DNA of 64,000 nt from Branchiostoma floridae (lineage: Eukaryota; Chordata; Leptocardii; Amphioxiformes; Branchiostomatidae): contig NC_049985.1 in NCBI RefSeq assembly GCF_000003815.2, forward strand, positions 18,191,838-18,255,837, in the 5' to 3' direction. Made by a program: the position numbers and the translations under genes. Shown in pieces: positions 1 to 64,000 of the stretch (positions are counted from its first letter, which is position 1; each line of letters starts with the position of its first letter). The notes below the pieces were generated by a model, which saw only the letters and a program-made list of their open reading frames with translations, made no database searches and was not told where the DNA came from.

Positions 1-420
1 TTGTTTCCCCCGATTTACCCTAAGTTATTACCACCACAGAACCAAGAAAAAGTCCAAAATATATGTAAATTGAAAATAGTTTCCGTCAAGCCGCTCAGGC
101 CCGCGAGCTCCTGTGCAATACGTAAATAAATTTTAGGGAGCGGGGCGCGCGCCGCTTCGTGGCGCAAATCTACTAGAAATCCAGGTACAAATGCTTTTTA
201 GGTGTTGTTTTAATATCAAAACAATGAAACAGCTTCTATAAAGCAAATATTTATCCCTCTATTAAGCAGCTATTTTGAGCCATTCTGTTTTGCTTTTTTT
301 AAAAGGGGTGAGAGATCTGCTTCTCGATGAAAATCATGAAAAAGTATGACGCAAAGGACATTTCCAAATGGGAATGCAGTGTTTTATTGGCATCTTGACT
401 ATTTTTTTCAAAGTCGATAG
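1..420. other. no gene seen
   Basis: I see no exon with flanking splice sites and no recognisable protein in this AT-rich stretch. It is presumably intron or upstream sequence of the gene whose first visible exon starts at 885. Confidence 0.4.
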
Positions 421-518
421 GAGGGGGGAGGGCCAAGCAAAAAAATTTTGACTTGGGGGGAGGGCCTAGCAAAAAAAAATTTACCTGGGGGGAGGGCCAA
501 GCAAAAAATATTTGACCC
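421..518. repeat. short tandem repeat, about 32-bp unit, 3 copies
   Basis: A unit of GGGGGGAGGGCCAAGC followed by an A/T-rich spacer is repeated three times with small changes. No coding potential is seen. Confidence 0.75.
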
Positions 519-884
519 GACCCTCTGGCGACCGGCCCTCCCCCCTCACTAAACGCCGTACGGTCCCTTATTACATTTTGTTACAAATATCTATTTTGTA
601 TGGAGTAAGTAAAGATGATCATATACTAGTATATATATGCATGTATACATATACTGTATCAGGCATGCAGATTAGGTCTTGTGCCATCCAATTGTTCCAC
701 AAGGACCTGAGGTCCAGGTCCTAAAATGTGGCATTGAGATAGCCCAGCACCATGTTTTTTATTTTTTTATTTCTACTTTTACTTTTTGGATGCCGCCTTT
801 TCAATGCTTTATTTAGCCTAGACATATCTTTTGGCCTCTATTCCATCATGTACTCATATCTATGTGCCTTATATTCTCTTGCAG

Positions 885-2300
885 TTCAACAGCCCCACAT
901 CATATCAAGGTCGAACCTTTCAGGATAAGTCCACAAAACTTGTGGTAAAGATGAATGAGTACACCGGCCCGCCATCAGCAGGAGACTGGTACACACTGGA
1001 AAACCACATCAATGACAGAGAAGCCTTCATTGGCGAATTTCACAACATTCAAAAAAGGTTGAGAGAGAATGAGGAATCTTCAGACGAAGAGGATGATGTG
1101 TACATAAAAGGAAAGGAAGGAAATGAGTCAGTTGAGGATGTGTACAGCTTCAGTTCATCAGAGGGAGAAAAGGAGGATGGCAGAGATGATGATGAAGATA
1201 GTATGGAAGGGCAAGGAGACCTCAAAGTTCGAGGTGGAATTGGTGGGCCCAGAGGCAAAAGGTACAAAATAGAACAGCAGCGCGAAAATGTGGAGTCTGA
1301 CAGCAGTATTGAAGAGGATCCTGTGCCAAAGAAAAAGAGAAGAGGAAAGAAGTCAGACAGCAGCAGTGAAGAGGATCCTGTGCCAAAGAAAAAGAGAAGA
1401 GGAAAGAAGTCAGACAGCAGCAGTGAAGAGGATCCTGTACCAAAGAAAAAGAGAAAACAGAAAAAGTACGACAGCAGTATTGAAGAGGATCCTGTGCCAA
1501 AGAAAAAGAGAAGAGGAAAGAAGTCTGACAGCAGCAGTGAAGAGGATCCTGTGCCAAAGAAAAAGAGAAGAGGGAAGAAGTCAGACAGCAGCAGTGAAGA
1601 GGATCCTGTGCCCAAGAAAAAGAGAAGAGGGAAGAAGTCAGACAGCAGCAGTGAAGAGGATCCTGTGCCAAAGAAAAAGAGAAAAGGGAAGAAGTCAGAC
1701 AGCAGCAGTGAAGAGGATCCTGTGCCAAAGAAAAAGAGAAGAGGGAAGAAGTCAGACAGCAGCAGTGAAGAGGATCCTGTGCCAAAGAAAAAGAGAAAAC
1801 GGAAGAAGTACGACAGCAGCAGTGAAGAGGATCCTGTGCGAAAGAAAAAGAGAAGAGGGAAGAAGTCAGACAGCAGCAGTGAAGAGGATCCTGTGCCAAA
1901 GAAAAAGAGAAGAGGGAAGAAGTCAGACAGCAGCAGTGAAGAGGATCCTGTGCCAAAGAAAAAGAGAAGAGGGAAGAAGTCAGACAGCAGCAGTGAAGAG
2001 GATCCTGTGCCAAAGAAAAAGAGAAAACAGAAAAAGTACGACAGCAGCAGTGAAGAGGATCCTGTGCGAAAGAAAAAGAGAAGAGGGAAGAAGTCCAACA
2101 GCAGTAGTAAAGAGGATCCTGTGCCAAAGAAAAAGAGAAGACAGAAGAAGATTGAGCTTAAAGACAATTTTGAGGATGCTGTTCACCAGATCAGAGCGCT
2201 CCACCCTGACATAGACACTGTGGATGAAGCAACACTGCTGCACAAAAACCGGCATGGGTGGAGAAAGGTCATTGCCCGACTAAAAGGAGATCCTGAAGAC
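885..2300 (+). CDS. exon of charged nuclear-type repeat protein
   Basis: This is the first visible exon of an unrecognised gene. An acceptor (TTCTCTTGCAG) ends at 884 and a donor (GTGAGT) starts at 2301, giving 472 codons with phase-0 introns on both sides. The first ~55 codons are ordinary sequence, followed by an acidic stretch rich in E, D and S. Then come 15 tandem copies of a 19-residue unit, typically SDSSSEEDPVPKKKRRGKK. Each unit joins a casein-kinase-2-like acidic serine cluster to a lysine/arginine cluster; the PKKKRK variants resemble a classical nuclear localisation signal. A non-repetitive tail follows (HPDIDTVDEATLLHKNRHGW). The architecture recalls nucleolar phosphoproteins such as Nopp140, but that is analogy, not homology. 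A nuclear location is inferred. Reading through the donor would stop at 2366. The 5' exons lie outside the window or were not recognised. Confidence 0.75.
1296..2150 (+). repeat. 57-bp coding minisatellite, 15 copies
   Basis: There are 15 head-to-tail copies of a 57-bp unit, all in frame (855 bp). Each carries GGATCC in the E-D-P codons, so the array has a BamHI site every 57 bp. Variants (I for S, Y for S, R for P, RKQKK or RKRKK endings) recur in order: the Y-initial unit follows the KQKK or KRKK unit each time. This suggests higher-order duplication of two- or three-unit blocks. Long open frames on other strands and frames here are side effects of the repeat. Confidence 0.95.
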
Positions 2301-2394
2301 GTGAGTTTACATGATACCACTTACTACTCAGTAAAGGAAATGTTAAATCAAGCATGCAAAGTTTAGATATTATCTAATCGCTAAGTGTAGATAA

Positions 2395-2749
2395 AGCCAC
2401 ACCAATTTTATTCGTTGTTTCTTGGATTCTTTCAGAAAAAAATTGGGTCGGTCGGTGGAAAAAAAGATTATAAAAAAACTTTTCAAAAGTCGGGGGTAGG
2501 AGAGATTAGACAGGAAAACCTAAACTTGCAACATTTAGGGGGCAGCAAAGTCCAAAGTTTGAAGAAAAATTATAAAGGTACCATCCAAAATACAGCTACT
2601 GGAATTTGAGGCCCATAGTTAATTTGAGAAAGGAGAGGCAGTGAAATTTTGTCAACATGAGGTGTGGCCATCAATTTGAAATTTTTTTTTTTCAAATAGG
2701 AAAAAAGGGTCGGGAAAACCCGAGAACCACAAATAAAATTGGTGTGGCC
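2395..2749. mobile_element. MITE, GGCCACACC-type (Harbinger-like), divergent
   Basis: The terminal inverted repeats read (A/G)GCCACACCAATTTTATT at the left and its reverse complement at the right. A TAA target duplication is present on both sides (2392-2394 and 2750-2752). It is related to the four copies at 17817, 25912, 29475 and 31896 but has its own interior. It lies in the intron after the 19-residue repeat exon and has no transposase. Confidence 0.75.
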
Positions 2750-2765
2750 TAAGGCTTATTGCATG

Positions 2766-3492
2766 NNNNNNNNNNNNNNNNNNNNNNNNNNNNNNNNNNN
2801 NNNNNNNNNNNNNNNNNNNNNNNNNNNNNNNNNNNNNNNNNNNNNNNNNNNNNNNNNNNNNNNNNNNNNNNNNNNNNNNNNNNNNNNNNNNNNNNNNNNN
2901 NNNNNNNNNNNNNNNNNNNNNNNNNNNNNNNNNNNNNNNNNNNNNNNNNNNNNNNNNNNNNNNNNNNNNNNNNNNNNNNNNNNNNNNNNNNNNNNNNNNN
3001 NNNNNNNNNNNNNNNNNNNNNNNNNNNNNNNNNNNNNNNNNNNNNNNNNNNNNNNNNNNNNNNNNNNNNNNNNNNNNNNNNNNNNNNNNNNNNNNNNNNN
3101 NNNNNNNNNNNNNNNNNNNNNNNNNNNNNNNNNNNNNNNNNNNNNNNNNNNNNNNNNNNNNNNNNNNNNNNNNNNNNNNNNNNNNNNNNNNNNNNNNNNN
3201 NNNNNNNNNNNNNNNNNNNNNNNNNNNNNNNNNNNNNNNNNNNNNNNNNNNNNNNNNNNNNNNNNNNNNNNNNNNNNNNNNNNNNNNNNNNNNNNNNNNN
3301 NNNNNNNNNNNNNNNNNNNNNNNNNNNNNNNNNNNNNNNNNNNNNNNNNNNNNNNNNNNNNNNNNNNNNNNNNNNNNNNNNNNNNNNNNNNNNNNNNNNN
3401 NNNNNNNNNNNNNNNNNNNNNNNNNNNNNNNNNNNNNNNNNNNNNNNNNNNNNNNNNNNNNNNNNNNNNNNNNNNNNNNNNNNNNNNNNNNN
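2766..3492. other. assembly gap (727 N)
   Basis: Unsequenced. An additional exon of the plus-strand gene could be hidden here. Open frames made of X in this gap are meaningless. Confidence 0.99.
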
Positions 3493-3730
3493 GAAGAGGC
3501 CTGGCTTTGGGTTTGATCTTTTGATTACCAGTCTGCGATTTGTGTCTTGCAAACAAGATGGTACAAGTTTGTTGTGTGTTGGGCTTGTCCTACAATGTTA
3601 CAAATTTATAATAAACTAGCTTTTTGATAATCTTGGTCCCCCTAAATGTCCCATGCCAGAAATTCAGCTGATGAAGCTGTCAATACGATAACTCAAACAT
3701 TTGTTTACTTTACCCTTTATCATTTTTCAG

Positions 3731-3994
3731 TTACGAGACGTCTCTAGCACCATGCCCACCCACATCACCGTGGCAACTCTCAGCCCAAGGTGCTACCGGG
3801 AGGCCAAAGCCATCATGCGCAAATGGTCTTCCGGTAGGTGCCTTGGGCAGGGAAAGAGTGTCGATGTGACACAGTCCATATTCCAGCCCCTCAATGGTGT
3901 GAACAATGAGGAGCAATTGTTTGTATTGTTAAAAGACTTCAGCACTGGTAAAACCAGCAGACAACAGTTTCATCATCAGGCGAAAGCAAACAAG
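3731..3994 (+). CDS. second visible exon of the charged repeat protein gene
   Basis: The exon has 88 codons, bounded by an acceptor (CATTTTTCAG) ending at 3730 and a donor (GTAGGC) at 3995. Both introns are phase 0, matching the exons at 885-2300 and 4637-6193. The encoded segment (for example HITVATLSPRCYREAKAIMR and EEQLFVLLKDFSTGKTSRQQ) is compact and not low-complexity. I do not recognise a named domain. It is assigned to the same gene from strand, order and phase. An extra exon could lie in the gap 5' of it. Confidence 0.65.
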
Positions 3995-4636
3995 GTAGGC
4001 CTCTTTCCAATTGACAAAATATCATAGGCCAGTCATAAATGCATGTCCTGTTGGAACGTAGCTGGATTAGCAGGCAATGAATTTAATAAGTTGCTTACAC
4101 TAAGTTACAGGGAGTTGAAATACATGTATGTACATTGTAGTGCTAGTTGTTAGCTTGGACAATATACAATCATTTAGACTGATGCTTGTTGTCCTGCCAT
4201 TTTGATGCTTGTCATAAGAAAAGAGATAAATCTGCCACGTACATTAAGGATGTATTTTTCTTTTCCCAATAATTTCTCCTTTCTTGATTTTTCTTAGACT
4301 ATTTTTTCACATACATGATTGATGTCTATATCTACTACTTGTCAACATGATTCTATAACCTACATGTATAACCTAATTATGATGTTCTAGGAAAATCAAA
4401 AGAGTATTTTTAAGTGTCAGTTTTGTAGTTACAATTTGCAGTGTCTAAGTTCATGTACATGTAAAAACAGAATGCTAAATGTATGATGTATCAGATTCAC
4501 AAAATGTAGACCAAAAAATTTGAGATACACGTATAACAGAAATGATATGATTTTTTAATGGAATTGTAGAGAGCTTTTTGCAATTTACATGGTCAGGCAC
4601 TTCGGTGATGGATTTACGTATTATTCTTTCTTTCAG

Positions 4637-6193
4637 AAAAACAACTCAACAGTACGCAATTCACAGGAGAAGAGCAATCCCCAAACTGGCCAAAGTGAGA
4701 TACAGAAAATGGAAAGCAAGAAAAAACAACTCACAGAGGAAATTGCAATGTTGGAAGAGGCGAGGGCACACCTCAAGAGAGAGATAGCCATGTTAGAAGA
4801 AAAGAAGAATTGTTTCTCAGTCAATGACCTGGAAGTACACAATGAGACAGTAGCATGGGGGGTTCAAGATGGCACAGATCATGATCAGAACGAAGATGAA
4901 CAGGTGTGTTCTGCTGAAGATGGAAAGGATAAGGAGACAGGAAGTCAAGAGGGAAACCAGAAGGAAAGAGAGAAGAGGAAAACGTTTCAGTCAGGGGAAG
5001 AGGAAACTGAACAGGTGTGTTCTGCTGAAGATGGAAAGGATAAGGAGACAGGAAGTCAAGAGGGAAACCAGAAGGAAAGAGAGAAGAGGAAAACGTTTCA
5101 GCAAAGGGAAGGGGAAGCTGAACAGGTGTGTTCTGCTGAAGATGGAAAGGATAAGGAGACTGGAAGTCAAGAGGGAAACCAGAAGGAAAGAGAGAAGAGG
5201 AAAACGTTTCAGCAAAGGGAAGGGGAAGCTGAACAGGTGTGTTCTGCTGAAGATGGAAAGGATAAGGAGACAGGAAGTCAAGAGGGAAACCAGAAGGAAA
5301 GAGAGAAGAGGAAAACGTTTCAGCAAAGGGAAGAGGAAGCTGAACAGAGAAAGAGGATGGAGCAAACCAACGAAAGGGATACGCCCATACAGGAAGGCTC
5401 ATGGGTCGGTGTTTGGTACGAGGGGGACAGGAAGCGTGATCCAGGAAAGTGGTACCCCGGGGAAGTTTTAGAAGTCCACAAAGANNNNNNNNNNNNNNNN
5501 NNNNNNNNNNNNNNNNNNNNNNNNNNNNNNNNNNNNNNNNNNNNNNNNNNNNNNNNNNNNNNNNNNNNNNNNNNNNNNNNNNNNNNNNNNNNNNNNNNNN
5601 NNNNNNNNNNNNNNNNNNNNNNNNNNNNNNNNNNNNNNNNNNNNNNNNNNNNNNNNNNNNNNNNNNNNNNNNNNNNNNNNNNNNNNNNNNNNNNNNNNNN
5701 NNNNNNNNNNNNNTTCAGCAAAGGGAAGGGGAAGCTGAACAGGTGTGTTCTGCTGAAGATGGAAAGGATAAGGAGACAGGAGGTCAAGAGGGAACCAGAG
5801 GAAAGAGAGAAGAGGAAAACGTTTCAGCAAAGGGAAGAGGAAGCTGAACAGAGAAAGAGGATGGAGCAAACCAAGGAAAGGGATAGGCCCATACAGGAAG
5901 GCTCATGGGTCGGTGTTTGGTACGAGGGGGACAGGAAGCGTGATCCAGGAAAGTGGTACCCCGGGGAAGTTTTAGAAGTCCACAAAGACGAGCTGAGTGT
6001 TGACTTTTTACATCCAGACCCATCAGGCGGCTATACAAAACCAAAATCAAAGGATGAAGCACTGGTTAAGATGGTCTTCGTTCTCCACACTGACCTGCAT
6101 GTTAAGCAGGTAAGTGAGAAAAAGTGGGAGGTAAAAGAAAAAAGGGTTCTGGATAAGAAATGCAAGCGTTTCAAGCCCCCACGTAGGTTGTAA
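4637..6193 (+). CDS. third visible, probably terminal exon: coiled coil, 37-residue repeats, C-terminal module
   Basis: The acceptor (TTTCTTTCAG) ends at 4636, phase 0. The exon encodes a coiled-coil-like segment (KKKQLTEEIAMLEEARAHLK), then four in-frame copies of a 37-residue highly charged repeat beginning VCSAEDGKDKE, an assembly gap, a fifth partial repeat, and a C-terminal module (GSWVGVWYEGDRKRDPGKWY, then FLHPDPSGGYTKPKSKDEAL). The module resembles the small basic W-x-V ... WYPG tail domains of transposon-related invertebrate proteins; this is inference. The frame stays open to a stop at 6193. A GTAAGT at 6110 could end the exon instead, but the read-through tail (KKWEVKEKRVLDKK) looks like a natural continuation. 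The repeat copy after the gap has two single-base deletions that shift frame, and 5852-5988 repeats 5348-5484. The assembled exon is therefore probably not one real allele. Confidence 0.6.
   Translation, partial: KNNSTVRNSQEKSNPQTGQSEIQKMESKKKQLTEEIAMLEEARAHLKREIAMLEEKKNCFSVNDLEVHNETVAWGVQDGTDHDQNEDEQVCSAEDGKDKETGSQEGNQKEREKRKTFQSGEEETEQVCSAEDGKDKETGSQEGNQKEREKRKTFQQREGEAEQVCSAEDGKDKETGSQEGNQKEREKRKTFQQREGEAEQVCSAEDGKDKETGSQEGNQKEREKRKTFQQREEEAEQRKRMEQTNERDTPIQEGSWVGVWYEGDRKRDPGKWYPGEVLEVHKXXXXXXXXXXXXXXXXXXXXXXXXXXXXXXXXXXXXXXXXXXXXXXXXXXXXXXXXXXXXXXXXXXXXXXXXXXXXXFSKGKGKLNRCVLLKMERIRRQEVKREPEEREKRKTFQQREEEAEQRKRMEQTKERDRPIQEGSWVGVWYEGDRKRDPGKWYPGEVLEVHKDELSVDFLHPDPSGGYTKPKSKDEALVKMVFVLHTDLHVKQVSEKKWEVKEKRVLDKKCKRFKPPRRL
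4904..5347 (+). repeat. 111-bp coding tandem repeat, 4 copies
   Basis: Four 37-codon units start VCSAEDGKDKE and end near EAEQ. They are almost identical apart from the last residues of the first copy. A fifth copy follows the gap at about 5714-5851 and is out of frame at its start. Confidence 0.92.
5485..5713. other. assembly gap (229 N) inside a repeat exon
   Basis: The gap is flanked by near-identical sequence: 5348-5484 is repeated at 5852-5988 with two substitutions in the aligned part. The assembler probably placed two overlapping or allelic contigs in series. Confidence 0.95.
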
Positions 6194-6279
6194 GATTGAG
6201 ATTTTGTTAAGTTGCATTATTAGGCCTCTTGACTAGCAATGCCAACGTTTTAAACTACGGAATTTCCATTTCTTAAAGG

Positions 6280-6459
6280 AAAAGCTCACAAAATTAGGAA
6301 AGCAGTACTTTCCAAAAGGAAATTATACCTGGGTGGTCAGGAAAACGTGTTGGGAGAGCGTGAAGTTCAACTGTTGGATGACATGAAAAGTGTGGGAAAT
6401 CGGCTTTTTGGTATATTTCCTTTTGCAAAGTACTTCTTTCCTAATTTTGTGAGCTTTTC
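6280..6459. mobile_element. foldback MITE
   Basis: There are inverted arms of about 50 bp: AAAAGCTCACAAAATTAGGA with following sequence at the left, and the reverse complement ending GTGAGCTTTT at the right. No coding capacity is seen. It lies between the end of the plus-strand gene and the last visible exon of the minus-strand gene. Confidence 0.75.
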
Positions 6460-6685
6460 GGTTTAAACTCAAAATCTATTATGTTTATCCATGTGAAAAT
6501 TACTTTTGAATGGATATAGGGACTGTGGCTATTTCTTTTAAGGTCATCAGTCAATGCTAATATTTTAAAGACCTTATCCTTAAACATTAAAAAGTAAAAT
6601 TGTTATCCATTAAATGGTTTCCATCACGTTGGAGAAAGCATTTTTTTACACATCACTGAAAACAAGCCAATAACAGCAAACTTAC

Positions 6686-6807
6686 TTTTGGAGGTTGAAA
6701 TGAGCCTTTCTTCTGGTCCTCACCTCCAGTATGTCTGCCTTTGTTCTGGCCCGTGACAGCAACTCTTTCAGATCATCGCATTCATCACATTTGGTACACC
6801 GGTTTTT
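6686..6807 (-). CDS. Ulp1-like gene, last visible exon
   Basis: The acceptor is CTTGCAG and the donor GTAAGT. Only one frame is open. It enters in phase 0 and encodes RCTKCDECDDLKELLSRART with a following basic stretch (RRKAHFNLQ). The paired CxxCxxC cysteines suggest metal binding, but this is untested. It leaves in phase 2, and I found no partner exon further along. Confidence 0.6.
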
Positions 6808-9800
6808 CTGCAAGAAATTTGTAAGATAAATCTTTCAGTAAGTGCATAATCTTCAGTAATCAAAAATCAGTGATGAAAAAACACAGACATCATTTCACAG
6901 GTTTGGGTAATTTTCTGTAAAATAAGTGACTGTAGTGATTAGATTTTTTTGCCACGTAGATGGACAAAGCTATAAACTTTAAACCATGATGAACAAAATG
7001 TTGCATTTCTGCTCTTTTACCTGTATCATTGAAATGTAAGAATGAATGAATTAAACTAGCGTGAAATGACTTCAAAAAATTAACATCTTTTGTTAAAGTT
7101 TCATACATCTTGGCAAGGCAGGAGAAACTTACTGCAGGAATCTTGACATGTGGAAACTCTTTCTTCCACATTCATAAATCTGGATCTCTTCAGAGCATTT
7201 TCATACCAGTGGTCCTCTTCATAGTGTTTGAAGACATCATTTTTTCTGACGCACTGTGGCAAGTTGACATCACTGCTGTTTGGCATTGATTCACCATACT
7301 TCTTGGCATACTGTAGCATCCATTCCTTAGCAGTCAGGTACCTGCTGGTGGGGTACTCCATCGCCTGTCTGCCATCTCTGAAGTCTGGGTATCTTCCCCT
7401 CTCGTACTCACTTTTAACTTCATAGAACCTATGACAAACATTGAAGTATGATACCAAAATGTGTAAAAGGATTTTTTAGCTGTGTCTTACTGTTAGTTCA
7501 TCAGGTACAATGTATTGTTTTGCTATTTACTTAATTATTACATATTTCATTGTTTCTTGTTTTTATTTGTTTATTGTCAGTTGTTTAACTAACATTTCAA
7601 CAAAGGCTTGCTCTCCACACACAACAGTGAAGTCAAAAGCTGTCCTAAATTTCTTTTGTATCCCTTACAGCATGTTTCTGTAAATCCACTGAAAAGGGAA
7701 ATCTTACTACCAAAAAGCATTACTGGAAATCTAAATGTCAGGCAGGAGAACACCTAGTAAAGCTAGCACTAATGCGAAGGAAGCTAAAATGCACTAAGTC
7801 TTGTTTTACAGATGATTGGAAGCTGTAGGTCCTCCCCTAAATGTACAATGCATGCACCTGATTTTTTCGGAGCTGATGTTGAAAACATGTCGAATGACAG
7901 CTTATTTCTCTTCACTAGTACCCAGGCCTAAAAGTATGTTTACTAAAGATGTCAAAAAGATATTTCTAGAGATGTGTGTAAAGCATGCCAAAGTAGACTA
8001 AGTTATCTTATAGATGGATTTGTTAGAATTGTTTTTAGTTACTAGATATTGAGTTATAGAACACATTATGTAAAAATTTGAAAAAAAAACCATATCCTTG
8101 ATACCCTTTGTAACCATGATTCATTAATTTGCAAAGTACAGCTCTGTTTGCAAAGTGGTCAAACCACACACAATGTAAATTTGGCAATATAATGGAAACC
8201 CTTTTAAGGAAATTTCACTCCAACCATACAGTAGGTGCAGTTTTGTGTCCGGCTTTAATGTCTGACATTGAGTAAGTTCTGTAACATATGGCAATACCCT
8301 TTAAAATTTTACATTTTGGATATACCTCTCCATTTAATACAAGAATCATACCTTGACCTGCTGATCCCATAGAGACGGCACCATGCCATGGGGCAAATTG
8401 CATGACCCATAGTGGAAAACTCGTAGGGTTTTCGCTTGGGTTCTTTTCTTCTATCAGCATGCTGCAAACCTGGAAANNNNNNNNNNNNNNNNNNNNNNNN
8501 NNNNNNNNNNNNNNNNNNNNNNNNNNNNNNNNNNNNNNNNNNNNNNNNNNNNNNNNNNNNNNNNNNNNNNNNNNNNNNNNNNNNNNNNNNNNNNNNNNNN
8601 NNNNNNNNNNNNNNNNNNNNNNNNNNNNNNNNNNNNNNNNNNNNNNNNNNNNNNNNNNNNNNNNNNNNNNNNNNNNNNNNNNNNNNNNNNNNNNNNNNNN
8701 NNNNNNNNNNNNNNNNNNNNNNNNNNNNNNNNNNNNNNNNNNNNNNNNNNNNNNNNNNNNNNNNNNNNNNNNNNNNNNNNNNNNNNNNNNNNNNNNNNNN
8801 NNNNNNNNNNNNNNNNNNNNNNNNNNNNNNNNNNNNNNNNNNNNNNNNNNNNNNNNNNNNNNNNNNNNNNNNNNNNNNNNNNNNNNNNNNNNNNNNNNNN
8901 NNNNNNNNNNNNNNNNNNNNNNNNNNNNNNNNNNNNNNNNNNNNNNNNNNNNNNNNNNNNNNNNNNNNNNNNNNNNNNNNNNNNNNNNNNNNNNNNNNNN
9001 NNNNNNNNNNNNNNNNNNNNNNNNNNNNNNNNNNNNNNNNNNNNNNNNNNNNNNNNNNNNNNNNNNNNNNNNNNNNNNNNNNNNNNNNNNNNNNNNNNNN
9101 NNNNNNNNNNNNNNNNNNNNNNNNNNNNNNNNNNNNNNNNNNNNNNNNNNNNNNNNNNNNNNNNNNNNNNNNNNNNNNNNNNNNNNNNNNNNNNNNNNNN
9201 NNNNNNNNNNNNNNNNNNNNNNNNNNNNNNNNNNNNNNNNNNNNNNNNNNNNNNNNNNNNNNNNNNNNNNNNNNNNNNNNNNNNNNNNNNNNNNNNNNNN
9301 NNNNNNNNNNNNNNNNNNNNNNNNNNNNNNNNNNNNNNNNNNNNNNNNNNNNNNNNNNNNNNNNNNNNNNNNNNNNNNNNNNNNNNNNNNNNNNNNNNNN
9401 NNNNNNNNNNNNNNNNNNNNNNNNNNNNNNNNNNNNNNNNNNNNTGTTCTTCTTACAAACAGGAAACAATGCTCTTCTTGCAAGTAGCTAGTTCACAAAT
9501 GCTGCATGCACTGTCTTGGCTGTGGCAAGTTCAAATATGAACATTAAATGTTCCACCTTGGTATTGAACTTCCCATTCAACAGTAAACCCTGACCCTTAT
9601 GAGGTGCATGAGTCATAGTTAAACTTGGAATTTTTTCTGGAAAACTTGTGCAAATGTGCCTGAAAGTTGCATGGCCTTTGACTATTATTTACAAGTTTAA
9701 CTTAAGTGCATTAGCTATTGGCACTTAAATCTTTGACAAACAGGTAAAAGTGTAGGTGTGATATGTACATTGGCTGTACTATATTTTGTATATTGATGGA

Positions 9801-12800
9801 GCAAAATGTCCCTGACGTCGACTGGTGAATGAGGTCAATTAAGGGTTTGGGTGCCAACAAAAGCTTTTTTTTTCGCATGTAGTAAATGGCACAGAACTTA
9901 GTAACATTCTTTTCCAAGCAATAGATCTGTTAAATGCAGGAAAGCTACTTGGTCTTTAACAGTCTACATTGTATATGTTATTTTGTAAATCATTTCACAT
10001 AAACCAGATGAAGAAAGAACTGCTTTTTGTGTTAATGATATCTAGTGCAAATCAAATCAAATGGGCAGCTGCTGAAGACCAAAAAACACCATACAGGCTC
10101 CACCTCAGGCACACAGGTGCATGACAGTTCAAACCATGACCCACAACTTGCACTTGGGCACGAAACAAGAAAGCCCTGGTGGCCGTTACACACAACAATA
10201 AAGGTTAATCAGATTCTATATATTGTCATTGGCAGCATGTTTCAGTCTTCACAACCAAATTCTATACAAAATGGACAAACTATGTATTTCAGTATATGGC
10301 ATCAGGGTCACTCTTTAAAGCCTATAGTGCAACTTAAGACATTTGTAGGCAAGACAAGTCAGGTTATAAGAAATTGGTTCTGGCAGGGTCAGAGGACAAT
10401 CAATATCTTCAACCAGCTTTCAGCAGAATGTGTTCTCAAAAATCCCTGTATTGAACCCTACAGTGCCTGGGATCATATCAAGCAGAAACATGCTGACTTT
10501 TTGACCCTGTTTGCTCAGCTTGATCCTAAGGGACCATTGGGCATGCAGCAAACTAGGCCAAGCCTGCTTTGCCATCTCAACTCATGCATGTTCAAAGATA
10601 GAGAGGTCTCTTTTATACGGGGTTAGTTGTTTAAGCTGTTCAACCACTTCAGGTAGTGATGCACATTTATACTCCACTTACATTCCATTTCACTTGTGAT
10701 CCGAGGCACAACGCAGAGTGTTATACTTTATTATAAGTCTATTCAGCAATCTAAAAGTTATCCTGAAGACACAATCACCCATTTCCGCCAACATGAAGTT
10801 GAAGTATTTCTTGATCTTCAATGTTCATGTAACAATTGAAATTATACCTTTCTTTGGCTTTGTTCTTGATGTCTTTTTTGGTGTAGAAGTCAATTGTTGG
10901 GACTGGAACGATGTTTCACTGTCTTCAGCTACAAAAGCAAAGAGATTTCTACAGGTTACAAAGTGCAATCAAGACAAAGAAAACTTATAGGTCAATCAAA
11001 CCATGACAAATGAAGCCATACTTGAGGCAGAGAAAATAACTTCCTAGATAATTATGTTTACATCATAATTGGTACAGCATAATTTAGATAATCAAAAGTG
11101 TAAAAACTTAGCACTTGTTCAGCCTAGTTGTATCAAAAGTATAGGATTTTGACTCACAGGATAAAGTATTGCTGCTGACATCAGCATCAACTCCAGAATC
11201 AGAACTATTCAGGAACATTCCCTCGGTAATCAAGCTAGCAAGACGAAGATACCTGTAATATAAAATTTTAACATGTAACAACTACTGGTATGTTTTTGAT
11301 CCAGTAAAAGAAAGTTTTCATATACACGATAGTTTTATAAGATATCTAATATCACAGGCAGTTTTTACCTTTCCTTTGGTAGTGGCGGAGGGGATCTATG
11401 GGGCCTCTTTCTGGTTGTCACTTTGTCCTTTTGCCTGGTGATAAAAACAACTTTTTAATTTACAATGCAGCTGCACTTAGCAGTCTACCTTTAAGTTACT
11501 TCATGTGCCTTGTGTGACATATACTAGGTAACCCAGATGTTGAAGGGGGCTCAGCCACCGTGACCTATTTTAAAGGAGTCCTAAACTCCAGAGGGGAGTG
11601 TTATTTTCCAATAGATTATGTATCAATGAATATACAATCAGTGGAATTTTTTCATAATTTCAATTGTGGTGAAATACACAACATGTGTTTGTACAACAAT
11701 ATGACACTCACTAAACCCATGCAGACCCAACCCATGTATTTCCTATACGACATGACACTTCCTTCATCATGCATACTTTTGGAATAAATGAGAAGCGATG
11801 TTCACATGTAGCCTTTGCATGGTCAACCCTTGCCTGGGTACCATCCTAGGGAAGTGAGTGTAAGGAACCCCGGTAGAAATAGGATGGTACCCAGGCTAGG
11901 TCAACCCAGCCTGGGACTGTTGGTACTTACATGAAGAACCTGCTTGTTTTACTGTCAGACAACATGTACTGGTACTGTATATATGAACTATCAAGTTGGC
12001 AATAAAACTTAGTTTTATACAATTGTACTTATTGACAAGTGTGTAAGTGGCAGTACATACCTCCTTGTTGGTATATCCTCCTCTGGTAAAATCTTAATAC
12101 GATTTGTCCTGGAAAATAAAAGGTCACATCCAGGTCATTTATATGATTAAGAATTAGATTTGGAATGATAAAAGAAACCAATGCTTCCTTTTGTTTTGTA
12201 ATTCAGTTAGTAAATGTAATATGACCGACTGATAATCAATTGTAACTGTACAGTCATGTAAAAGATGCCTGAAAAAATACTCTTACCCTTAAACACAAAC
12301 AAGCTGCCAAAGAACAAGTGGTACAAGAATCCTAAATGTATATGATATTTACCTCAATAAGGTGCTAAGTTTTGGGTTGAAAACTTGCTGCTAAAATGCC
12401 AATGTGTCAGACTCTCTGAGACAGTCAAACTGGAAAAACTGGTACCTCAATGATCCACTGCATAGCTCGAGCACCATCCACTTGCGAAAGTTACTTACTG
12501 CCATCTGTAATGTAATACAGACTATGCTAAATAAGCACAACTAATCAACATACCTTAAAATTTGTAGACTTCTTACTTCTAACCTCATTTAAAATGCCTT
12601 GTTTACGATAAACAACTCTGTATTGTGAGATAAGATAATCTAAAAGAAGTGGTACACAATACAATATCAATAATAATCATCTAGACTGGGTGTATTTTGC
12701 CGTAGCTGTATATACCCTTACAATCTTTTTTCCAGGTGATTGCCTCAAACAATTTTGTTTGTTTATCTCACATCCATACTCTGAGACTCTAAGACAGAAG

Positions 12801-15800
12801 TTTCTTTAATGTGAAGGTACTTTGTATTTTTTTTTATATCATGGACAATGTGCATGACAATGACCACACTTCACAAAAAGATATTGATTCAAATTAAAGA
12901 AACTCACCTGTGAAAAGTGCAGTGGTACTTTGCATCCAAGGTGGAATGCATACTGGAAATTAAAAAAGAAGGGTATGATGACCATAAAACAAATTTGGAC
13001 AATNNNNNNNNNNNNNNNNNNNNNNNNNNNNNNNNNNNNNNNNNNNNNNNNNNNNNNNNNNNNNNNNNNNNNNNNNNNNNNNNNNNNNNNNNNNNNNNNN
13101 NNNNNNNNNNNNNNNNNNNNNNNNNNNNNNNNNNNNNNNNNNNNNNNNNNNNNNNNNNNNNNNNNNNNNNNNNNNNNNNNNNNNNNNNNNNNNNNNNNNN
13201 NNNNNNNNNNNNNNNNNNNNNNNNNNNNNNNNNNNNNNNNNNNNNNNNNNNNNNNNNNNNNNNNNNNNNNNNNNNNNNNNNNNNNNNNNNNNNNNNNNNN
13301 NNNNNNNNNNNNNNNNNNNNNNNNNNNNNNNNNNNNNNNNNNNNNNNNNNNNNNNNNNNNNNNNNNNNNNNNNNNNNNNNNNNNNNNNNNNNNNNNNNNN
13401 NNNNNNNNNNNNNNNNNNNNNNNNNNNNNNNNNNNNNNNNNNNNNNNNNNNNNNNNNNNNNNNNNNNNNNNNNNNNNNNNNNNNNNNNNNNNNNNNNNNN
13501 NNNNNNNNNNNNNNNNNNNNNNNNNNNNNNNNNNNNNNNNNNNNNNNNNNNNNNNNNNNNNNNNNNNNNNNNNNNNNNNNNNNNNNNNNNNNNNNNNNNN
13601 NNNNNNNNNNNNNNNNNNNNNNNNCTTGAACTTTATATTTTGTGCTCACACTATTAACTGATTTTTTTTTTTATTTGGCTGTATGCTTAATATATTTTTA
13701 ACTTTTCAAGTGGCAACAGTTGGCTAGGTGACGGATGTTACATACATCAGCAGGGGGCATGTAGAAGTTCCATGACTCCCAGTTCAGCTCACTTGGTGGA
13801 AAGTAAAAGGTCAACAAGCGCCTAAACAAAAAGAAAAATGACAGGAACTACATGTAAGTTCTTGCATCCTTTACTGTCACAGTTATTGAGTTAAAAGTTT
13901 CTGATTAGCAACAACGGCAGAAAACCTGTTGGCCAAAGGCTGACCTACATCCATGTACATTACCACAATCATATCCAGAATGTATAAATTTTTTGCATCA
14001 AAATTTACATTGGACAATCACTGCTAAGAGCAGCTGTGACGTCTGGTTAAAGTGTTAAGGCAAATATGTGTATAGGAAATCTGAATACAGATGTTCCTAC
14101 TTATACATGTAGCTTGTATTATTTTTTGTTGTTGTTTGCCGACGGAAGAAAATTCAGAATGGCCATATATTCTTGGGGACACGTACTATCCTACTTTTGA
14201 GTTAGTGTACATATTACATGGTTGCATTAAGTAAGATACAACAGTAAATAATTAGCTCTAATAAAGTAAGATATTAGCAGTACTACATTAGTATTAAAGG
14301 CTTTGGACCAAGATGGACTAACAGATATAGCAGAGCATAATCAGGCAGAATTGTAACACCCAAAAGTAAGAAATGATTGCCATTCAGGTACATGTAAATG
14401 TACATGTGGTGTACAAGTGGAAAATCCCTAAAAAATGATGGTATAAAAACGCACTTACTTTGCTCTTTGGAATGCTGTCTCCTTGTTGATACAGCCAGCT
14501 GACTGGAGAGAGTCTAGGAGAATCACAATCTTCTTCTTTGGGTAGAATACCTGCAGAGCATTAAACAATGACCAAGCAGTTCAAATTTGGTAATACCTGT
14601 ATCTTCAGTAACTGTTTGTCTGCAAATGCATTTCTGCCAACAGAGAGACACTGCATGAGTCAAATACTTTGGAGTAAAGCTGAATGCGCATGCTGTGTTA
14701 GAGTAGTTAATATTGTAAAGTATTCAAGGTTGAAAAATAACATACCAGAAGACCCCAGTGGTGAGCTTGGAGAACAGGCAAGAAAACAATGTCACTTTGC
14801 GGTATGTCCTGGAACATATAATAAGAGAATTAGTTAAGATACATGCATTATATTTTGGAGATATTGAACTAGTGTACCTTAGACTACAACATTGTGTTTC
14901 TATGTAAAGTAGAAGCCTGCTCTTGCACAATCTAATGACAACTGCTATGTTTTTAATCTCGGTGGCTTTTTATTGATTATGAGATGATTTTGGGATAGGT
15001 GTTTTTATCTTAAACAAAGGCAACATCCTTATAAAAAAANNNNNNNNNNNNNNNNNNNNNNNNNNNNNNNNNNNNNNNNNNNNNNNNNNNNNNNNNNNNN
15101 NNNNNNNNNNNNNNNNNNNNNNNNNNNNNNNNNNNNNNNTTATTTGCACCAAGGCATTAAATGGAGCTTTCCTTCAGCCCTGTGAGCTATGAACAGTACT
15201 CAGGCTATGACTATGAGGAAATTCCACACTTGTCCATACTCAAAATGGCAAATTGGAAATAACATTACGGAAGAAGAAGAAGCTGACACTTCTAGATAAA
15301 TCATGGGTTCACAAGGATTACAATGAGCCAGGAAAAGTTGTTTTAGCTGTGTAACATCTCCTCCTACATTTGTATAACCTCATTCTGCAACGTGCAAGAA
15401 TGGAAGAAGGTAGGCCTTATTTAGTTTCTCTCTCAAAATTACTTATTTTCAACTGTCCAAAGTTTGTGAAGCTTACCGTAAAATCAAAGATTGCATGTAC
15501 ATGTGTTTTATTCATTGGCACCAGTCCGAAACATGTTGTGACAAAGCAAGACAGTCAACCAATCTAACTGCCATTCTGTGTAACACAGCAGTTTTTCAGG
15601 GATGTGGTGGTGGCTGGCTAGTATGTTTCGCCAAATGGCCTAAGAAATACCTACATGTATAAGCCCTGTCTATCTGACTCCAAATGTTGTTTAAACCTAT
15701 CTGATGAAAAGGCCCTCACTTTAGTTTGTGATAATGACGTGTGTGAACATGTGATGTAAAGTACTGAATCGGTAAGTGTGACACAATGCTAAATGTCTGA

Positions 15801-18789
15801 TTTTACACACAGGCCTTCCTGATGGTCGACCAACTGCATTGTAGAATTTTATCATTCTTTGTCCAAGACTTAAATCACACCTTTTGAGATTTCTGGTTGT
15901 TCTTGAACTTGCCAAAGACTCCCCTTGACCTGAGTCGCTTGTACACAGAGCAGTCGAAGTAGTCAATGTTACAAGTCTTGAAGTACATGTAAAAAGAAAA
16001 TATTGTTACAGTATAATTTGTCATGTATCTCAAGTCCAAAACTTAAGTGTTAGGATACACAAATGATAACAACAAATTGAGGAACTTATTTTGCTACACC
16101 TAGATTTCTTCCTTCTCTTCTCCTCAAGTTCCATAGAGAACTCAACTTCATGTATAGTTACAGATGAGATAAACATAGGGATGGAGGAGTCACTGGAGGA
16201 AAGGATATTAGGAGTGCTGTTGGCGGAGATCAAATAGCTGGAACTGACTCAGCCACAATGGAAGCTAATAAAACAACTTTCAGGTAAACAAAAAGTATTA
16301 CTGTGACAACAGGATAGAAACAACACAACAAGCAAAATTGCAAGAGATTCAATACATACAATAGCCTCACCAAATTACAACACACACTGTAGGTTACGAT
16401 TAATTCACACTTAGTAGATATAATAGGTTGAATACATATATTGGAGAATAAATGTGGCAGCTAGTCCAGGAAGTCAATGTTAGATGTCCATTAAGTCCAT
16501 CAGTGGTAGTTATAGAGGACATATGGCTAGGACAGAGATAACGATGTAGCAAGTATGCAAATTGTTTCACACGGATGTGCAGCACAGTGGTGAAAAAGAC
16601 CTGCTGGTTGGTTAGACGATCGAGTGGTTAAAGTGAAAAGTGTCAATCTGTATAGGGAGTACTGTGACAAGAGAGTCAGTATGGAGTATTAAAAGAAGTC
16701 ATAAAGGCAAATCTTGTTGCAGGTTCCAAAACAGGGGCAGGGATGTAATTGTCATATAGTAAGGCAAGCGTTACACATGGAAAAATGAAGTATTGTACGA
16801 GAAGCAGAATACGAGCGGTATTGTACAACGCTTCATTAGCGTGTAAAAAGTGTGTGACAGTTGAACTACAGGTTTTTATGACCGACTGTTTGTAAGCTCT
16901 GGAGTGACCTATGACACCTTGGTGGGGCTCTGCAAACATTCCATTTATGTCTAAATAGAAAATGTTGCGAATGGTAATTATAGGTCAGGAGTGATATGCA
17001 AATCAGCCTACTTCCCCACATTCTGGCCACAGAAGTGGTGAAGTCATGATCATCTACATTGTACCTGCTCTCAGTCTCCCAGCCTGGGTCAGACAACTTT
17101 CTTCAGCTATTAAATATTATACCATATCATTCCATATAATTAAATTAGCCAATGTTTTTATACAAGTGTGTTTAAATCTAAGCAACAAAGTCCTACCTAC
17201 CTCTTGCGCTGACTCTTTGATGACTTTGAAGTATTCCTCAATGACCTACAATGACATAACAAGAAACTCATAAACCTGTTTAATGAATTCCAGAACCAGT
17301 TCAATTTTCTTGTACATGCATACAAAGATTATGTAGCATGCATCTAGTTCGTAACCTCTGACCACTACATCAATAGCAGATTGTAACAATTAACCATTTT
17401 TAAGAGAACAAATTAAAGGTCTTCTAAGCCTGTAGAACCTACTCTACACATGACTACAAGTACTCCTAAATCTGCTTGTGTTTTCATACATTCAACAATT
17501 GTTTACAATGATACACACGTACATGTAACTAACTATTTGGTCCTGATTTTATCAAAATCTTACAACATCTCAAACCTTCCAGCAACTTTTCAACCTAGAA
17601 CATAATACTATGTTGTAGTCACAACGTGTCAAAAATATTGAAACGTCTGATTAGGAGTCATACAAAATGTAGCTGTAGAAGTTTATAGGTATTTGTGAAA
17701 ATGCATTCAATTTTCTTGTTCTGGGTACTTCAGAGCCAGACAAATTCTTTTTTCAACTACCACTTCCACACACACCCATCACAAAATTGTCAACATGATT
17801 TAACAGTTGTAACTAAGGCCACACCAATTTAATTGCTTGGTTCACGGATTCGCTCGCTCCTATTTTTTGATGAATCAAAATAAAAATAAAAATTACCATT
17901 CAACAAATTTTCACCATTAATGAATCCATTCAACAACTTTCTGGTGTAGCAAATTGGCCTTTATATTATTAGCTCCTTGAAATGTGGGTATTATTATTGC
18001 AGTTATATTTTTCATTCATTCAGAATGGGACAAACATATAAACTGACACTACTTTTGTAATTTTCAATGAACAGGTGCTGTTACTGTACAGTAATAGTGT
18101 TTTTGTGCTTTTTTCAAGCTGAAAACTTTTTATTCTTTATGTTTTGCATTAGCCCTTATCTTTAACCCAACCATTTCACAATTTTCATTTTTATTTTTTT
18201 TTCGCCATTTCGCTCCATATTTTTTATGAAAAAATCCGTGAACCAAGCAATTAAATTGGTGTGGCCTAAGGTGTCACCAAAACGTGGACATTCACGGATG
18301 GCTTTCAAAGGTAGTATTTAAAACCTTTTGGATACTGTTGCATTGCAATAGCTTGTGTCCCCATCAGCTAGTTTAGAATGGAGTGGGAAGCTTTGGGGTT
18401 TTCTCTAGAGGCAATGGAATAGTAGGTGAACATGTCTGGAAGAAACTTGTGGGGATTGCCTAGAAGCAATGGAACGCAAACATTCTTGAGCAGTCCGAAA
18501 ATGTTTGAGGACTTGCCAGGAGGAAAGTCGTCTAATGAAAGTTGGATGCTGTTTAGGAACTGCCCAGAGGAAATTTGCTGTGAAGCCACTGACCATGAGC
18601 GGAATATATCCTATACTACAGAAAACAGCCTGGAAAGGGTTGCAAAATCAAATTTTGTGACTCAAAACTTAGTCTGTTATCATTTGTGGCTGCAGTACTT
18701 ACATAGTCTGAGAGACATTCTCCATCTTCTAGTGTCAACAGGTCTCGGTGACATATTGTACTTGGAGGTTTTTCCAGCAGATTTCTGAC
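6686..18789 (-). CDS. Ulp1/SENP-like (C48) cysteine protease gene, multi-exon
   Basis: At least 15 small exons chain together by intron phase from 18789 down to 6686. The order is: N-terminal Ulp1 motif (DLLTLEDGECLSDY then VIEEYFKVI), a middle part, the catalytic His region (IVFLPVLQAHHWGLL), the catalytic Asp region (KIVILLDSLQSAGCI), RLLTFYFPP...WNFYMPPAD, a gap that must hold the Gln/Cys motif, then YAFHLGCKVPLHFSQ and FRKWMVLELCSGSL. This is the standard order of a Ulp1/SENP fold, whose members cut SUMO- or NEDD8-type conjugates. After the domain come basic and serine-rich linkers and a C-terminal module (EFPHVKIPA and CTKCDECDDLKELL), a type I associate with multicopy transposon-related genes. 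A 2-bp frameshift sits near 7168. No exon could be found beyond 6686, so the gene may be truncated. The catalytic Cys is not visible, so activity is unknown. Confidence 0.7.
7133..7428 (-). CDS. Ulp1-like gene exon with 2-bp frameshift
   Basis: The acceptor is TTTGTCATAG and the donor GTAAGT. The first frame encodes FYEVKSEYERGRYPDF through YLTAKEWMLQYAKKYGESMP to ALKRSRFMN. The conserved-looking end (WKKEFPHVKIPA) lies in another frame. If two bases are missing near 7168, the exon would be 298 bp and would leave in phase 0, as the next exon requires. This can be a real disabling deletion or an assembly error. Confidence 0.65.
8352..8469 (-). CDS. Ulp1-like gene exon
   Basis: The acceptor is TTTCCAG, next to the assembly gap, and the donor GTATGA. 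The 118-bp exon enters in phase 1 and leaves in phase 2, matching the exon at 7428. It encodes RRKEPKRKPYEFSTMGHAIC and WCRLYGISRSR. The G-x-x-[IV]-C ... GIS pattern recurs in multicopy transposon-related genes as I know them. The preceding exon at 10848 leaves in phase 1, so direct joining is possible, but a 968-N gap lies between. Confidence 0.6.
8477..9444. other. assembly gap (968 N)
   Basis: Unsequenced. It lies within the intron, or hidden exons, of the minus-strand Ulp1-like gene. Confidence 0.99.
9445..10847. other. intron of Ulp1-like gene, no exon seen
   Basis: A plus-strand open frame of 193 codons (10045-10626) is present but has no recognisable domain and no supporting splice context. 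I treat it as chance. Confidence 0.4.
10848..10928 (-). CDS. Ulp1-like gene exon, Ser/Thr/Lys-rich linker
   Basis: The acceptor is TTTTGTAG and the donor GTATAA. The 81-bp exon has phase 1 at both ends and encodes EDSETSFQSQQLTSTPKKTS followed by basic residues. It looks disordered. Its phase agrees with the exon at 11158-11252. Confidence 0.6.
11158..11252 (-). CDS. Ulp1-like gene exon
   Basis: The acceptor is ATTACAG and the donor GTGAGT. The 95-bp exon encodes YLRLASLITEGMFLNSSDSG and an acidic/serine tail. It enters in phase 2 and leaves in phase 1, matching both neighbours. Confidence 0.65.
11369..11434 (-). CDS. Ulp1-like gene exon, basic/proline linker
   Basis: The acceptor is ATCACCAG and the donor GTAAAA. 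The 66-bp exon encodes QKDKVTTRKRPHRSPPPLPK. The phase is 2 on both sides. It is likely a nuclear-localisation-type linker, by inference from composition. Confidence 0.6.
11832..11896. repeat. short inverted repeat / mini-foldback
   Basis: GCCTGGGTACCATCCTAG is followed about 30 bp later by its near-perfect reverse complement. It is intronic and probably a small MITE. Confidence 0.7.
12061..12108 (-). CDS. Ulp1-like gene exon
   Basis: The acceptor is TTTTCCAG and the donor GTATGT. The 48-bp exon, phase 2 on both sides, encodes TNRIKILPEEDIPTR. It follows directly on the end of the protease domain. Confidence 0.65.
12446..12504 (-). CDS. Ulp1-like gene exon, C-terminal helix of the protease domain
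   Basis: The acceptor is CATTACAG and the donor GTACCA. The 59-bp exon enters in phase 0 and leaves in phase 2. It encodes MAVSNFRKWMVLELCSGSL, which fits the (M)xxFRxxMxxEL helix closing Ulp1 domains. Confidence 0.7.
12908..12952 (-). CDS. Ulp1-like gene exon after the catalytic Cys region
   Basis: The acceptor is AATTTCCAG and the donor GTGAGT. The 15-codon exon, phase 0 on both sides, encodes YAFHLGCKVPLHFSQ. In Ulp1 proteins this is the stretch just after DCGVF, ending in [IL]xFxQ. Confidence 0.7.
13004..13624. other. assembly gap (621 N) hiding the catalytic Cys exon
   Basis: The exon with the expected Gln and Cys of the Ulp1 active site must lie between 13746 and 12952. None is visible in the sequenced part, so it is probably in this gap. 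Confidence 0.95.
13746..13821 (-). CDS. Ulp1-like gene exon
   Basis: The acceptor is TTTGTTTAG and the donor GTATGT. The 76-bp exon encodes RLLTFYFPPSELNWESWNFY then MPPAD. It enters in phase 2 and leaves in phase 0. In Ulp1 domains this precedes the P-x-Q-x-N-x-x-D-C-G active-site loop. Confidence 0.75.
14459..14550 (-). CDS. Ulp1-like gene exon with catalytic Asp
   Basis: The acceptor is CTCTGCAG and the donor GTAAGT. The 92-bp exon encodes VFYPKKKIVILLDSLQSAGC and INKETAFQRAK. The Asp in LLDSL matches the catalytic Asp of Ulp1/SENP proteases. It enters in phase 0 and leaves in phase 2. Confidence 0.8.
14746..14808 (-). CDS. Ulp1-like gene exon with catalytic His
   Basis: The acceptor is ATGTTCCAG and the donor GTATGT. 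The 21-codon exon, phase 0 on both sides, contains IVFLPVLQAHHWGLL. The His before Trp is the expected catalytic histidine. Confidence 0.8.
15040..15139. other. assembly gap (100 N, default size)
   Basis: It has exactly 100 N, so its true length is unknown. The flanks are not obviously duplicated. Confidence 0.99.
15881..15976 (-). CDS. Ulp1-like gene exon, middle of domain
   Basis: The splice signals are modest (acceptor TACTTCAAG, donor GTGTGA). Phase 0 on both sides fits both neighbours exactly. The residues (IDYFDCSVYKRLRSRGVFGK) fall where Ulp1 domains have the F-x-T-F-F-Y-x-x-L segment. Confidence 0.65.
15977..17200. other. intron of Ulp1-like gene
   Basis: An exon-like open stretch at 16100-16237 on the minus strand has plausible splice sites, but its phase fits neither neighbour. 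Nothing else is seen. Confidence 0.4.
17201..17245 (-). CDS. Ulp1-like gene exon
   Basis: The acceptor is TCATTGTAG and the donor GTAGGT. The 15-codon, phase-0 exon encodes VIEEYFKVIKESAQE, which matches the first helix of Ulp1 domains (xVIxxYFxxI). Confidence 0.75.
17817..18266. mobile_element. MITE, GGCCACACC-type (Harbinger-like)
   Basis: The termini are GGCCACACCAATTTAATTG and its reverse complement. A TAA duplication is present on both sides (17814-17816 and 18267-18269). A 3-bp TWA target site is typical of PIF/Harbinger elements. The interior is AT-rich with no transposase. It lies in the intron before the exon at 17245. Confidence 0.85.
18703..18789 (-). CDS. Ulp1-like gene exon, start of protease domain
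   Basis: The acceptor is CCCGTCCAG (a second AG lies 5 bp inside) and the donor GTAAGT. With the outer AG the exon is 29 codons in phase 0. It encodes NLLEKPPSTICHRDLLTLED then GECLSDY, the loop that starts Ulp1 domains. Confidence 0.7.
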
Positions 18790-18924
18790 CTGGACGGGAG
18801 AGATGTACATTTCACAACATTGTTTTAGTAGGGAAAACCTCAATTATTCATATCAAGAAAGAATCTGCAAGTTGGCATAGTGTTCAATATACATTGTAGC
18901 CGTAGCAAAACAGACAACCCTAGG

Positions 18925-19035
18925 CAGGGCTCGAAATACTTTTTTCTGCATACCAGTGCACTCAGGTACAGGTAACATTGAAAATTACCTGCACCAGACA
19001 AATTTTACCTGCACCACTCTGAATTTAGGAAGTAA
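18925..19035 (+). mobile_element. left end of a hAT-like element, cut by a gap
   Basis: CAGGGCTCGAAATAC is a typical CAGGG hAT-type terminus, followed by repeated TGCACCAG-type words. The right end is not seen and may lie in the adjacent gap. Confidence 0.5.
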
Positions 19036-19518
19036 NNNNNNNNNNNNNNNNNNNNNNNNNNNNNNNNNNNNNNNNNNNNNNNNNNNNNNNNNNNNNNNNN
19101 NNNNNNNNNNNNNNNNNNNNNNNNNNNNNNNNNNNNNNNNNNNNNNNNNNNNNNNNNNNNNNNNNNNNNNNNNNNNNNNNNNNNNNNNNNNNNNNNNNNN
19201 NNNNNNNNNNNNNNNNNNNNNNNNNNNNNNNNNNNNNNNNNNNNNNNNNNNNNNNNNNNNNNNNNNNNNNNNNNNNNNNNNNNNNNNNNNNNNNNNNNNN
19301 NNNNNNNNNNNNNNNNNNNNNNNNNNNNNNNNNNNNNNNNNNNNNNNNNNNNNNNNNNNNNNNNNNNNNNNNNNNNNNNNNNNNNNNNNNNNNNNNNNNN
19401 NNNNNNNNNNNNNNNNNNNNNNNNNNNNNNNNNNNNNNNNNNNNNNNNNNNNNNNNNNNNNNNNNNNNNNNNNNNNNNNNNNNNNNNNNNNNNNNNNNNN
19501 NNNNNNNNNNNNNNNNNN
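19036..19518. other. assembly gap (483 N)
   Basis: Unsequenced. It follows a hAT-like left end. Confidence 0.99.
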
Positions 19519-20988
19519 TCAAATTACAAAAACAGGGAATTCAGGCAAAGCAAAGGAAATGCTGTTTGTGATAAGGTTGTGCCCTGATGTCCATGGTAAT
19601 CACAATTTGTTAATGGACCCAAATAATAAATCGATATTCAAAGCAAATACTTGCACATACCTTCAAGACCAGCTGGAGATCAGTTAGGTACAAATGTAGT
19701 GGGTGGCAAAAATCATGTAATCCTTTGTGCTGTACTCCCTCAGATTTGCCGCCAAAACTTGGAGCCAAAAATGAGGGCCAATCTGAGGTTGGTATCATTG
19801 CCCATCCTACAGGAGTGGATGACTGGGAGCCAATCAGCACATAGCAGCTACATGTTGCATCTCATGGGAGGTGGCAACATGGTCTGACCTCAAAGTGCCC
19901 TGGCTTGCAAGTCTGGTAATGGGCACCACACAGGTCAAGCATCTCGAATCTAATCAGATGGCTCCAGACATAGTAACACTAACATTTGCCTGGGTCAAGA
20001 TGTACTGCATTCAAAGAAAAGCTGAGAGAGAAATTCATAAATTTAAACTAAATTCACAGAAAAAGACACGAAAAAAGCGATTACTAAACACATGTATATG
20101 GAGTGTACTGTACATCTACTCTAAAAATCATAAAAAATGTAAGTAAATATTTTTGGGTGCATCATACTCCATTTATTTTCACAACTATTCAGTGGGCATT
20201 GAGCACAGAATGTGTTCTGCAAACTTTTTAAGGTACTTTTCAATCAAATTTCAGGATGTATGATGATCTGCATTTAAACTTTGTAATTAAAATTTGTATG
20301 ACACATTTCTTCAATACTAAGTTTTCCAATCATTCCACATTCTTCAGAATGATCTTTTACTCTCATCACTCTACTCTCATAGTGATTGCATGTCCCGGCT
20401 ATGAATGAAAATCAGATCCTGGATGTATCAGTAGACCCTCCATTGATCAGGTAGCTGCCTGGAATTGCAAGCCACAGCTGAAAACATTTTCTGTCCGTTC
20501 GAAAAGCAATTTCAAAAGATGTCTGCAAATATTGCAGTCTTCCAGTCCAACATCTGCTTGAACTGAAGTTGAAGTACCTAACCTATAACATGTCAGTGAC
20601 CTCAGACTCAGTCCTTGCTTTGGGCAGTAAGCTGTAGACTTTAGTTTAGGGAGTGGTGCAGGGGCCATGTGAAGAGGAAACCAGATATCCTGCTGTGAGC
20701 TCAGACACACTGACCTGAAGCCCTTACTTTTACTTTCCTCCTACCCAGCCCAAACAAGACCTCTGTCTCCCTTGTGGGCCCAGGGGGATATCAAGAACAT
20801 TGACGTACTTTGAAGCTTTGTTTCTGTATCCAGTGTGGGCGAGCCTGTTTCTGAGGGGAAACTTTTCAGGCACATTTGCTAGTACTAGGGCTATGAATAT
20901 AAGGTCACAACAATTTAATGCCCTGGCTGTCTTATTTTCCAGGCATAATTTAGTTCTCTCCATATTCTAAAAAAAAGGGTCACAATGA
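19519..20988. other. no gene seen
   Basis: This is probably upstream or first-intron sequence of the Ulp1-like gene. Several short open frames occur on both strands, but none has splice sites plus a recognisable protein. Confidence 0.4.
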
Positions 20989-21500
20989 GGGGTGGGCAAC
21001 CGGTATAGTAAATTCAGGTCTGGTTCAGGTCCAGAGGCTTAGGTCCAGGTTTGGACCTGAACCTGTGGGGCAAATAACTACCCAGGGGCGGTTCACTAAC
21101 TAAAGGCTAATGGGCTACAGTCATCTCTACTACACCTGGACCTGATTGAGTATTTGATAACTTGTGAAGGGTTGATACTCAAAACAATGGTCCATTTTGC
21201 AACAAAGAAATCTGTTTTGTGGAGTATTCGACTGACCCGTAGCTAGCAGTTTGAAATCCTACTGTACGATTGACTGTAAAACTTGGTAGAAATGACTATA
21301 GACTCTGCTCTACTAAATTGTTTATTTTCTTTGACAGGTAAGCCCCAAAACGTGTGAGTGCCTGATCATATAATCTGTTTATTTTCCAATAGGTCCAACA
21401 TCCGGTCCACCAAATTATTTTCAGGTCCTTTTTTTCTAGATCTGGACCAGTCCAATAAGGAAAAAAAACGGTTCTGTACTACTACCGGTAGGTACCCAGC
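20989..21500. mobile_element. interspersed repeat with inverted ends (GGTCCAGGT-rich)
   Basis: It starts GGGTGGGCAACCGGTATAG, and its end carries an imperfect inverse (CTACCGGTAGGTACCCA). Words such as GGTCCAGGT and GGACCTGAACCTG recur. A diverged relative lies at about 49153-49600. Confidence 0.55.
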
Positions 21501-21824
21501 GCTAGTCCGATCATACAGCTGACTACTTTCTAAATTACAGCCAAACTTTGGACAACATACGATATAGTTGTGACATGCCAGTTAATAGGAATAAAACTGA
21601 ATCTGATATGGGCTGACCATGGTCTGACCCCTTATCCAGAGAAGTCTGGACTCTGGAGGTAAACTCCCCAGTGGGAATAGAACTCCCTGCACCACAAGAA
21701 GGGTTCTTTGTTCAGCCTTCACCCAGGCCACATGTGGTGGTTGGATAATCTACAAGGAGAAGTGAGAAAGGCAAAATCATACCTTCCAGTGTCGAGAAAA
21801 CTAGAAATCATACTATAATACAAT
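21363..21824. repeat. contig-end duplication, left copy
   Basis: This stretch is repeated almost exactly at 21925-22386, on the other side of a gap of exactly 100 N. That indicates overlapping contig ends, not a biological repeat. Confidence 0.92.
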
Positions 21825-21924
21825 NNNNNNNNNNNNNNNNNNNNNNNNNNNNNNNNNNNNNNNNNNNNNNNNNNNNNNNNNNNNNNNNNNNNNNNNNNNN
21901 NNNNNNNNNNNNNNNNNNNNNNNN
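21825..21924. other. assembly gap (100 N, default size), probably spurious
   Basis: Both flanks carry the same ~462-bp sequence in direct orientation, so the two contigs should most likely have been merged. Confidence 0.95.
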
Positions 21925-22386
21925 TGATCATATAATCTGTTTATTTTCCAATAGGTCCAACATCCGGTCCACCAAATTATTTTCAGGTCCTTTTTTTCTA
22001 GATCTGGACCAGTCCAATAAGGAAAAAAAACGGTTCTGTACTACTACCGGTAGGTACCCAGCGCTAGTCCGATCATACAGCTGACTACTTTCTAAATTAC
22101 AGCCAAACTTTGGACAACATACGATATAGTTGTGACATGCCAGTTAATAGGAATAAAACTGAATCTGATATGGGCTGACCATGGTCTGACCCCTTATCCA
22201 GAGAAGTCTGGACTCTGGAGGTAAACTCCCCAGTGGGAATAGAACTCCCTGCACCACAAGAAGGGTTCTTTGTTCAGCCTTCACCCAGGCCACATGTGGT
22301 GGTTGGATAATCTACAAGGAGAAGTGAGAAAGGCAAAATCATACCTTCCAGTGTCGAGAAAACTAGAATCAATACTATAATACAAT
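21925..22386. repeat. contig-end duplication, right copy
   Basis: Nearly identical to 21363-21824. The only clear difference I see is near the end (CTAGAAATCATACT versus CTAGAATCAATACT). Confidence 0.92.
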
Positions 22387-23312
22387 CACAGGATGTAGTG
22401 GCCGTTGCCTGTAAAGTGACCGTAGACAAATTGGGCAGCAGGCTTAATTTTCAAATGACTTGTCTCTATCTTAAAAAGTTGACAAGTAACGTTATTTTGC
22501 ATAGTGTCACTTCTAGCATGATCTTCTGTACAGAAAGTAGAAAAAAATTGAAAATTAATTTTGCACACCCTGATCTCGGAGTACAGTGCTTTGGAAATTA
22601 CTGCATTTAGATTTACAAGTACCATACAAAATGTAGGATGTAACAATTTCCCCTTTCTATTCTCTTGGTTCTATCTCTATAGAGATGGAATGCACTTCTT
22701 TTAGTTGTAATTTCATTGGGTGTCTTGTAGAACTGGCTTTAATAGGTCCTTCTCAGTTCTCTGACCTCAAGCTGACCCCAGTCAACCTTTTGGGTAACCC
22801 TTTTGTTTTTATAGGAAGGTATCTAAACTGTAGAGGATGAATAGCCTGCTATGAATGGAAAAAAAAGGTGATTTGCAGGCATCACAGCCAGGCTAGGCAG
22901 CCTGCTTTCCTGTCTGAAATCATGAGTATTATAGATTTTGTTAGTTGCACATGTGGTACACACATGTACATGTAAACTTTTACTGACACACAAAAATGAC
23001 ATCAGATTCTATTAAACATTCATCATGAGGTCACATCTGCCTTAAATGTAGACAAATCTCTGCCTACAGGTATAGAATTATTTAGTAATACATGTTTGTT
23101 ATATCTAGTAGCTGAGTCTTCAAGACAGGCTTAACAATTTTTTCAAAACGTATACAGTTTAATTCGAAGCTGAGAAACTGGTGTAATTTGTTACAATCAA
23201 CCTTCATTTATGATTTCTAGATCTTGATATGAGAATTCATTCAAACATGCAGTGGAGCTAAACAAAATTCCCATCCAGCCATTGTAAGACGTCTATCTGA
23301 GCCAGGATATTC
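22387..23312. other. no gene seen
   Basis: I found no convincing exon or named repeat here. Confidence 0.35.
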
Positions 23313-23875
23313 CAACATGTGGTAGTACTTATCAAGCAGCTCTTGTGTGCTCAGCAGTGGCTGAATGGGATCCCAAAGGCCCAGAAGATTACCATGCCAC
23401 ATGTATGTTTGTCTTAGAAATTATATGGGTGGGACCATGGATAATTAGTGCTCAAGACAGTAGCAGTCTTTAGGCTATGTTTAAAAGGAAACCTACATGT
23501 TCCAGATGGAAAGTTCTGATATCCCAAGCAACCTGTGGTCTTATGCAATTAATTCGCAAGGAGCTTTTATCATTGTCTTATGGTATTCAATTGGTTGCTG
23601 GACAACATGTGGTAGTACTTATCAAGCAGCTCTCGTGTGCTCAGCAGTGGCTGAATGGGATCCCAAAGGCCCAGAAGATTACCATGCCACATGTATGTTT
23701 GTCTTAGAAATTATATGGGCGGGACCATGGATAATTAGTGCTCAAGACAGTAGCAGTCTTTAGGCTATGTTTACAAGGAAACCTACATGTTCCAGATGGA
23801 AAGTTCTGATATCCCAAGCAACCTGTGGTCTTATGCAAGAAGCTTTTATCATTGTCTTAATATGGTATTCATATT
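23313..23875. repeat. tandem duplication, about 290-bp unit, 2 copies
   Basis: The unit starting CAACATGTGGTAGTACTT at 23313 restarts at 23603 and continues to about 23875 with only a few substitutions and a small deletion near the end. Short open frames shared by the two copies are by-products. Confidence 0.88.
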
Positions 23876-24508
23876 CATTTGGTAATTCTGCACTTTGACT
23901 GGCAGATCAGAGCTGACAATATAAAATCACCTATCGCTTACTTTTTACAAGTGGTTTTACAAGAAAACAATAAAGAACGAGGGAAAAAAACAGACTAAAG
24001 CAACATGTAGTTACATCTGTATTTTACAGTGAATTCAATGGTCAAGATACTTTATTCCAGTGTTCTGCAATATTGCAGAATGTGAAAACTTTGGAAATTC
24101 TGCAAATACCTAAGCCAGTATACTACAACCTTTTCAACTTTCAACCCTTCTCACATTCTAGTAGTGGTCAGAGGAAAATGACTAACCCATGGGATTGGAT
24201 ATAGGTCTTCTATAAAGAAATGCTACCAGTACTAGCTCTATACAATAGATTGGAGAGTTGGCATAGGGGAAGAGTGCTCGCCTGGAGGTTGGTAGTTCAA
24301 ACCTCGGCTGGGTCATGGCAACAACAAGCACAACATCAGACTCGTTTTGCCACATCCTGGAGATAGATTGTGCAGCCTTTGGGAGTCTCTGTCCCATGAT
24401 CTGCTTGAAGAAAAGACAATAATTTTTTTTTTTTGGTTGAAACCTGCACTTGACAGAGTTACATAATTTTTTGGGGACCAAAACTGTTTTAAAATCTACA
24501 CTTCTTAC

Positions 24509-24679
24509 CTGTCGGAATGTCGAAATTTCGTCCACAGTTTGCACACGCATTGGTAGGAATACCACTGAGAATGATTTCTTCACAGTTCTTGGCGTTGCTT
24601 CTGGCATTTTGCTTCTCTCCAAGGGGCCTCCAAGGACGGGTGGTGGGGAAGATTGTGACGTTCTTTTCATTCGCCTCAT
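24509..24679 (-). CDS. candidate first coding exon of the Ulp1-like gene
   Basis: An ATG at 24679 opens 57 codons ending at a donor (GTAAGA) in phase 0, the phase needed by the exon at 18789. The sequence starts MRRMKRTSQSSPPP and ends VDEISTFRQ. It is basic and serine/proline-rich, as in the N-terminal regions of many SENP proteins. Its 5' half overlaps one arm of a foldback repeat, so it may be transposon sequence or have an exapted start. No protein match is recognised. Confidence 0.35.
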
Positions 24680-24756
24680 TTTTTGTTTGTAGACAGAAAA
24701 CGAGGCAACTGATAAGAACGTCACATTGTTCCCAACCAACCTCTGCTTGGAGAGTA
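24617..24756. mobile_element. imperfect foldback element, CTCCAAGCAGAGG-type end
   Basis: The left arm around GAAGATTGTGACGTTCTT is the imperfect inverse of the right arm (AAGAACGTCACATTGTTCCC). The right end reads CCTCTGCTTGGAGAGTA, the terminus shared with elements at 40981 and 63914. Confidence 0.6.
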
Positions 24757-24800
24757 GGATTTTCTCACGATGAACATGATTGGGAAACAGAATACAAGTT

Positions 24801-25303
24801 GGACCGCATAGCGCAGCGGTAGCATGTTCGGCTTTCGGTCACGGGTTCGAATCTGGCTGCCGTGTTACCGATCTTGTGTCCTTGGGAAAGGCACTTTACA
24901 CGGCTTTCCTCACTTTTCTGAAAATGAGTACCTAGCTTCGGCTAGGGCCGTCCCTCGGATAGGACGTTAAATGGAGGTCCCGTGTCTGGGGAGAGCCATA
25001 CCCCAGGCACATTAAAGAACCTGACACGTGCGATGCCGGTGCGGTGTGAGTGATTCAAAACCTACAGTACCTTGGCCGCACCTGGGGCAATTACAGTCGT
25101 ATTGAGGTCACTTGAGTGGCGCCGAATTGCAGCTCGCTCCAGACACTTGCGACAGTCGTATTGAGGTCACCTGAGTGGCACCAAATGGCAGCTTGCTCCA
25201 GACCCTTGCGATTTAGCCCCGCCTATTGCAAGCCCCTCGCAATTCAGCCCGTGGCTGCAAAGAGTGAGTAGTCGGCCCACCCAATAACAATAACAATAAC
25301 AAC
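24801..25303 (+). mobile_element. tRNA-derived SINE
   Basis: The tRNA-like head has an A box (TAGCGCAGCGGTAGC) and a B box (GGTTCGAATC at 24844-24853). It is followed by a conserved core (TTGTGTCCTTGGGAAAGGCA), a 63-bp internal tandem duplication (25085-25210) and an (AATAAC)n tail. It shares its core with copies at 38400, 41590 and 61671. The head lacks a good acceptor stem, so it is not a functional tRNA gene. Confidence 0.88.
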
Positions 25304-25677
25304 TTTGCGCGCTTGTGGCCACGACTCACTGGAGCGCAACTTTTTGGCACATCACAGGCTAACCAATTTCCATCACTGCACAGTGACAGCCACCCACAAA
25401 GCAACAATCCCTGCTGGGAGCTGTGCTGTCTGGAGAGATCCTTGATGCTTGCATCTCATTAACAATATATGGAGGCCTAGGCCCATCGCAAATCCACCAG
25501 TTTTACATGCTTTGAACATCAAGCTTCTGGGAGGAAGTAATCATGGGGCTGGTCACTAGAAGCACGATTTTTACCCCAAATATGGTAAATCTAAAACTTA
25601 TTACAGTAATGATACATTATATTGTGCAGTTTCTAAGTACAACAGTAATGTACAAAATCCTTTTATAAAAAAAAATC

Positions 25678-25772
25678 ACATTTCTGCAAATTTCTGCAGA
25701 TTTCTGCAAATTTCTGCAGATTTCTGCGCAGAAATCTGCAGATTTCTGCAAATTTCTGCGCAGAAATCTGCA
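25678..25772. repeat. 10-bp minisatellite with internal inversions
   Basis: Copies of ATTTCTGCAG or ATTTCTGCAA switch orientation around GCGC centres to give nested palindromes. The matching array in the second duplicate is at 26422-26517. Confidence 0.88.
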
Positions 25773-25911
25773 CCAGCTTTACATGCTTTGAACATCAAGC
25801 TTCTGGGAGGAAGTAACCATGGGGCTGGCCACTAGAAGCACAATTTTTACCCCAAATATGGTAAATAGTAGCATTTATTGGAGCGGGGGAATCTAAAACT
25901 TATTACAGTAA

Positions 25912-26360
25912 GGCCACACCAATTTAATTGCTTGGTTCACGGATTCGCTCGCTCCTATTTTTTGGTGAATCAAAATAAAAATAAAAATTACCAATCAGCA
26001 AATTTTCACCATTAAAGAAACCATTCACCAACTTTCTGGTGTAGCAGATTTGCCTTTATATTATTAGCTCCTTAAAATGTGGGTATTATCATTGCAGTTA
26101 TATTCTTCATTCATTAAGAATGGGACAAACAAATAAACTGACACTACTTTTGTAATTTTCAACAAACAGGTGCTGTTTCTGTACAGTAATACTGTTTTTG
26201 TACTTTTTTCAAGCTGAAAACTTTTTATTCTTTATTTTTTGGATTAGCCCTTATCTTTACCCCAACCATTTCACAATTTTTATTTTTATTTTTTTTCGCC
26301 CTTTCGCTCCATATCTTTTTTTTTTAAATCCGTGAACCAAGCAATTAAATTGGTGTGGCC
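25912..26360. mobile_element. MITE, GGCCACACC-type (Harbinger-like), with empty site nearby
   Basis: It has the same termini as 17817-18266 and TAA target duplications at 25909-25911 and 26361-26363. The empty site in the tandem neighbour proves both ends and the 3-bp duplication. Confidence 0.93.
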
Positions 26361-26421
26361 TAATGATACATTATATTGTGCAGTTTCTAAGTACAACAGT
26401 AATGTACAAAATCCTTTTATA

Positions 26422-26517
26422 AAAAAATCAGATTTCTGCAGATTTCTGCGCAGAAATCTGCAGATTTCTGCAGATTTCTGCGCAGAAATCTGCAGATTTC
26501 TGCAGAAATCTGCAGAA
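26422..26517. repeat. 10-bp minisatellite with internal inversions, second array
   Basis: Almost every unit is ATTTCTGCAG or its inverse, with several GCGC-centred palindromes. It is more regular than the 25678 array. Confidence 0.88.
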
Positions 26518-26669
26518 GTGACCCAGTCCCAAGGGAGCTATCACTGTTATCTACATAACTGTTGTCATCTTCTATGTCATGATAAGGAATGTCAATTGTC
26601 CTGAGCAAACTAAGCTGGAAAAGTGAGAGGTAGTCCGGAATTAGCATGTCTGTCCGGAATTATAGTGTC

Positions 26670-27830
26670 GCCTGTTATTCCCGTAATTCGTAGGGTAAGC
26701 TATTTTATTTCACGTAATTCGTAGTGAGGATGGAAAATTTACCGTAAAGCGTAGCCAGTGTATTTCACGTAAGGCGTAATCTAGCCTAAAAATTTCACGT
26801 AAAGCATAATTAAGCCTAAAAATTACCCGTAAATCGTAGCTGGCCTCCCAAATTTCGTAAGCCGAAACGTAGTCTACCAGTAAATTTAGTCCTTCAAAAC
26901 ACAGGAAATTGCGTTTCAGAGGATCAAGATTTCAAAATTTCGCCGGACCTCACTTGCGACTCCTTTCACCTTCGGCTTCGGTCATCGACATGGTAAAAAT
27001 ATGGTATATACCCTCAAAAATCTTCTTTTTTTGGCAAATAGAAATGTCATTGAAGTTAGCTTAGTCTGCCAGCAAAATTTGCCCATCAGAATGCAGGAAA
27101 TATCATTTTAGAGGGTCAAGATTTCAAAATTTCCATGGTCCTCCTTGTGCCGCCTCGCGCCTTTGGAACTCGAAATTCTGAAAATATGTTGGGGATGTGT
27201 GTCAACCTCAAAGATCTGTTTTGCTAATAGAAATTTGCCCATCAAAATGCACAAAATATCGTTTTATAGAGGGTCAAGATTTCAAAATTTAGCCGGATCT
27301 CCTTTGCCACTCTATTCACCTTCGGTCATCGATTTCGTAAAAAATATGTATCATGGCTGGGGGATGTGACGTGTCAACCTCAAACACATTTTTTACTGAT
27401 AGAAATGTAATTTCACTTAGTTTTCTATAATAGTAAAAAAAAACTGGCGTTTCAGGGGGGCAGGATTTCAAAATTTTCCCGGACTTTCCGTCGGCGCTCG
27501 ACGTGGCAAAAATAAGTTGGCTGGCGTCACCCTCATAAGCTTACGCTGAACCCCTGGGACTCTTTAATTAGAAATGCCATTTAACTTAGCTTTGTTTGCC
27601 AGCGAAAATTTCCCTTCAAAATGCAGGGAATACATGTTTCAGAGAGTCAAAATTTCAATCTTTCTTGCGGAGCACGACCCCGCCTCTGTCGAGTGTTGCC
27701 AGCCTTCCAGAATTTAGCGTAAACCGTTGTCAGCCTGTCTGAATTTAGCGTAAAACGTTGCCTGTCTTCGTGAATTTAACGTAAAGCGTTGTCGACCGTC
27801 CCGAATTTAGCGTAAAGCGTTGTCAGGACC
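26670..27830. repeat. composite satellite-like array
   Basis: There are three zones. At 26670-26875, about 30-bp degenerate units are built on CGTAAAGCGTA. At 26880-27700, about five diverged units of roughly 160-190 bp each contain GGGTCAAGATTTCAAAATTT. At 27715-27830, four about 33-bp units carry GAATTTAGCGTAAAGCGTTG. The outer zones share the CGTAAAGCGT word. Confidence 0.7.
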
Positions 27831-28640
27831 CCCCATGCAGACCCTCAACAAAGTAATGTTATGTAGTGCCAACCCTTCCCGAAACGTCTATACTCAGCCG
27901 GTGTAGTCATCAACAAAAAAGGCATAGCATTTTTCTTTGGTCATTCCTGTCCCACTAGGGCTGCTTTTGACCGAGCATTCGAAATAGAACAGGGGATTCT
28001 ATTTGTTCGATATGGCGTTCGGCTGGATGGGTCCATTGAATAGCATGGTTCACTTGTAGTGGCCACCAAGGCACTGAACCTGAGTACAATCCTGTACTAA
28101 GAGTGCCCCCTAGCACCAGTGATGGGTACTACAGACGGACATAGTTACATTTTCATGCATAGATTGACCAGTTCTTGTCACAACTCTGACTGACAGGAAA
28201 ACTGATATTTAGACCGTCTTCACATTCCATATAGACTTTCAATGACAATAACTATACTTCGACATTGCCTCATCTCTAGTTCATCTCATGATGATAAAAA
28301 AGCCAATTGTTTACAGAAGCATCCACAATATACTAGAATTCTCGCTTATTCACAATTTACCAGTAATATACAGTTGTACTGATGACAGAACAATTCGACT
28401 ACCAAATCAAGGAACCTGCTTATCATAGAAAAAGTGGGTAAATTCATCTTCCACTGCCTCCAAGAGAGAAGTCAAATCCAACAGAAGTACTTCTTAGTAT
28501 AGCTAATAATGTCACTGTTCTTACTATCATTATTCCACATGACAAGTACACGTACTTGCAATTTGCCTAAGGGAAGTTATTTGCAAAGGAACAGATCCGT
28601 TGATTGATAAATTCCAAACCAAAGTTGAGTGTAAGTCATG
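27831..28640. other. no gene seen
   Basis: Nothing is supported here. A reverse AATAAA (TTTATT at 28642-28647) just beyond could mark the 3' end of the LRRC58 transcript on the minus strand. Confidence 0.3.
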
Positions 28641-29176
28641 GTTTATTCTCAAACATTGACGTGTAAAGCTGATTTTGGCAGTTTTACAAAAATACATTTG
28701 AAATTGAGTAACTATCCGAATCTATACACGTTTTATAATACACATACATGTACACTGATGCACAATGATTTGCACAAGGTGAGATTCACAACAATTGGAG
28801 AAATGAGAAGTCATGGTGATGACCAACATGGAATCTGTAACTCAAGATATGCAACACCACTTGTTAAACATAGGTGCCTAAAAACAACCTCAACTTCAAG
28901 TACTAAGATGTCACCAAACTTTTGTACAAGTTGTGCAACAAATGCAATTTCTTACGTGTTATTGTAAGCAAACTGATGACATAAACATGTAGTAAACTGT
29001 TTGAAGGAAAAGGTTTGACGGATGCTCATACACCGTACAAAAAGTCTATGAAAAAGGTAGTCCCATAGACTACTTTAAGCCATATTAAGGGGCAATATGT
29101 TGTCATCCACTGTGTCTTTTCTTGTTGACTTTTCCCCACAGACATCAAACTTAGAAACAATGTGAACAAACTTTTG

Positions 29177-29284
29177 AACTAACTTCTGTTGTTGTTTTTT
29201 TGTTACAGATAATAACTTCTGTTGTTGTTGTTGTTTTGTTACAGATAATAACTTCTGTTGTTGTTGTTGTTTTGTTACAGATAT
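29177..29284. repeat. minisatellite, about 35-bp unit, 3 copies
   Basis: The unit is TAACTTCTGTTGTTGTTG... ending TTGTTACAG. It probably lies in the LRRC58 3' untranslated or downstream region. Confidence 0.85.
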
Positions 29285-29474
29285 TACCTCTTACATACAG
29301 AGATGAATTGCACATTAGTAAACTTTTCAATTGAACATTAGCTTTCAAATCTCTAGGACATTCACTACTTGTATAATTTTATAAGATTGCTTGTGAGCCC
29401 TTAAAGAAAAGAAAGAAAGCAGAAAACAGGACTTGAACTGAGCTTTATAACTGATGGTCACTAATGTGTCATTA

Positions 29475-29852
29475 GGCCACACCAATTTAATTTCTTGGTT
29501 CACGGATTCGCTCGCTCCTATTTTTTGGGAAAAAAAATAAAAATAAAAATTACCACTCAGCAAATTTTCACCATTAAAAATGATTAATGAAACCATTCAC
29601 TAGCTTTCTGGTGTAGCAAATTGGCCTTTACATTCTAAGCTCCTTAAAGTGTGGGTACAGGTGCTGTTACTGTACAGTAATAGTGTTTTTGTACTGTTTT
29701 CAAGCTAAAAACTTTTTATTCTTTATGTTTTGGATTAGCCCTTACCTTTACCCCAAACATTTTACAATTTTTATTTCTATTCTTATTTCGCCCTCTCGCT
29801 CCATATTTTTTATGAAAAAATACGTGAACCAAGAAATTAAATTGGTGTGGCC
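29475..29852. mobile_element. MITE, GGCCACACC-type (Harbinger-like)
   Basis: TTA target duplications lie at 29472-29474 and 29853-29855. Its ends match the other copies, with TTTCTTGG instead of TTGCTTGG. It carries an internal deletion relative to 17817. Confidence 0.88.
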
Positions 29853-30414
29853 TTATAACAAAGTACAGCTGCAGTTATATACAGTGGTGTAGGCTGAAAT
29901 ACTCCAAAAATGTTGTCACAACACTATGTCATACTTGTCATTATCATGTGTACATTATAAGATATAGATTTTTAGGCACTTCACATTTACAAAATTAATA
30001 CATTTTGTACAAAAAGCATCTTGCTCAGTCCTGAGCAACACACAACGTCTTATCAGCTAGTAAGGCCTAAGTTCCACATATCATAATGTTGTTCTCAAGG
30101 TATTTACTTGTGTAAACAATTCTAGAGTCTCTTCAACACTTTGGAAGGTGAGTTACGCTTTTTCAAGCCCTTCTTTGGAGAGAATAATGCACTTTTTTGT
30201 GTCAATGTTTGCAGTGTGTTGGGCATGGGATGATACTTTTCATTATACCTCCCACTGCAGACACAACAGCCCAACATAACAGTCAACACTAACTTCTTCT
30301 CTGAGCTTTCTCGTCATGTTTTCATGCCTGATGGCAGATGGGTGATCCAAAACCTCAAAGGACACTTGAGGCAGAAACATGACAATCCTGGTAAACTATT
30401 GAAGACATTTAAGA

Positions 30415-30623
30415 CTATCCCAGGAGAACTTTCTTGATCTTGTCTGGCGGGACAGTTCCTTCCTCCTCGGACTCAGACTCGGAGCTGGAGACGGGCGTTG
30501 CTATGGTAACGGGACTGGGCACGGTGCAGCGAGGCGAGCAGAGGTACTGCTGTAGCGGGAGGCGGTACTTCCCGCAGAAGTCCACAAACTTGATCTGCTT
30601 CACTCGGGCATCAAAGTAAACAC
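30415..30623 (-). CDS. LRRC58: LRRC58 last coding exon
   Basis: The acceptor is CCCCCCCAG. The exon enters in phase 1 and has 68 codons plus a stop (TAG). It encodes VYFDARVKQIKFVDFCGKYR, LPLQQYLCSPRC, the acidic serine stretch and the end KKVLLG. Confidence 0.92.
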
Positions 30624-33600
30624 CTGGGGGGGAGAGAAAAAGGAATAAGAGCGTTTTTTTATTTTTTTTTTTATTTTTTTTTTTTTACTTATTCTAGGTT
30701 ATATAATATTCCTGGATGTACAGGCGTCTACAAACAAGATCTGTTTCACTCCAGCATCGAAGTAAACACCTTGGGGGGAGAAGAAAGGCAAATTGGGCAA
30801 TACTGTAACTGTTGAACTTACTCTAGGTTACACATGACAAAATATTCAGACTTGAGAATTTCAGGTCTCTGTAAATGTATCCCCAAGCTCAGGATTGCAC
30901 AACAGCCATGTAGCTGGCCATGAGTCTTACCAGGCTCTGCAGAGTGGCATGTTGTGGCCACCAGAGATTACCATGGTAACAGAGATTACCATGGTAAAGT
31001 CTCATTATCCAGGGTCAAGGAAAATTCACATGTCATGGCCTTGGCAATTGGATACATGGAGGTTCTGAGGGGTTTTGCAGTGCCTGTATGGTGTACCAAG
31101 GCCCTATGAGGGTTTTTACAGTGCCTGTTTGTTGTACCAAGGCTCTGTGAGGGTTTTTACAGTGCCTGTGTGGTGTACCAAGGACCTATGAGGGTTTTTT
31201 CAGTGCCTGTTTGGTGTACCAAGGCTCTGTAAGGGTTTCTACAGTGCCTGTGTGGTGTGCCAAGGTCTTTGTACTCTGGGAGCTATGCATGCTTTCAGCC
31301 CCATGAGATTAATACAATGTCAGTGTGCATGGTTTCAATTTCTTATGGGACCTGGCAGGGGTTATATAACTTACATGTATAAGGTCATGGCCATGGGTTG
31401 TAACCAACACACTTGGAGATACATAAATGATACAAAAATAAATAGTCAATAAATAAATAGTCAACAGATATTTTTGAGATGGAGCTGGGATCTGATATCC
31501 AGAAAAAAATACTCTGTATACCAAACTTTCACGGTCTGAGAAAATTGAACTTGTTCTCGGAACTAAAGGTTCACTGTCGAGGCAAGTGCGCATGAAAAAA
31601 GTCTGTGAATCATTTTTTATCGGTAATGATAAGTTCACGTTACAGTCGTCACCGTGAAAACCGTGAACATAACAGTACATTGAAAAAATCAGGAATTACA
31701 GTATTACAGATCTGAAACACTCATTAGTTTCCCCACAATGTCATATATCAACTAGTAACAACCCCAACCCAAACTGCACAGGTAAGCAAAAACACAGGAA
31801 CACTCGAGTTCCTTTGCAACATGAAACAGTTTGGTGAACATGCCTGGCTGTAGTACATGTAACAGTCTACTGTATGTGACAGAAGTTTGTACTTAGGCCA
31901 CACCAATTTAATTTCTTGGTTCACGGATTTTTTCATAAAAAATATCGAGCGAGAGGGCAAAATAAAAATAAAAATTGTAAAATGGTTGGGGTAAAGGTAA
32001 CGGCTAATCCAAAACATAAAGAAAAAATTTTTCAGCTTGAAAAAAGTACAAAAACACTATTATTGTACAGTAACAGCACCTGTACCCACACTTTAAGGAG
32101 CTTATAATATAAAGGCCAATTTGCTACACCAGAAAGCTGGTGAATGGTTTCATTAATGGTGAAAATTTGCTGAGTGGTAATTTTTATTTTTATTTCCAAA
32201 AAATAGGAGCGAGCGAATCCGTGAACCAAGAAATTAAATCGGTGTGGCCTTAGGCCTTACTAGCTGAGTGGCCTTAGTATGAAAAATTGAATTTTTAATC
32301 TTAAAAGTAGTTTGGATACTAAAGCAACAAGACTCAAATTAACTGGGTAGCCAAATCAGGTTCATGGGCGGGTTTTCCAAACTTATTGTTCACTGAGATC
32401 TGTCAAAGTCACAGGTCTGTGTTTTATCTGACCTGTCAAAAGGAACCGTTTGAAAACTGCCAGAGTCACATTCAGGCTTCCCTCTGGAGTGTTCAAAGTG
32501 CAGGAAAAGGTCAGTTTTATCAACAAACGATCAAAACATTTTATACATGATGAAAATTTAAAAAAAAAAATGTCTGGATATCATGAGGGCAAAAGTCCTT
32601 CAATCCTTCAAAGTAGCAGGAAGGCCTGAACCATTGCAGGGCATTTTAGCGTAGTGGGCCACTACGCTAAAATTTGTGACCACTACGCTAAAATAAGGGC
32701 CACTTTTGGTGCATGTTAACGGGACAATGGCNNNNNNNNNNNNNNNNNNNNNNNNNNNNNNNNNNNNNNNNNNNNNNNNNNNNNNNNNNNNNNNNNNNNN
32801 NNNNNNNNNNNNNNNNNNNNNNNNNNNNNNNNNNNNNNNNNNNNNNNNNNNNNNNNNNNNNNNNNNNNNNNNNNNNNNNNNNNNNNNNNNNNNNNNNNNN
32901 NNNNNNNNNNNNNNNNNNNNNNNNNNNNNNNNNNNNNNNNNNNNNNNNNNNNNNNNNNNNNNNNNNNNNNNNNNNNNNNNNNNNNNNNNNNNNNNNNNNN
33001 NNNNNNNNNNNNNNNNNNNNNNNNNNNNNNNNNNNNNGATGAGCTGCTAAGGCAAGTTTTCAAAAATGCAAGTGATTGGAACATTTATAAATAGCTGCTC
33101 CTCAAATTTCAAAGAATGTCTGATATACAGAGGCTAGAAGTCCCTCCAAGTCGAGGAAGATCGTTTGATTGACGCGATATTCCAGTCATCTGCAAAGCAA
33201 ATTCCTACAGGGCACTCTGTGGCCACGCAGTCACCATGCGCCTGTCATCTCTGCTCGTCTGTGTAAACTACAGACCCAAACACGGCCACTTCCGCCTGGT
33301 CATGCACGGATGGGCTGACAGGCCGTGAATATCTTTCAAACTCCAACTGTGAACTAAATTCAAACTTGAATGGTTTTACTGTGTCATTATTAGACTTTAA
33401 TATCATCTCCTTATTTCATGTCTTGACTTAATACGTATTTAAGTGCTGCACAAAGGAGAGATTTATGGACTGTAACAGACTGCAATGTTTAATCTGTATA
33501 ATATGTCAACATGCCATTTCCTGTTGCCATGGACTTTAGAATAGACTATAGTAGTATTACTGATTGCTTGTCATTGTTGACATACATTGTACCATGTACA

Positions 33601-36600
33601 AGTTCATAAAGTTCACTCATTACTTCCTGAGGAAATTTTTATCTTCAAATTTAGATTCAAGTGAAGATTAAAAATTTTGTTGAAAAACATTCATGATCTA
33701 ATTCTGCTCAACTCAGTCCACTCGGCCAGGGTTAGGGTTGGGACCTTGGGTTGAGTGTTAGGCTAGCCTCTGTGGCAGTCTCCGAACGGGGTCGGGTTTT
33801 GTTTTTTGCTTGGGTAGGTTCTCTTATGACCTCCTCGGCAAACTCCCTTTCCTGGCATAACAGAACCTGGCCAATGTTGAAAATCGCGAACTGCCCCCCC
33901 CCCCCAAAAAAAACCAGCTCGTTTCGTTTGGAGACTGCTGAGGAGGCTGGTTATCCATGGAGGCTTCCTGACATCCCTGGATCTTGGCCTGAGCCCTGCT
34001 AGGCATGTAAATAGGTACGCCAGCTGGTGTTGCATCATCAGGAAAACCCCTGAGTAACATGTTGTGATGGGAACTCTGCACGCCTGGTTGGTTGGTAAGA
34101 GCCCTTCAGCAGAAAAACTGCTGATTCAGCCATTCACAACATCTCATATAAATAAACAAAGGCTGGGAAGTTTTCACTTTGCTCAAGGACTTTGTTGATC
34201 CCTAAAATCCTCATGGTTGGTTAAAGGCAATTTTTTTTTTTGTGTGAGAAACAAATTTTTCTTCTAAAATGTTGTGAAAATGTTGGTAACAGTAATACAA
34301 ACAAAATTACAAATTTTTCTTCTAAAATGTTGTCAAAATGTTGGTAACAGTAATACAATTACAAATAAAATTACAAATTTTTCTTCTAAATGTTGTGAAA
34401 ATGTTGGTAACAGTAATACAAATAAAATTACAAATTTTTCTTCTAAAAATGTTGTGAAAATGTTGGTAACAGTAATACAAATAAAATTACAAATTTTTCT
34501 TCTAAAATGTTGTCAAAATGTTGGTAACAGTAATACAAATAAAATTACAAATTTTTCTTCTAAAATGTTGTCAAAATGTTGGTAACAGTAATACAAATAA
34601 AATTACAAATTTTTCTTCTAAAATGTTGTCAAAATGTTGGTAACAGTAATACAAATAAAATTACAAATTTTTCTTCTAAAATGTTGTCAAAATGTTGGTA
34701 ACAGTAATACAAATAAAATTACAAATTTTTCTTCTAAAATGTTGTCAAAATGTTGGTAACAGTAATACAAATAAAATTGAACACCTGACATTTGGGTGAA
34801 CTCTAGTGCAGAGAACATGTCCATGTAGGCACGCAAAGTTCCCTGATGATGCAATACCAGCCCAACAAACTGGCGCAACCGTTTATTACATGCCAGCACA
34901 GCTCAGGTCACTGTTAGAGGCAGGGGTGTTTACCAACCCAGCCCATGGCTAATGACAAAATGCCACAACAAATTTATTTGTTGCTTCTCGAAAAAAATGG
35001 ACTTGCAGGTTCAAATTTTTTTTTCTTCAAAAGGTCTGGGGGGAAGATATACAGATATGTGATCGAACTCTGGTGGACAGAACATGTACATGTTCATACA
35101 GGTCACCAGCTGCAGTGGAATACAGCTTGTCTGAACAACAAGTACCTTTTCTAGAACTGTTCCTGCTCTCAAAACAACATGTCATAGAAAAGGGAGGTGA
35201 CTGTGTCGCCCTTAACAGGGGTGTTTGCATTAGTTATGTACAGACTAAGTACAAATTGTCCATTTAGTGCCACATCTGACAGTTGTGTGAACTGTGCACA
35301 TGTAGATACAGGTCACCCATAGGTTACATGTCACAGAAAACACAGCCTGTTTATACAACAAGTTCTGCTGCTCGGCCAAACCAACATGATTGTCAGGTGC
35401 ATTGTTAGGTGTGCATTCAGGGTGGGGCTGTTACTGAAGCGTTGTATTACACTAGAAAACTGGCTTGTCGTTGTGTTTTTTCTTCATTTAACTGTGTCGT
35501 GAGACTGGCAAACTAAGGGAAACTACAGTAACTGTTATCCAACTTACTGTAATACATAAAAGTCTTACAATACTGCATTTTTCCTTACCTGTTGACTCCT
35601 CTTACCAGTTCGAGGTTAGAGATACAGTCACTCACTCACTCACGGCCCATGACCACAGTGGTCGAAGAGCCCCACGACATCCATCCACGAGATACAGTAG
35701 GAGCCAGTTAATTGCACAATGGATTAACACAACACTTCTTTTAACTGCACGGAATTCCAGTGCAGTCTAGCTGGATAACTTTACATTATTGCACCAGCTG
35801 GATAATTGCAAAAAATTCACCGGCAAAAAGNNNNNNNNNNNNNNNNNNNNNNNNNNNNNNNNNNNNNNNNNNNNNNNNNNNNNNNNNNNNNNNNNNNNNN
35901 NNNNNNNNNNNNNNNNNNNNNNNNNNNNNNNNNNNNNNNNNNNNNNNNNNNNNNNNNNNNNNNNNNNNNNNNNNNNNNNNNNNNNNNNNNNNNNNNNNNN
36001 NNNNNNNNNNNNNNNNNNNNNNNNNNNNNNNNNNNNNNNNNNNNNNNNNNNNNNNNNNNNNNNNNNNNNNNNNNNNNNNNNNNNNNNNNNNNNNNNNNNN
36101 NNNNNNNNNNNNNNNNNNNNNNNNNNNNNNNNNNNNNNNNNNNNNNNNNNNNNNNNNNNNNNNNNNNNNNNNNNNNNNNNNNNNNNNNNNNNNNNNNNNN
36201 NNNNNNNNNNNNNNNNNNNNNNNNNNNNNNNNNNNNNNNNNNNNNNNNNNNNNNNNNNNNNNNNNNNNNNNNNNNNNNNNNNNNNNNNNNNNNNNNNNNN
36301 NNNNNNNNNNNNNNNNNNNNNNNNNNNNNNNNNNNNNNNNNNNNNNNNNNNNNNNNNNNNNNNNNNNNNNNNNNNNNNNNNNNNNNNNNNNNNNNNNNNN
36401 NNNNNNNNNNNNNNNNNNNNNNNNNNNNNNNNNNNNNNNNNNNNNNNNNNNNNNNNNNNNNNNNNNNNNNNNNNNNNNNNNNNNNNNNNNNNNNNNNNNN
36501 NNNNNNNNNNNNNNNNNNNNNNNNNNNNNNNNNNNNNNNNNNNNNNNNNNNNNNNNNNNNNNNNNNNNNNNNNNNNNNNNNNNNNNNNNNNNNNNNNNNN

Positions 36601-39600
36601 NNNNNNNNNNNNNNNNNNNNNNNNNNNNNNNNNNNNNNNNNNNNNNNNNNNNNNNNNNNNNNNNNNCGGGCGAGCTGGGGAGGGATGGACTCCAGACGGT
36701 TGTCACACAGGACCAGGGACTGTAGCGAGGACAGACAACCCACCTCTACGGGGAGGCTCGAGATCTGGTTACCTCCCAGGTACAGCACCTCCAGTCTGGA
36801 ATTTGAAAAAAACATTGCAAAAGTTACAAACTGATAACTTAACAACAGGTGTACACTCCCCACTTCTACAGGGAGGCTGGATATCTGGTTCCCTCCCAGG
36901 TACAGCACCTCCAGTCTGGAATATCAAAAAACATTGCAAAAATTACAAACTTAACAACTCATACAAACTCCACACACCCGCCAAGAGACTGGAGATTTGG
37001 CTCCCTCTCAGGTACAGGACCTCGAATCTGGGGGAGGAAGACATCTTATCATTACTGACATCTCGTCACAGTGTCCTGTGTGCATCTTACAAGTATGTTT
37101 TTGTGTTAACATGTTATCATGAGACAAAGGCAACTTTATGATATCCTAAGTTTCTTCCCAGGACCGGGTGCATCTTACAATTATGTTTATTTGTGTTAAC
37201 ATGAGACAAACGCAACCTTAAACGTACATTTTGTATACCTCGAATCTGACAATATTTCTGACTTAGGGAGAAGAAGCGCTGCCACAGTGAGCGTAGTTCA
37301 GTGCCTAAAAGTGGTCAGTGGCCTTGCACTGAGCAAACTTGTTTAAAACAAAACAAACAAAAAAAAAACATCCACTCCTTGAAACTGTGTGCACCAAGGT
37401 ACGGACTTTCCCCTCAGAGTCAGATTCTGTTTAAATTTTAATCTTCAGGATGTCAAGTTTGGGGAAGGAAGACGTGTTATCATTGCGGACAGATGGAAGC
37501 ATCTTCCTGTCTTTTGTAATGCTAAACATGAAAGAAAGGCAATTTCAAAACATATCCTTCATGCTTAAGGTAGTAATATTGTAAGATCTGACCATATTTC
37601 ACCCCTAGTAGAACTGTGTGTACCATGGCATATATAGATAGAGTAACTCTGTTTTCATGTCAATCTGACAATCCCTAAGAACCAACATATCACACTGATG
37701 TGGCCTCAGCCTAGAATTACCACATTTGTATATACAACAGCAGACAGCTGATGATCTTGTTGTGAAAAGGGCTCAGGGACTGACAGAGCCAACACCCAAA
37801 CATTTCTTTAATCCATCACTGATGGTGATTTCTATTGGGCACATTACAAGTTTAGTTTTTGCCCACAAATTTAAGTTACTTTGCTGTGAGTACTACACTT
37901 GTTCCACTCTCTTTTGATTTTATTCTAACATGATACCCCCAGCACTGTGAATTGACAGTCATTGCAGTAACTAAAACCTCTCAACACTCACAGCACATCT
38001 CCCTTATCCTTCTACATGTTCAGTTTTGTAATTTTTGCATTATTTAAGATCCCTTCTGTATGTATAAGTGATGGAAACCGTGTAGTGAAAAGGGTTCAGT
38101 CTAGTCTGTAGGCTTAGATAACACTCCTCCATGCACCAAGGGCTGGGGCAGGATCATGGAATTTGGGTCAGCTGCTCATTCTAATCCGCTCACACAGGCA
38201 GAGTCAACCCCGTGTGGGGACTTTACCAAGAGCCAGGTGATGCATTATAAGCTTTAGGTTACCACAATTTGATATCTAAGTTTTCAGATTCCAGAAATAA
38301 TGCTGAACTGGTACATGTAGACCAACAAGAGTGGGTGCTAACAAAAAAGCAGTTGTGTAGTAGTAGAGTCATACGGTGTATTGCAGCACCATAACTTAAG
38401 TCGTCTTCTTCTTCTTTCATTTTGACTTGAGGCTACCAACTTCAACTTGCTGAAGACCTTTGTAGGCTATGTACTCATTTTTCACTTGAGTAAAGTGAGG
38501 AAAGTCGTGTAAAGTGCCTTTCCCAAGGGCACAAGATCAGTGACACGGCGGGGTTCGAACTCAGGACCTTCTGCGCCTGAGTCAAACGTGCTGCCGATTG
38601 CGCCACGCGGTCCCACACCGCTGACTGAACAGTTGTGCTGACTAGACCTTCAGATGACCGAGTCTCCGGGGAGTGTCTGTGTTTTGTGACTCCCTCATCC
38701 CCTCATTGATTTCAATCATCTCCAGTTTGAGCCCTTTTCACAACAATCATCATTGTTTTGTCTCCATGGCGACAGGCTGTCATAACACGACTACCCTGCA
38801 CAAAATCATACATTAGGCCACACCTACTTGATTAATTGGTGCTCGGAAATGACTGCTGCTGTTTTTCCAAAAATGAAAAAAAAAAAAAAATTCAGCACAC
38901 CTTCCATTCAGCGAATTTTCCCCCGAGGTTCTGCTTGGAGATTAGGTACCTTTTTTTCGCTAATCTCCAGGCAGATCTATAGGGGTAAACTCAGTATCCA
39001 GGTGCTAAACAATATCCACACCCACCCTGAGGGGATACTTCACTAGGCCCCTTCTGAGAATCTTCTCCTGGACAATTAGCCTTTTGGATTCTGCCTTGGT
39101 CTGCTTGGAGAAGATCTCTTGCCTGAAACCAGCTTAAAAGATTCCGAACTTTTTCCCCATGGAGACACTGGTTTAGACTAGAATTCCACGAAACCATAAT
39201 TTTGCTAAAATGCAAATTTTCATATTGTTGATGGTGGTAGGAGTGACGACACAAACACAGTAAAACTGCTGTTTCCACCAAGTCCCACTCACGGGTTTTG
39301 TCTGCCGCTATCATTTGTGTCTTGACCACTGAAGGGCCTCCTTCATGACTTTCCTTCCTCCCCCCAGCTATAAAAGTACGTATCTGACTTTGGTTGGGGA
39401 AAAAAAGGTGCTAGAAGGAGAGGGATGGGCTCTACCTCCCAATTCTGTGCCCTCGACACAGTGGAAAACAACCTGATGCCCCCACGGTAAAAAGACTATG
39501 GGACTGCCTTCACCTTTTCAAAAATTTATGAGCCCTGATAAACAACGCTATGTTCTCCTCCTGCACATTGTATATGACAGGTGAAGGTCTTGAACCATAC

Positions 39601-42600
39601 CTGCCCTCTGGTACACCTGTCCTGATGAATCACCTGTCACACCTGAGAACAAAGGTTCACCAGGTCAGGACAGGTGAGCTCAACTGGACAATGCAGCGCA
39701 CACTTACGGATTAAACTTTTTAAAGTCAACGCCCTTCAGGCCTCACAACAACGGTACACATCCTGACTGGGAATATCATTAATTATCTTTTTCAAATCAT
39801 CTTTAATTTATTCTGTTGTAAAAAAAATGATGAATGAACAATATATAAATTATCTAAAACATTTTATCTGAATATTTTTCTCACAAAAGTGTCAGAAAAG
39901 GGTGTGATACAACCAGGGCTCTAGCCAGCGTCCGTTTTTCCGTCAATTGACGGAAATTTGCTGAGTCTGACGGGAAAAATTTAAAACCAATCCGTCAACC
40001 TTAATGGACAAAAATCATTGGTGGAAGCTACAGACGGCTTGGGGACGCTGTCCACGGCTGTAAAAGCCACACACTGTTTGTTTTGCTATTGTTATGATTG
40101 TTGACAACGTGTGTCGCATACGATAATCTCATTAAAACCCGTTTTTCAAGGTCTCAGTTCAGTCCTTCTAATTAATTTTCGCGGTTTTTGCGACGATTGT
40201 AATTGGCTGACGGAAAAAGATTTCGAGCTGGCTAAAGCCCTGGATACAACATATGTAGTGTGCATCAGAAATGTTCCGGTGTTTTCCTTGTTAGATGATA
40301 TTTTCTGTCACCTATTTCATTTCCATGTTTCTCCAGGAATCAAATCTGGATAACTTTGTTTGTTTGTTTCTTTATTTTGATCTCCTTTAGACTCTACAAA
40401 CGCAAAATCTATTCTTTGTGGTGTCCATTTGAAATTACAAAACAACTTTGCAAGTTGTCAATTGAAAACCATACTAGATTACATGTTGATAGTTGTGAAA
40501 ACATCTTTTTTTTTTGTATTTTCTCAAATTCTCTGGCGTATATGACGCTTGCCAGGAATACTAGAGGCCCTGCGTGTACATGTGAGTGGACAGTGTCTAG
40601 GAAACAGACTAATTACAACACGTCACAGACTGTTTACCTCAGCACAGCATAACAGTACACTCTGTTGAACTCATGAGTATGTGTAACAACCTTGGTGTAT
40701 TCAAAACACATCTACATTTTACACACTACATATTTATGTTCAGCCTTTCTCTGACTTTTTTTTATAATTATATCATCAGATCTTGAGCTTTACACCAAGC
40801 TTGTCAAAACTACCAACTAGTATGTCCATAATCAGATGGAAGCTACATGTATCATAGTCATAATATGACTGGAGTCAGCCTTAGAGTTAGACCTGAGTAG
40901 TCATATATCATTATATGAACAACCTTTAAATTTTGTCTTCCAACATTTGTCCGTCCCTTTTCATGGTACTTTCAACTAGCTACTCTCCAAGCAGAGGTTT
41001 GGCTCTAAAGCTGACTTGTTCTTAGGCGTTTTTGTCGGGCTTCCAATTTTGTGCCGTTTTCTTCATGTTTGGCTGACAGATATCATGATATGAAGAAAAC
41101 AGGACAAAACGAAAGGCCGACAAGAACGCCTAAAAACAGGTAAAAAACAGCCGGAGCCGAGCCTCTGCTTGGACAGTAGCAATTAGCCAATTTGCTATGA
41201 ACTTGTCATTATGCATTATTAATACATTCATATTACTGCCTAGTCATGATTGCAGTATTGTTCAGCAAGGTATTGAAGTTAACTGAGTTAATATTTTACT
41301 ACCCCGCAATTTACAGTATATATATATATATAAGTCTATATAAAGTCTATCAGTCCATGGTTCTGTGACAATCTGTCAGTCCCCTTCCTCAGGGCAATAC
41401 TGACTGGTTCTGTTCCGACATTTCTGACATTTCCATCCAGAATCAGTCTACAACAGTATCAGACATTTACAGGGTTGTCTGTTCAACTTTCCGTTTCTGC
41501 TCTGTACTTCCTTGGTAACCCATGTCATCCTGCACAGCTGACACAGGGGTCAAGGTCACTGGTTTTATAATTACTGACTGGCTGAACGTTGTGTCCTTGG
41601 GAAAAGGTACTTAACATGCCTTTCCTCGCTCCACCCAACTTTACAAATAGGACCTTGGTTGGGGAATAAAAGGTACTAGAAGGAGAGGGATGGGCTCCAC
41701 CTCCCAATTCTGTGCCCTGGACACAGTGGAAAGCAACCCACTGCCTCCACGGTCATAACAAGACTATGGGGCTACCTTCACCTTTTGAAAAATTGATGAG
41801 CCCACATAAACACCTCTATGTTCTCCTGCTATTTCTGACAGGTGAAGGCCTTGAACATACCTGCCCTTTGGTACACCTGTCCTGATGAATCACCTGTCAC
41901 ACCTGAGAACAAAGGCTCACCTGGTCAGGACAGGTGAGCTATACTGGAGGGTTCATCGCACTCTTATGGATTAAAGTCCACGCCCTCCCGGCCTTGCAAT
42001 TATGGTACATATCCTGACTTGGAATATCAATCATCTTTTTCATATATCTTTAGTTTATTCTGTTGTAAGAAAATGACAAATGAACAATATATAAAATATT
42101 CAAGACATTTTGGGCAGCCCTTTACCAGAATTTTTTCCTAAGAAAGAGATGTGATACAACATACAGTGTGCATCAGAAATGTAACAAAATGTTCATTTGT
42201 TTTCTTTGAAGTTTGATAGAAGCAATTTTCAATATGTCACCTATTTCCATATTTTTCCTGGAATCAAATTAGGACAACAACAAATTGTACATTGAAACGT
42301 GTTAATAGTTGTGAAAACGTCTTTGCTTTCGTATTTTGTCGAACATGACAGAAATACTGGATGATCTGCGTGCACCTGTGAGTGTCTAGGAAATGCAGAC
42401 TAATTACAACACGTCACAGACTGTTTACCTCAGCATGTAGCATTACAGGTTTTCAATTTTGTGCCATTTTCTTCAAGTTTGGGAGACGGATATGATAATA
42501 TGGACAGGACAAAACGAAAGCCTGGCAAAAACACCTAAAAACAGGTAAAAAAAACAGCCGGAGCCGAACCTCTGCTTGGACAGTAGCAATTAGCCAATTT

Positions 42601-43909
42601 GCTATGAACTTGTCATTATGTTGTAATACATTTATATTATTGCTTAGTCATGATTGCAGTATTGTTCAGCAAGGTAGTGAAGTTAACTGAGTTAATATTT
42701 TACTACCCCACAATTTACAAGCTCACTATAGACAACAGGCATAAAAAGAGTCGGATACAGTTTTGATCAAGAAATATGATTGAGAGTAAACCAACCATCA
42801 CACACAAGCACAACTTCTTGGTACCAAATTATATACTAAGTTGCACAGCATAGATATATTTTCAAACATGTACATTTTTGATAGCGTAAGAACAGTTCAA
42901 GACTAGAAATTATACTACTTACCTGCCATCTACAATTTGAAGAAGAATTATATTTGGAGATTTTGGGATTTCAGATTGACACAAACAAGTTGCAATATGG
43001 CTGACTAAAATAATATAGAATTTGACCGATGAAATATTGTAGAACTAGAAATTCAAACTCTAGTCTTCATCAGTGAATTGCTCATCCCTAAATACAAAAA
43101 CTGGACCAGTTGGAAAGTGGAAGTCCAATCGATCTGTAATGGTTACTAGTACAATGTAGTAGTAACATAGATTAACAATTCTTCATGAAATTCTTTCTAC
43201 TACAGTAAAAGCAGAAACTTTTGCGGTGGTTTAGAGTTCACAAACATTTTTCCATGGCTGTAAGAGACTACATTGCATGGTGCTAAGTACTGTGAACTTA
43301 AAACCACCGCGAAAAGTCCTTGTTCCCGCTACCGCGAAATTAAATCCCCTCAAACTTAAATGCATTTATAGTATTTTGAGCCATACACAAACAAACAAAC
43401 AAACACAATGTTGAACATATAAATAACAACAACACAAACAAGATAACAGCACACTCTCACCTGCTCATGTGTTTGATCTCGCTGGGAACCGTCTGCAGTC
43501 TGTTGGCACCGAGATACAGAACCCGTAGTCCCGCCATTCCCGCGATCTGTCCCGGGAACTCCGTAAAACGGTTCCCGCTCAGGTTCAAAACCTCCAGGCT
43601 GAGACACCGGTCCAGCTCCTTGGGCAGAGCTCCGTCTTCCAGGAGGTTGTTCTTGGCGATGAACGTCTTAAGATTGGGCAGGCGCGTGAGCTCGCCCGAG
43701 ACGTGGGTGAGCCCGTTGGCACTGATGTCTAAGTGTCGGAGCTCGCGGAACAGCGACACGGCGCGGGGCAGGACAAGTATCCGGTTGTTGTTCAGGTGTA
43801 GGCTCCGGATTCTGTCCGCTTTCTCAGAAAGGTGCTCCGGAAAAAGGTCCAGGTCAGAGTACGCCAAGTCCACGCGGTGTTCATCCGACACGTCGTCTTC
43901 GAACATCAT
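30415..43909 (-). CDS. LRRC58: LRRC58 orthologue (leucine-rich repeat-containing protein 58)
   Basis: Three exons are visible: 43461-43909, 36667-36795 (cut by a gap) and 30415-30623. Together they give the N-terminal LRRs (RIRSLHLNNNRILVLPRAV; LEVLNLSGNRFTEFPGQIA), LEVLYLGGNQISSLPVEVG, LVLCDNRLESIPPQLA, and the diagnostic C-terminus QIKFVDFCGKYRLPL, an acidic SESESEEE stretch and KKVLLG at the stop. Order, spacing and C-terminus match vertebrate LRRC58 as I remember it. The exon with the last LRRs and the following region is not visible and probably lies in a gap (35831-36666 or 32732-33037). LRRC58 is an LRR protein; vertebrate work links it to ubiquitin-ligase substrate recognition, which I cannot judge from sequence. 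Partial tandem copies of two exons lie inside the introns. Confidence 0.92.
30715..30770 (-). pseudogene. partial tandem copy of LRRC58 last exon
   Basis: This lies 146 bp upstream (in gene orientation) of the real exon start. A diverged copy reads VYFDAGVKQILFVDAC where the real exon reads VYFDARVKQIKFVDFC. Its acceptor has changed from CAG to AAG, and 146 bp is not a multiple of three. It looks like a decayed duplication of the acceptor plus the first part of the exon. Confidence 0.8.
30967..30998. promoter_or_regulatory. two tandem X-box-like palindromes
   Basis: ATTACCATGGTAAC at 30967-30980 and ATTACCATGGTAAA at 30985-30998 resemble the RFX-factor X-box (GTTRCCATGGYAAC). They sit in an LRRC58 intron. 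Function is not shown. Confidence 0.35.
31069..31270. repeat. minisatellite, about 45-bp unit, 4-5 copies
   Basis: Units of GAGGGTTTTTACAGTGCCTG followed by a TGGTGTACCAAGG-type segment alternate in small variants. Intronic in LRRC58. Confidence 0.85.
31896..32249. mobile_element. MITE, GGCCACACC-type (Harbinger-like), inverted copy
   Basis: TTA target duplications lie at 31893-31895 and 32250-32252. The interior is in the opposite orientation to the copies at 17817, 25912 and 29475. Confidence 0.88.
32643..32673. repeat. perfect short palindrome
   Basis: ATTTTAGCGTAGTGG and its exact inverse are separated by a single base. Another half-copy follows at about 32680. A CAGGGC just to the left is compatible with a hAT-like terminus cut by the gap. 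Confidence 0.8.
32732..33037. other. assembly gap (306 N)
   Basis: Unsequenced. A missing LRRC58 exon could lie here. Confidence 0.99.
33038..34251. other. LRRC58 intron, no exon seen
   Basis: Contains a C-run followed by an A-run at about 33893-33912. Overlapping open frames at 33751-34081 on both strands have no recognisable product. Confidence 0.4.
34252..34778. repeat. 58-bp minisatellite, 9 copies
   Basis: The unit starts ACAAATTTTTCTTCTAAAAT and contains GTTGGTAACAGTAATAC. The last five copies are virtually identical and the first four carry small indels. Intronic in LRRC58. Confidence 0.95.
35831..36666. other. assembly gap (836 N) cutting LRRC58 exon 2
   Basis: The 3' part of the second LRRC58 exon, and perhaps the next exon, is missing here. 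Confidence 0.99.
36667..36795 (-). CDS. LRRC58: LRRC58 second exon, 5' part (rest in gap)
   Basis: The acceptor is AATTCCAG. The exon enters in phase 2, continuing ...HMS-R from exon 1. It encodes two LRRs, LEVLYLGGNQISSLPVEVG and LQSLVLCDNRLESIPPQLA, before running into the gap. Confidence 0.9.
36859..36915 (-). pseudogene. tandem copy of LRRC58 exon 2 start with intact acceptor
   Basis: This is a near-identical copy of the acceptor and the first ~57 bp of exon 2, exactly 120 bp upstream of the real one. The frame stays open from this copy through the intervening sequence into the real exon, so its use would add 40 residues without a frameshift. Confidence 0.85.
36975..37027 (-). pseudogene. 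second, decayed tandem copy of LRRC58 exon 2 start
   Basis: This is a more diverged copy (FEVLYLRGSQISSL) with its own CCCCCAG acceptor, 112 bp upstream of the other copy. Its frame runs into a stop soon after. Confidence 0.75.
37030..38399. other. LRRC58 first intron, no exon seen
   Basis: No supported exon or clear repeat. Confidence 0.4.
38400..38613 (-). mobile_element. tRNA-derived SINE, reverse strand, truncated
   Basis: On the minus strand a tRNA-like head (TGGCGCAATCGGCAGC, then GAGTTCGAACCCC) is followed by the same core as the SINE at 24801 (CTTGGGAAAGGCACTTTACA). The tail is missing. Confidence 0.8.
38817..38950. mobile_element. left end of a GGCCACACC-type element, truncated
   Basis: TTA followed by GGCCACACCTACTTGATTAA begins like the Harbinger-like MITEs, but no matching right end is found. 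CTGCTTGGAGATTAGG-type sequence of another element follows. Confidence 0.4.
39914..40242. mobile_element. non-autonomous hAT-like element (329 bp)
   Basis: The termini are CAGGGCTCTAGCCAGC at the left and the inverse of CAGGGCTTTAGCCAGC at the right. The 8-bp target duplication GATACAAC lies at 39906-39913 and 40243-40250. The 8-bp duplication and CAGGG ends are hAT hallmarks. The duplicate segment at 42153-42160 has a single GATACAAC, the empty site. Confidence 0.93.
40981..41178. mobile_element. foldback MITE, TACTCTCCAAGCAGAGG ends
   Basis: There are inverted arms of about 85 bp: TACTCTCCAAGCAGAGG at the left and CCTCTGCTTGGACAGTA at the right. The interior arms match (GTTTTCTTCATG / CATGAAGAAAAC type). 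It has no coding capacity. Confidence 0.85.
41650..42720. repeat. segmental duplication, copy B
   Basis: It has the same order of landmarks as copy A (39390-41322) but no hAT-like insertion. A deletion removes about 400 bp, including the left arm of the foldback element. SINE-core-like sequence (TTGTGTCCTTGGGAAA) precedes it at about 41590. Confidence 0.85.
42452..42592. mobile_element. foldback MITE, left arm deleted
   Basis: Corresponds to the interior and right arm of 40981-41178, ending CCTCTGCTTGGACAGTA. The left terminus is missing. Confidence 0.75.
43217..43317. repeat. inverted repeat with TTTTGCGGTGGTTT arms
   Basis: ACTTTTGCGGTGGTTTAGAG and the near-inverse CTTAAAACCACCGCGAAAAG flank about 50 bp. 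It is probably a small foldback element close to LRRC58 exon 1. Confidence 0.7.
43461..43909 (-). CDS. LRRC58: LRRC58 first coding exon
   Basis: It starts at an ATG (MMFEDDVSDEHRVDLAYSDL) at 43909, with a second in-frame ATG next to it. The donor is GTGAGA, and it leaves in phase 2. It encodes about 149 residues: an N-terminal cap, then LRRs including LRHLDISANGLTHVSGELTR, LKTFIAKNNLL and LRVLYLGANRLQTVPSEI. The exon is visibly more GC-rich than its surroundings. A 150-codon frame on the opposite strand is a shadow. Confidence 0.92.
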
Positions 43910-44433
43910 CTTGTCTTAGTCCTTCTTTGTGCACAGGCTTCCTTAAGTTTAACTACAGCAAGGAACCTGATCTAGTACCGATAATCTCCTCGAACAAGCC
44001 ACAAGCAAAGAGATGAAACACAAGTGGTTTCACCATGGCTACAGTCTGTACAGAACCCAGCAGCACACCGAGGATAGGTCCTGCCCCTGTACTTCTATTA
44101 GTTCTAACATAACTCACAGGAAGCCTGCTGTACAGCCAGCCGGTAAAACTCCTCTCACAGAAAACTCACCCCCCAAACCTGCATGGCACGTCCCTCTGGG
44201 TCACAAAAACATCCCTTCCCACTCCACAACCAACATGTCTACAGGACCAGCTAACTTCTCCTGTACCACCCCACCACCACAGGCCAGTTCTGCAAAGTCA
44301 CTGCAGGCAGCCCAGTTAGCGGCCCAACTGTCTGCACTGTGCCTTCTCTGTGCATGCAGGGTTGACCTTTGTACCCACTTGTGTTATTCAACAGCTGGGT
44401 CATTGCATAAGCCAGGCTTGTAACATAAATATA
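43910..44433. other. LRRC58 5' flank
   Basis: Presumed promoter and 5' untranslated region of LRRC58. A 136-codon plus-strand frame (44013-44423) is not recognisable and probably not a gene. Confidence 0.4.
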
Positions 44434-44515
44434 GCCTCGTGAATATGCATGAACCTCATGAATATGTAATGAGTTACCTCATGAATATGTAATGAGTTAC
44501 CTCATGAATATGTAA
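44434..44515. repeat. 26-bp tandem repeat, 3-4 copies
   Basis: The unit is CTCATGAATATGTAATGAGTTAC with small changes. It lies about 0.5 kb upstream of the LRRC58 start. Confidence 0.85.
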
Positions 44516-45062
44516 AATAACAGGAGATACAAGATTTGAATGTTGTGAGAGCCTTTCATGGTCAGCAGGGCCCTGGGTACTAGTACTACTACTAAGTACA
44601 TAAATTTGTACTATCAAAGAGGTTAAAAAAGAATTGAAAGCTGGTAGGAAGGGTATAACATTGCCTCACTGTCTCTGAAAATGTGAGCTCAGTTTGGGAT
44701 CAACTCTGTATCATTTGGGACCCATTCATTCTCATTAGGGACTCGCTTGTCAATAGACAATAGACACCTGTCAATCACAGCTCACCAGGGAGGGCGTTGT
44801 GCTCCTTATGGAGTGATCGGGGCACAATTTGGCATTATCAGATTACAACATGTTGTCAACTGAACGCTATAATTATCTGTTGGTCTAAACGGCAGGCATC
44901 GTGGTCTAATGACTGTAATTAGGGCTAATTAATGACTCTAATTATAGCTAACTATAGCTGGGGACTGCAGCAACCAACGGGGGTCTATTAATGAATGAAT
45001 GAAGGCCTCCAGTTGGATAGGACAAGATAGGATACCTCCCTAATTCAGCACCTACAGCAAGG
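44516..45062. other. no gene seen
   Basis: AT-rich intergenic sequence with repeated TAATTA/TTAATGA words. Nothing specific. Confidence 0.35.
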
Positions 45063-45595
45063 TTAGATGCAGTTTAGGATCAACGCGAAGTTCAAATGTT
45101 GTGGAAACACTAATCTATGATGGACTAACATGAAACAAGTAAGAACTGGACTTTTTGGTATATTTAATACATTGTAGAATGCTTTAAAATAAAGGCCCCT
45201 ATTAAGTGAGTGTTTACAAAATTTCAAGTGCACAGTTTCAATGGGACAAAATCTAGGACTTTTGAATGAGCCCCAAATTTCAGATCCATAGAGCAAAATA
45301 GGTTTAACACAAGTGTCCAAGAGTTTGTTTTTAACTGTTAATGGTGCATCTGCTTTGTCTAATGATTGTCTAATTCCAAATAAAGCTTTCAAACCCTTGC
45401 TGTAGTATTTGCTGTTGGCTTTGAATGTGCCAGCTAAGGACACAACAATACCTAGATAACAATAAGATGTTACTATTTCTAAAGCATTATTATCAAACAA
45501 AAAACAACAATCTTTCGGTAAGCGGCCTCCCTTTGTAAATACAATAACTGTCTTATTCAGGTTAATCTTCAGCTTCCATGATTTACAATATTGTT
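45063..45595 (-). pseudogene. LINE reverse transcriptase fragment (C-terminal part)
   Basis: An open frame contains WKLKINLNKTVIVFTKGGR, YCYLGIVVSLAGTF, and PILLYGSEIWGSF followed by VHLKFCKHSLNRG. These are typical of the thumb and following region of non-LTR retrotransposon reverse transcriptases (Jockey/CR1-like). The fragment is interrupted upstream at 45596 by a MITE. It is a dead copy. Confidence 0.85.
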
Positions 45596-45601
45596 GTTAT
45601 T

Positions 45602-46294
45602 AAAGGCATACTACGGGATTTTTGAACAAAACAAAAAGTAGCTTTTCCTACTTTTTCTTTACATTGTTAGCTCAATCAACCCTATAGCATTGCATACCAA
45701 TATTCATGGAGAGATGCTGCGACATCAATGCACCACATTATGATGTATAAAAATTGTGATCTTCCAAGAAACAGATGGGCACAGGCTGGTTACTGCCTCT
45801 GTGTGTTGTTGTTTCTTGCTTATCAGCCTGGCTTCCCAGTGGGGGGCCAGTTGACAGTTCCTCTGAGTACAGTAGACTAGCTTTCTGTACAAGGTTTCTT
45901 GCAGTTTTGAAGGGAATATGACCTCAGCTTGTTGATATCCTACAAAATAGACTATATGTTCATGATTATATGCTATTTTAGAATGATTTGATATAGGTGT
46001 TTCCAAAGAAGATCTCCATTGTGTTCTTTATCTGCAGTCTGCCATGCATGTGCTAACTGATTACCCCACCCCGGGGGACCTACCGGTGGCAAGCAAGACC
46101 TGGAGGGTCTAACTTGGGGGGACACAAGGTTACAGGGTGCCTAGAGCGGAATGTTTGTAGGCTAATCCTTTACGTTGCAAACGTGAAATAATGACACAAA
46201 AGTGTCAAAAAGTGACAAAAAGTAGTAGTAAATCTGATATTTCTTAATTCTAGAATATTTCAAATTTGAGCGCAAAAAACTGCGTAGTATGCCT
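45602..46294. mobile_element. MITE, AAAGGCATACTAC ends
   Basis: The left end is AAAGGCATACTACGGG and the right end GCGTAGTATGCCTT. The arms are about 15 bp. It abuts the LINE fragment, so it probably inserted into it. There is no transposase. Confidence 0.7.
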
Positions 46295-46586
46295 TGTGGC
46301 AACACAGCCAGTCCTCCACCTTTCAAATTAGTTGCAATCTGGGGTAAAATAAGATAAAGACATCAAAAGCTTGCTGAAGAGTGTAGCTGGCCTACGGGTG
46401 TGCATTGGCTACCGAAGGTGGAAAAACAGAGAAGAAAAACAAACATTATGGCTCCCTACAAAAATTTGTCTCTTTGTAAAACTACACAATTTTCAGTGAA
46501 GAAATAAAAAAATAGAACATGCCACATGGCTTAGATCTCACATTCTTCCCAACATTTGTCCCATCAGGTGAGGGACATGACCAACA

Positions 46587-46686
46587 NNNNNNNNNNNNNN
46601 NNNNNNNNNNNNNNNNNNNNNNNNNNNNNNNNNNNNNNNNNNNNNNNNNNNNNNNNNNNNNNNNNNNNNNNNNNNNNNNNNNNNNN
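46587..46686. other. assembly gap (100 N, default size)
   Basis: The true size is unknown. Confidence 0.99.
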
Positions 46687-46760
46687 GTGAATGGACAGAC
46701 AACAGGAGATATGATAAAGGGTGACAATCTTCTGTACCCACCTGTACTTGGAGACTGGAG

Positions 46761-46933
46761 GATCACCCCCAGGATGGGACCCCTGACCCCCTGGTCCGGG
46801 TAGAGGATACGGTAACCAGACACGCTCCATGAGAATGATGATCACCCCCACCCCCTGGGATTGGAACCCCTGACCCCCTGGTTCGGGTAGAGGATACGGT
46901 AACCAGACAGGCACCATGAGAATGATGATCACC
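46761..46933. repeat. tandem repeat, about 80-87-bp unit, 2 copies plus a partial
   Basis: GATCACCCCC followed by CCTGACCCCCTGG and AGAGGATACGGTAACCAGAC restarts at 46840 and 46927. It lies at the 3' edge of a candidate minus-strand exon. Confidence 0.85.
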
Positions 46934-47094
46934 CCTCAGGGACACATTAGGGTGCTCTGAGAGGCTGACAGGAATGGAGTACAGGCACTTTGGGCTTGTG
47001 TATTGGAACAGTTTGTCAGGATCAGCAAAGTTCTTCTCTTTTGTCCTTCTGAACCCCAGCAACAGCGGGCAGATAGTACAGGCATTGGACAATG
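46933..47094 (-). CDS. candidate exon, unrecognised protein
   Basis: On the minus strand an acceptor (CCTTGTAG) opens a frame with CTICPLLLGFRRTKEKNF and DPDKLFQYTSPKCLYSIP. It looks like globular protein sequence with a short hydrophobic stretch. The donor (GTGATC) is weak. It may belong to the same gene as the signal-like start at 48237. I do not recognise the family. Confidence 0.3.
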
Positions 47095-47199
47095 CTACAA
47101 GGCTATTGTTCATTCATGTACTGTCAACTTGTACTACGTTGTAGAATGGTTTATTTTAAACAACAGCCAAGTTGTGGCCCAAGAGCCTAATTATCAGGT

Positions 47200-47583
47200 T
47201 TTAATAATATTTACATATACAAAGACACATCATAGCAGAACACATAGTGACGCAGCATATAAGACCCGGTGACCCTTTGACAATTGCAGCAGTGCACCCT
47301 TAAGAAAAAGAACAGTTCCATCATGCCATTCAACCAAATACCTAAACCAATAACAAACAGTCAGAAAAACCAAACCTTAAGCTTTCTCTACTGCGCCATC
47401 AATCTATGGAACACACAGCTACCTAACATCAAATCTCTGTCCAGTCCCTTAAACTTCAAAATGGCAACATGTACTTGCTGGTTTGATACATCAATGAGGT
47501 TAAAAAGAATGTTTGCCTTTTTTTGTTTGTGTATCTTAAGCGATGATTACGATTTATATGATGATATTACATGTTTCTTTTAA
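47200..47583 (+). pseudogene. probable LINE 3' end
   Basis: A damaged frame contains SFLYCAINLWNTQLPNIKSL, which fits the SF-P-x-x-I-x-x-W-N-x-L-P ending of many non-LTR retrotransposon proteins. Stops precede it in all frames. Confidence 0.4.
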
Positions 47584-48041
47584 TACATAATGTAATCTAC
47601 ATGTCTGCATGCATCTACTAAGCCTTGATGAGGCTAAAAGGGTATCGAGATAAACCATAAAGATGTCACAATTAATCTCAACACAGATTTTTTGATGGCC
47701 GTTTTTCTGCCTTACTAAAATAAAACGATGGCAAACACTTAATGAAAAACTAGCCACACTAAAACGGAAGATGGCAGCTAGGAAGAGCGTAAGACCTCCT
47801 CACATCTGCTTGGATATCACCATGAAATATGAACCTTGCCGACCTGGTGGTAACTTTCACTTTTAACTTTCACTGTCACTAGTGTCAGGTGTGCTGCTGA
47901 TAGGTGTATCCCAGGGTTCTAACATACACCAAGGACTGCATATACTGCCTCTGCATACTATATTATGTGCTCATTTCTGAGTGACAGCCAGAAAATGCAA
48001 TTTGTCCAACTTTGGTGGAAATGATCGATTTTCTTCCTTAT

Positions 48042-48177
48042 NNNNNNNNNNNNNNNNNNNNNNNNNNNNNNNNNNNNNNNNNNNNNNNNNNNNNNNNNNN
48101 NNNNNNNNNNNNNNNNNNNNNNNNNNNNNNNNNNNNNNNNNNNNNNNNNNNNNNNNNNNNNNNNNNNNNNNNNNNNN
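48042..48177. other. assembly gap (136 N)
   Basis: Cuts the candidate first coding exon that starts at 48237. Confidence 0.99.
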
Positions 48178-48237
48178 CACACGCGCGAGAAACTGGCCTA
48201 AAATGGTCACTGAGAAGAGAACAAAGATCCTGAACAT
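48178..48237 (-). CDS. candidate start of a secreted or membrane protein
   Basis: An ATG at 48237 is followed by MFRIFVLFSVTILGQFLARV, a hydrophobic signal-peptide- or membrane-anchor-like stretch that runs into the gap. A CpG-rich stretch with a YY1-like site lies upstream. There is no protein match. Confidence 0.3.
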
Positions 48238-48329
48238 ACCATATATCCTCTGCAACAATCCCCGAGCTGCCGAACTCCCGTACTACAGCAAAATCCACCA
48301 GGTTTTCGGCAAAAGGCGGAACCAAAATA

Positions 48330-48440
48330 TTACAAGGGCGCCGCCATGTTGTCCGGCGCGGTGCATGACGGTCCGTTCTTCTGCTGGGCGGTACACCAGC
48401 GCCCCCTGGCGGCCGGCAGGGTGGTGTGCAGTGGCGAGTC
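48330..48440 (-). promoter_or_regulatory. CpG-rich stretch with YY1-like motif
   Basis: Far richer in CpG than its surroundings. It contains CAACATGGCGGC on the minus strand, resembling the YY1 consensus AANATGGCGGC found at many metazoan start sites. It is a likely promoter for a minus-strand gene, but unproven. Confidence 0.35.
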
Positions 48441-48905
48441 TCTTGGCGTTCCAAATGTTTATCTGATGATGAGATTTTTCACATATTTGTAGCTTTGACG
48501 CCAAAATTCTATAATACTCCCTTTAATTTCTTAAACTGGTGTCGTGCAGTCGAAAATTTCACTGCGGCCAGTTGAACAGCAATTCTTTATGTTGGGAATC
48601 ACAGTTTCTCTACAATCATTGTACAAAGCAGGCGTACACCTCCGTTCTCCGTTAACAGGCTGGAAATGTGCCTGCCCATGCCCACAGGGATATCGAACTC
48701 GGAGATTCGAGGACGAATCATTATCTTGAAAAGAAAACGGGGAGTAGTGTAACAGTCGGGTTCAAGTACCGCCTACCATCCTTGCCAATGAGCTCTGAGC
48801 TTTTGTGGCGACATCGGTAGCGTGCTTGTTTTGGGGAGCTTGGCTGGGAATCCCGGAAGCGAGCTTGGGGTAAAAACTGTTCTACTCGCCTGTAGTGTTT
48901 CATTA

Positions 48906-49775
48906 GGCCATGTTGATTTGATTATATGGATGACATCCGCGCTCGCACCAATTTTCGGCCATTTCCAAAAAAAAAAAAGTTTTCGACCACACAATAAATT
49001 GTGCAAAGCAGCTGTAAAATGAGCACAAATATTCCGTAGATTGAAAAAAAAGTATCAGAAAACAGATAACTAATGCCATAGAATGCCAAAAGGAATCTAA
49101 AGTAAAAGAATAAGATGTGAAAGGACAGAAAGAAAAAAAATCTATTGTTGGTTGGGGGAGGTACCAGTACAGAAAATTCAGGTCCAGAGGATCATTTCCA
49201 GGTCCGGACATGAACCTGGACCTGATTGTCTGTGGAAACTTGAGAACTGGCAATACTAAAAACAATGGTAATTGGTCAATTTTGCTACAAAGGAATCTGT
49301 TTGGTGGATTATTGGACTCCCACTGCATTTTAAAATCCCATCTCCATGTAATAAAGGCTAACTGTCTCTGTACCTTTGACTGTAGAAACTTGGTGCAATT
49401 GACTATAAACTCTACTTGACTTCGCTCTTGTTGTCTTCTTGGCCCCCCGGTTAGACCCCAAATGGCTGCCGACATAGTGTGTCCATTTTGTAATTGGCGA
49501 AACCTGTTCCTCTGTTGTTTTTTTCAGGTCTGTTTTTTTCGGATTGGTCCAAGAAGAAAAAAATGTTTTGCACCCGTATGGTGTACTGGTCCCTACACCT
49601 AACTGTTGGTATACCATACTATGTGTGTTTAGTCCTATGTTCAACCTTCCTGGCCACTTTGATTTCATACTGAAGGCAACTTTTTTTTTTGGCCAAACTT
49701 TTTTTTTATTCGCTCGCTCGCATCAGTTTTGGAGTTCCCGGAGGATGTCATCCATATAATCAAATCAACATGGCC
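48906..49775. mobile_element. MITE, GGCCATGTTGATTTGATTA ends, with nested insertion
   Basis: TTA target duplications lie at 48903-48905 and 49776-49778. The ends match the compact 298-bp copy at 58159-58456. The extra length comes largely from a second repeat at about 49153-49600, related to 20989-21500. Confidence 0.85.
49153..49600. mobile_element. repeat nested inside the 48906 MITE
   Basis: Starts GGGGGAGGTACCAGTAC and ends near GTGTACTGGTCCCTACAC, an imperfect inverse. It carries the same GGTCCAGG and GGACCTGATTG words as 20989-21500. Confidence 0.55.
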
Positions 49776-50101
49776 TTACCCATGCACTTAAATTCGTTCT
49801 CGGTAGCGGCACTAATATAAGTTACGACTTGTGTGGGTCGCCACCATGGCTTGTAAATGTATATTATGTACACAAAACAACCAAAATCTCCAGCGGAAGT
49901 AATAATTTAACCTGTAAACGTTCCGCCACCCCTAACCTTATAGACCGTCTTCTGCCGACCTTCTGCTATGTCACTTGTAAACATGACCCTCAAGTATAAC
50001 TGCTAGGATGTTTGGGTCATAGCGACGGGGAAATATGCGCAACTTCGCCCGAAAAATAGTGAATTTTTAACAAAAATGCCGCGGAAATATGGGGAGAAAA
50101 A

Positions 50102-50340
50102 CGGGTTCGATGAAAGAGCTGGGCTGTCTACCTGGCCTGTCTACCTGGCCTGGCTATCACGTCAGGCTACTCAGATCCCCCCATTCATAGCCCCATCATA
50201 TGGCACTCGGCTGATTGACAGGCATAGTAATTGCTAATCTCCAACCCTACCAGTGACCTGAGGCTGGCCTGTCAATGTGCACCACTGGCTGGGCCCTTCG
50301 GGAATGTGTCTGGGAGGCATTCCTTGCAGGAACACAAGTA
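50102..50340 (+). repeat. long inverted repeat, left arm
   Basis: About 239 bp from CGGGTTCGATGAAAGAGCT to GGAACACAAGTA. Its near-identical inverse is at 51517-51766. Confidence 0.92.
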
Positions 50341-51315
50341 TATAATTACATGTACCTCCTTTTTCTCTATACTAGTATGCCATATTGACATATACAATCT
50401 CGGTCAGGTTTCTCCCCAGAATTTTTAGTATAGTGGAGAGACTGGCAAAAATAACCTGACGGTAAGATGATTATTTTTTGGAAATCTAATTTTATTTTCT
50501 GACAAGTTGAGACTTGAGATTGTAAAGTGTAAAGATTGTGAAGTAAATACGTTTGCACTGTTTAAGTGTTTTCATGAAAATGGGATCATTTTGCAATGAC
50601 AGGTGTCAAGTTCTCCAAGAATAATTAATAGCAATTCCTTTAGCAATAGTGAAACGACTATTGTTTTGATAATCGCCCAGTCACAAGTTTTTGCAGCCAA
50701 TGCTGATTGGAAAAGTGACACCGCTGACAAACATCTGTGAATTGTCATGAATTTTAGCAAACCTAACCAGGAAAATAGGAAGAAACACACTAAATTTTAA
50801 AAGTAGTAACGTTATAGTGGTGCTGGGCCAGGAACATAGTGGTTCCATCCTCTGGGGAGGACCCTGTTGGTAGCCAAAAAGCCTTTTAGAGGCTGTGGAT
50901 TGTTATCCAGTGTACAATTTTGCAATTTTGGTGTCCAGGACAGAGCCAAATCCTCTCCTTCCACTACCAATAATCTCTCCAACCCCCTTGTATAATTGGA
51001 TGGAGTGGGGAAAGTCCTGTATTACCAGCACAGCTTTTGTGACATGTCAAAGGATATGAACCCAGGACCTCTGTTTTCTAGGTCAAACATTTACCCAACA
51101 CAACAAGGTAGGAGTCCGAGAAGATTGGCCAGGCAAGATCGCACCACAGGGGCATATATGAACAAACAAAATACTAACTAAGTAATTACTAGCTTGCAAT
51201 TTTCAGACCAATCTAGTACATATACAAGTAATGCCATATTGCCGGAATAACGAGAAAACCTTACCGTTATAAAATCTTTTTACAAAATAGAATGATAAAG
51301 TCTAGAATGATAGAG

Positions 51316-51367
51316 CCTAGTCTAGAATATCATTCTATTACAAAATAGAATGATATTCTAGACTAGG
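51316..51367. repeat. perfect 24-bp hairpin
   Basis: CCTAGTCTAGAATATCATTC (and four more bases) is followed by a 4-base loop and the exact inverse. It lies inside the region enclosed by the 239-bp inverted repeats. Confidence 0.92.
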
Positions 51368-51516
51368 TTTTATATAACGTGAAATCGGAGTCATCTGTTA
51401 CTTTGCAAATACTTCATTTTAGGAATAGTCCTGACTAACAGCTTTTAGGAATACATGTAGCTTCAAAATTCGGATCTGGGACACCTCCCCATGATTATTA
51501 CTACACACAGTGCTGG

Positions 51517-51766
51517 TACTTGTGTTCCTGCAAGGAATGCCTCCCAGACACATTCCCGAAGGGCCCAGCCAGTGGTGCACATGGACAGGCCAGCCTCAGG
51601 TCACTGGCAGGTTGGAGATTAGCAATTGCTATGCCTGTCAATCAGCTGAGTGCCATATGATGGGGCTATGAATGGGGGGATCTGAGTAGCCTGATGTGAT
51701 AGCCAGGCCAGGTAGACAGCCCAGGTAGACAGCCCAGGTAGACAGCCCAGCTCTTTCATCAAACCC
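51517..51766 (-). repeat. long inverted repeat, right arm
   Basis: The inverse of 50102-50340, with extra copies of the short unit CAGGTAGACAGCC near the outer end. The pair could be terminal repeats of a ~1.7-kb DNA element or an inverted duplication. Confidence 0.92.
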
Positions 51767-52635
51767 CTAAAGAATTTGCTACTTTCCGTTCGATAGTAAA
51801 ATTCAACTACATTATGGGAGGCGAGAACCCTTACTTACAAATAGGCAAATATATCAAAGAATGTTTATACCGTAGAACCAATTATAGTGATAATGACACG
51901 CTAGACTCAATATGTTGACTTATTCATATCTATAGAATGATATTCATATATGTCTGTTTATATGTACTGTTAGTAATTGCTATAGACCTTACGAAAGTCA
52001 CTGTACTTTTGTTGTGTCAATAAAGATGTCTATTTCTATTCCTTAGTTTAACTTTAACTTCTTTGTCTCTGGGGAACAACAGATGACCTTGAAACCAAAT
52101 TGTCCACTCGCCTCGTTTTTTGTTCTTTTCATTGTTTCGTTCACTTAGTCATGCTAGTCCAACAAGCTCAACACTCGCCTCAACAAGTCCTATTAGTACC
52201 AAACATTCCAAAACAACTTCACACGTATCAACAACTTCACACTTTGGCAGTACAGACAGCGCTACTGTCATACGTTCAGTAGTTTCCACAGTGTCTGAAT
52301 TTGTTTCTTGTGTTATATTATCTTTCCCGGATGAAGGTCTTTTGTTCTAACTTAGCCATAGTCTCTCATGTCCTTTGTGGCTTTTCTAACACAAGACTGG
52401 CCACCTTATCCTAGAAAGCCACTTTGTCCAAAACAAATGAGCTTTGAGATCAAAAGAATTTCCTTTCGGTTGTTTAAACCAAGTGTACTTTTGGGACTAT
52501 TTAAGATAAAGGCTTGAAAATGCCAAATACAACCTGAACAACACATTGTTCACTTTGCATTCCTCAATTGTGTCCACAATTGCTATCAAATACAGTTTAA
52601 AACCAGGTGTCGTTTCTTCCATCACTCTCAATCTG
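51767..52635. other. no gene seen
   Basis: Short open frames only. AATAAA occurs at about 52018, but there is no supporting gene. Confidence 0.35.
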
Positions 52636-53300
52636 AAGTGAAATGGATGCTCCCTTCCCTACACCCTAAACCTGGCGAAAAATTGATGGTCCCCATCATA
52701 TCCCCTAATGCTTAAGTAAAATGGATGGTCCCTTCTTCCTGATACAAAATCTCGACTCGATAGAAAATTGATAATCCCTCTTTCCCATACCCTAAATACA
52801 CGTGAACTGGATGGTCCCTCACTTCCCAGCCCCCACCCCCAAGTGAAACGAACTCTCTCCAATCCCTTAAAGTTTGTTAAATTGATGATCCCTAACTTTG
52901 ATTGACATTGACTGTCCCTCTCTTTCCTCTCAAACTGTCCGACCCTCTTTACAGCCCCTAAATTGTGAAATAGATGGTTTCGCTCTCCAATCCCCTAACA
53001 TTTAAGTGAATTGGATGGTCCCTCCCTTCCCAGACCCTTCACCAGATGAATGGTAAAATGAATGGTTACTCTATCCCATGTAATAGATATACGTGAAAAG
53101 TACGGCCCCTCCCCAACCCCTCAAATGAAATGAATGGTCCCTCTCTACTATCCCCAATATGTAAAATTCTGTCTTTCCCTTCCCAGCCTTAATTCTATAC
53201 GGAATGAACGGTCCTTCTGTCCCATTCCCTTAAGTTTATGTCAAAAGGATGGTCCCTCCCTCCCATATGAAATGAACTATTCCTTAAAGTTTGTAAGTCG
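52636..53300. repeat. degenerate minisatellite, about 50-60-bp unit
   Basis: Around ten diverged units contain AAATGGATGGTCCCTCCCTTCC and a CCCTAAA-type spacer. It is strongly strand-asymmetric (C/T-rich). Confidence 0.7.
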
Positions 53301-54333
53301 GATAATCTGCTCTGTGTAAATCCGTAACGTTTTAGGGCATGCCCTAGCTATGCGTCTAGTATGGAACATGACACAAGAAGTATGACAAAAAATGGATTTT
53401 ACCATATTTTATTAGCCTCAAGCATTGCAGTTATGAAGTATTGGTATACGTTTTGTCTTGATTCTTTTGAAATTGCTACGAAAGTCTGAAGTAAAGTAGT
53501 TGCCAGCTAGCTACACAAATTGTGTCCATATCTTCACGCAGATATGTACAAAGTTTAAAAGCATCACAACCACTCTCTGTAAACACTATTGATGACTCCT
53601 GAAGCTTGATCCTTTTTAATTTCGCAGTCATGTTCTAGATTATAGATTAAGATACGTACCTTACATTCATCCAAGAGAGACAATAAAGCTGCATTTCTAT
53701 GACTTGAAACTTAAAGACTGGAAGATTTTCAATGTTTATCAATCACCTACTTGATTACATATGGTTCTAGGCCAGGATACTCAACTGCCCCCTACAAGGT
53801 TTGGATTTTAAATGTACAAGTTTCAAAATGCTACGTTTTCCCTCCTGCAATTAATGCCTCAATATACATGGCTAAAATTAGTAGCACACCATAATCATTA
53901 TACCGTAGAAGAAACATTCGTTCTTAACTGATCATCGTTCGCGTGACACCAAAAAATATGCAAATCCTAAAGAATTATAAACTACTACTATACTCACATG
54001 TTGTCCTATAATGTTCTAAGTAAACTTATTGCTTGCATAACACCAAATGATCTGCAAAGCCTTATGTATAACTCCTAGCTCCTGTTACAATTGCATGGCA
54101 CCTTGCGAACTGAAACAGACAGACAAGTAATATGGCAGATAAAGATTCCAGACTTTCATTCTTGTTGCCTCTTGTGAACAATATGGTGTAGCGGGAACTG
54201 GAATGACATTGCGGTATATTGCTATGATTGTGATTACATGCTTTATAGTGAGGCTGAACATTATTGTTTCGACGATTACGTCTGGGATTTTCATTACAGC
54301 AAGGATTATAAAGCTGGGGATAATATGCAGATT
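53301..54333. other. no gene seen
   Basis: Nothing recognised. Confidence 0.35.
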
Positions 54334-55350
54334 ATGGTTTTATGGTGCTGATGAGACTGATGGTTTTATGGTGCTGATGAGACGGTGATGGTTTTATGGT
54401 GGTGATGAGACGGTGATGGTTTTATGGTGCTGATGAGACTGATGGTTTTATGGTGCTGATGAGACTGATGGTTTTATGGTGCTGATGAGACTGATGGTTT
54501 TATGGTGCTGATGAGACGGTGATGGTTTTATGGTGCTGATGAGACGGTGATGGTTTTATGGTGCTGATGAGACGGTGATGGTTTTATGGTGGTGATGAGA
54601 CGGTGATGGTTTTATGGTGCTGATGAGACTGATGGTTTTATGGTGCTGATGAGACTGATGGTTTTATGGTGCTGATGGGACGGTGATGGTTTTATGGTGC
54701 TGATGAGACATTGATAGTTTTATGGTGCTGTTGAAACTTTGATTTTTTTAAATTTCTGCTGAGACATTGATGGCTTCTCTCGTACCACTGACCTTCTGTA
54801 GACATGATGGGATCGCGGTGATTTTCTAGTGATGATGGGACCACTGTGATTTTGTAATGCTGGTGGGACCTCGGCAATATTGTAGAGATGATGGAACAAC
54901 GGTGATTTTTAATTGATGATAGAACCATGGTGATTTTGTAGACCTAATGGTACCATGGCATATTTGTAGTGATGATTGCACCATGGAAATTTTGTAGACA
55001 TTGGTGCTGATGGGACCATTGTGATTTTGTAATGCTTGTGGGACCACGTTAATATTGTAGAGATGATGGGAGCACGGTATTTTTGAAGTGATGATTGGAT
55101 GACGGTGATTATGTAGTGCTGATGAGAAAAAGTTGGATTTACAGTTCTGATGAGGTGTCAGTGTTGATGGTGATGATGGGATCTCGGTCCTTTTATGCTG
55201 CTGCTGAGATCACTGTGGTTTTGTAGTAGTTGTGAGCCATCGGTGGTTTTATAGTCACTATGAGACGACGGTAACGGGGTTTGATGGGCTGATGACACAT
55301 TGTTGCTTGTATTGCACGGATGAGATGGCAATGGTTTTACTGTCCCGATT
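54334..55350. repeat. minisatellite, 25/28-bp units, 15 good copies then degenerate units
   Basis: TGGTTTTATGGTGCTGATGA followed by GACTGA or GACGGTGA repeats 15 times up to about 54740. It then decays into longer units with GATGGGACCATGGTGATTTTG words up to about 55350. It lies directly downstream of the VioB-like gene. Confidence 0.88.
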
Positions 55351-55466
55351 CTAAGGCTATTGGTGGCTACAGCTACAATGAAGTAGCTGTAGCCACTAGT
55401 AATGTAGTTGGCAATAATAGTCATTAATTACTTTTGAAAGTAAGCAAATGGAAGTGCTAGTCCTAA

Positions 55467-58084
55467 TCACTTGTCCTGAAACTCGAATGTTGGTGCGGCG
55501 TTTGGCCCAATCTCAGGATTTCCATTTGGGTCTATTGGCGTCTGCACAAGCCTTTTGCCCCAACCTGTAAGTGACGACATCATGCCCATACAGTCCGTCT
55601 TCATCTTGTCTGGGTTTCCATTGAAAGCTTCATGGATGCACTTCAGCAGGCCTGTGTAGATCTTGTTGAAGTTGTCAGAATATTTGCGAGCCTGCGATTC
55701 TGGAGGATAACTCTCGGTTTGAGGGTTAGATATTGACGGCCAGACACCATCTTCAAAGAAAGGCACGAGTCGTCCAACGAAGCTGAATGTCTTCTTACAA
55801 GGTATGTCTTCATCGCATGGGAAGAAGTTGTCAAAACACTGTCCCATTGATGTGTCGTCTGGGTCTGTTTCTCTCAGCCTCCGTCCATGCACCACCTCAG
55901 CAAACTTGAAGTAATGTGAAATCTCATTCCTTTTATCAAACGGGGCGCAAGGGTCGCTCCCTTCGCCCTCGGTAGCGATGTCTATTATCGCATCTAATGC
56001 GCTCCTAAGGTCAGTCACTGCATATGGGGAACTGTCATTACTGCCAAGCCATTGGGCACTCGTTATTTGCTTCTTACTTTCTCCTGTAAATATCGTAACT
56101 CCATTCTCTCCTGCATTCCTCTCCAGTTTGGCCATGGGGTAGAGGATCTGATAGATGTAGATGGCGCCGATGGTCTGAGGCCTCGTCGTTGTCTTTTCAC
56201 ACAACTTGCAGATTTCCCTAGCAATGTCGTTAGGGTTGTCATCACTGTATCTTATTATACGTTTTCTTTGAGTGCGAAGATACTGAACCACTTCAGAATC
56301 CGTTATTGTACAGTCTGGCCTCTCTATCCCCTGGAAAACGGTTCGAATGTGGTTCAAAGAGCATCTCGCGAGCTTTACCACAAGACCAGGGTTGGCTCCC
56401 CCTGGAAGTGCTGCTGGATAGGACGGTACTATAGACCGATGGTTCAATTTTGGCGCACCCCCAATCGCGTTCAGGAGGTTGGAGACCAGAGCCATATGTT
56501 TCATCTCATCGACAACAACACTTTTGATCAGGGCGGCCACCTCTCTGTTGTAGCCATCTTTTATCGAGAACAGCGCACTCAGGTAGGGAGGAATAGTAGA
56601 CAGCTCTAGTTGGAGAGCAATCTGGAGGGTCCGTTTTAGATCATCTAAGGTGTCCGTGATCGTACCCAACAGTGGGTTGTCTAACCATGATAAAATCATC
56701 TTTCGTTTTTGCGGGGACAGGTCCCTGGTCACAGGCATGTAGTTGGAGTGAGCTACTGGGAGATCATTAAGAGCATGTCTGAGTAATTTCAATTTTCCAG
56801 TAACATCCTCGTAGCTTGCAAGGTTGATCATTGGCTTCATGACGGGATAGAGGTTGGCGTACTGTTGGAATATCGGGTAGACATGTTCGTACCAGGTTAC
56901 CTCACCAGGAGTGAAGGTGAACTCTGAATACAGGTGGATTGATACCGTTAAGTCCTGAACCTTGAATTCTGTCCCATCATCACCTTTCTTGGCCATTATA
57001 TCATAGAAGTATACCTGGCCATCAAGCTGCTTTCCCCCCCTAGGTTCACCAGGATTACTGGACCGGAATGTAATCGTGGAAATACCGTCGTTGCCGGATG
57101 GTTCAGTGCTGCTGATAACTATTGCTGGACTCGAGTCGAATAGAGGAAAGAACACGATGGATATCTGATCAGCAGACCTGCCATACTGGAAAGTGCGAAA
57201 CCTCATTGTCCAGTCACTGTTGGGCTCTTTTCGCATAACATGGTTGTCGACAGCCTCGACGAACAAGCCATCTTGTCTTTCCTTCAACACTGGCTCGCAG
57301 TGCGTTGGGGACATTCCTTGTACGACCGCTAATGGGGTGTTCTTAATTGTTTCAATTACCGTGTCTGTCACTGAAAGGTAAGTGATGCCTGCAGTCCTCT
57401 GAAACCAGTCGTCTCCACCGAGTGTGATTTTTCCCAGGTTGTATTTCTCGTTGTCCAGAAGTTCGCGTCCTCGCGTCGTTCCTTTGTACTGAATAAGGTA
57501 CAGAGGTCCACCTGATGATTCGACTACGTTACCTTTAATGTCGAACTTCATGCTGTTGGCAAAGTCCAATACTACATTCTTCGTGAGGCTGTCAACATAG
57601 AATGGCACGTGACCACGCCCTTCAATACCTTCATTAGCCCACAGCATTCTTTTGTATGGACCATAAGGCAGAGGATTCTCTGACACAACTGCAGAAATGG
57701 TCCCAACCACACGGCCATACGGAAAGTCGGGAGACTTTGGGTCCACTATCATGTTGCGGACGTTGAGTTTGGCGTGCAACTGAAATCCACGTTCACAACG
57801 AAGGGACTTTACCTGCTGTATGAACGTGGACCTTCTTGATAGAAGCCCGTTGGTCCACTCCACATTCTGTAAGGTCGACAAAAAGACTGCAGAAAACCTG
57901 GTACTAATATACACTGTCCCGCAGTCCGATCCTTCACAGGCGTTGTGCATGTGGTTGAATGACCGGGGTTTGAGGTCCCCTTTGAAGAACCCATCCACGC
58001 CTATTACGAGGCCCCATATCTCAGATTGTACTTGATTGTCTGTATCCAGATCGACGAGCTTGCCTGCGGTTGTGCTGTCTGAAC
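55467..58084 (-). CDS. VioB-like gene, second exon
   Basis: The acceptor is GATTATCCAG. The exon has 871 codons plus a stop without interruption, entering in phase 1. It is far longer than any other exon in the window. It starts SDSTTAGKLVDLDTDNQVQS and ends APTFEFQDK. A start inside it (a GTG at 57998) is not needed because the frame continues upstream to the acceptor. Confidence 0.88.
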
Positions 58085-59838
58085 CTGGATAATCAACGTA
58101 GCTTCATTTAGGCATTTTTGTGCTAAATGAGTAAATTAAATACGAGCACTGTGGGTAAGGCCATGTTGATTTGATTAAATTGATGACATCCACGTGGGAT
58201 GACATCCAGCAATTTTCGGTCAAAAATGAAGAACCAAAAGACTGTAAATCGTACAACAGCTGCAAAATGAGCAAACACATACCGTAGATTGCAAAAGAAT
58301 ATCGAAAAATCGAATACTAATGTCACAGAATGCCAATGTCAATTCCAAGGTGTGTTTAGTCATTTGTGCGAAATTCCTGACCACTTAGTCTTAGATTTCA
58401 TGCTTTCATAATGAAGGCAGCTTTTTTTGGGTCAAACTAATCAAGTCAACTTGGCCTAATGAAGGAAAAGTGTAAACTCAAGGTTTTTTTTGCTTCCACC
58501 TTAGGTTAGTGGCAAAACCAACAATAAAACGTTTTATAAGCAAAAACAGTAAGGATGCCAAAACCCGATTTGGCTCATATTTTGCACAGTAATTAGACTT
58601 GGCCGACAATCCTCAACAAAGCATTCTGTCAGCTCAAGACCCATTGTGGCCCATTTGTACAATTTTGAGGAGCTGTAAATCTCAAAGTGTACAATATTTT
58701 TGCTTGAAATCTATCACATGTATAGATACATAAAATAGCTATTAGTTGAATTCTTGCAAAATTTGTCTGAGTCAGCTAGGGACATTCTCAATTGCACGTT
58801 AATTGAACCACTAATTTCTTTAGACGGGATAACACGGGTGTGGTTATCTTGAGCTCAACTCAGTCACTCATAAAATCCTGAACAACAAATTCAAATACTT
58901 CAATCTCAAGAAAACATATGCCTTTACCTTTGTGCCAAATTTCAACTCATTCGATGTAAAGATGAGGCTGCTATAAAACCGGTGGCATTACTTTTTGAAC
59001 GCCCCTCGAAGGAAACTTTTCCCAATTTCGAAAAAATGTAATTTTTTTTCTAATTTTGAAATACAAAGTCTAAGACAATGCTATAGTTTATTTTTCCTGT
59101 CAAGTGCAAACCTTTGTATGGTCGATTAATTGTATGCTTGAAAGTTTATGTGTTTCACCTTGCCGTGTGGCTGTCCCAAAAAGCAGTCCACGCTTTACAA
59201 GTATCCTCAACTTCAATTACGGTGCAAATCGTGAGCCAAATCAATTTTTTAAAACTATTGTTTGATCCTTAGATCTTGCAATGTTGATGGATAGATTAAT
59301 CATACCGATGGTGATTGAACGGAAAGCTTAGTCAAAAGATATGGGACATTAGAATCTTAAAAAGGAAGGCGTGAACAAACGTAGTCCCAACAGAAATGTT
59401 GATAACAACCTATATTCTACCAATCCTTCCTGAAACTGAGACCACCAGCGTACAGCATTATCATAATAATTACAAAATGGTGATATTTCATTCATGCAAA
59501 GGGATAATTCTGAATATCCTACATTCGCAAGGATGTCTTTTGAAATCGCGGACATAAATATTACCTATCAATCAATCAATCTTTATTACGCGACAAGTGT
59601 ACGGGTACAATACCTATGATCGGTTGACCGACAATAGGGTCGTTTTCGACACAGTGTCCGTCCTTGAGGCAGACTTTCGTCACTTTACAGTCGACCAACC
59701 GGAAATCATTACTTCCTTTGGGGTTGAAGTGAGGATTGTGCATGGGGTCAAACTTGTGGATGTCGAAATTTGACCAGTCGTTGTTGTAAGTTGAGACGTC
59801 AGCAAGAAATCTCCCAGCAAAGTTCAAACGCAGTATAG
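55467..59838 (-). CDS. VioB/RebD-like protein with ferritin-like domain
   Basis: Two exons (59614-59838 and 55467-58084) join in phase 1, at ...QPIIG-SDSTTAGKLVDLD, to give over 940 residues. The N-terminal part (NFAGRFLADVSTYNND; NPKGSNDFRLVDCKVTKVC; GKLVDLDTDNQVQSEIWG) matches the N-terminal half of VioB/RebD-type proteins. The C-terminal half has a ferritin-like domain of the iminophenyl-pyruvate dimer synthase family: LELSTIPPYL (Glu at 56604-56606), DEMKHM (E and H at 56496-56507), QTIGAIYIYQILY, and SHYFKFAEVVHGRRL. In bacteria VioB and RebD dimerise oxidised tryptophan products in violacein and rebeccamycin synthesis. The substrate here is unknown. The family looks bacterial, so horizontal transfer is the simplest reading. 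The first codons are not identified, because only a few residues should precede LRLNFAGRF. Confidence 0.85.
58159..58456. mobile_element. MITE, GGCCATGTTGATTTGATTA ends (298 bp)
   Basis: TAA target duplications lie at 58156-58158 and 58457-58459. It lies in the intron of the VioB-like gene, close to the acceptor. It is the compact relative of 48906-49775. Confidence 0.88.
58460..59613. other. intron of the VioB-like gene
   Basis: No additional exon is needed: the flanking exons join in phase within a continuous conserved sequence. Confidence 0.5.
59614..59838 (-). CDS. VioB-like gene, first visible exon
   Basis: The acceptor is TTCCTGCAG and the donor GTATTG. The 225-bp exon enters and leaves in phase 1. 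It encodes LRLNFAGRFLADVSTYNNDW through NPKGSNDFRLVDCKVTKVC to DPIVGQPIIG. The true start must be in a short upstream exon. One option is an ATG at 60027, whose frame meets a weak GTAGTC donor in the right phase. Confidence 0.8.
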
Positions 59839-60472
59839 CTGCAGGAATAACATCACATGTATATAGGCATAATCAATGATGCACAAATTCTGGATAAGCA
59901 TAAGGGTGTTCAATATGTTTCCTCCACACAGAATCGATCCTGGATTAGAGAAAAGACTACCTAGTATATAAACCATCCGACTGAGATGATCCATAATTAA
60001 CCGATGAAAAACCATAAACTGCCTCATTGACTATTCATTAAAGTGCGACATGGTGGATCCCACAAAAATTGATATCTACGTCAAGTACAACGTTCAAGAG
60101 TACAAACAGATAAATTGCGACTGACAAAAGGACAACGATTGACTGGAGTTAATGCATATAAAGATTTCTTGTAAGTACCTCTGATTGTACGGTGTTTGCG
60201 ATAGGTCTAGAGTCCATAGATAGACGGACACAATGTTTGGTGGTGGTTTTAATTTCATTTTGCAGACAGGTTGATTTATTTAATTTGTAGCCTCATTTGA
60301 TTAGCCTTTACACATTTGCTGTATGTTTATCGTTATTTCATTATTTCATTATAAAGGGTGAACACTGACACCACCGCGCTGCCTGGTGGATAAACAGGAC
60401 AAAAAGTCAGAGGCAAAAAACACTCAGTGACAAATTTGTTCTTGTCGCCTCCCTTACACAAAACTGTCTTTT
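59839..60472. other. 5' flank of the VioB-like gene
   Basis: Should contain the missing 5' exon and promoter. No convincing TATA box or start was identified. Confidence 0.35.
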
Positions 60473-61612
60473 TATCTTCGCCAAGAAGATAATGTTTTCT
60501 GTTACATGGGTCTGTATGTAGGTCAACAGCATATAACTCGAGAAATTGTGAATGAATCTTTTTGACTTTTGGTAGGTGTGTAGCGGTTGTGGAAAGGCAT
60601 GCCTAGTTCGAAAACGGTTTACCTGGCGTTTGCCTACAGTACAGCAGCGAGCTTGGTTTGTTTTTTGCGGTTTGTTTTGGGCACCATAAGTCGAAATATA
60701 ACTGGGGGATTTTCACGATATTTGGTAGGTGTCTAGCGGTTGTGGAGAGGATTGTCAAGTGCGAGAATGATTTAGCCAACTTTTACCTATGGTGCTGTAG
60801 CTGGCTTTGTACGTAAGTGCGTTTTTTTGTATACAAGATAACTCGAGATGTTGTTGATGGATGTTAATGATATTTGGTGGATAGGTAGGGGTCACAAAAA
60901 GAAAGGTCAAGTTCGATGATGGACCATCTAGCGGCTTGCTAAGATACTGCAGTGGAACTTTCATTTTTTTATATGTCGCGTTCTGGACATGCTGTGCTCA
61001 TGATTTTTAAGTGGTCGATAGCTCTTGGGGCAGAGTGTAAGTGCTGTGAGTTTGGGCCTCCTACCGGCCTTTTTTGGAATTGCAGGCGCCCGGTTTCCTT
61101 TCAAAATTTGGACGAGAAATTCTCGAGAACGTGTTGACGGATCGTCATGATTTTTGGTCTGTAGATAGAATGAGTGATGACTTACATAATGAAATACTAA
61201 TTATGCAAATCAACATATAATTTGCATAATTACTGAAGAAAGTGTAGAACTCTCCTGCATCACATTATAAGACCTGATTTGGGGGACAGTTTTGGTTGGT
61301 AATTAGGTCAGGTAAACAAGCACTTGTTAGCCGGGTGTGATGTTTATTTTTCAAAGAAATGTAGAAGCCCTGGGGTCATGGAAAAGTGTGTTGTGGTTCT
61401 GTGTCCTTGTTTATGAATAAGCTTTAATCACATTGAACTAGTGGGAGTCAGTTGGGATGGATAAAAGGGAATTTTCAACCGCTATATACACGCTTTCATG
61501 CAGCCGTTTACTTATGGCAGCTACTCTCACTGGTAATACATGACTGAGACCTTGAGGTCTTTCTTTGATAAAGGCACTCCCCATAATAAGCCTTGATTAT
61601 TTGGCGAAGGTA
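60473..61612. repeat. element with degenerate internal tandem units
   Basis: The left end TCTTCGCCAAGAAGATAATG and right end TTTGGCGAAGGTATGTGTTC are roughly inverse. Inside, units of about 150-300 bp share AACTCGAGA and TTTGGTAGGTGTNTAGCGGT. It is probably a non-coding mobile or satellite-derived repeat. Confidence 0.55.
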
Positions 61613-61670
61613 TGTGTTCCGTGGAACTGTAGTTTTCTACTCCAGTCTTTTTCAAAATTCAAATTCGCGT

Positions 61671-62630
61671 GAAATCGCGTGACGCAATCGGTTAGGTGTT
61701 TGACCTAGACCCCAGAGGTAACAGGTTCGAAACCGCTGATTTGTCCCGATGTTGTTCCCTCGGGAAAGGCAATTTACACGAGTTTCACTCAGGTGAAAAT
61801 GAGTACCTAGCTTCGGTTAGGACGTCCCTCTGTTAAATGGAGGTCTTTTCACGCGGGGTCTTGTGTCAAGCCCAGCCTGCAGCTGCGGGTGTCCATACGA
61901 AACTATTTCACACTACCTTTTGCACTGCCCTACCTATAATTACCAGCGCTCAGTTCTCATCGGCAAACTCTCTGGGTTACTTGTACATATACTTGATTTC
62001 CACAGCCTTGCAAATAATGCCAAAGAAATGTTGATTTTACAAGGTAGTTCTTTCTGCTCCTTCAATGTCAATTGCAGAATTATAGAAGCAACACATGAGT
62101 ACATTGCAACAACAAATCGTTTTTAGATTCAAGTATAATTTCTTTGTTTTAGTTTTCTACTCCAGTAAGGGAGATCGACTCACGCACACTGTTCATACAT
62201 ATGTAATTATCTATTTATTATTGTCCTGTATAATTTATTATTTTCAATTCTTGTATAAGTGGCGGCGTTAATATAAGTTGAATGTAACTTGAGTCCGCCG
62301 TCACTTAGTCCTCGTCCATTTATTTGTATTTTTACACGTATTTCAATAAAGAAAAAAAAAATGGAGGTCGCGTTATTGAAGAGAGCCACACCTCGAGCAC
62401 GGTAAAGATCCCACCACACTTATCGAAAAGAGTAGGGGTCCTTCCCGGTGTGAGTGGTTCAGAACCTATAGTCCTTTGGCCGCCGATGGGGCAGCTACTG
62501 TCGTATTGAGGTCACCTGAGTGGCGCCGAATGGCAGCTCGCTCCAGATTTAGCCCCGCCTATTGTAACGTCCTCGCAATTCAGCCCCTCGCTGCGAAGAG
62601 AGAGTAGTCGGCCCACCCAATAACTAAATG
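61671..62630 (+). mobile_element. tRNA-derived SINE split by a LINE
   Basis: The head has GCGTGACGCAATCGGTTAG and a B box (GGTTCGAAACC), with the same body as 24801-25303. The body is interrupted at 61845 and resumes at 62361 after a LINE insertion. Confidence 0.88.
61846..62360 (+). mobile_element. 5'-truncated LINE 3' end inserted in a SINE
   Basis: Encodes the last part of a reverse transcriptase protein (CSCGCPYETISHYLLHCPTY; C-x-C ... H-x-x-x-x-C knuckle, 61863-62126). A 3' region, AATAAA at 62345-62350 and an A tail follow. AAATGGAGGTC is duplicated on both sides (61835-61845 and up to 62369), a target-site duplication. Confidence 0.92.
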
Positions 62631-62849
62631 ACTAATCAAATACGTCCATTGACCTTCCGGACACGTCAACAAGGTGATCTTTTTAATTCTTCCACCTTTC
62701 GAAATCGCAATTGTCTATTCAATCAGCAAGGACACAATCATCAACCAGATAAATCTGCAGCAGGCATGGAAAGTATTGTACTTAGAAAGTACGGTAAATT
62801 AATGACTCGTCTCCGTTACTCTCCAATAGAATAAAACGAAAAAAAACCA

Positions 62850-62955
62850 TTCACGGATTCGGCTGCGCATGCACGGGTCAAAGGTGAAGGCCCTTGAGAC
62901 GCAGGTCGAGGCAAGAAATGTTTGATTGACCTTTGATCTGCGCATGTGCAGTTGG
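62850..62955. promoter_or_regulatory. NRF1-like motif pair
   Basis: GCTGCGCATGCACGG and CTGCGCATGTGCAG, about 80 bp apart, resemble the NRF1 consensus (YGCGCAYGCGCR). Each is near a TCAAAGGT- or ACCTTTGA-type word. Function is unknown. Confidence 0.25.
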
Positions 62956-63008
62956 ATTTATGATTGGACTTATGCTATAAGTAACTGCAAAAAAGAGCGT
63001 AAACTTAC

Positions 63009-63074
63009 CAGAGGAACTGGTGGGTTCAGTTTCAACTTCGTCTTCATCGCGTTCACAGGAGTCGTCAATGGAGC
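63009..63074 (-). CDS. candidate orphan exon, acidic
   Basis: The acceptor is TTCACTTTAG and the donor GTAAGT. The 66-bp exon, phase 1 on both sides, encodes SIDDSCERDEDEVETEPTSS. No partner exons are recognised in the window. Confidence 0.3.
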
Positions 63075-63354
63075 CTAAAGTGAAGAGTAACATCGATTCT
63101 TCAGGGGTTTTTTTTCTCAGATTAAATGGAAATGCTACATACATGAAAAACTCACTAATAAGCAACTATAATTCAAGATCTGCCATACGTCAAGGAGGAA
63201 ATAACGACAATGATAATGATACGGACAACCCATTGCATCAAACACCTCAATATTACAGCATTCAAACTAGTACTCTGGGAATCCATACTTTGACGACCTC
63301 ATACATTCATGAAAAATGATATTTACATTTACCATTTAAATTTACCAACGGACC

Positions 63355-63912
63355 TCCAAAAAACCCAAAACATTTTGGTCATACATAAAAGGCCTGAAGA
63401 GATACCTTGTCGGGGTAGCCACTCTAAAGGTGGGGAGTACCATTATTAGTGACAGTGAGAAAAAAACAGAAGCACTCAGTTTACAGTTTAAAAGTGTATT
63501 CACAGAAGAAGACACCACAGACATGCCATCCCTCGGGCACCCCTGCACCCCTCCTATGGAACAAATAGAAATTTCTACTTATGGTGTTAAAAAAATGTTG
63601 CAAGGCCTCAATCCCTCCAAAGCATCCGGGCCCGATCAAATACCTCCTTGGTTCCTCAAAATGACAGCCAGTGAAATCGCACCTGTTTTAACCAACATTT
63701 TCCAACAATCGCTTGACACAGGAGAAATCCCCAAAGACTGGAGAGATGCAAATATATGCGCCATTTTCAAAAAGGGAGATAGAGCGGTCCCCAGTAAACA
63801 CAGACCTGTTTCACTCACCTGTATTTCCTGTAAGCTACTGGAACACATTATCCATAGCCATATCATGAAACACTTTTAGTAGAAGGCCACAATATACTAA
63901 CGGACTACCAGC
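63355..63912 (+). pseudogene. LINE reverse transcriptase fragment (N-terminal part), broken
   Basis: An open frame runs from KPKTFWSYIKGLKR through NPSKASGPDQIPPWFLK, DWRDANICAIFKKGD and KHRPVSLTCISCKLLEHII, the fingers/palm start of a non-LTR reverse transcriptase. It ends in stop codons at about 63877. Conserved sequence (EGHNILTDYQ) continues in another frame until a MITE begins at about 63914. Confidence 0.88.
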
Positions 63913-63913
63913 A

Positions 63914-64000
63914 TTACTCTCCAAGCAGAGGTTTAGGCTCCGGCTGTTTTTTAACGTTTTTTTAGTCGTTTTTATCGGGCTTTCTATTTTGTCATTTTTT
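63914..64000. mobile_element. TACTCTCCAAGCAGAGG-ended element, cut by window end
   Basis: Has the same left terminus and following bases as 40981-41178. It interrupts the LINE reverse transcriptase at the codons after DYQ. Confidence 0.75.

Follow-up and report, generated by a model that had tools for sequence, protein, structure and literature searches.

A fused, bacterial-type PF12902 gene family in amphioxus that probably encodes secreted dimetal oxidases

Introduction

VioB, the iminophenyl-pyruvate dimer synthase of Chromobacterium subtsugae (L136:4362–7358; model TIGR04492), resembles a gene of the amphioxus Branchiostoma floridae in its two-half layout of about 1000 amino acids, its candidate metal-ligand positions and a YMPxTRxLS block at the junction of the halves. 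Unlike the amphioxus gene, it adjoins a gene that we take to be vioA. An excerpt of PMC9705886 reports that VioB dimerises an imine and uses heme b, so that a pure dimetal mechanism is unproven for the superfamily.

The ferritin-like family PF12902 has occasionally been named in eukaryotes. In the fungus Gymnopus luxurians, PF12902 genes lie beside lodA/lodB-like genes, according to a section of PMC4417212. A printed animal claim, contained in a portion of PMC7563238, names PF12902 for vesicle proteins of Schistosoma haematobium; we suspect that these are ordinary ferritins. Within the part of the open-licence PMC literature covered, no animal member was found besides those of PMC7563238, and the word "ferritin" is absent from the main text of the lancelet genome papers PMC12373286 and PMC4284660. 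Among bacterial gene clusters relevant below, the Ebo cluster has been linked to the export of scytonemin intermediates in cyanobacteria, as stated in an extract of PMC6282210.

Results

The window, the whole stretch of 64,000 nucleotides that was analysed (NC_049985.1, 18,191,838–18,255,837), carries the amphioxus gene on its minus strand. The last exon (55467–58084, hereafter exon 2) holds the rest of the N half, the ferritin-like C half and the stop codon, as supported by the frame and by a PF12902 match; its open frame, read in the sequence from 58082 to 55467, encodes 871 amino acids. A GT...AG intron of 1529 bp (58085–59613, with both boundaries, at 59613 and 58085, present in the sequence) separates it from the exon in which the N half starts (59614–59838, minus strand, ILRLNFAGRFLADVSTYNND...), which has a matching exon in 10 paralogues and whose start resembles the N-terminus MSYLNPLRLHFAGQFQANVSTVNND of the bacterial protein at L004. 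This exon is preceded by a phase-1 intron ending at 59839; position 59838 is thus the first base after the 3′ splice site of another intron and not the start of the gene. The original prediction had set the limits of the gene at 55467–59838: both exons within them hold, and the gene extends further, with additional predicted 5′ exons. One of these, a 66-nt exon predicted at 63009–63074 (minus strand), would encode an acidic linker (GSIDDSCERDEDEVETEPTSSS); it has phase 1 at entry and exit, is flanked by AG and GT, and lies in a block conserved co-linearly with the paralogues L018 and L030. Another is predicted about 4.4 kb outside the window. In the 9.8 kb scanned upstream of 59838, nothing reads convincingly as a signal exon of the window copy, and neither an Rfam nor a tRNA scan of the window gave any match.

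The joined protein fragment of 946 amino acids matches PF12902 with 181.9 bits (E = 2.2e-53, profile positions 1–220 of 221; Pfam gathering cut-off, 22.3 bits). The domain spans residues 561–806, encoded at 55890–56627 on the minus strand, and its motifs are intact, as had been predicted: all six candidate metal ligands, E568, E601, H604, E662, E782 and H798, are present in the window copy. E568, E601 and H604 are kept in 16/16 amphioxus rows, and E662 in 15/16, the remaining row having an aspartate; E782 and H798 are likewise found in 15/16, the exception being the partial row L030, which has gaps there. VioB has the same six residues, as do all 15 bacterial fused genes (see below) and each of the 38 remaining bacterial rows. 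From this alignment, the E / ExxH / E / E / H pattern would represent the ligands of a metal centre. The solved chains closest to the ferritin-like half are 3hl1, whose source organism is Caulobacter according to the above excerpt of PMC9705886, and two bacterioferritins. By profile, 3hl1 matches a portion of the domain with E = 1.8e-20; both proteins are ferritin-like, but 3hl1, with 317 residues, is too short to contain an N half. These three structures do not decide between a metal store and an oxidase.

The N half is encoded at 56658–58082 (minus strand) together with the preceding exon. Its window piece matched no Pfam family at E ≤ 10, and a profile of 11 rows had no match in the PDB at E ≤ 1. 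Many columns of the N half are identical between the window protein and ten bacterial rows. Judged by these comparisons, the N half represents an undescribed family that is strongly conserved from bacteria.

Searching the 513-Mb B. floridae genome for PF12902 gave 17 matches, which fall at 16 loci and are spread over seven contigs, the window locus lying on C7, a chromosome-sized contig of 25.95 Mb. The site of the window intron also splits 10 other copies (L016, L017, L018, L019, L020, L023, L026, L028, L029 and L030). In tblastn with the window protein, the first piece ends at residues 74–79 (97 in L020) and the second starts at residues 72–80, the gaps between the pieces corresponding to introns of about 190–672 bp. 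Because the break point is the same in 10 copies, the GT/AG boundaries of the window intron are not there by chance, and the 16 loci with their shared intron identify a resident animal gene family and not contamination. The original prediction of an intron-containing animal gene is thereby confirmed. The window intron also contains stretches of 40 and 96 bp that are repeated elsewhere in the window with 95% and 79% identity.

Upstream phase-1 exons that read as signal peptides were found in seven paralogues (L017, L019, L020, L023, L026, L028 and L029), and L016 has a weaker candidate. The family is therefore probably secreted, and by extension the window copy may be as well. The N half is missing from the fetched stretch of five copies (L021, L022, L024, L025 and L027), indicating that it is not always needed. 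Some copies may be dead, since the last exon of L019 is interrupted by an in-frame stop close to its beginning and L020, L028 and L030 show frame changes. The amphioxus copies are deeply diverged from one another in the tree. The family is under purifying selection, with a dN/dS of 0.28 for the window copy and L018 and of 0.48 for L022 and L024 on trimmed spans; the value of 0.35 for L019 and L023 was obtained on untrimmed frames and involves the stop-carrying L019. Over the span of the last exon, seven amphioxus copies contain 14–27 cysteines, compared with 1–10 in the matched span of the 15 bacterial fused genes.

In eight plasmid records, a single place covers 97–98% of exon 2 with 27–31% identity, and each of these matches spans two adjacent genes, annotated as "hypothetical protein" and "ferritin-like protein". 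The gene thus covers the two halves proposed for it. Such adjacent pairs, as in Aureibacter (L001), Gloeothece (L002) and Mycetohabitans (L004), comprise the same two halves as the amphioxus gene, but as two genes instead of one, and their C halves fall outside the group formed by amphioxus and a second bacterial type. In this second type, represented by uncharacterised fused genes of Roseivirga (L031), Undibacterium (L034), Solibacteraceae (L040) and Streptomyces (L042), both halves lie in one frame in the same order and with the same ligand positions, just as the window copy holds both halves in one frame within its last exon. The C halves of the fused genes are 33–39% identical to those of amphioxus; in contrast to the amphioxus copies, the bacterial genes have uninterrupted frames and fewer cysteines.

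In the C-half tree, amphioxus and the bacterial fused genes are separated from the rest with a support of 100/98, and they also group when VioB is included (97 SH-aLRT). The amphioxus rows form one clade next to fused genes from several bacterial phyla. The 80 genome loci sampled were the best 80 of 568 relatives, a ranking that favours fused genes; among the sampled sequences, the uncharacterised bacterial fused genes are the closest relatives. Of the 72 non-fused bacterial loci, 38 were hand-picked from all parts of the ranking, and the tree with VioB contained 37 of these, L003 being identical to L059; it omitted the partial copy L030. The 100/98 tree additionally omitted VioB, the frame-broken amphioxus copies L020 and L028, L005, and seven distant rows (L006, L007, L086, L091, L098, L099 and L110). 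Trees of the N half comprised 8 of the 11 amphioxus copies having one and 15 fused rows; of the 53 loci at which the N half stands separately, 31 were included. There, the free search did not join amphioxus and the fused genes, and a tree holding them together scored slightly better (lnL +2.34), so that this grouping is not rejected (p-AU 0.591).

The original prediction had called the protein VioB/RebD-like and had suggested searches with PF12902 and VioB as well as a phylogeny. For VioB, the likeness extends to the superfamily and the ligand positions, but exon 2 has no match to TIGR04492 at E ≤ 1 (cut-off 1250 bits), for which a real VioB, used as a positive control, scores 1701.8 bits; the pairwise match covers 191 residues with 25% identity (E = 4e-6); and in the phylogeny, where the bacterial fused genes are the sister group of the amphioxus copies on the C half, VioB stands far outside on a very long branch. 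Strictly speaking, the amphioxus protein is therefore no VioB, and true VioB membership was rejected. The VioB model nevertheless picks up a bacterial relative of the N half with a weak score (28.9 bits, E = 2.4e-7, residues 511–580), so that kinship to VioB is real but remote. The 16 loci, the extra 5′ exons, the paralogue signal peptides and the sister group are observations beyond the original prediction.

Among the matches listed, Ebo genes adjoin the bacterial relatives at 21 of 87 loci and the fused genes at 6 of 15, both raw counts without a random-locus baseline; these neighbours suggest metabolite synthesis. The Aureibacter EboE protein found nothing in the window genome, as a single query without a positive control. 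A LodA-associated PF12902 system was rejected, the window genome having 0 matches to PF17990 (LodA_N), for which the control was positive in 1 of 14 named genomes. A viral carrier was likewise rejected: none of 29 pattern matches in viral contigs was confirmed as a relative, and 50,697 phage records contained no relatives at E ≤ 0.01.

Discussion

Taken as a whole, the locus is best explained as part of a bacterial-type, fused, expanded and secreted family of dimetal oxidases, a reading to which we give a probability of about 0.6. The starting point would be a bacterial gene in which adjacent genes for the N half and the PF12902 C half had become one frame. The family would have been acquired from bacteria by transfer, as trees comprising only amphioxus and bacteria suggest; a signal-peptide exon, phase-1 introns and additional cysteines would have been added afterwards, and the gene would have been duplicated onto several chromosomes. 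In the secreted product, the C half is predicted to fold as a four-helix ferritin-like domain, with E568, E601/H604, E662, E782 and H798 forming a dimetal, probably di-iron, centre. With a small compound held in the N half as the substrate, this centre may activate oxygen or peroxide for an oxidation or coupling reaction. Our guess is that the compound is aromatic or derived from an amino acid, and that the chemistry is extracellular, with defence or surface chemistry the most plausible role.

The same ferritin-like profile, signal exons and many copies would also suit a secreted protein that merely sequesters or stores iron, for instance in nutritional immunity, and the five copies without an N half would fit it. 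For a plain metal store, however, the strongly conserved N half would be superfluous, and the bacterial neighbours suggest metabolite synthesis; we consider such a protein unlikely. Less likely still, and by a good measure, is a true VioB/RebD-type imine dimer synthase making a tryptophan-derived bisindole in the animal. The superfamily, two-half layout and six ligand positions shared with VioB, the weak match of the bacterial N-half relative to its model and the Ebo genes beside some bacterial relatives (implicated in scytonemin-intermediate export in the extract of PMC6282210) would agree with it, but the missing TIGR04492 match, the short pairwise alignment and the outlying VioB branch all argue against it. 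A tryptophan-derived pigment is possible, with no specific support in this analysis.

As to origin, the family may have been inherited from an old eukaryote or have arrived through another eukaryote instead of directly from a bacterium, which would be compatible with the dimetal oxidase reading. The PF12902 genes of Gymnopus luxurians (PMC4417212, in the section cited), the putative Schistosoma haematobium vesicle proteins (PMC7563238, in the portion cited) and the deep divergence of the amphioxus copies are in its favour, but the amphioxus sequences form a single clade beside fused genes of several bacterial phyla. We take this history seriously without favouring it. The bacterial type of the protein could also have indicated contamination or a chimeric contig, which has a negligible chance of being correct: as the original prediction had maintained, it is ruled out by the paralogues (16 loci on seven contigs), the intron common to the copies and the chromosome-sized C7 contig (25.95 Mb), and the repeats within the window intron also speak against it.

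Should the preferred reading of a secreted dimetal oxidase family be true, it would provide a clear case of a bacterial-type secondary-metabolism enzyme kept as a secreted chordate multigene family with intact ligand positions and under purifying selection. More tentatively, a chordate may have adopted an entire natural-product enzyme of bacteria, with its two domains fused and the product secreted, and expanded it to about 16 genes that would serve oxidative defence or small-molecule chemistry outside the cell, a system undescribed in animals; the N half would then be a new family that also occurs in bacterial clusters, of which many are Ebo clusters. An undescribed N-terminal family joined to PF12902 and tied to bacterial Ebo genes would then offer a handle on the products of those clusters.

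Gene structure and comparison with VioB

The gene originally predicted at 55467–59838 on the reverse strand, interrupted by an intron, was confirmed. As read from the sequence, an open frame of 871 codons (58082–55467, reverse strand; exon 2, the last exon) is preceded by a 225-nt exon (59838–59614, reverse strand), from which a 1529-bp GT...AG intron separates it. The joined 946-aa fragment, whose residue numbering is used below, covers 220 of the 221 positions of the PF12902 profile (E 2.2e-53), so that the ferritin-like assignment of the original prediction stands for the C-terminal half (C half). The preceding N half matched no Pfam family at E 10. Two small phase-1 upstream exons, one at window positions 63009–63074 and the other about 4.4 kb beyond the right end of the window, are common to the window copy and two other lancelet copies, L018 and L030. 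A scan of 9.8 kb upstream turned up no convincing signal exon for the window copy.

The VioB/RebD-like label given originally is not supported as it stood, since the protein does not qualify as a strict VioB. The VioB model TIGR04492, which identified the reference VioB in the operon of Chromobacterium subtsugae (L136; 1701.8 bits), gave no match to exon 2 at E ≤ 1, and the pairwise match of exon 2 to this VioB is 25% over 191 aa (E 4e-6). A blastp search with the ferritin half of the window gene at E 0.01 recovered all 68 other rows of the C-half alignment, and not VioB. In a scan of seven proteins, the N half from Aureibacter (L001) showed a weak TIGR04492 match (28.9 bits, residues 511–580), and the Roseivirga protein (L031), in which both halves are fused, showed none. 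A review states that VioB uses heme b, shows catalase activity and lacks a solved structure (PMC9705886). The C. subtsugae genome in which L078 lies contains six PF12902 matches, VioB being just one of them.

The window also holds several repeats. Arrays of a 28-bp unit lie at 54334–54734 (14.8 copies) and 54797–55124 (11.5 copies), 0.3–1.1 kb past the stop codon of the gene. At 1294–2150, a 57-bp unit is repeated 15 times inside a 514-aa open frame (822–2366), yielding a repeated SSSEEDPVPKKKRRGKKSD protein, and at 4892–5347 a 111-bp unit (4.1 copies) lies in a 544-aa open frame broken by a run of N. A leucine-rich-repeat protein fragment at 43457–43915 was the sole Pfam match at E ≤ 0.01 among eight ORFs tested.

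Copies in the lancelet genome

The window occupies positions 18191838–18255837 of contig C7 in a genome assembly of 513,431,437 bases and 431 contigs. A PF12902 profile search of this genome returned 17 matching stretches on contigs C1, C5, C7, C10, C13, C16 and C305, which correspond to 16 loci when two neighbouring C10 stretches are counted as a single copy. Because copies cluster on C16 (four inside about 100 kb at 9.20–9.30 Mb; two at 14.92–14.95 Mb) and on C5 (two at 8.44–8.46 Mb), these groups reflect tandem growth. We examined copy structure by tblastn of the window protein against the 15 fetched loci and locus L010. Ten further copies have a first piece that begins at residue 1–3, just past an AG, and stops at residue 74–79 (97 in L020), and a second that begins at 72–80, which is the intron site of the window gene. 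L017, L019, L020, L023, L026, L028 and L029 each have an upstream exon that opens with an ATG, has a phase-1 donor and encodes a hydrophobic peptide, with a weaker candidate in L016, as judged by an ad hoc scan for donors and hydrophobicity rather than a trained signal-peptide predictor; in L023, the peptide reads MVTAIRASLIVFLTLILSETSKA, followed by GFPRLHFSG. Five loci at C16 9.20–9.30 Mb and on C305 (L021, L022, L024, L025 and L027) have the ferritin-like exon with no N half detected within the fetched stretch, and form one clade (support 100).

The coding parts of L020, L028 and L030 show frame changes by tblastn. L030 (G000:C10:1044500-1054000) is close to the window gene, with 67–80% identity by piece, and is either a pseudogene or an assembly error. 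L019 (G000:C1:28680500-28689500) is long and open except for an in-frame stop close to where its last exon begins.

Nei–Gojobori counts, on trimmed last exons unless stated, gave dN/dS values of 0.28 for window/L018 (857 codons), 0.16 for window/L017, where dS is almost saturated, and 0.35 for L019/L023, from untrimmed frames; window/L016 was saturated. The lancelet copies are thus under purifying selection, which is apparently weaker in the ferritin-only pair L022/L024 (0.48, 391 codons). Seven lancelet last exons (window, L016–L019, L023 and L026) contain 14–27 cysteines, versus 1–10 over the corresponding stretch of the 15 fused bacterial genes, a higher count that would be expected for a secreted protein.

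Bacterial relatives and phylogeny

Among plasmids, 165 records match, and eight have one place covering ≥80% of exon 2; each of these places spans two adjacent genes, annotated 'hypothetical protein' and 'ferritin-like protein'. At least 568 stretches of genome contigs encode a relative. Our survey of stop-to-stop frames comprised the best 80 of these at least 568 genome loci and seven plasmid loci (n = 87). Both halves share a single frame, and are here called fused, in 15/87; the N half occupies a separate frame in 53 (51 upstream; two downstream, L057 and L069) and is undetected in 19, three of which (L052, L103 and L104) begin near a contig end. The fused genes, from Bacteroidota, Pseudomonadota (Undibacterium), Acidobacteriota, Actinomycetota and Myxococcota, occupy 15 of the top 17 ranks.

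In a C-half tree of 68 rows, the lancelet sequences (15) form one clade (100) and the fused bacterial sequences (15) another (92); the two are joined at 97. The other 37 bacterial rows fall outside, and the branch leading to VioB measures about 6 changes per column. A careful tree without VioB (57 rows) gave 100/100 for the lancelet clade, 99/96 for the fused clade and 100/98 for their union versus the rest. The N-half tree (54 rows) likewise recovers a lancelet clade (100) and a fused clade (99); the free tree keeps them apart, and the tree constrained to unite them is 2.34 lnL better (p-AU 0.591). The simplest reading of the C-half and N-half trees is therefore a single fusion that predates the split of animal and bacterial fused genes, although this does not emerge from the N half by itself.

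Neighbouring genes in bacteria

Of six Ebo families, two or more are represented in the fetched flanks of 21/87 loci, a raw count rather than a measure of enrichment, in which L001, the source of the queries, is included; the 21 comprise 18 of the 80 genome loci (the best 80 of at least 568), and 6 of the 15 fused genes are so flanked. Examples are L001, L034 (Undibacterium), L042 (Streptomyces), L048 and L078. Of the six family labels, EboA, EboC and EboE are those annotated in L001; EboB, EboD and EboF we assign to its genes for a TatD hydrolase, a dehydroquinate-synthase-like protein and a phosphatase. The EboC model NF035940 scored 116.6 bits against a neighbour of L034, under its cut-off of 250. 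The Ebo cluster has been described as involved in transport of scytonemin precursors to the periplasm (PMC6282210), and its transfer to the plastids of certain algae has also been described (PMC5133447). Neither ferritin nor VioB is mentioned in the main text of these two papers, and ferritin is likewise absent from that of a third Ebo-related paper.

A LodA-like neighbour was found by clustering at five loci, one of which, tested against the GoxA model, scored 41.5 of 750 bits; L004 (Mycetohabitans) also has an annotated tryptophan 7-halogenase nearby. PF12902 genes adjoin lodA/lodB-like genes in a report on the fungus Gymnopus luxurians (PMC4417212). The lancelet genome contains no LodA_N match, and a single EboE protein query, with no positive control, found none there. 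A GMC-type oxidoreductase lies in the flanks of seven loci with no detected N half (L006, L007, L086, L098, L099, L108 and L110).

Candidate active site and proposed function

The C-half alignment comprises 70 rows (16 lancelet, 15 fused, 38 other bacterial and VioB). Glu568, Tyr575, Glu601, His604 and Tyr717 are identical in all of them. Glu662 is present in 69, the exception being an Asp in a lancelet row, and Glu782 and His798 are also present in 69, a partial lancelet row being gapped there. By analogy with the dimetal ligand arrangement usual among ferritin-like proteins, we infer that the conserved positions may be dimetal ligands. Profile searches matched the solved chain 3hl1 (E 1.8e-20) and two bacterioferritins. 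The N-half profile had no PDB match at E 1; despite matching neither Pfam nor PDB, this half has many columns invariant between the window copy and ten bacterial rows.

We propose that the product would be a secreted two-domain oxidase, with secretion suggested by the paralogues. Its C half would carry a dimetal centre, the metal and chemistry being those that the conserved positions and the superfamily suggest, and its N half would help to bind substrate; as to what that substrate is, the metabolite genes near some of the bacterial relatives allow no more than a guess. The main rival to this oxidase is a pure metal-binding role.

The PF12902 domain name is probably already attached to lancelet proteins in public databases. 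Open-licence PMC yielded no work on an animal member apart from one paper in which PF12902 is named, as printed, among vesicle proteins of Schistosoma haematobium (PMC7563238). The PF12902 domain is thus already known and the fused family undescribed, and the lancelet copies place it in a new setting: in an animal, expanded and probably secreted.
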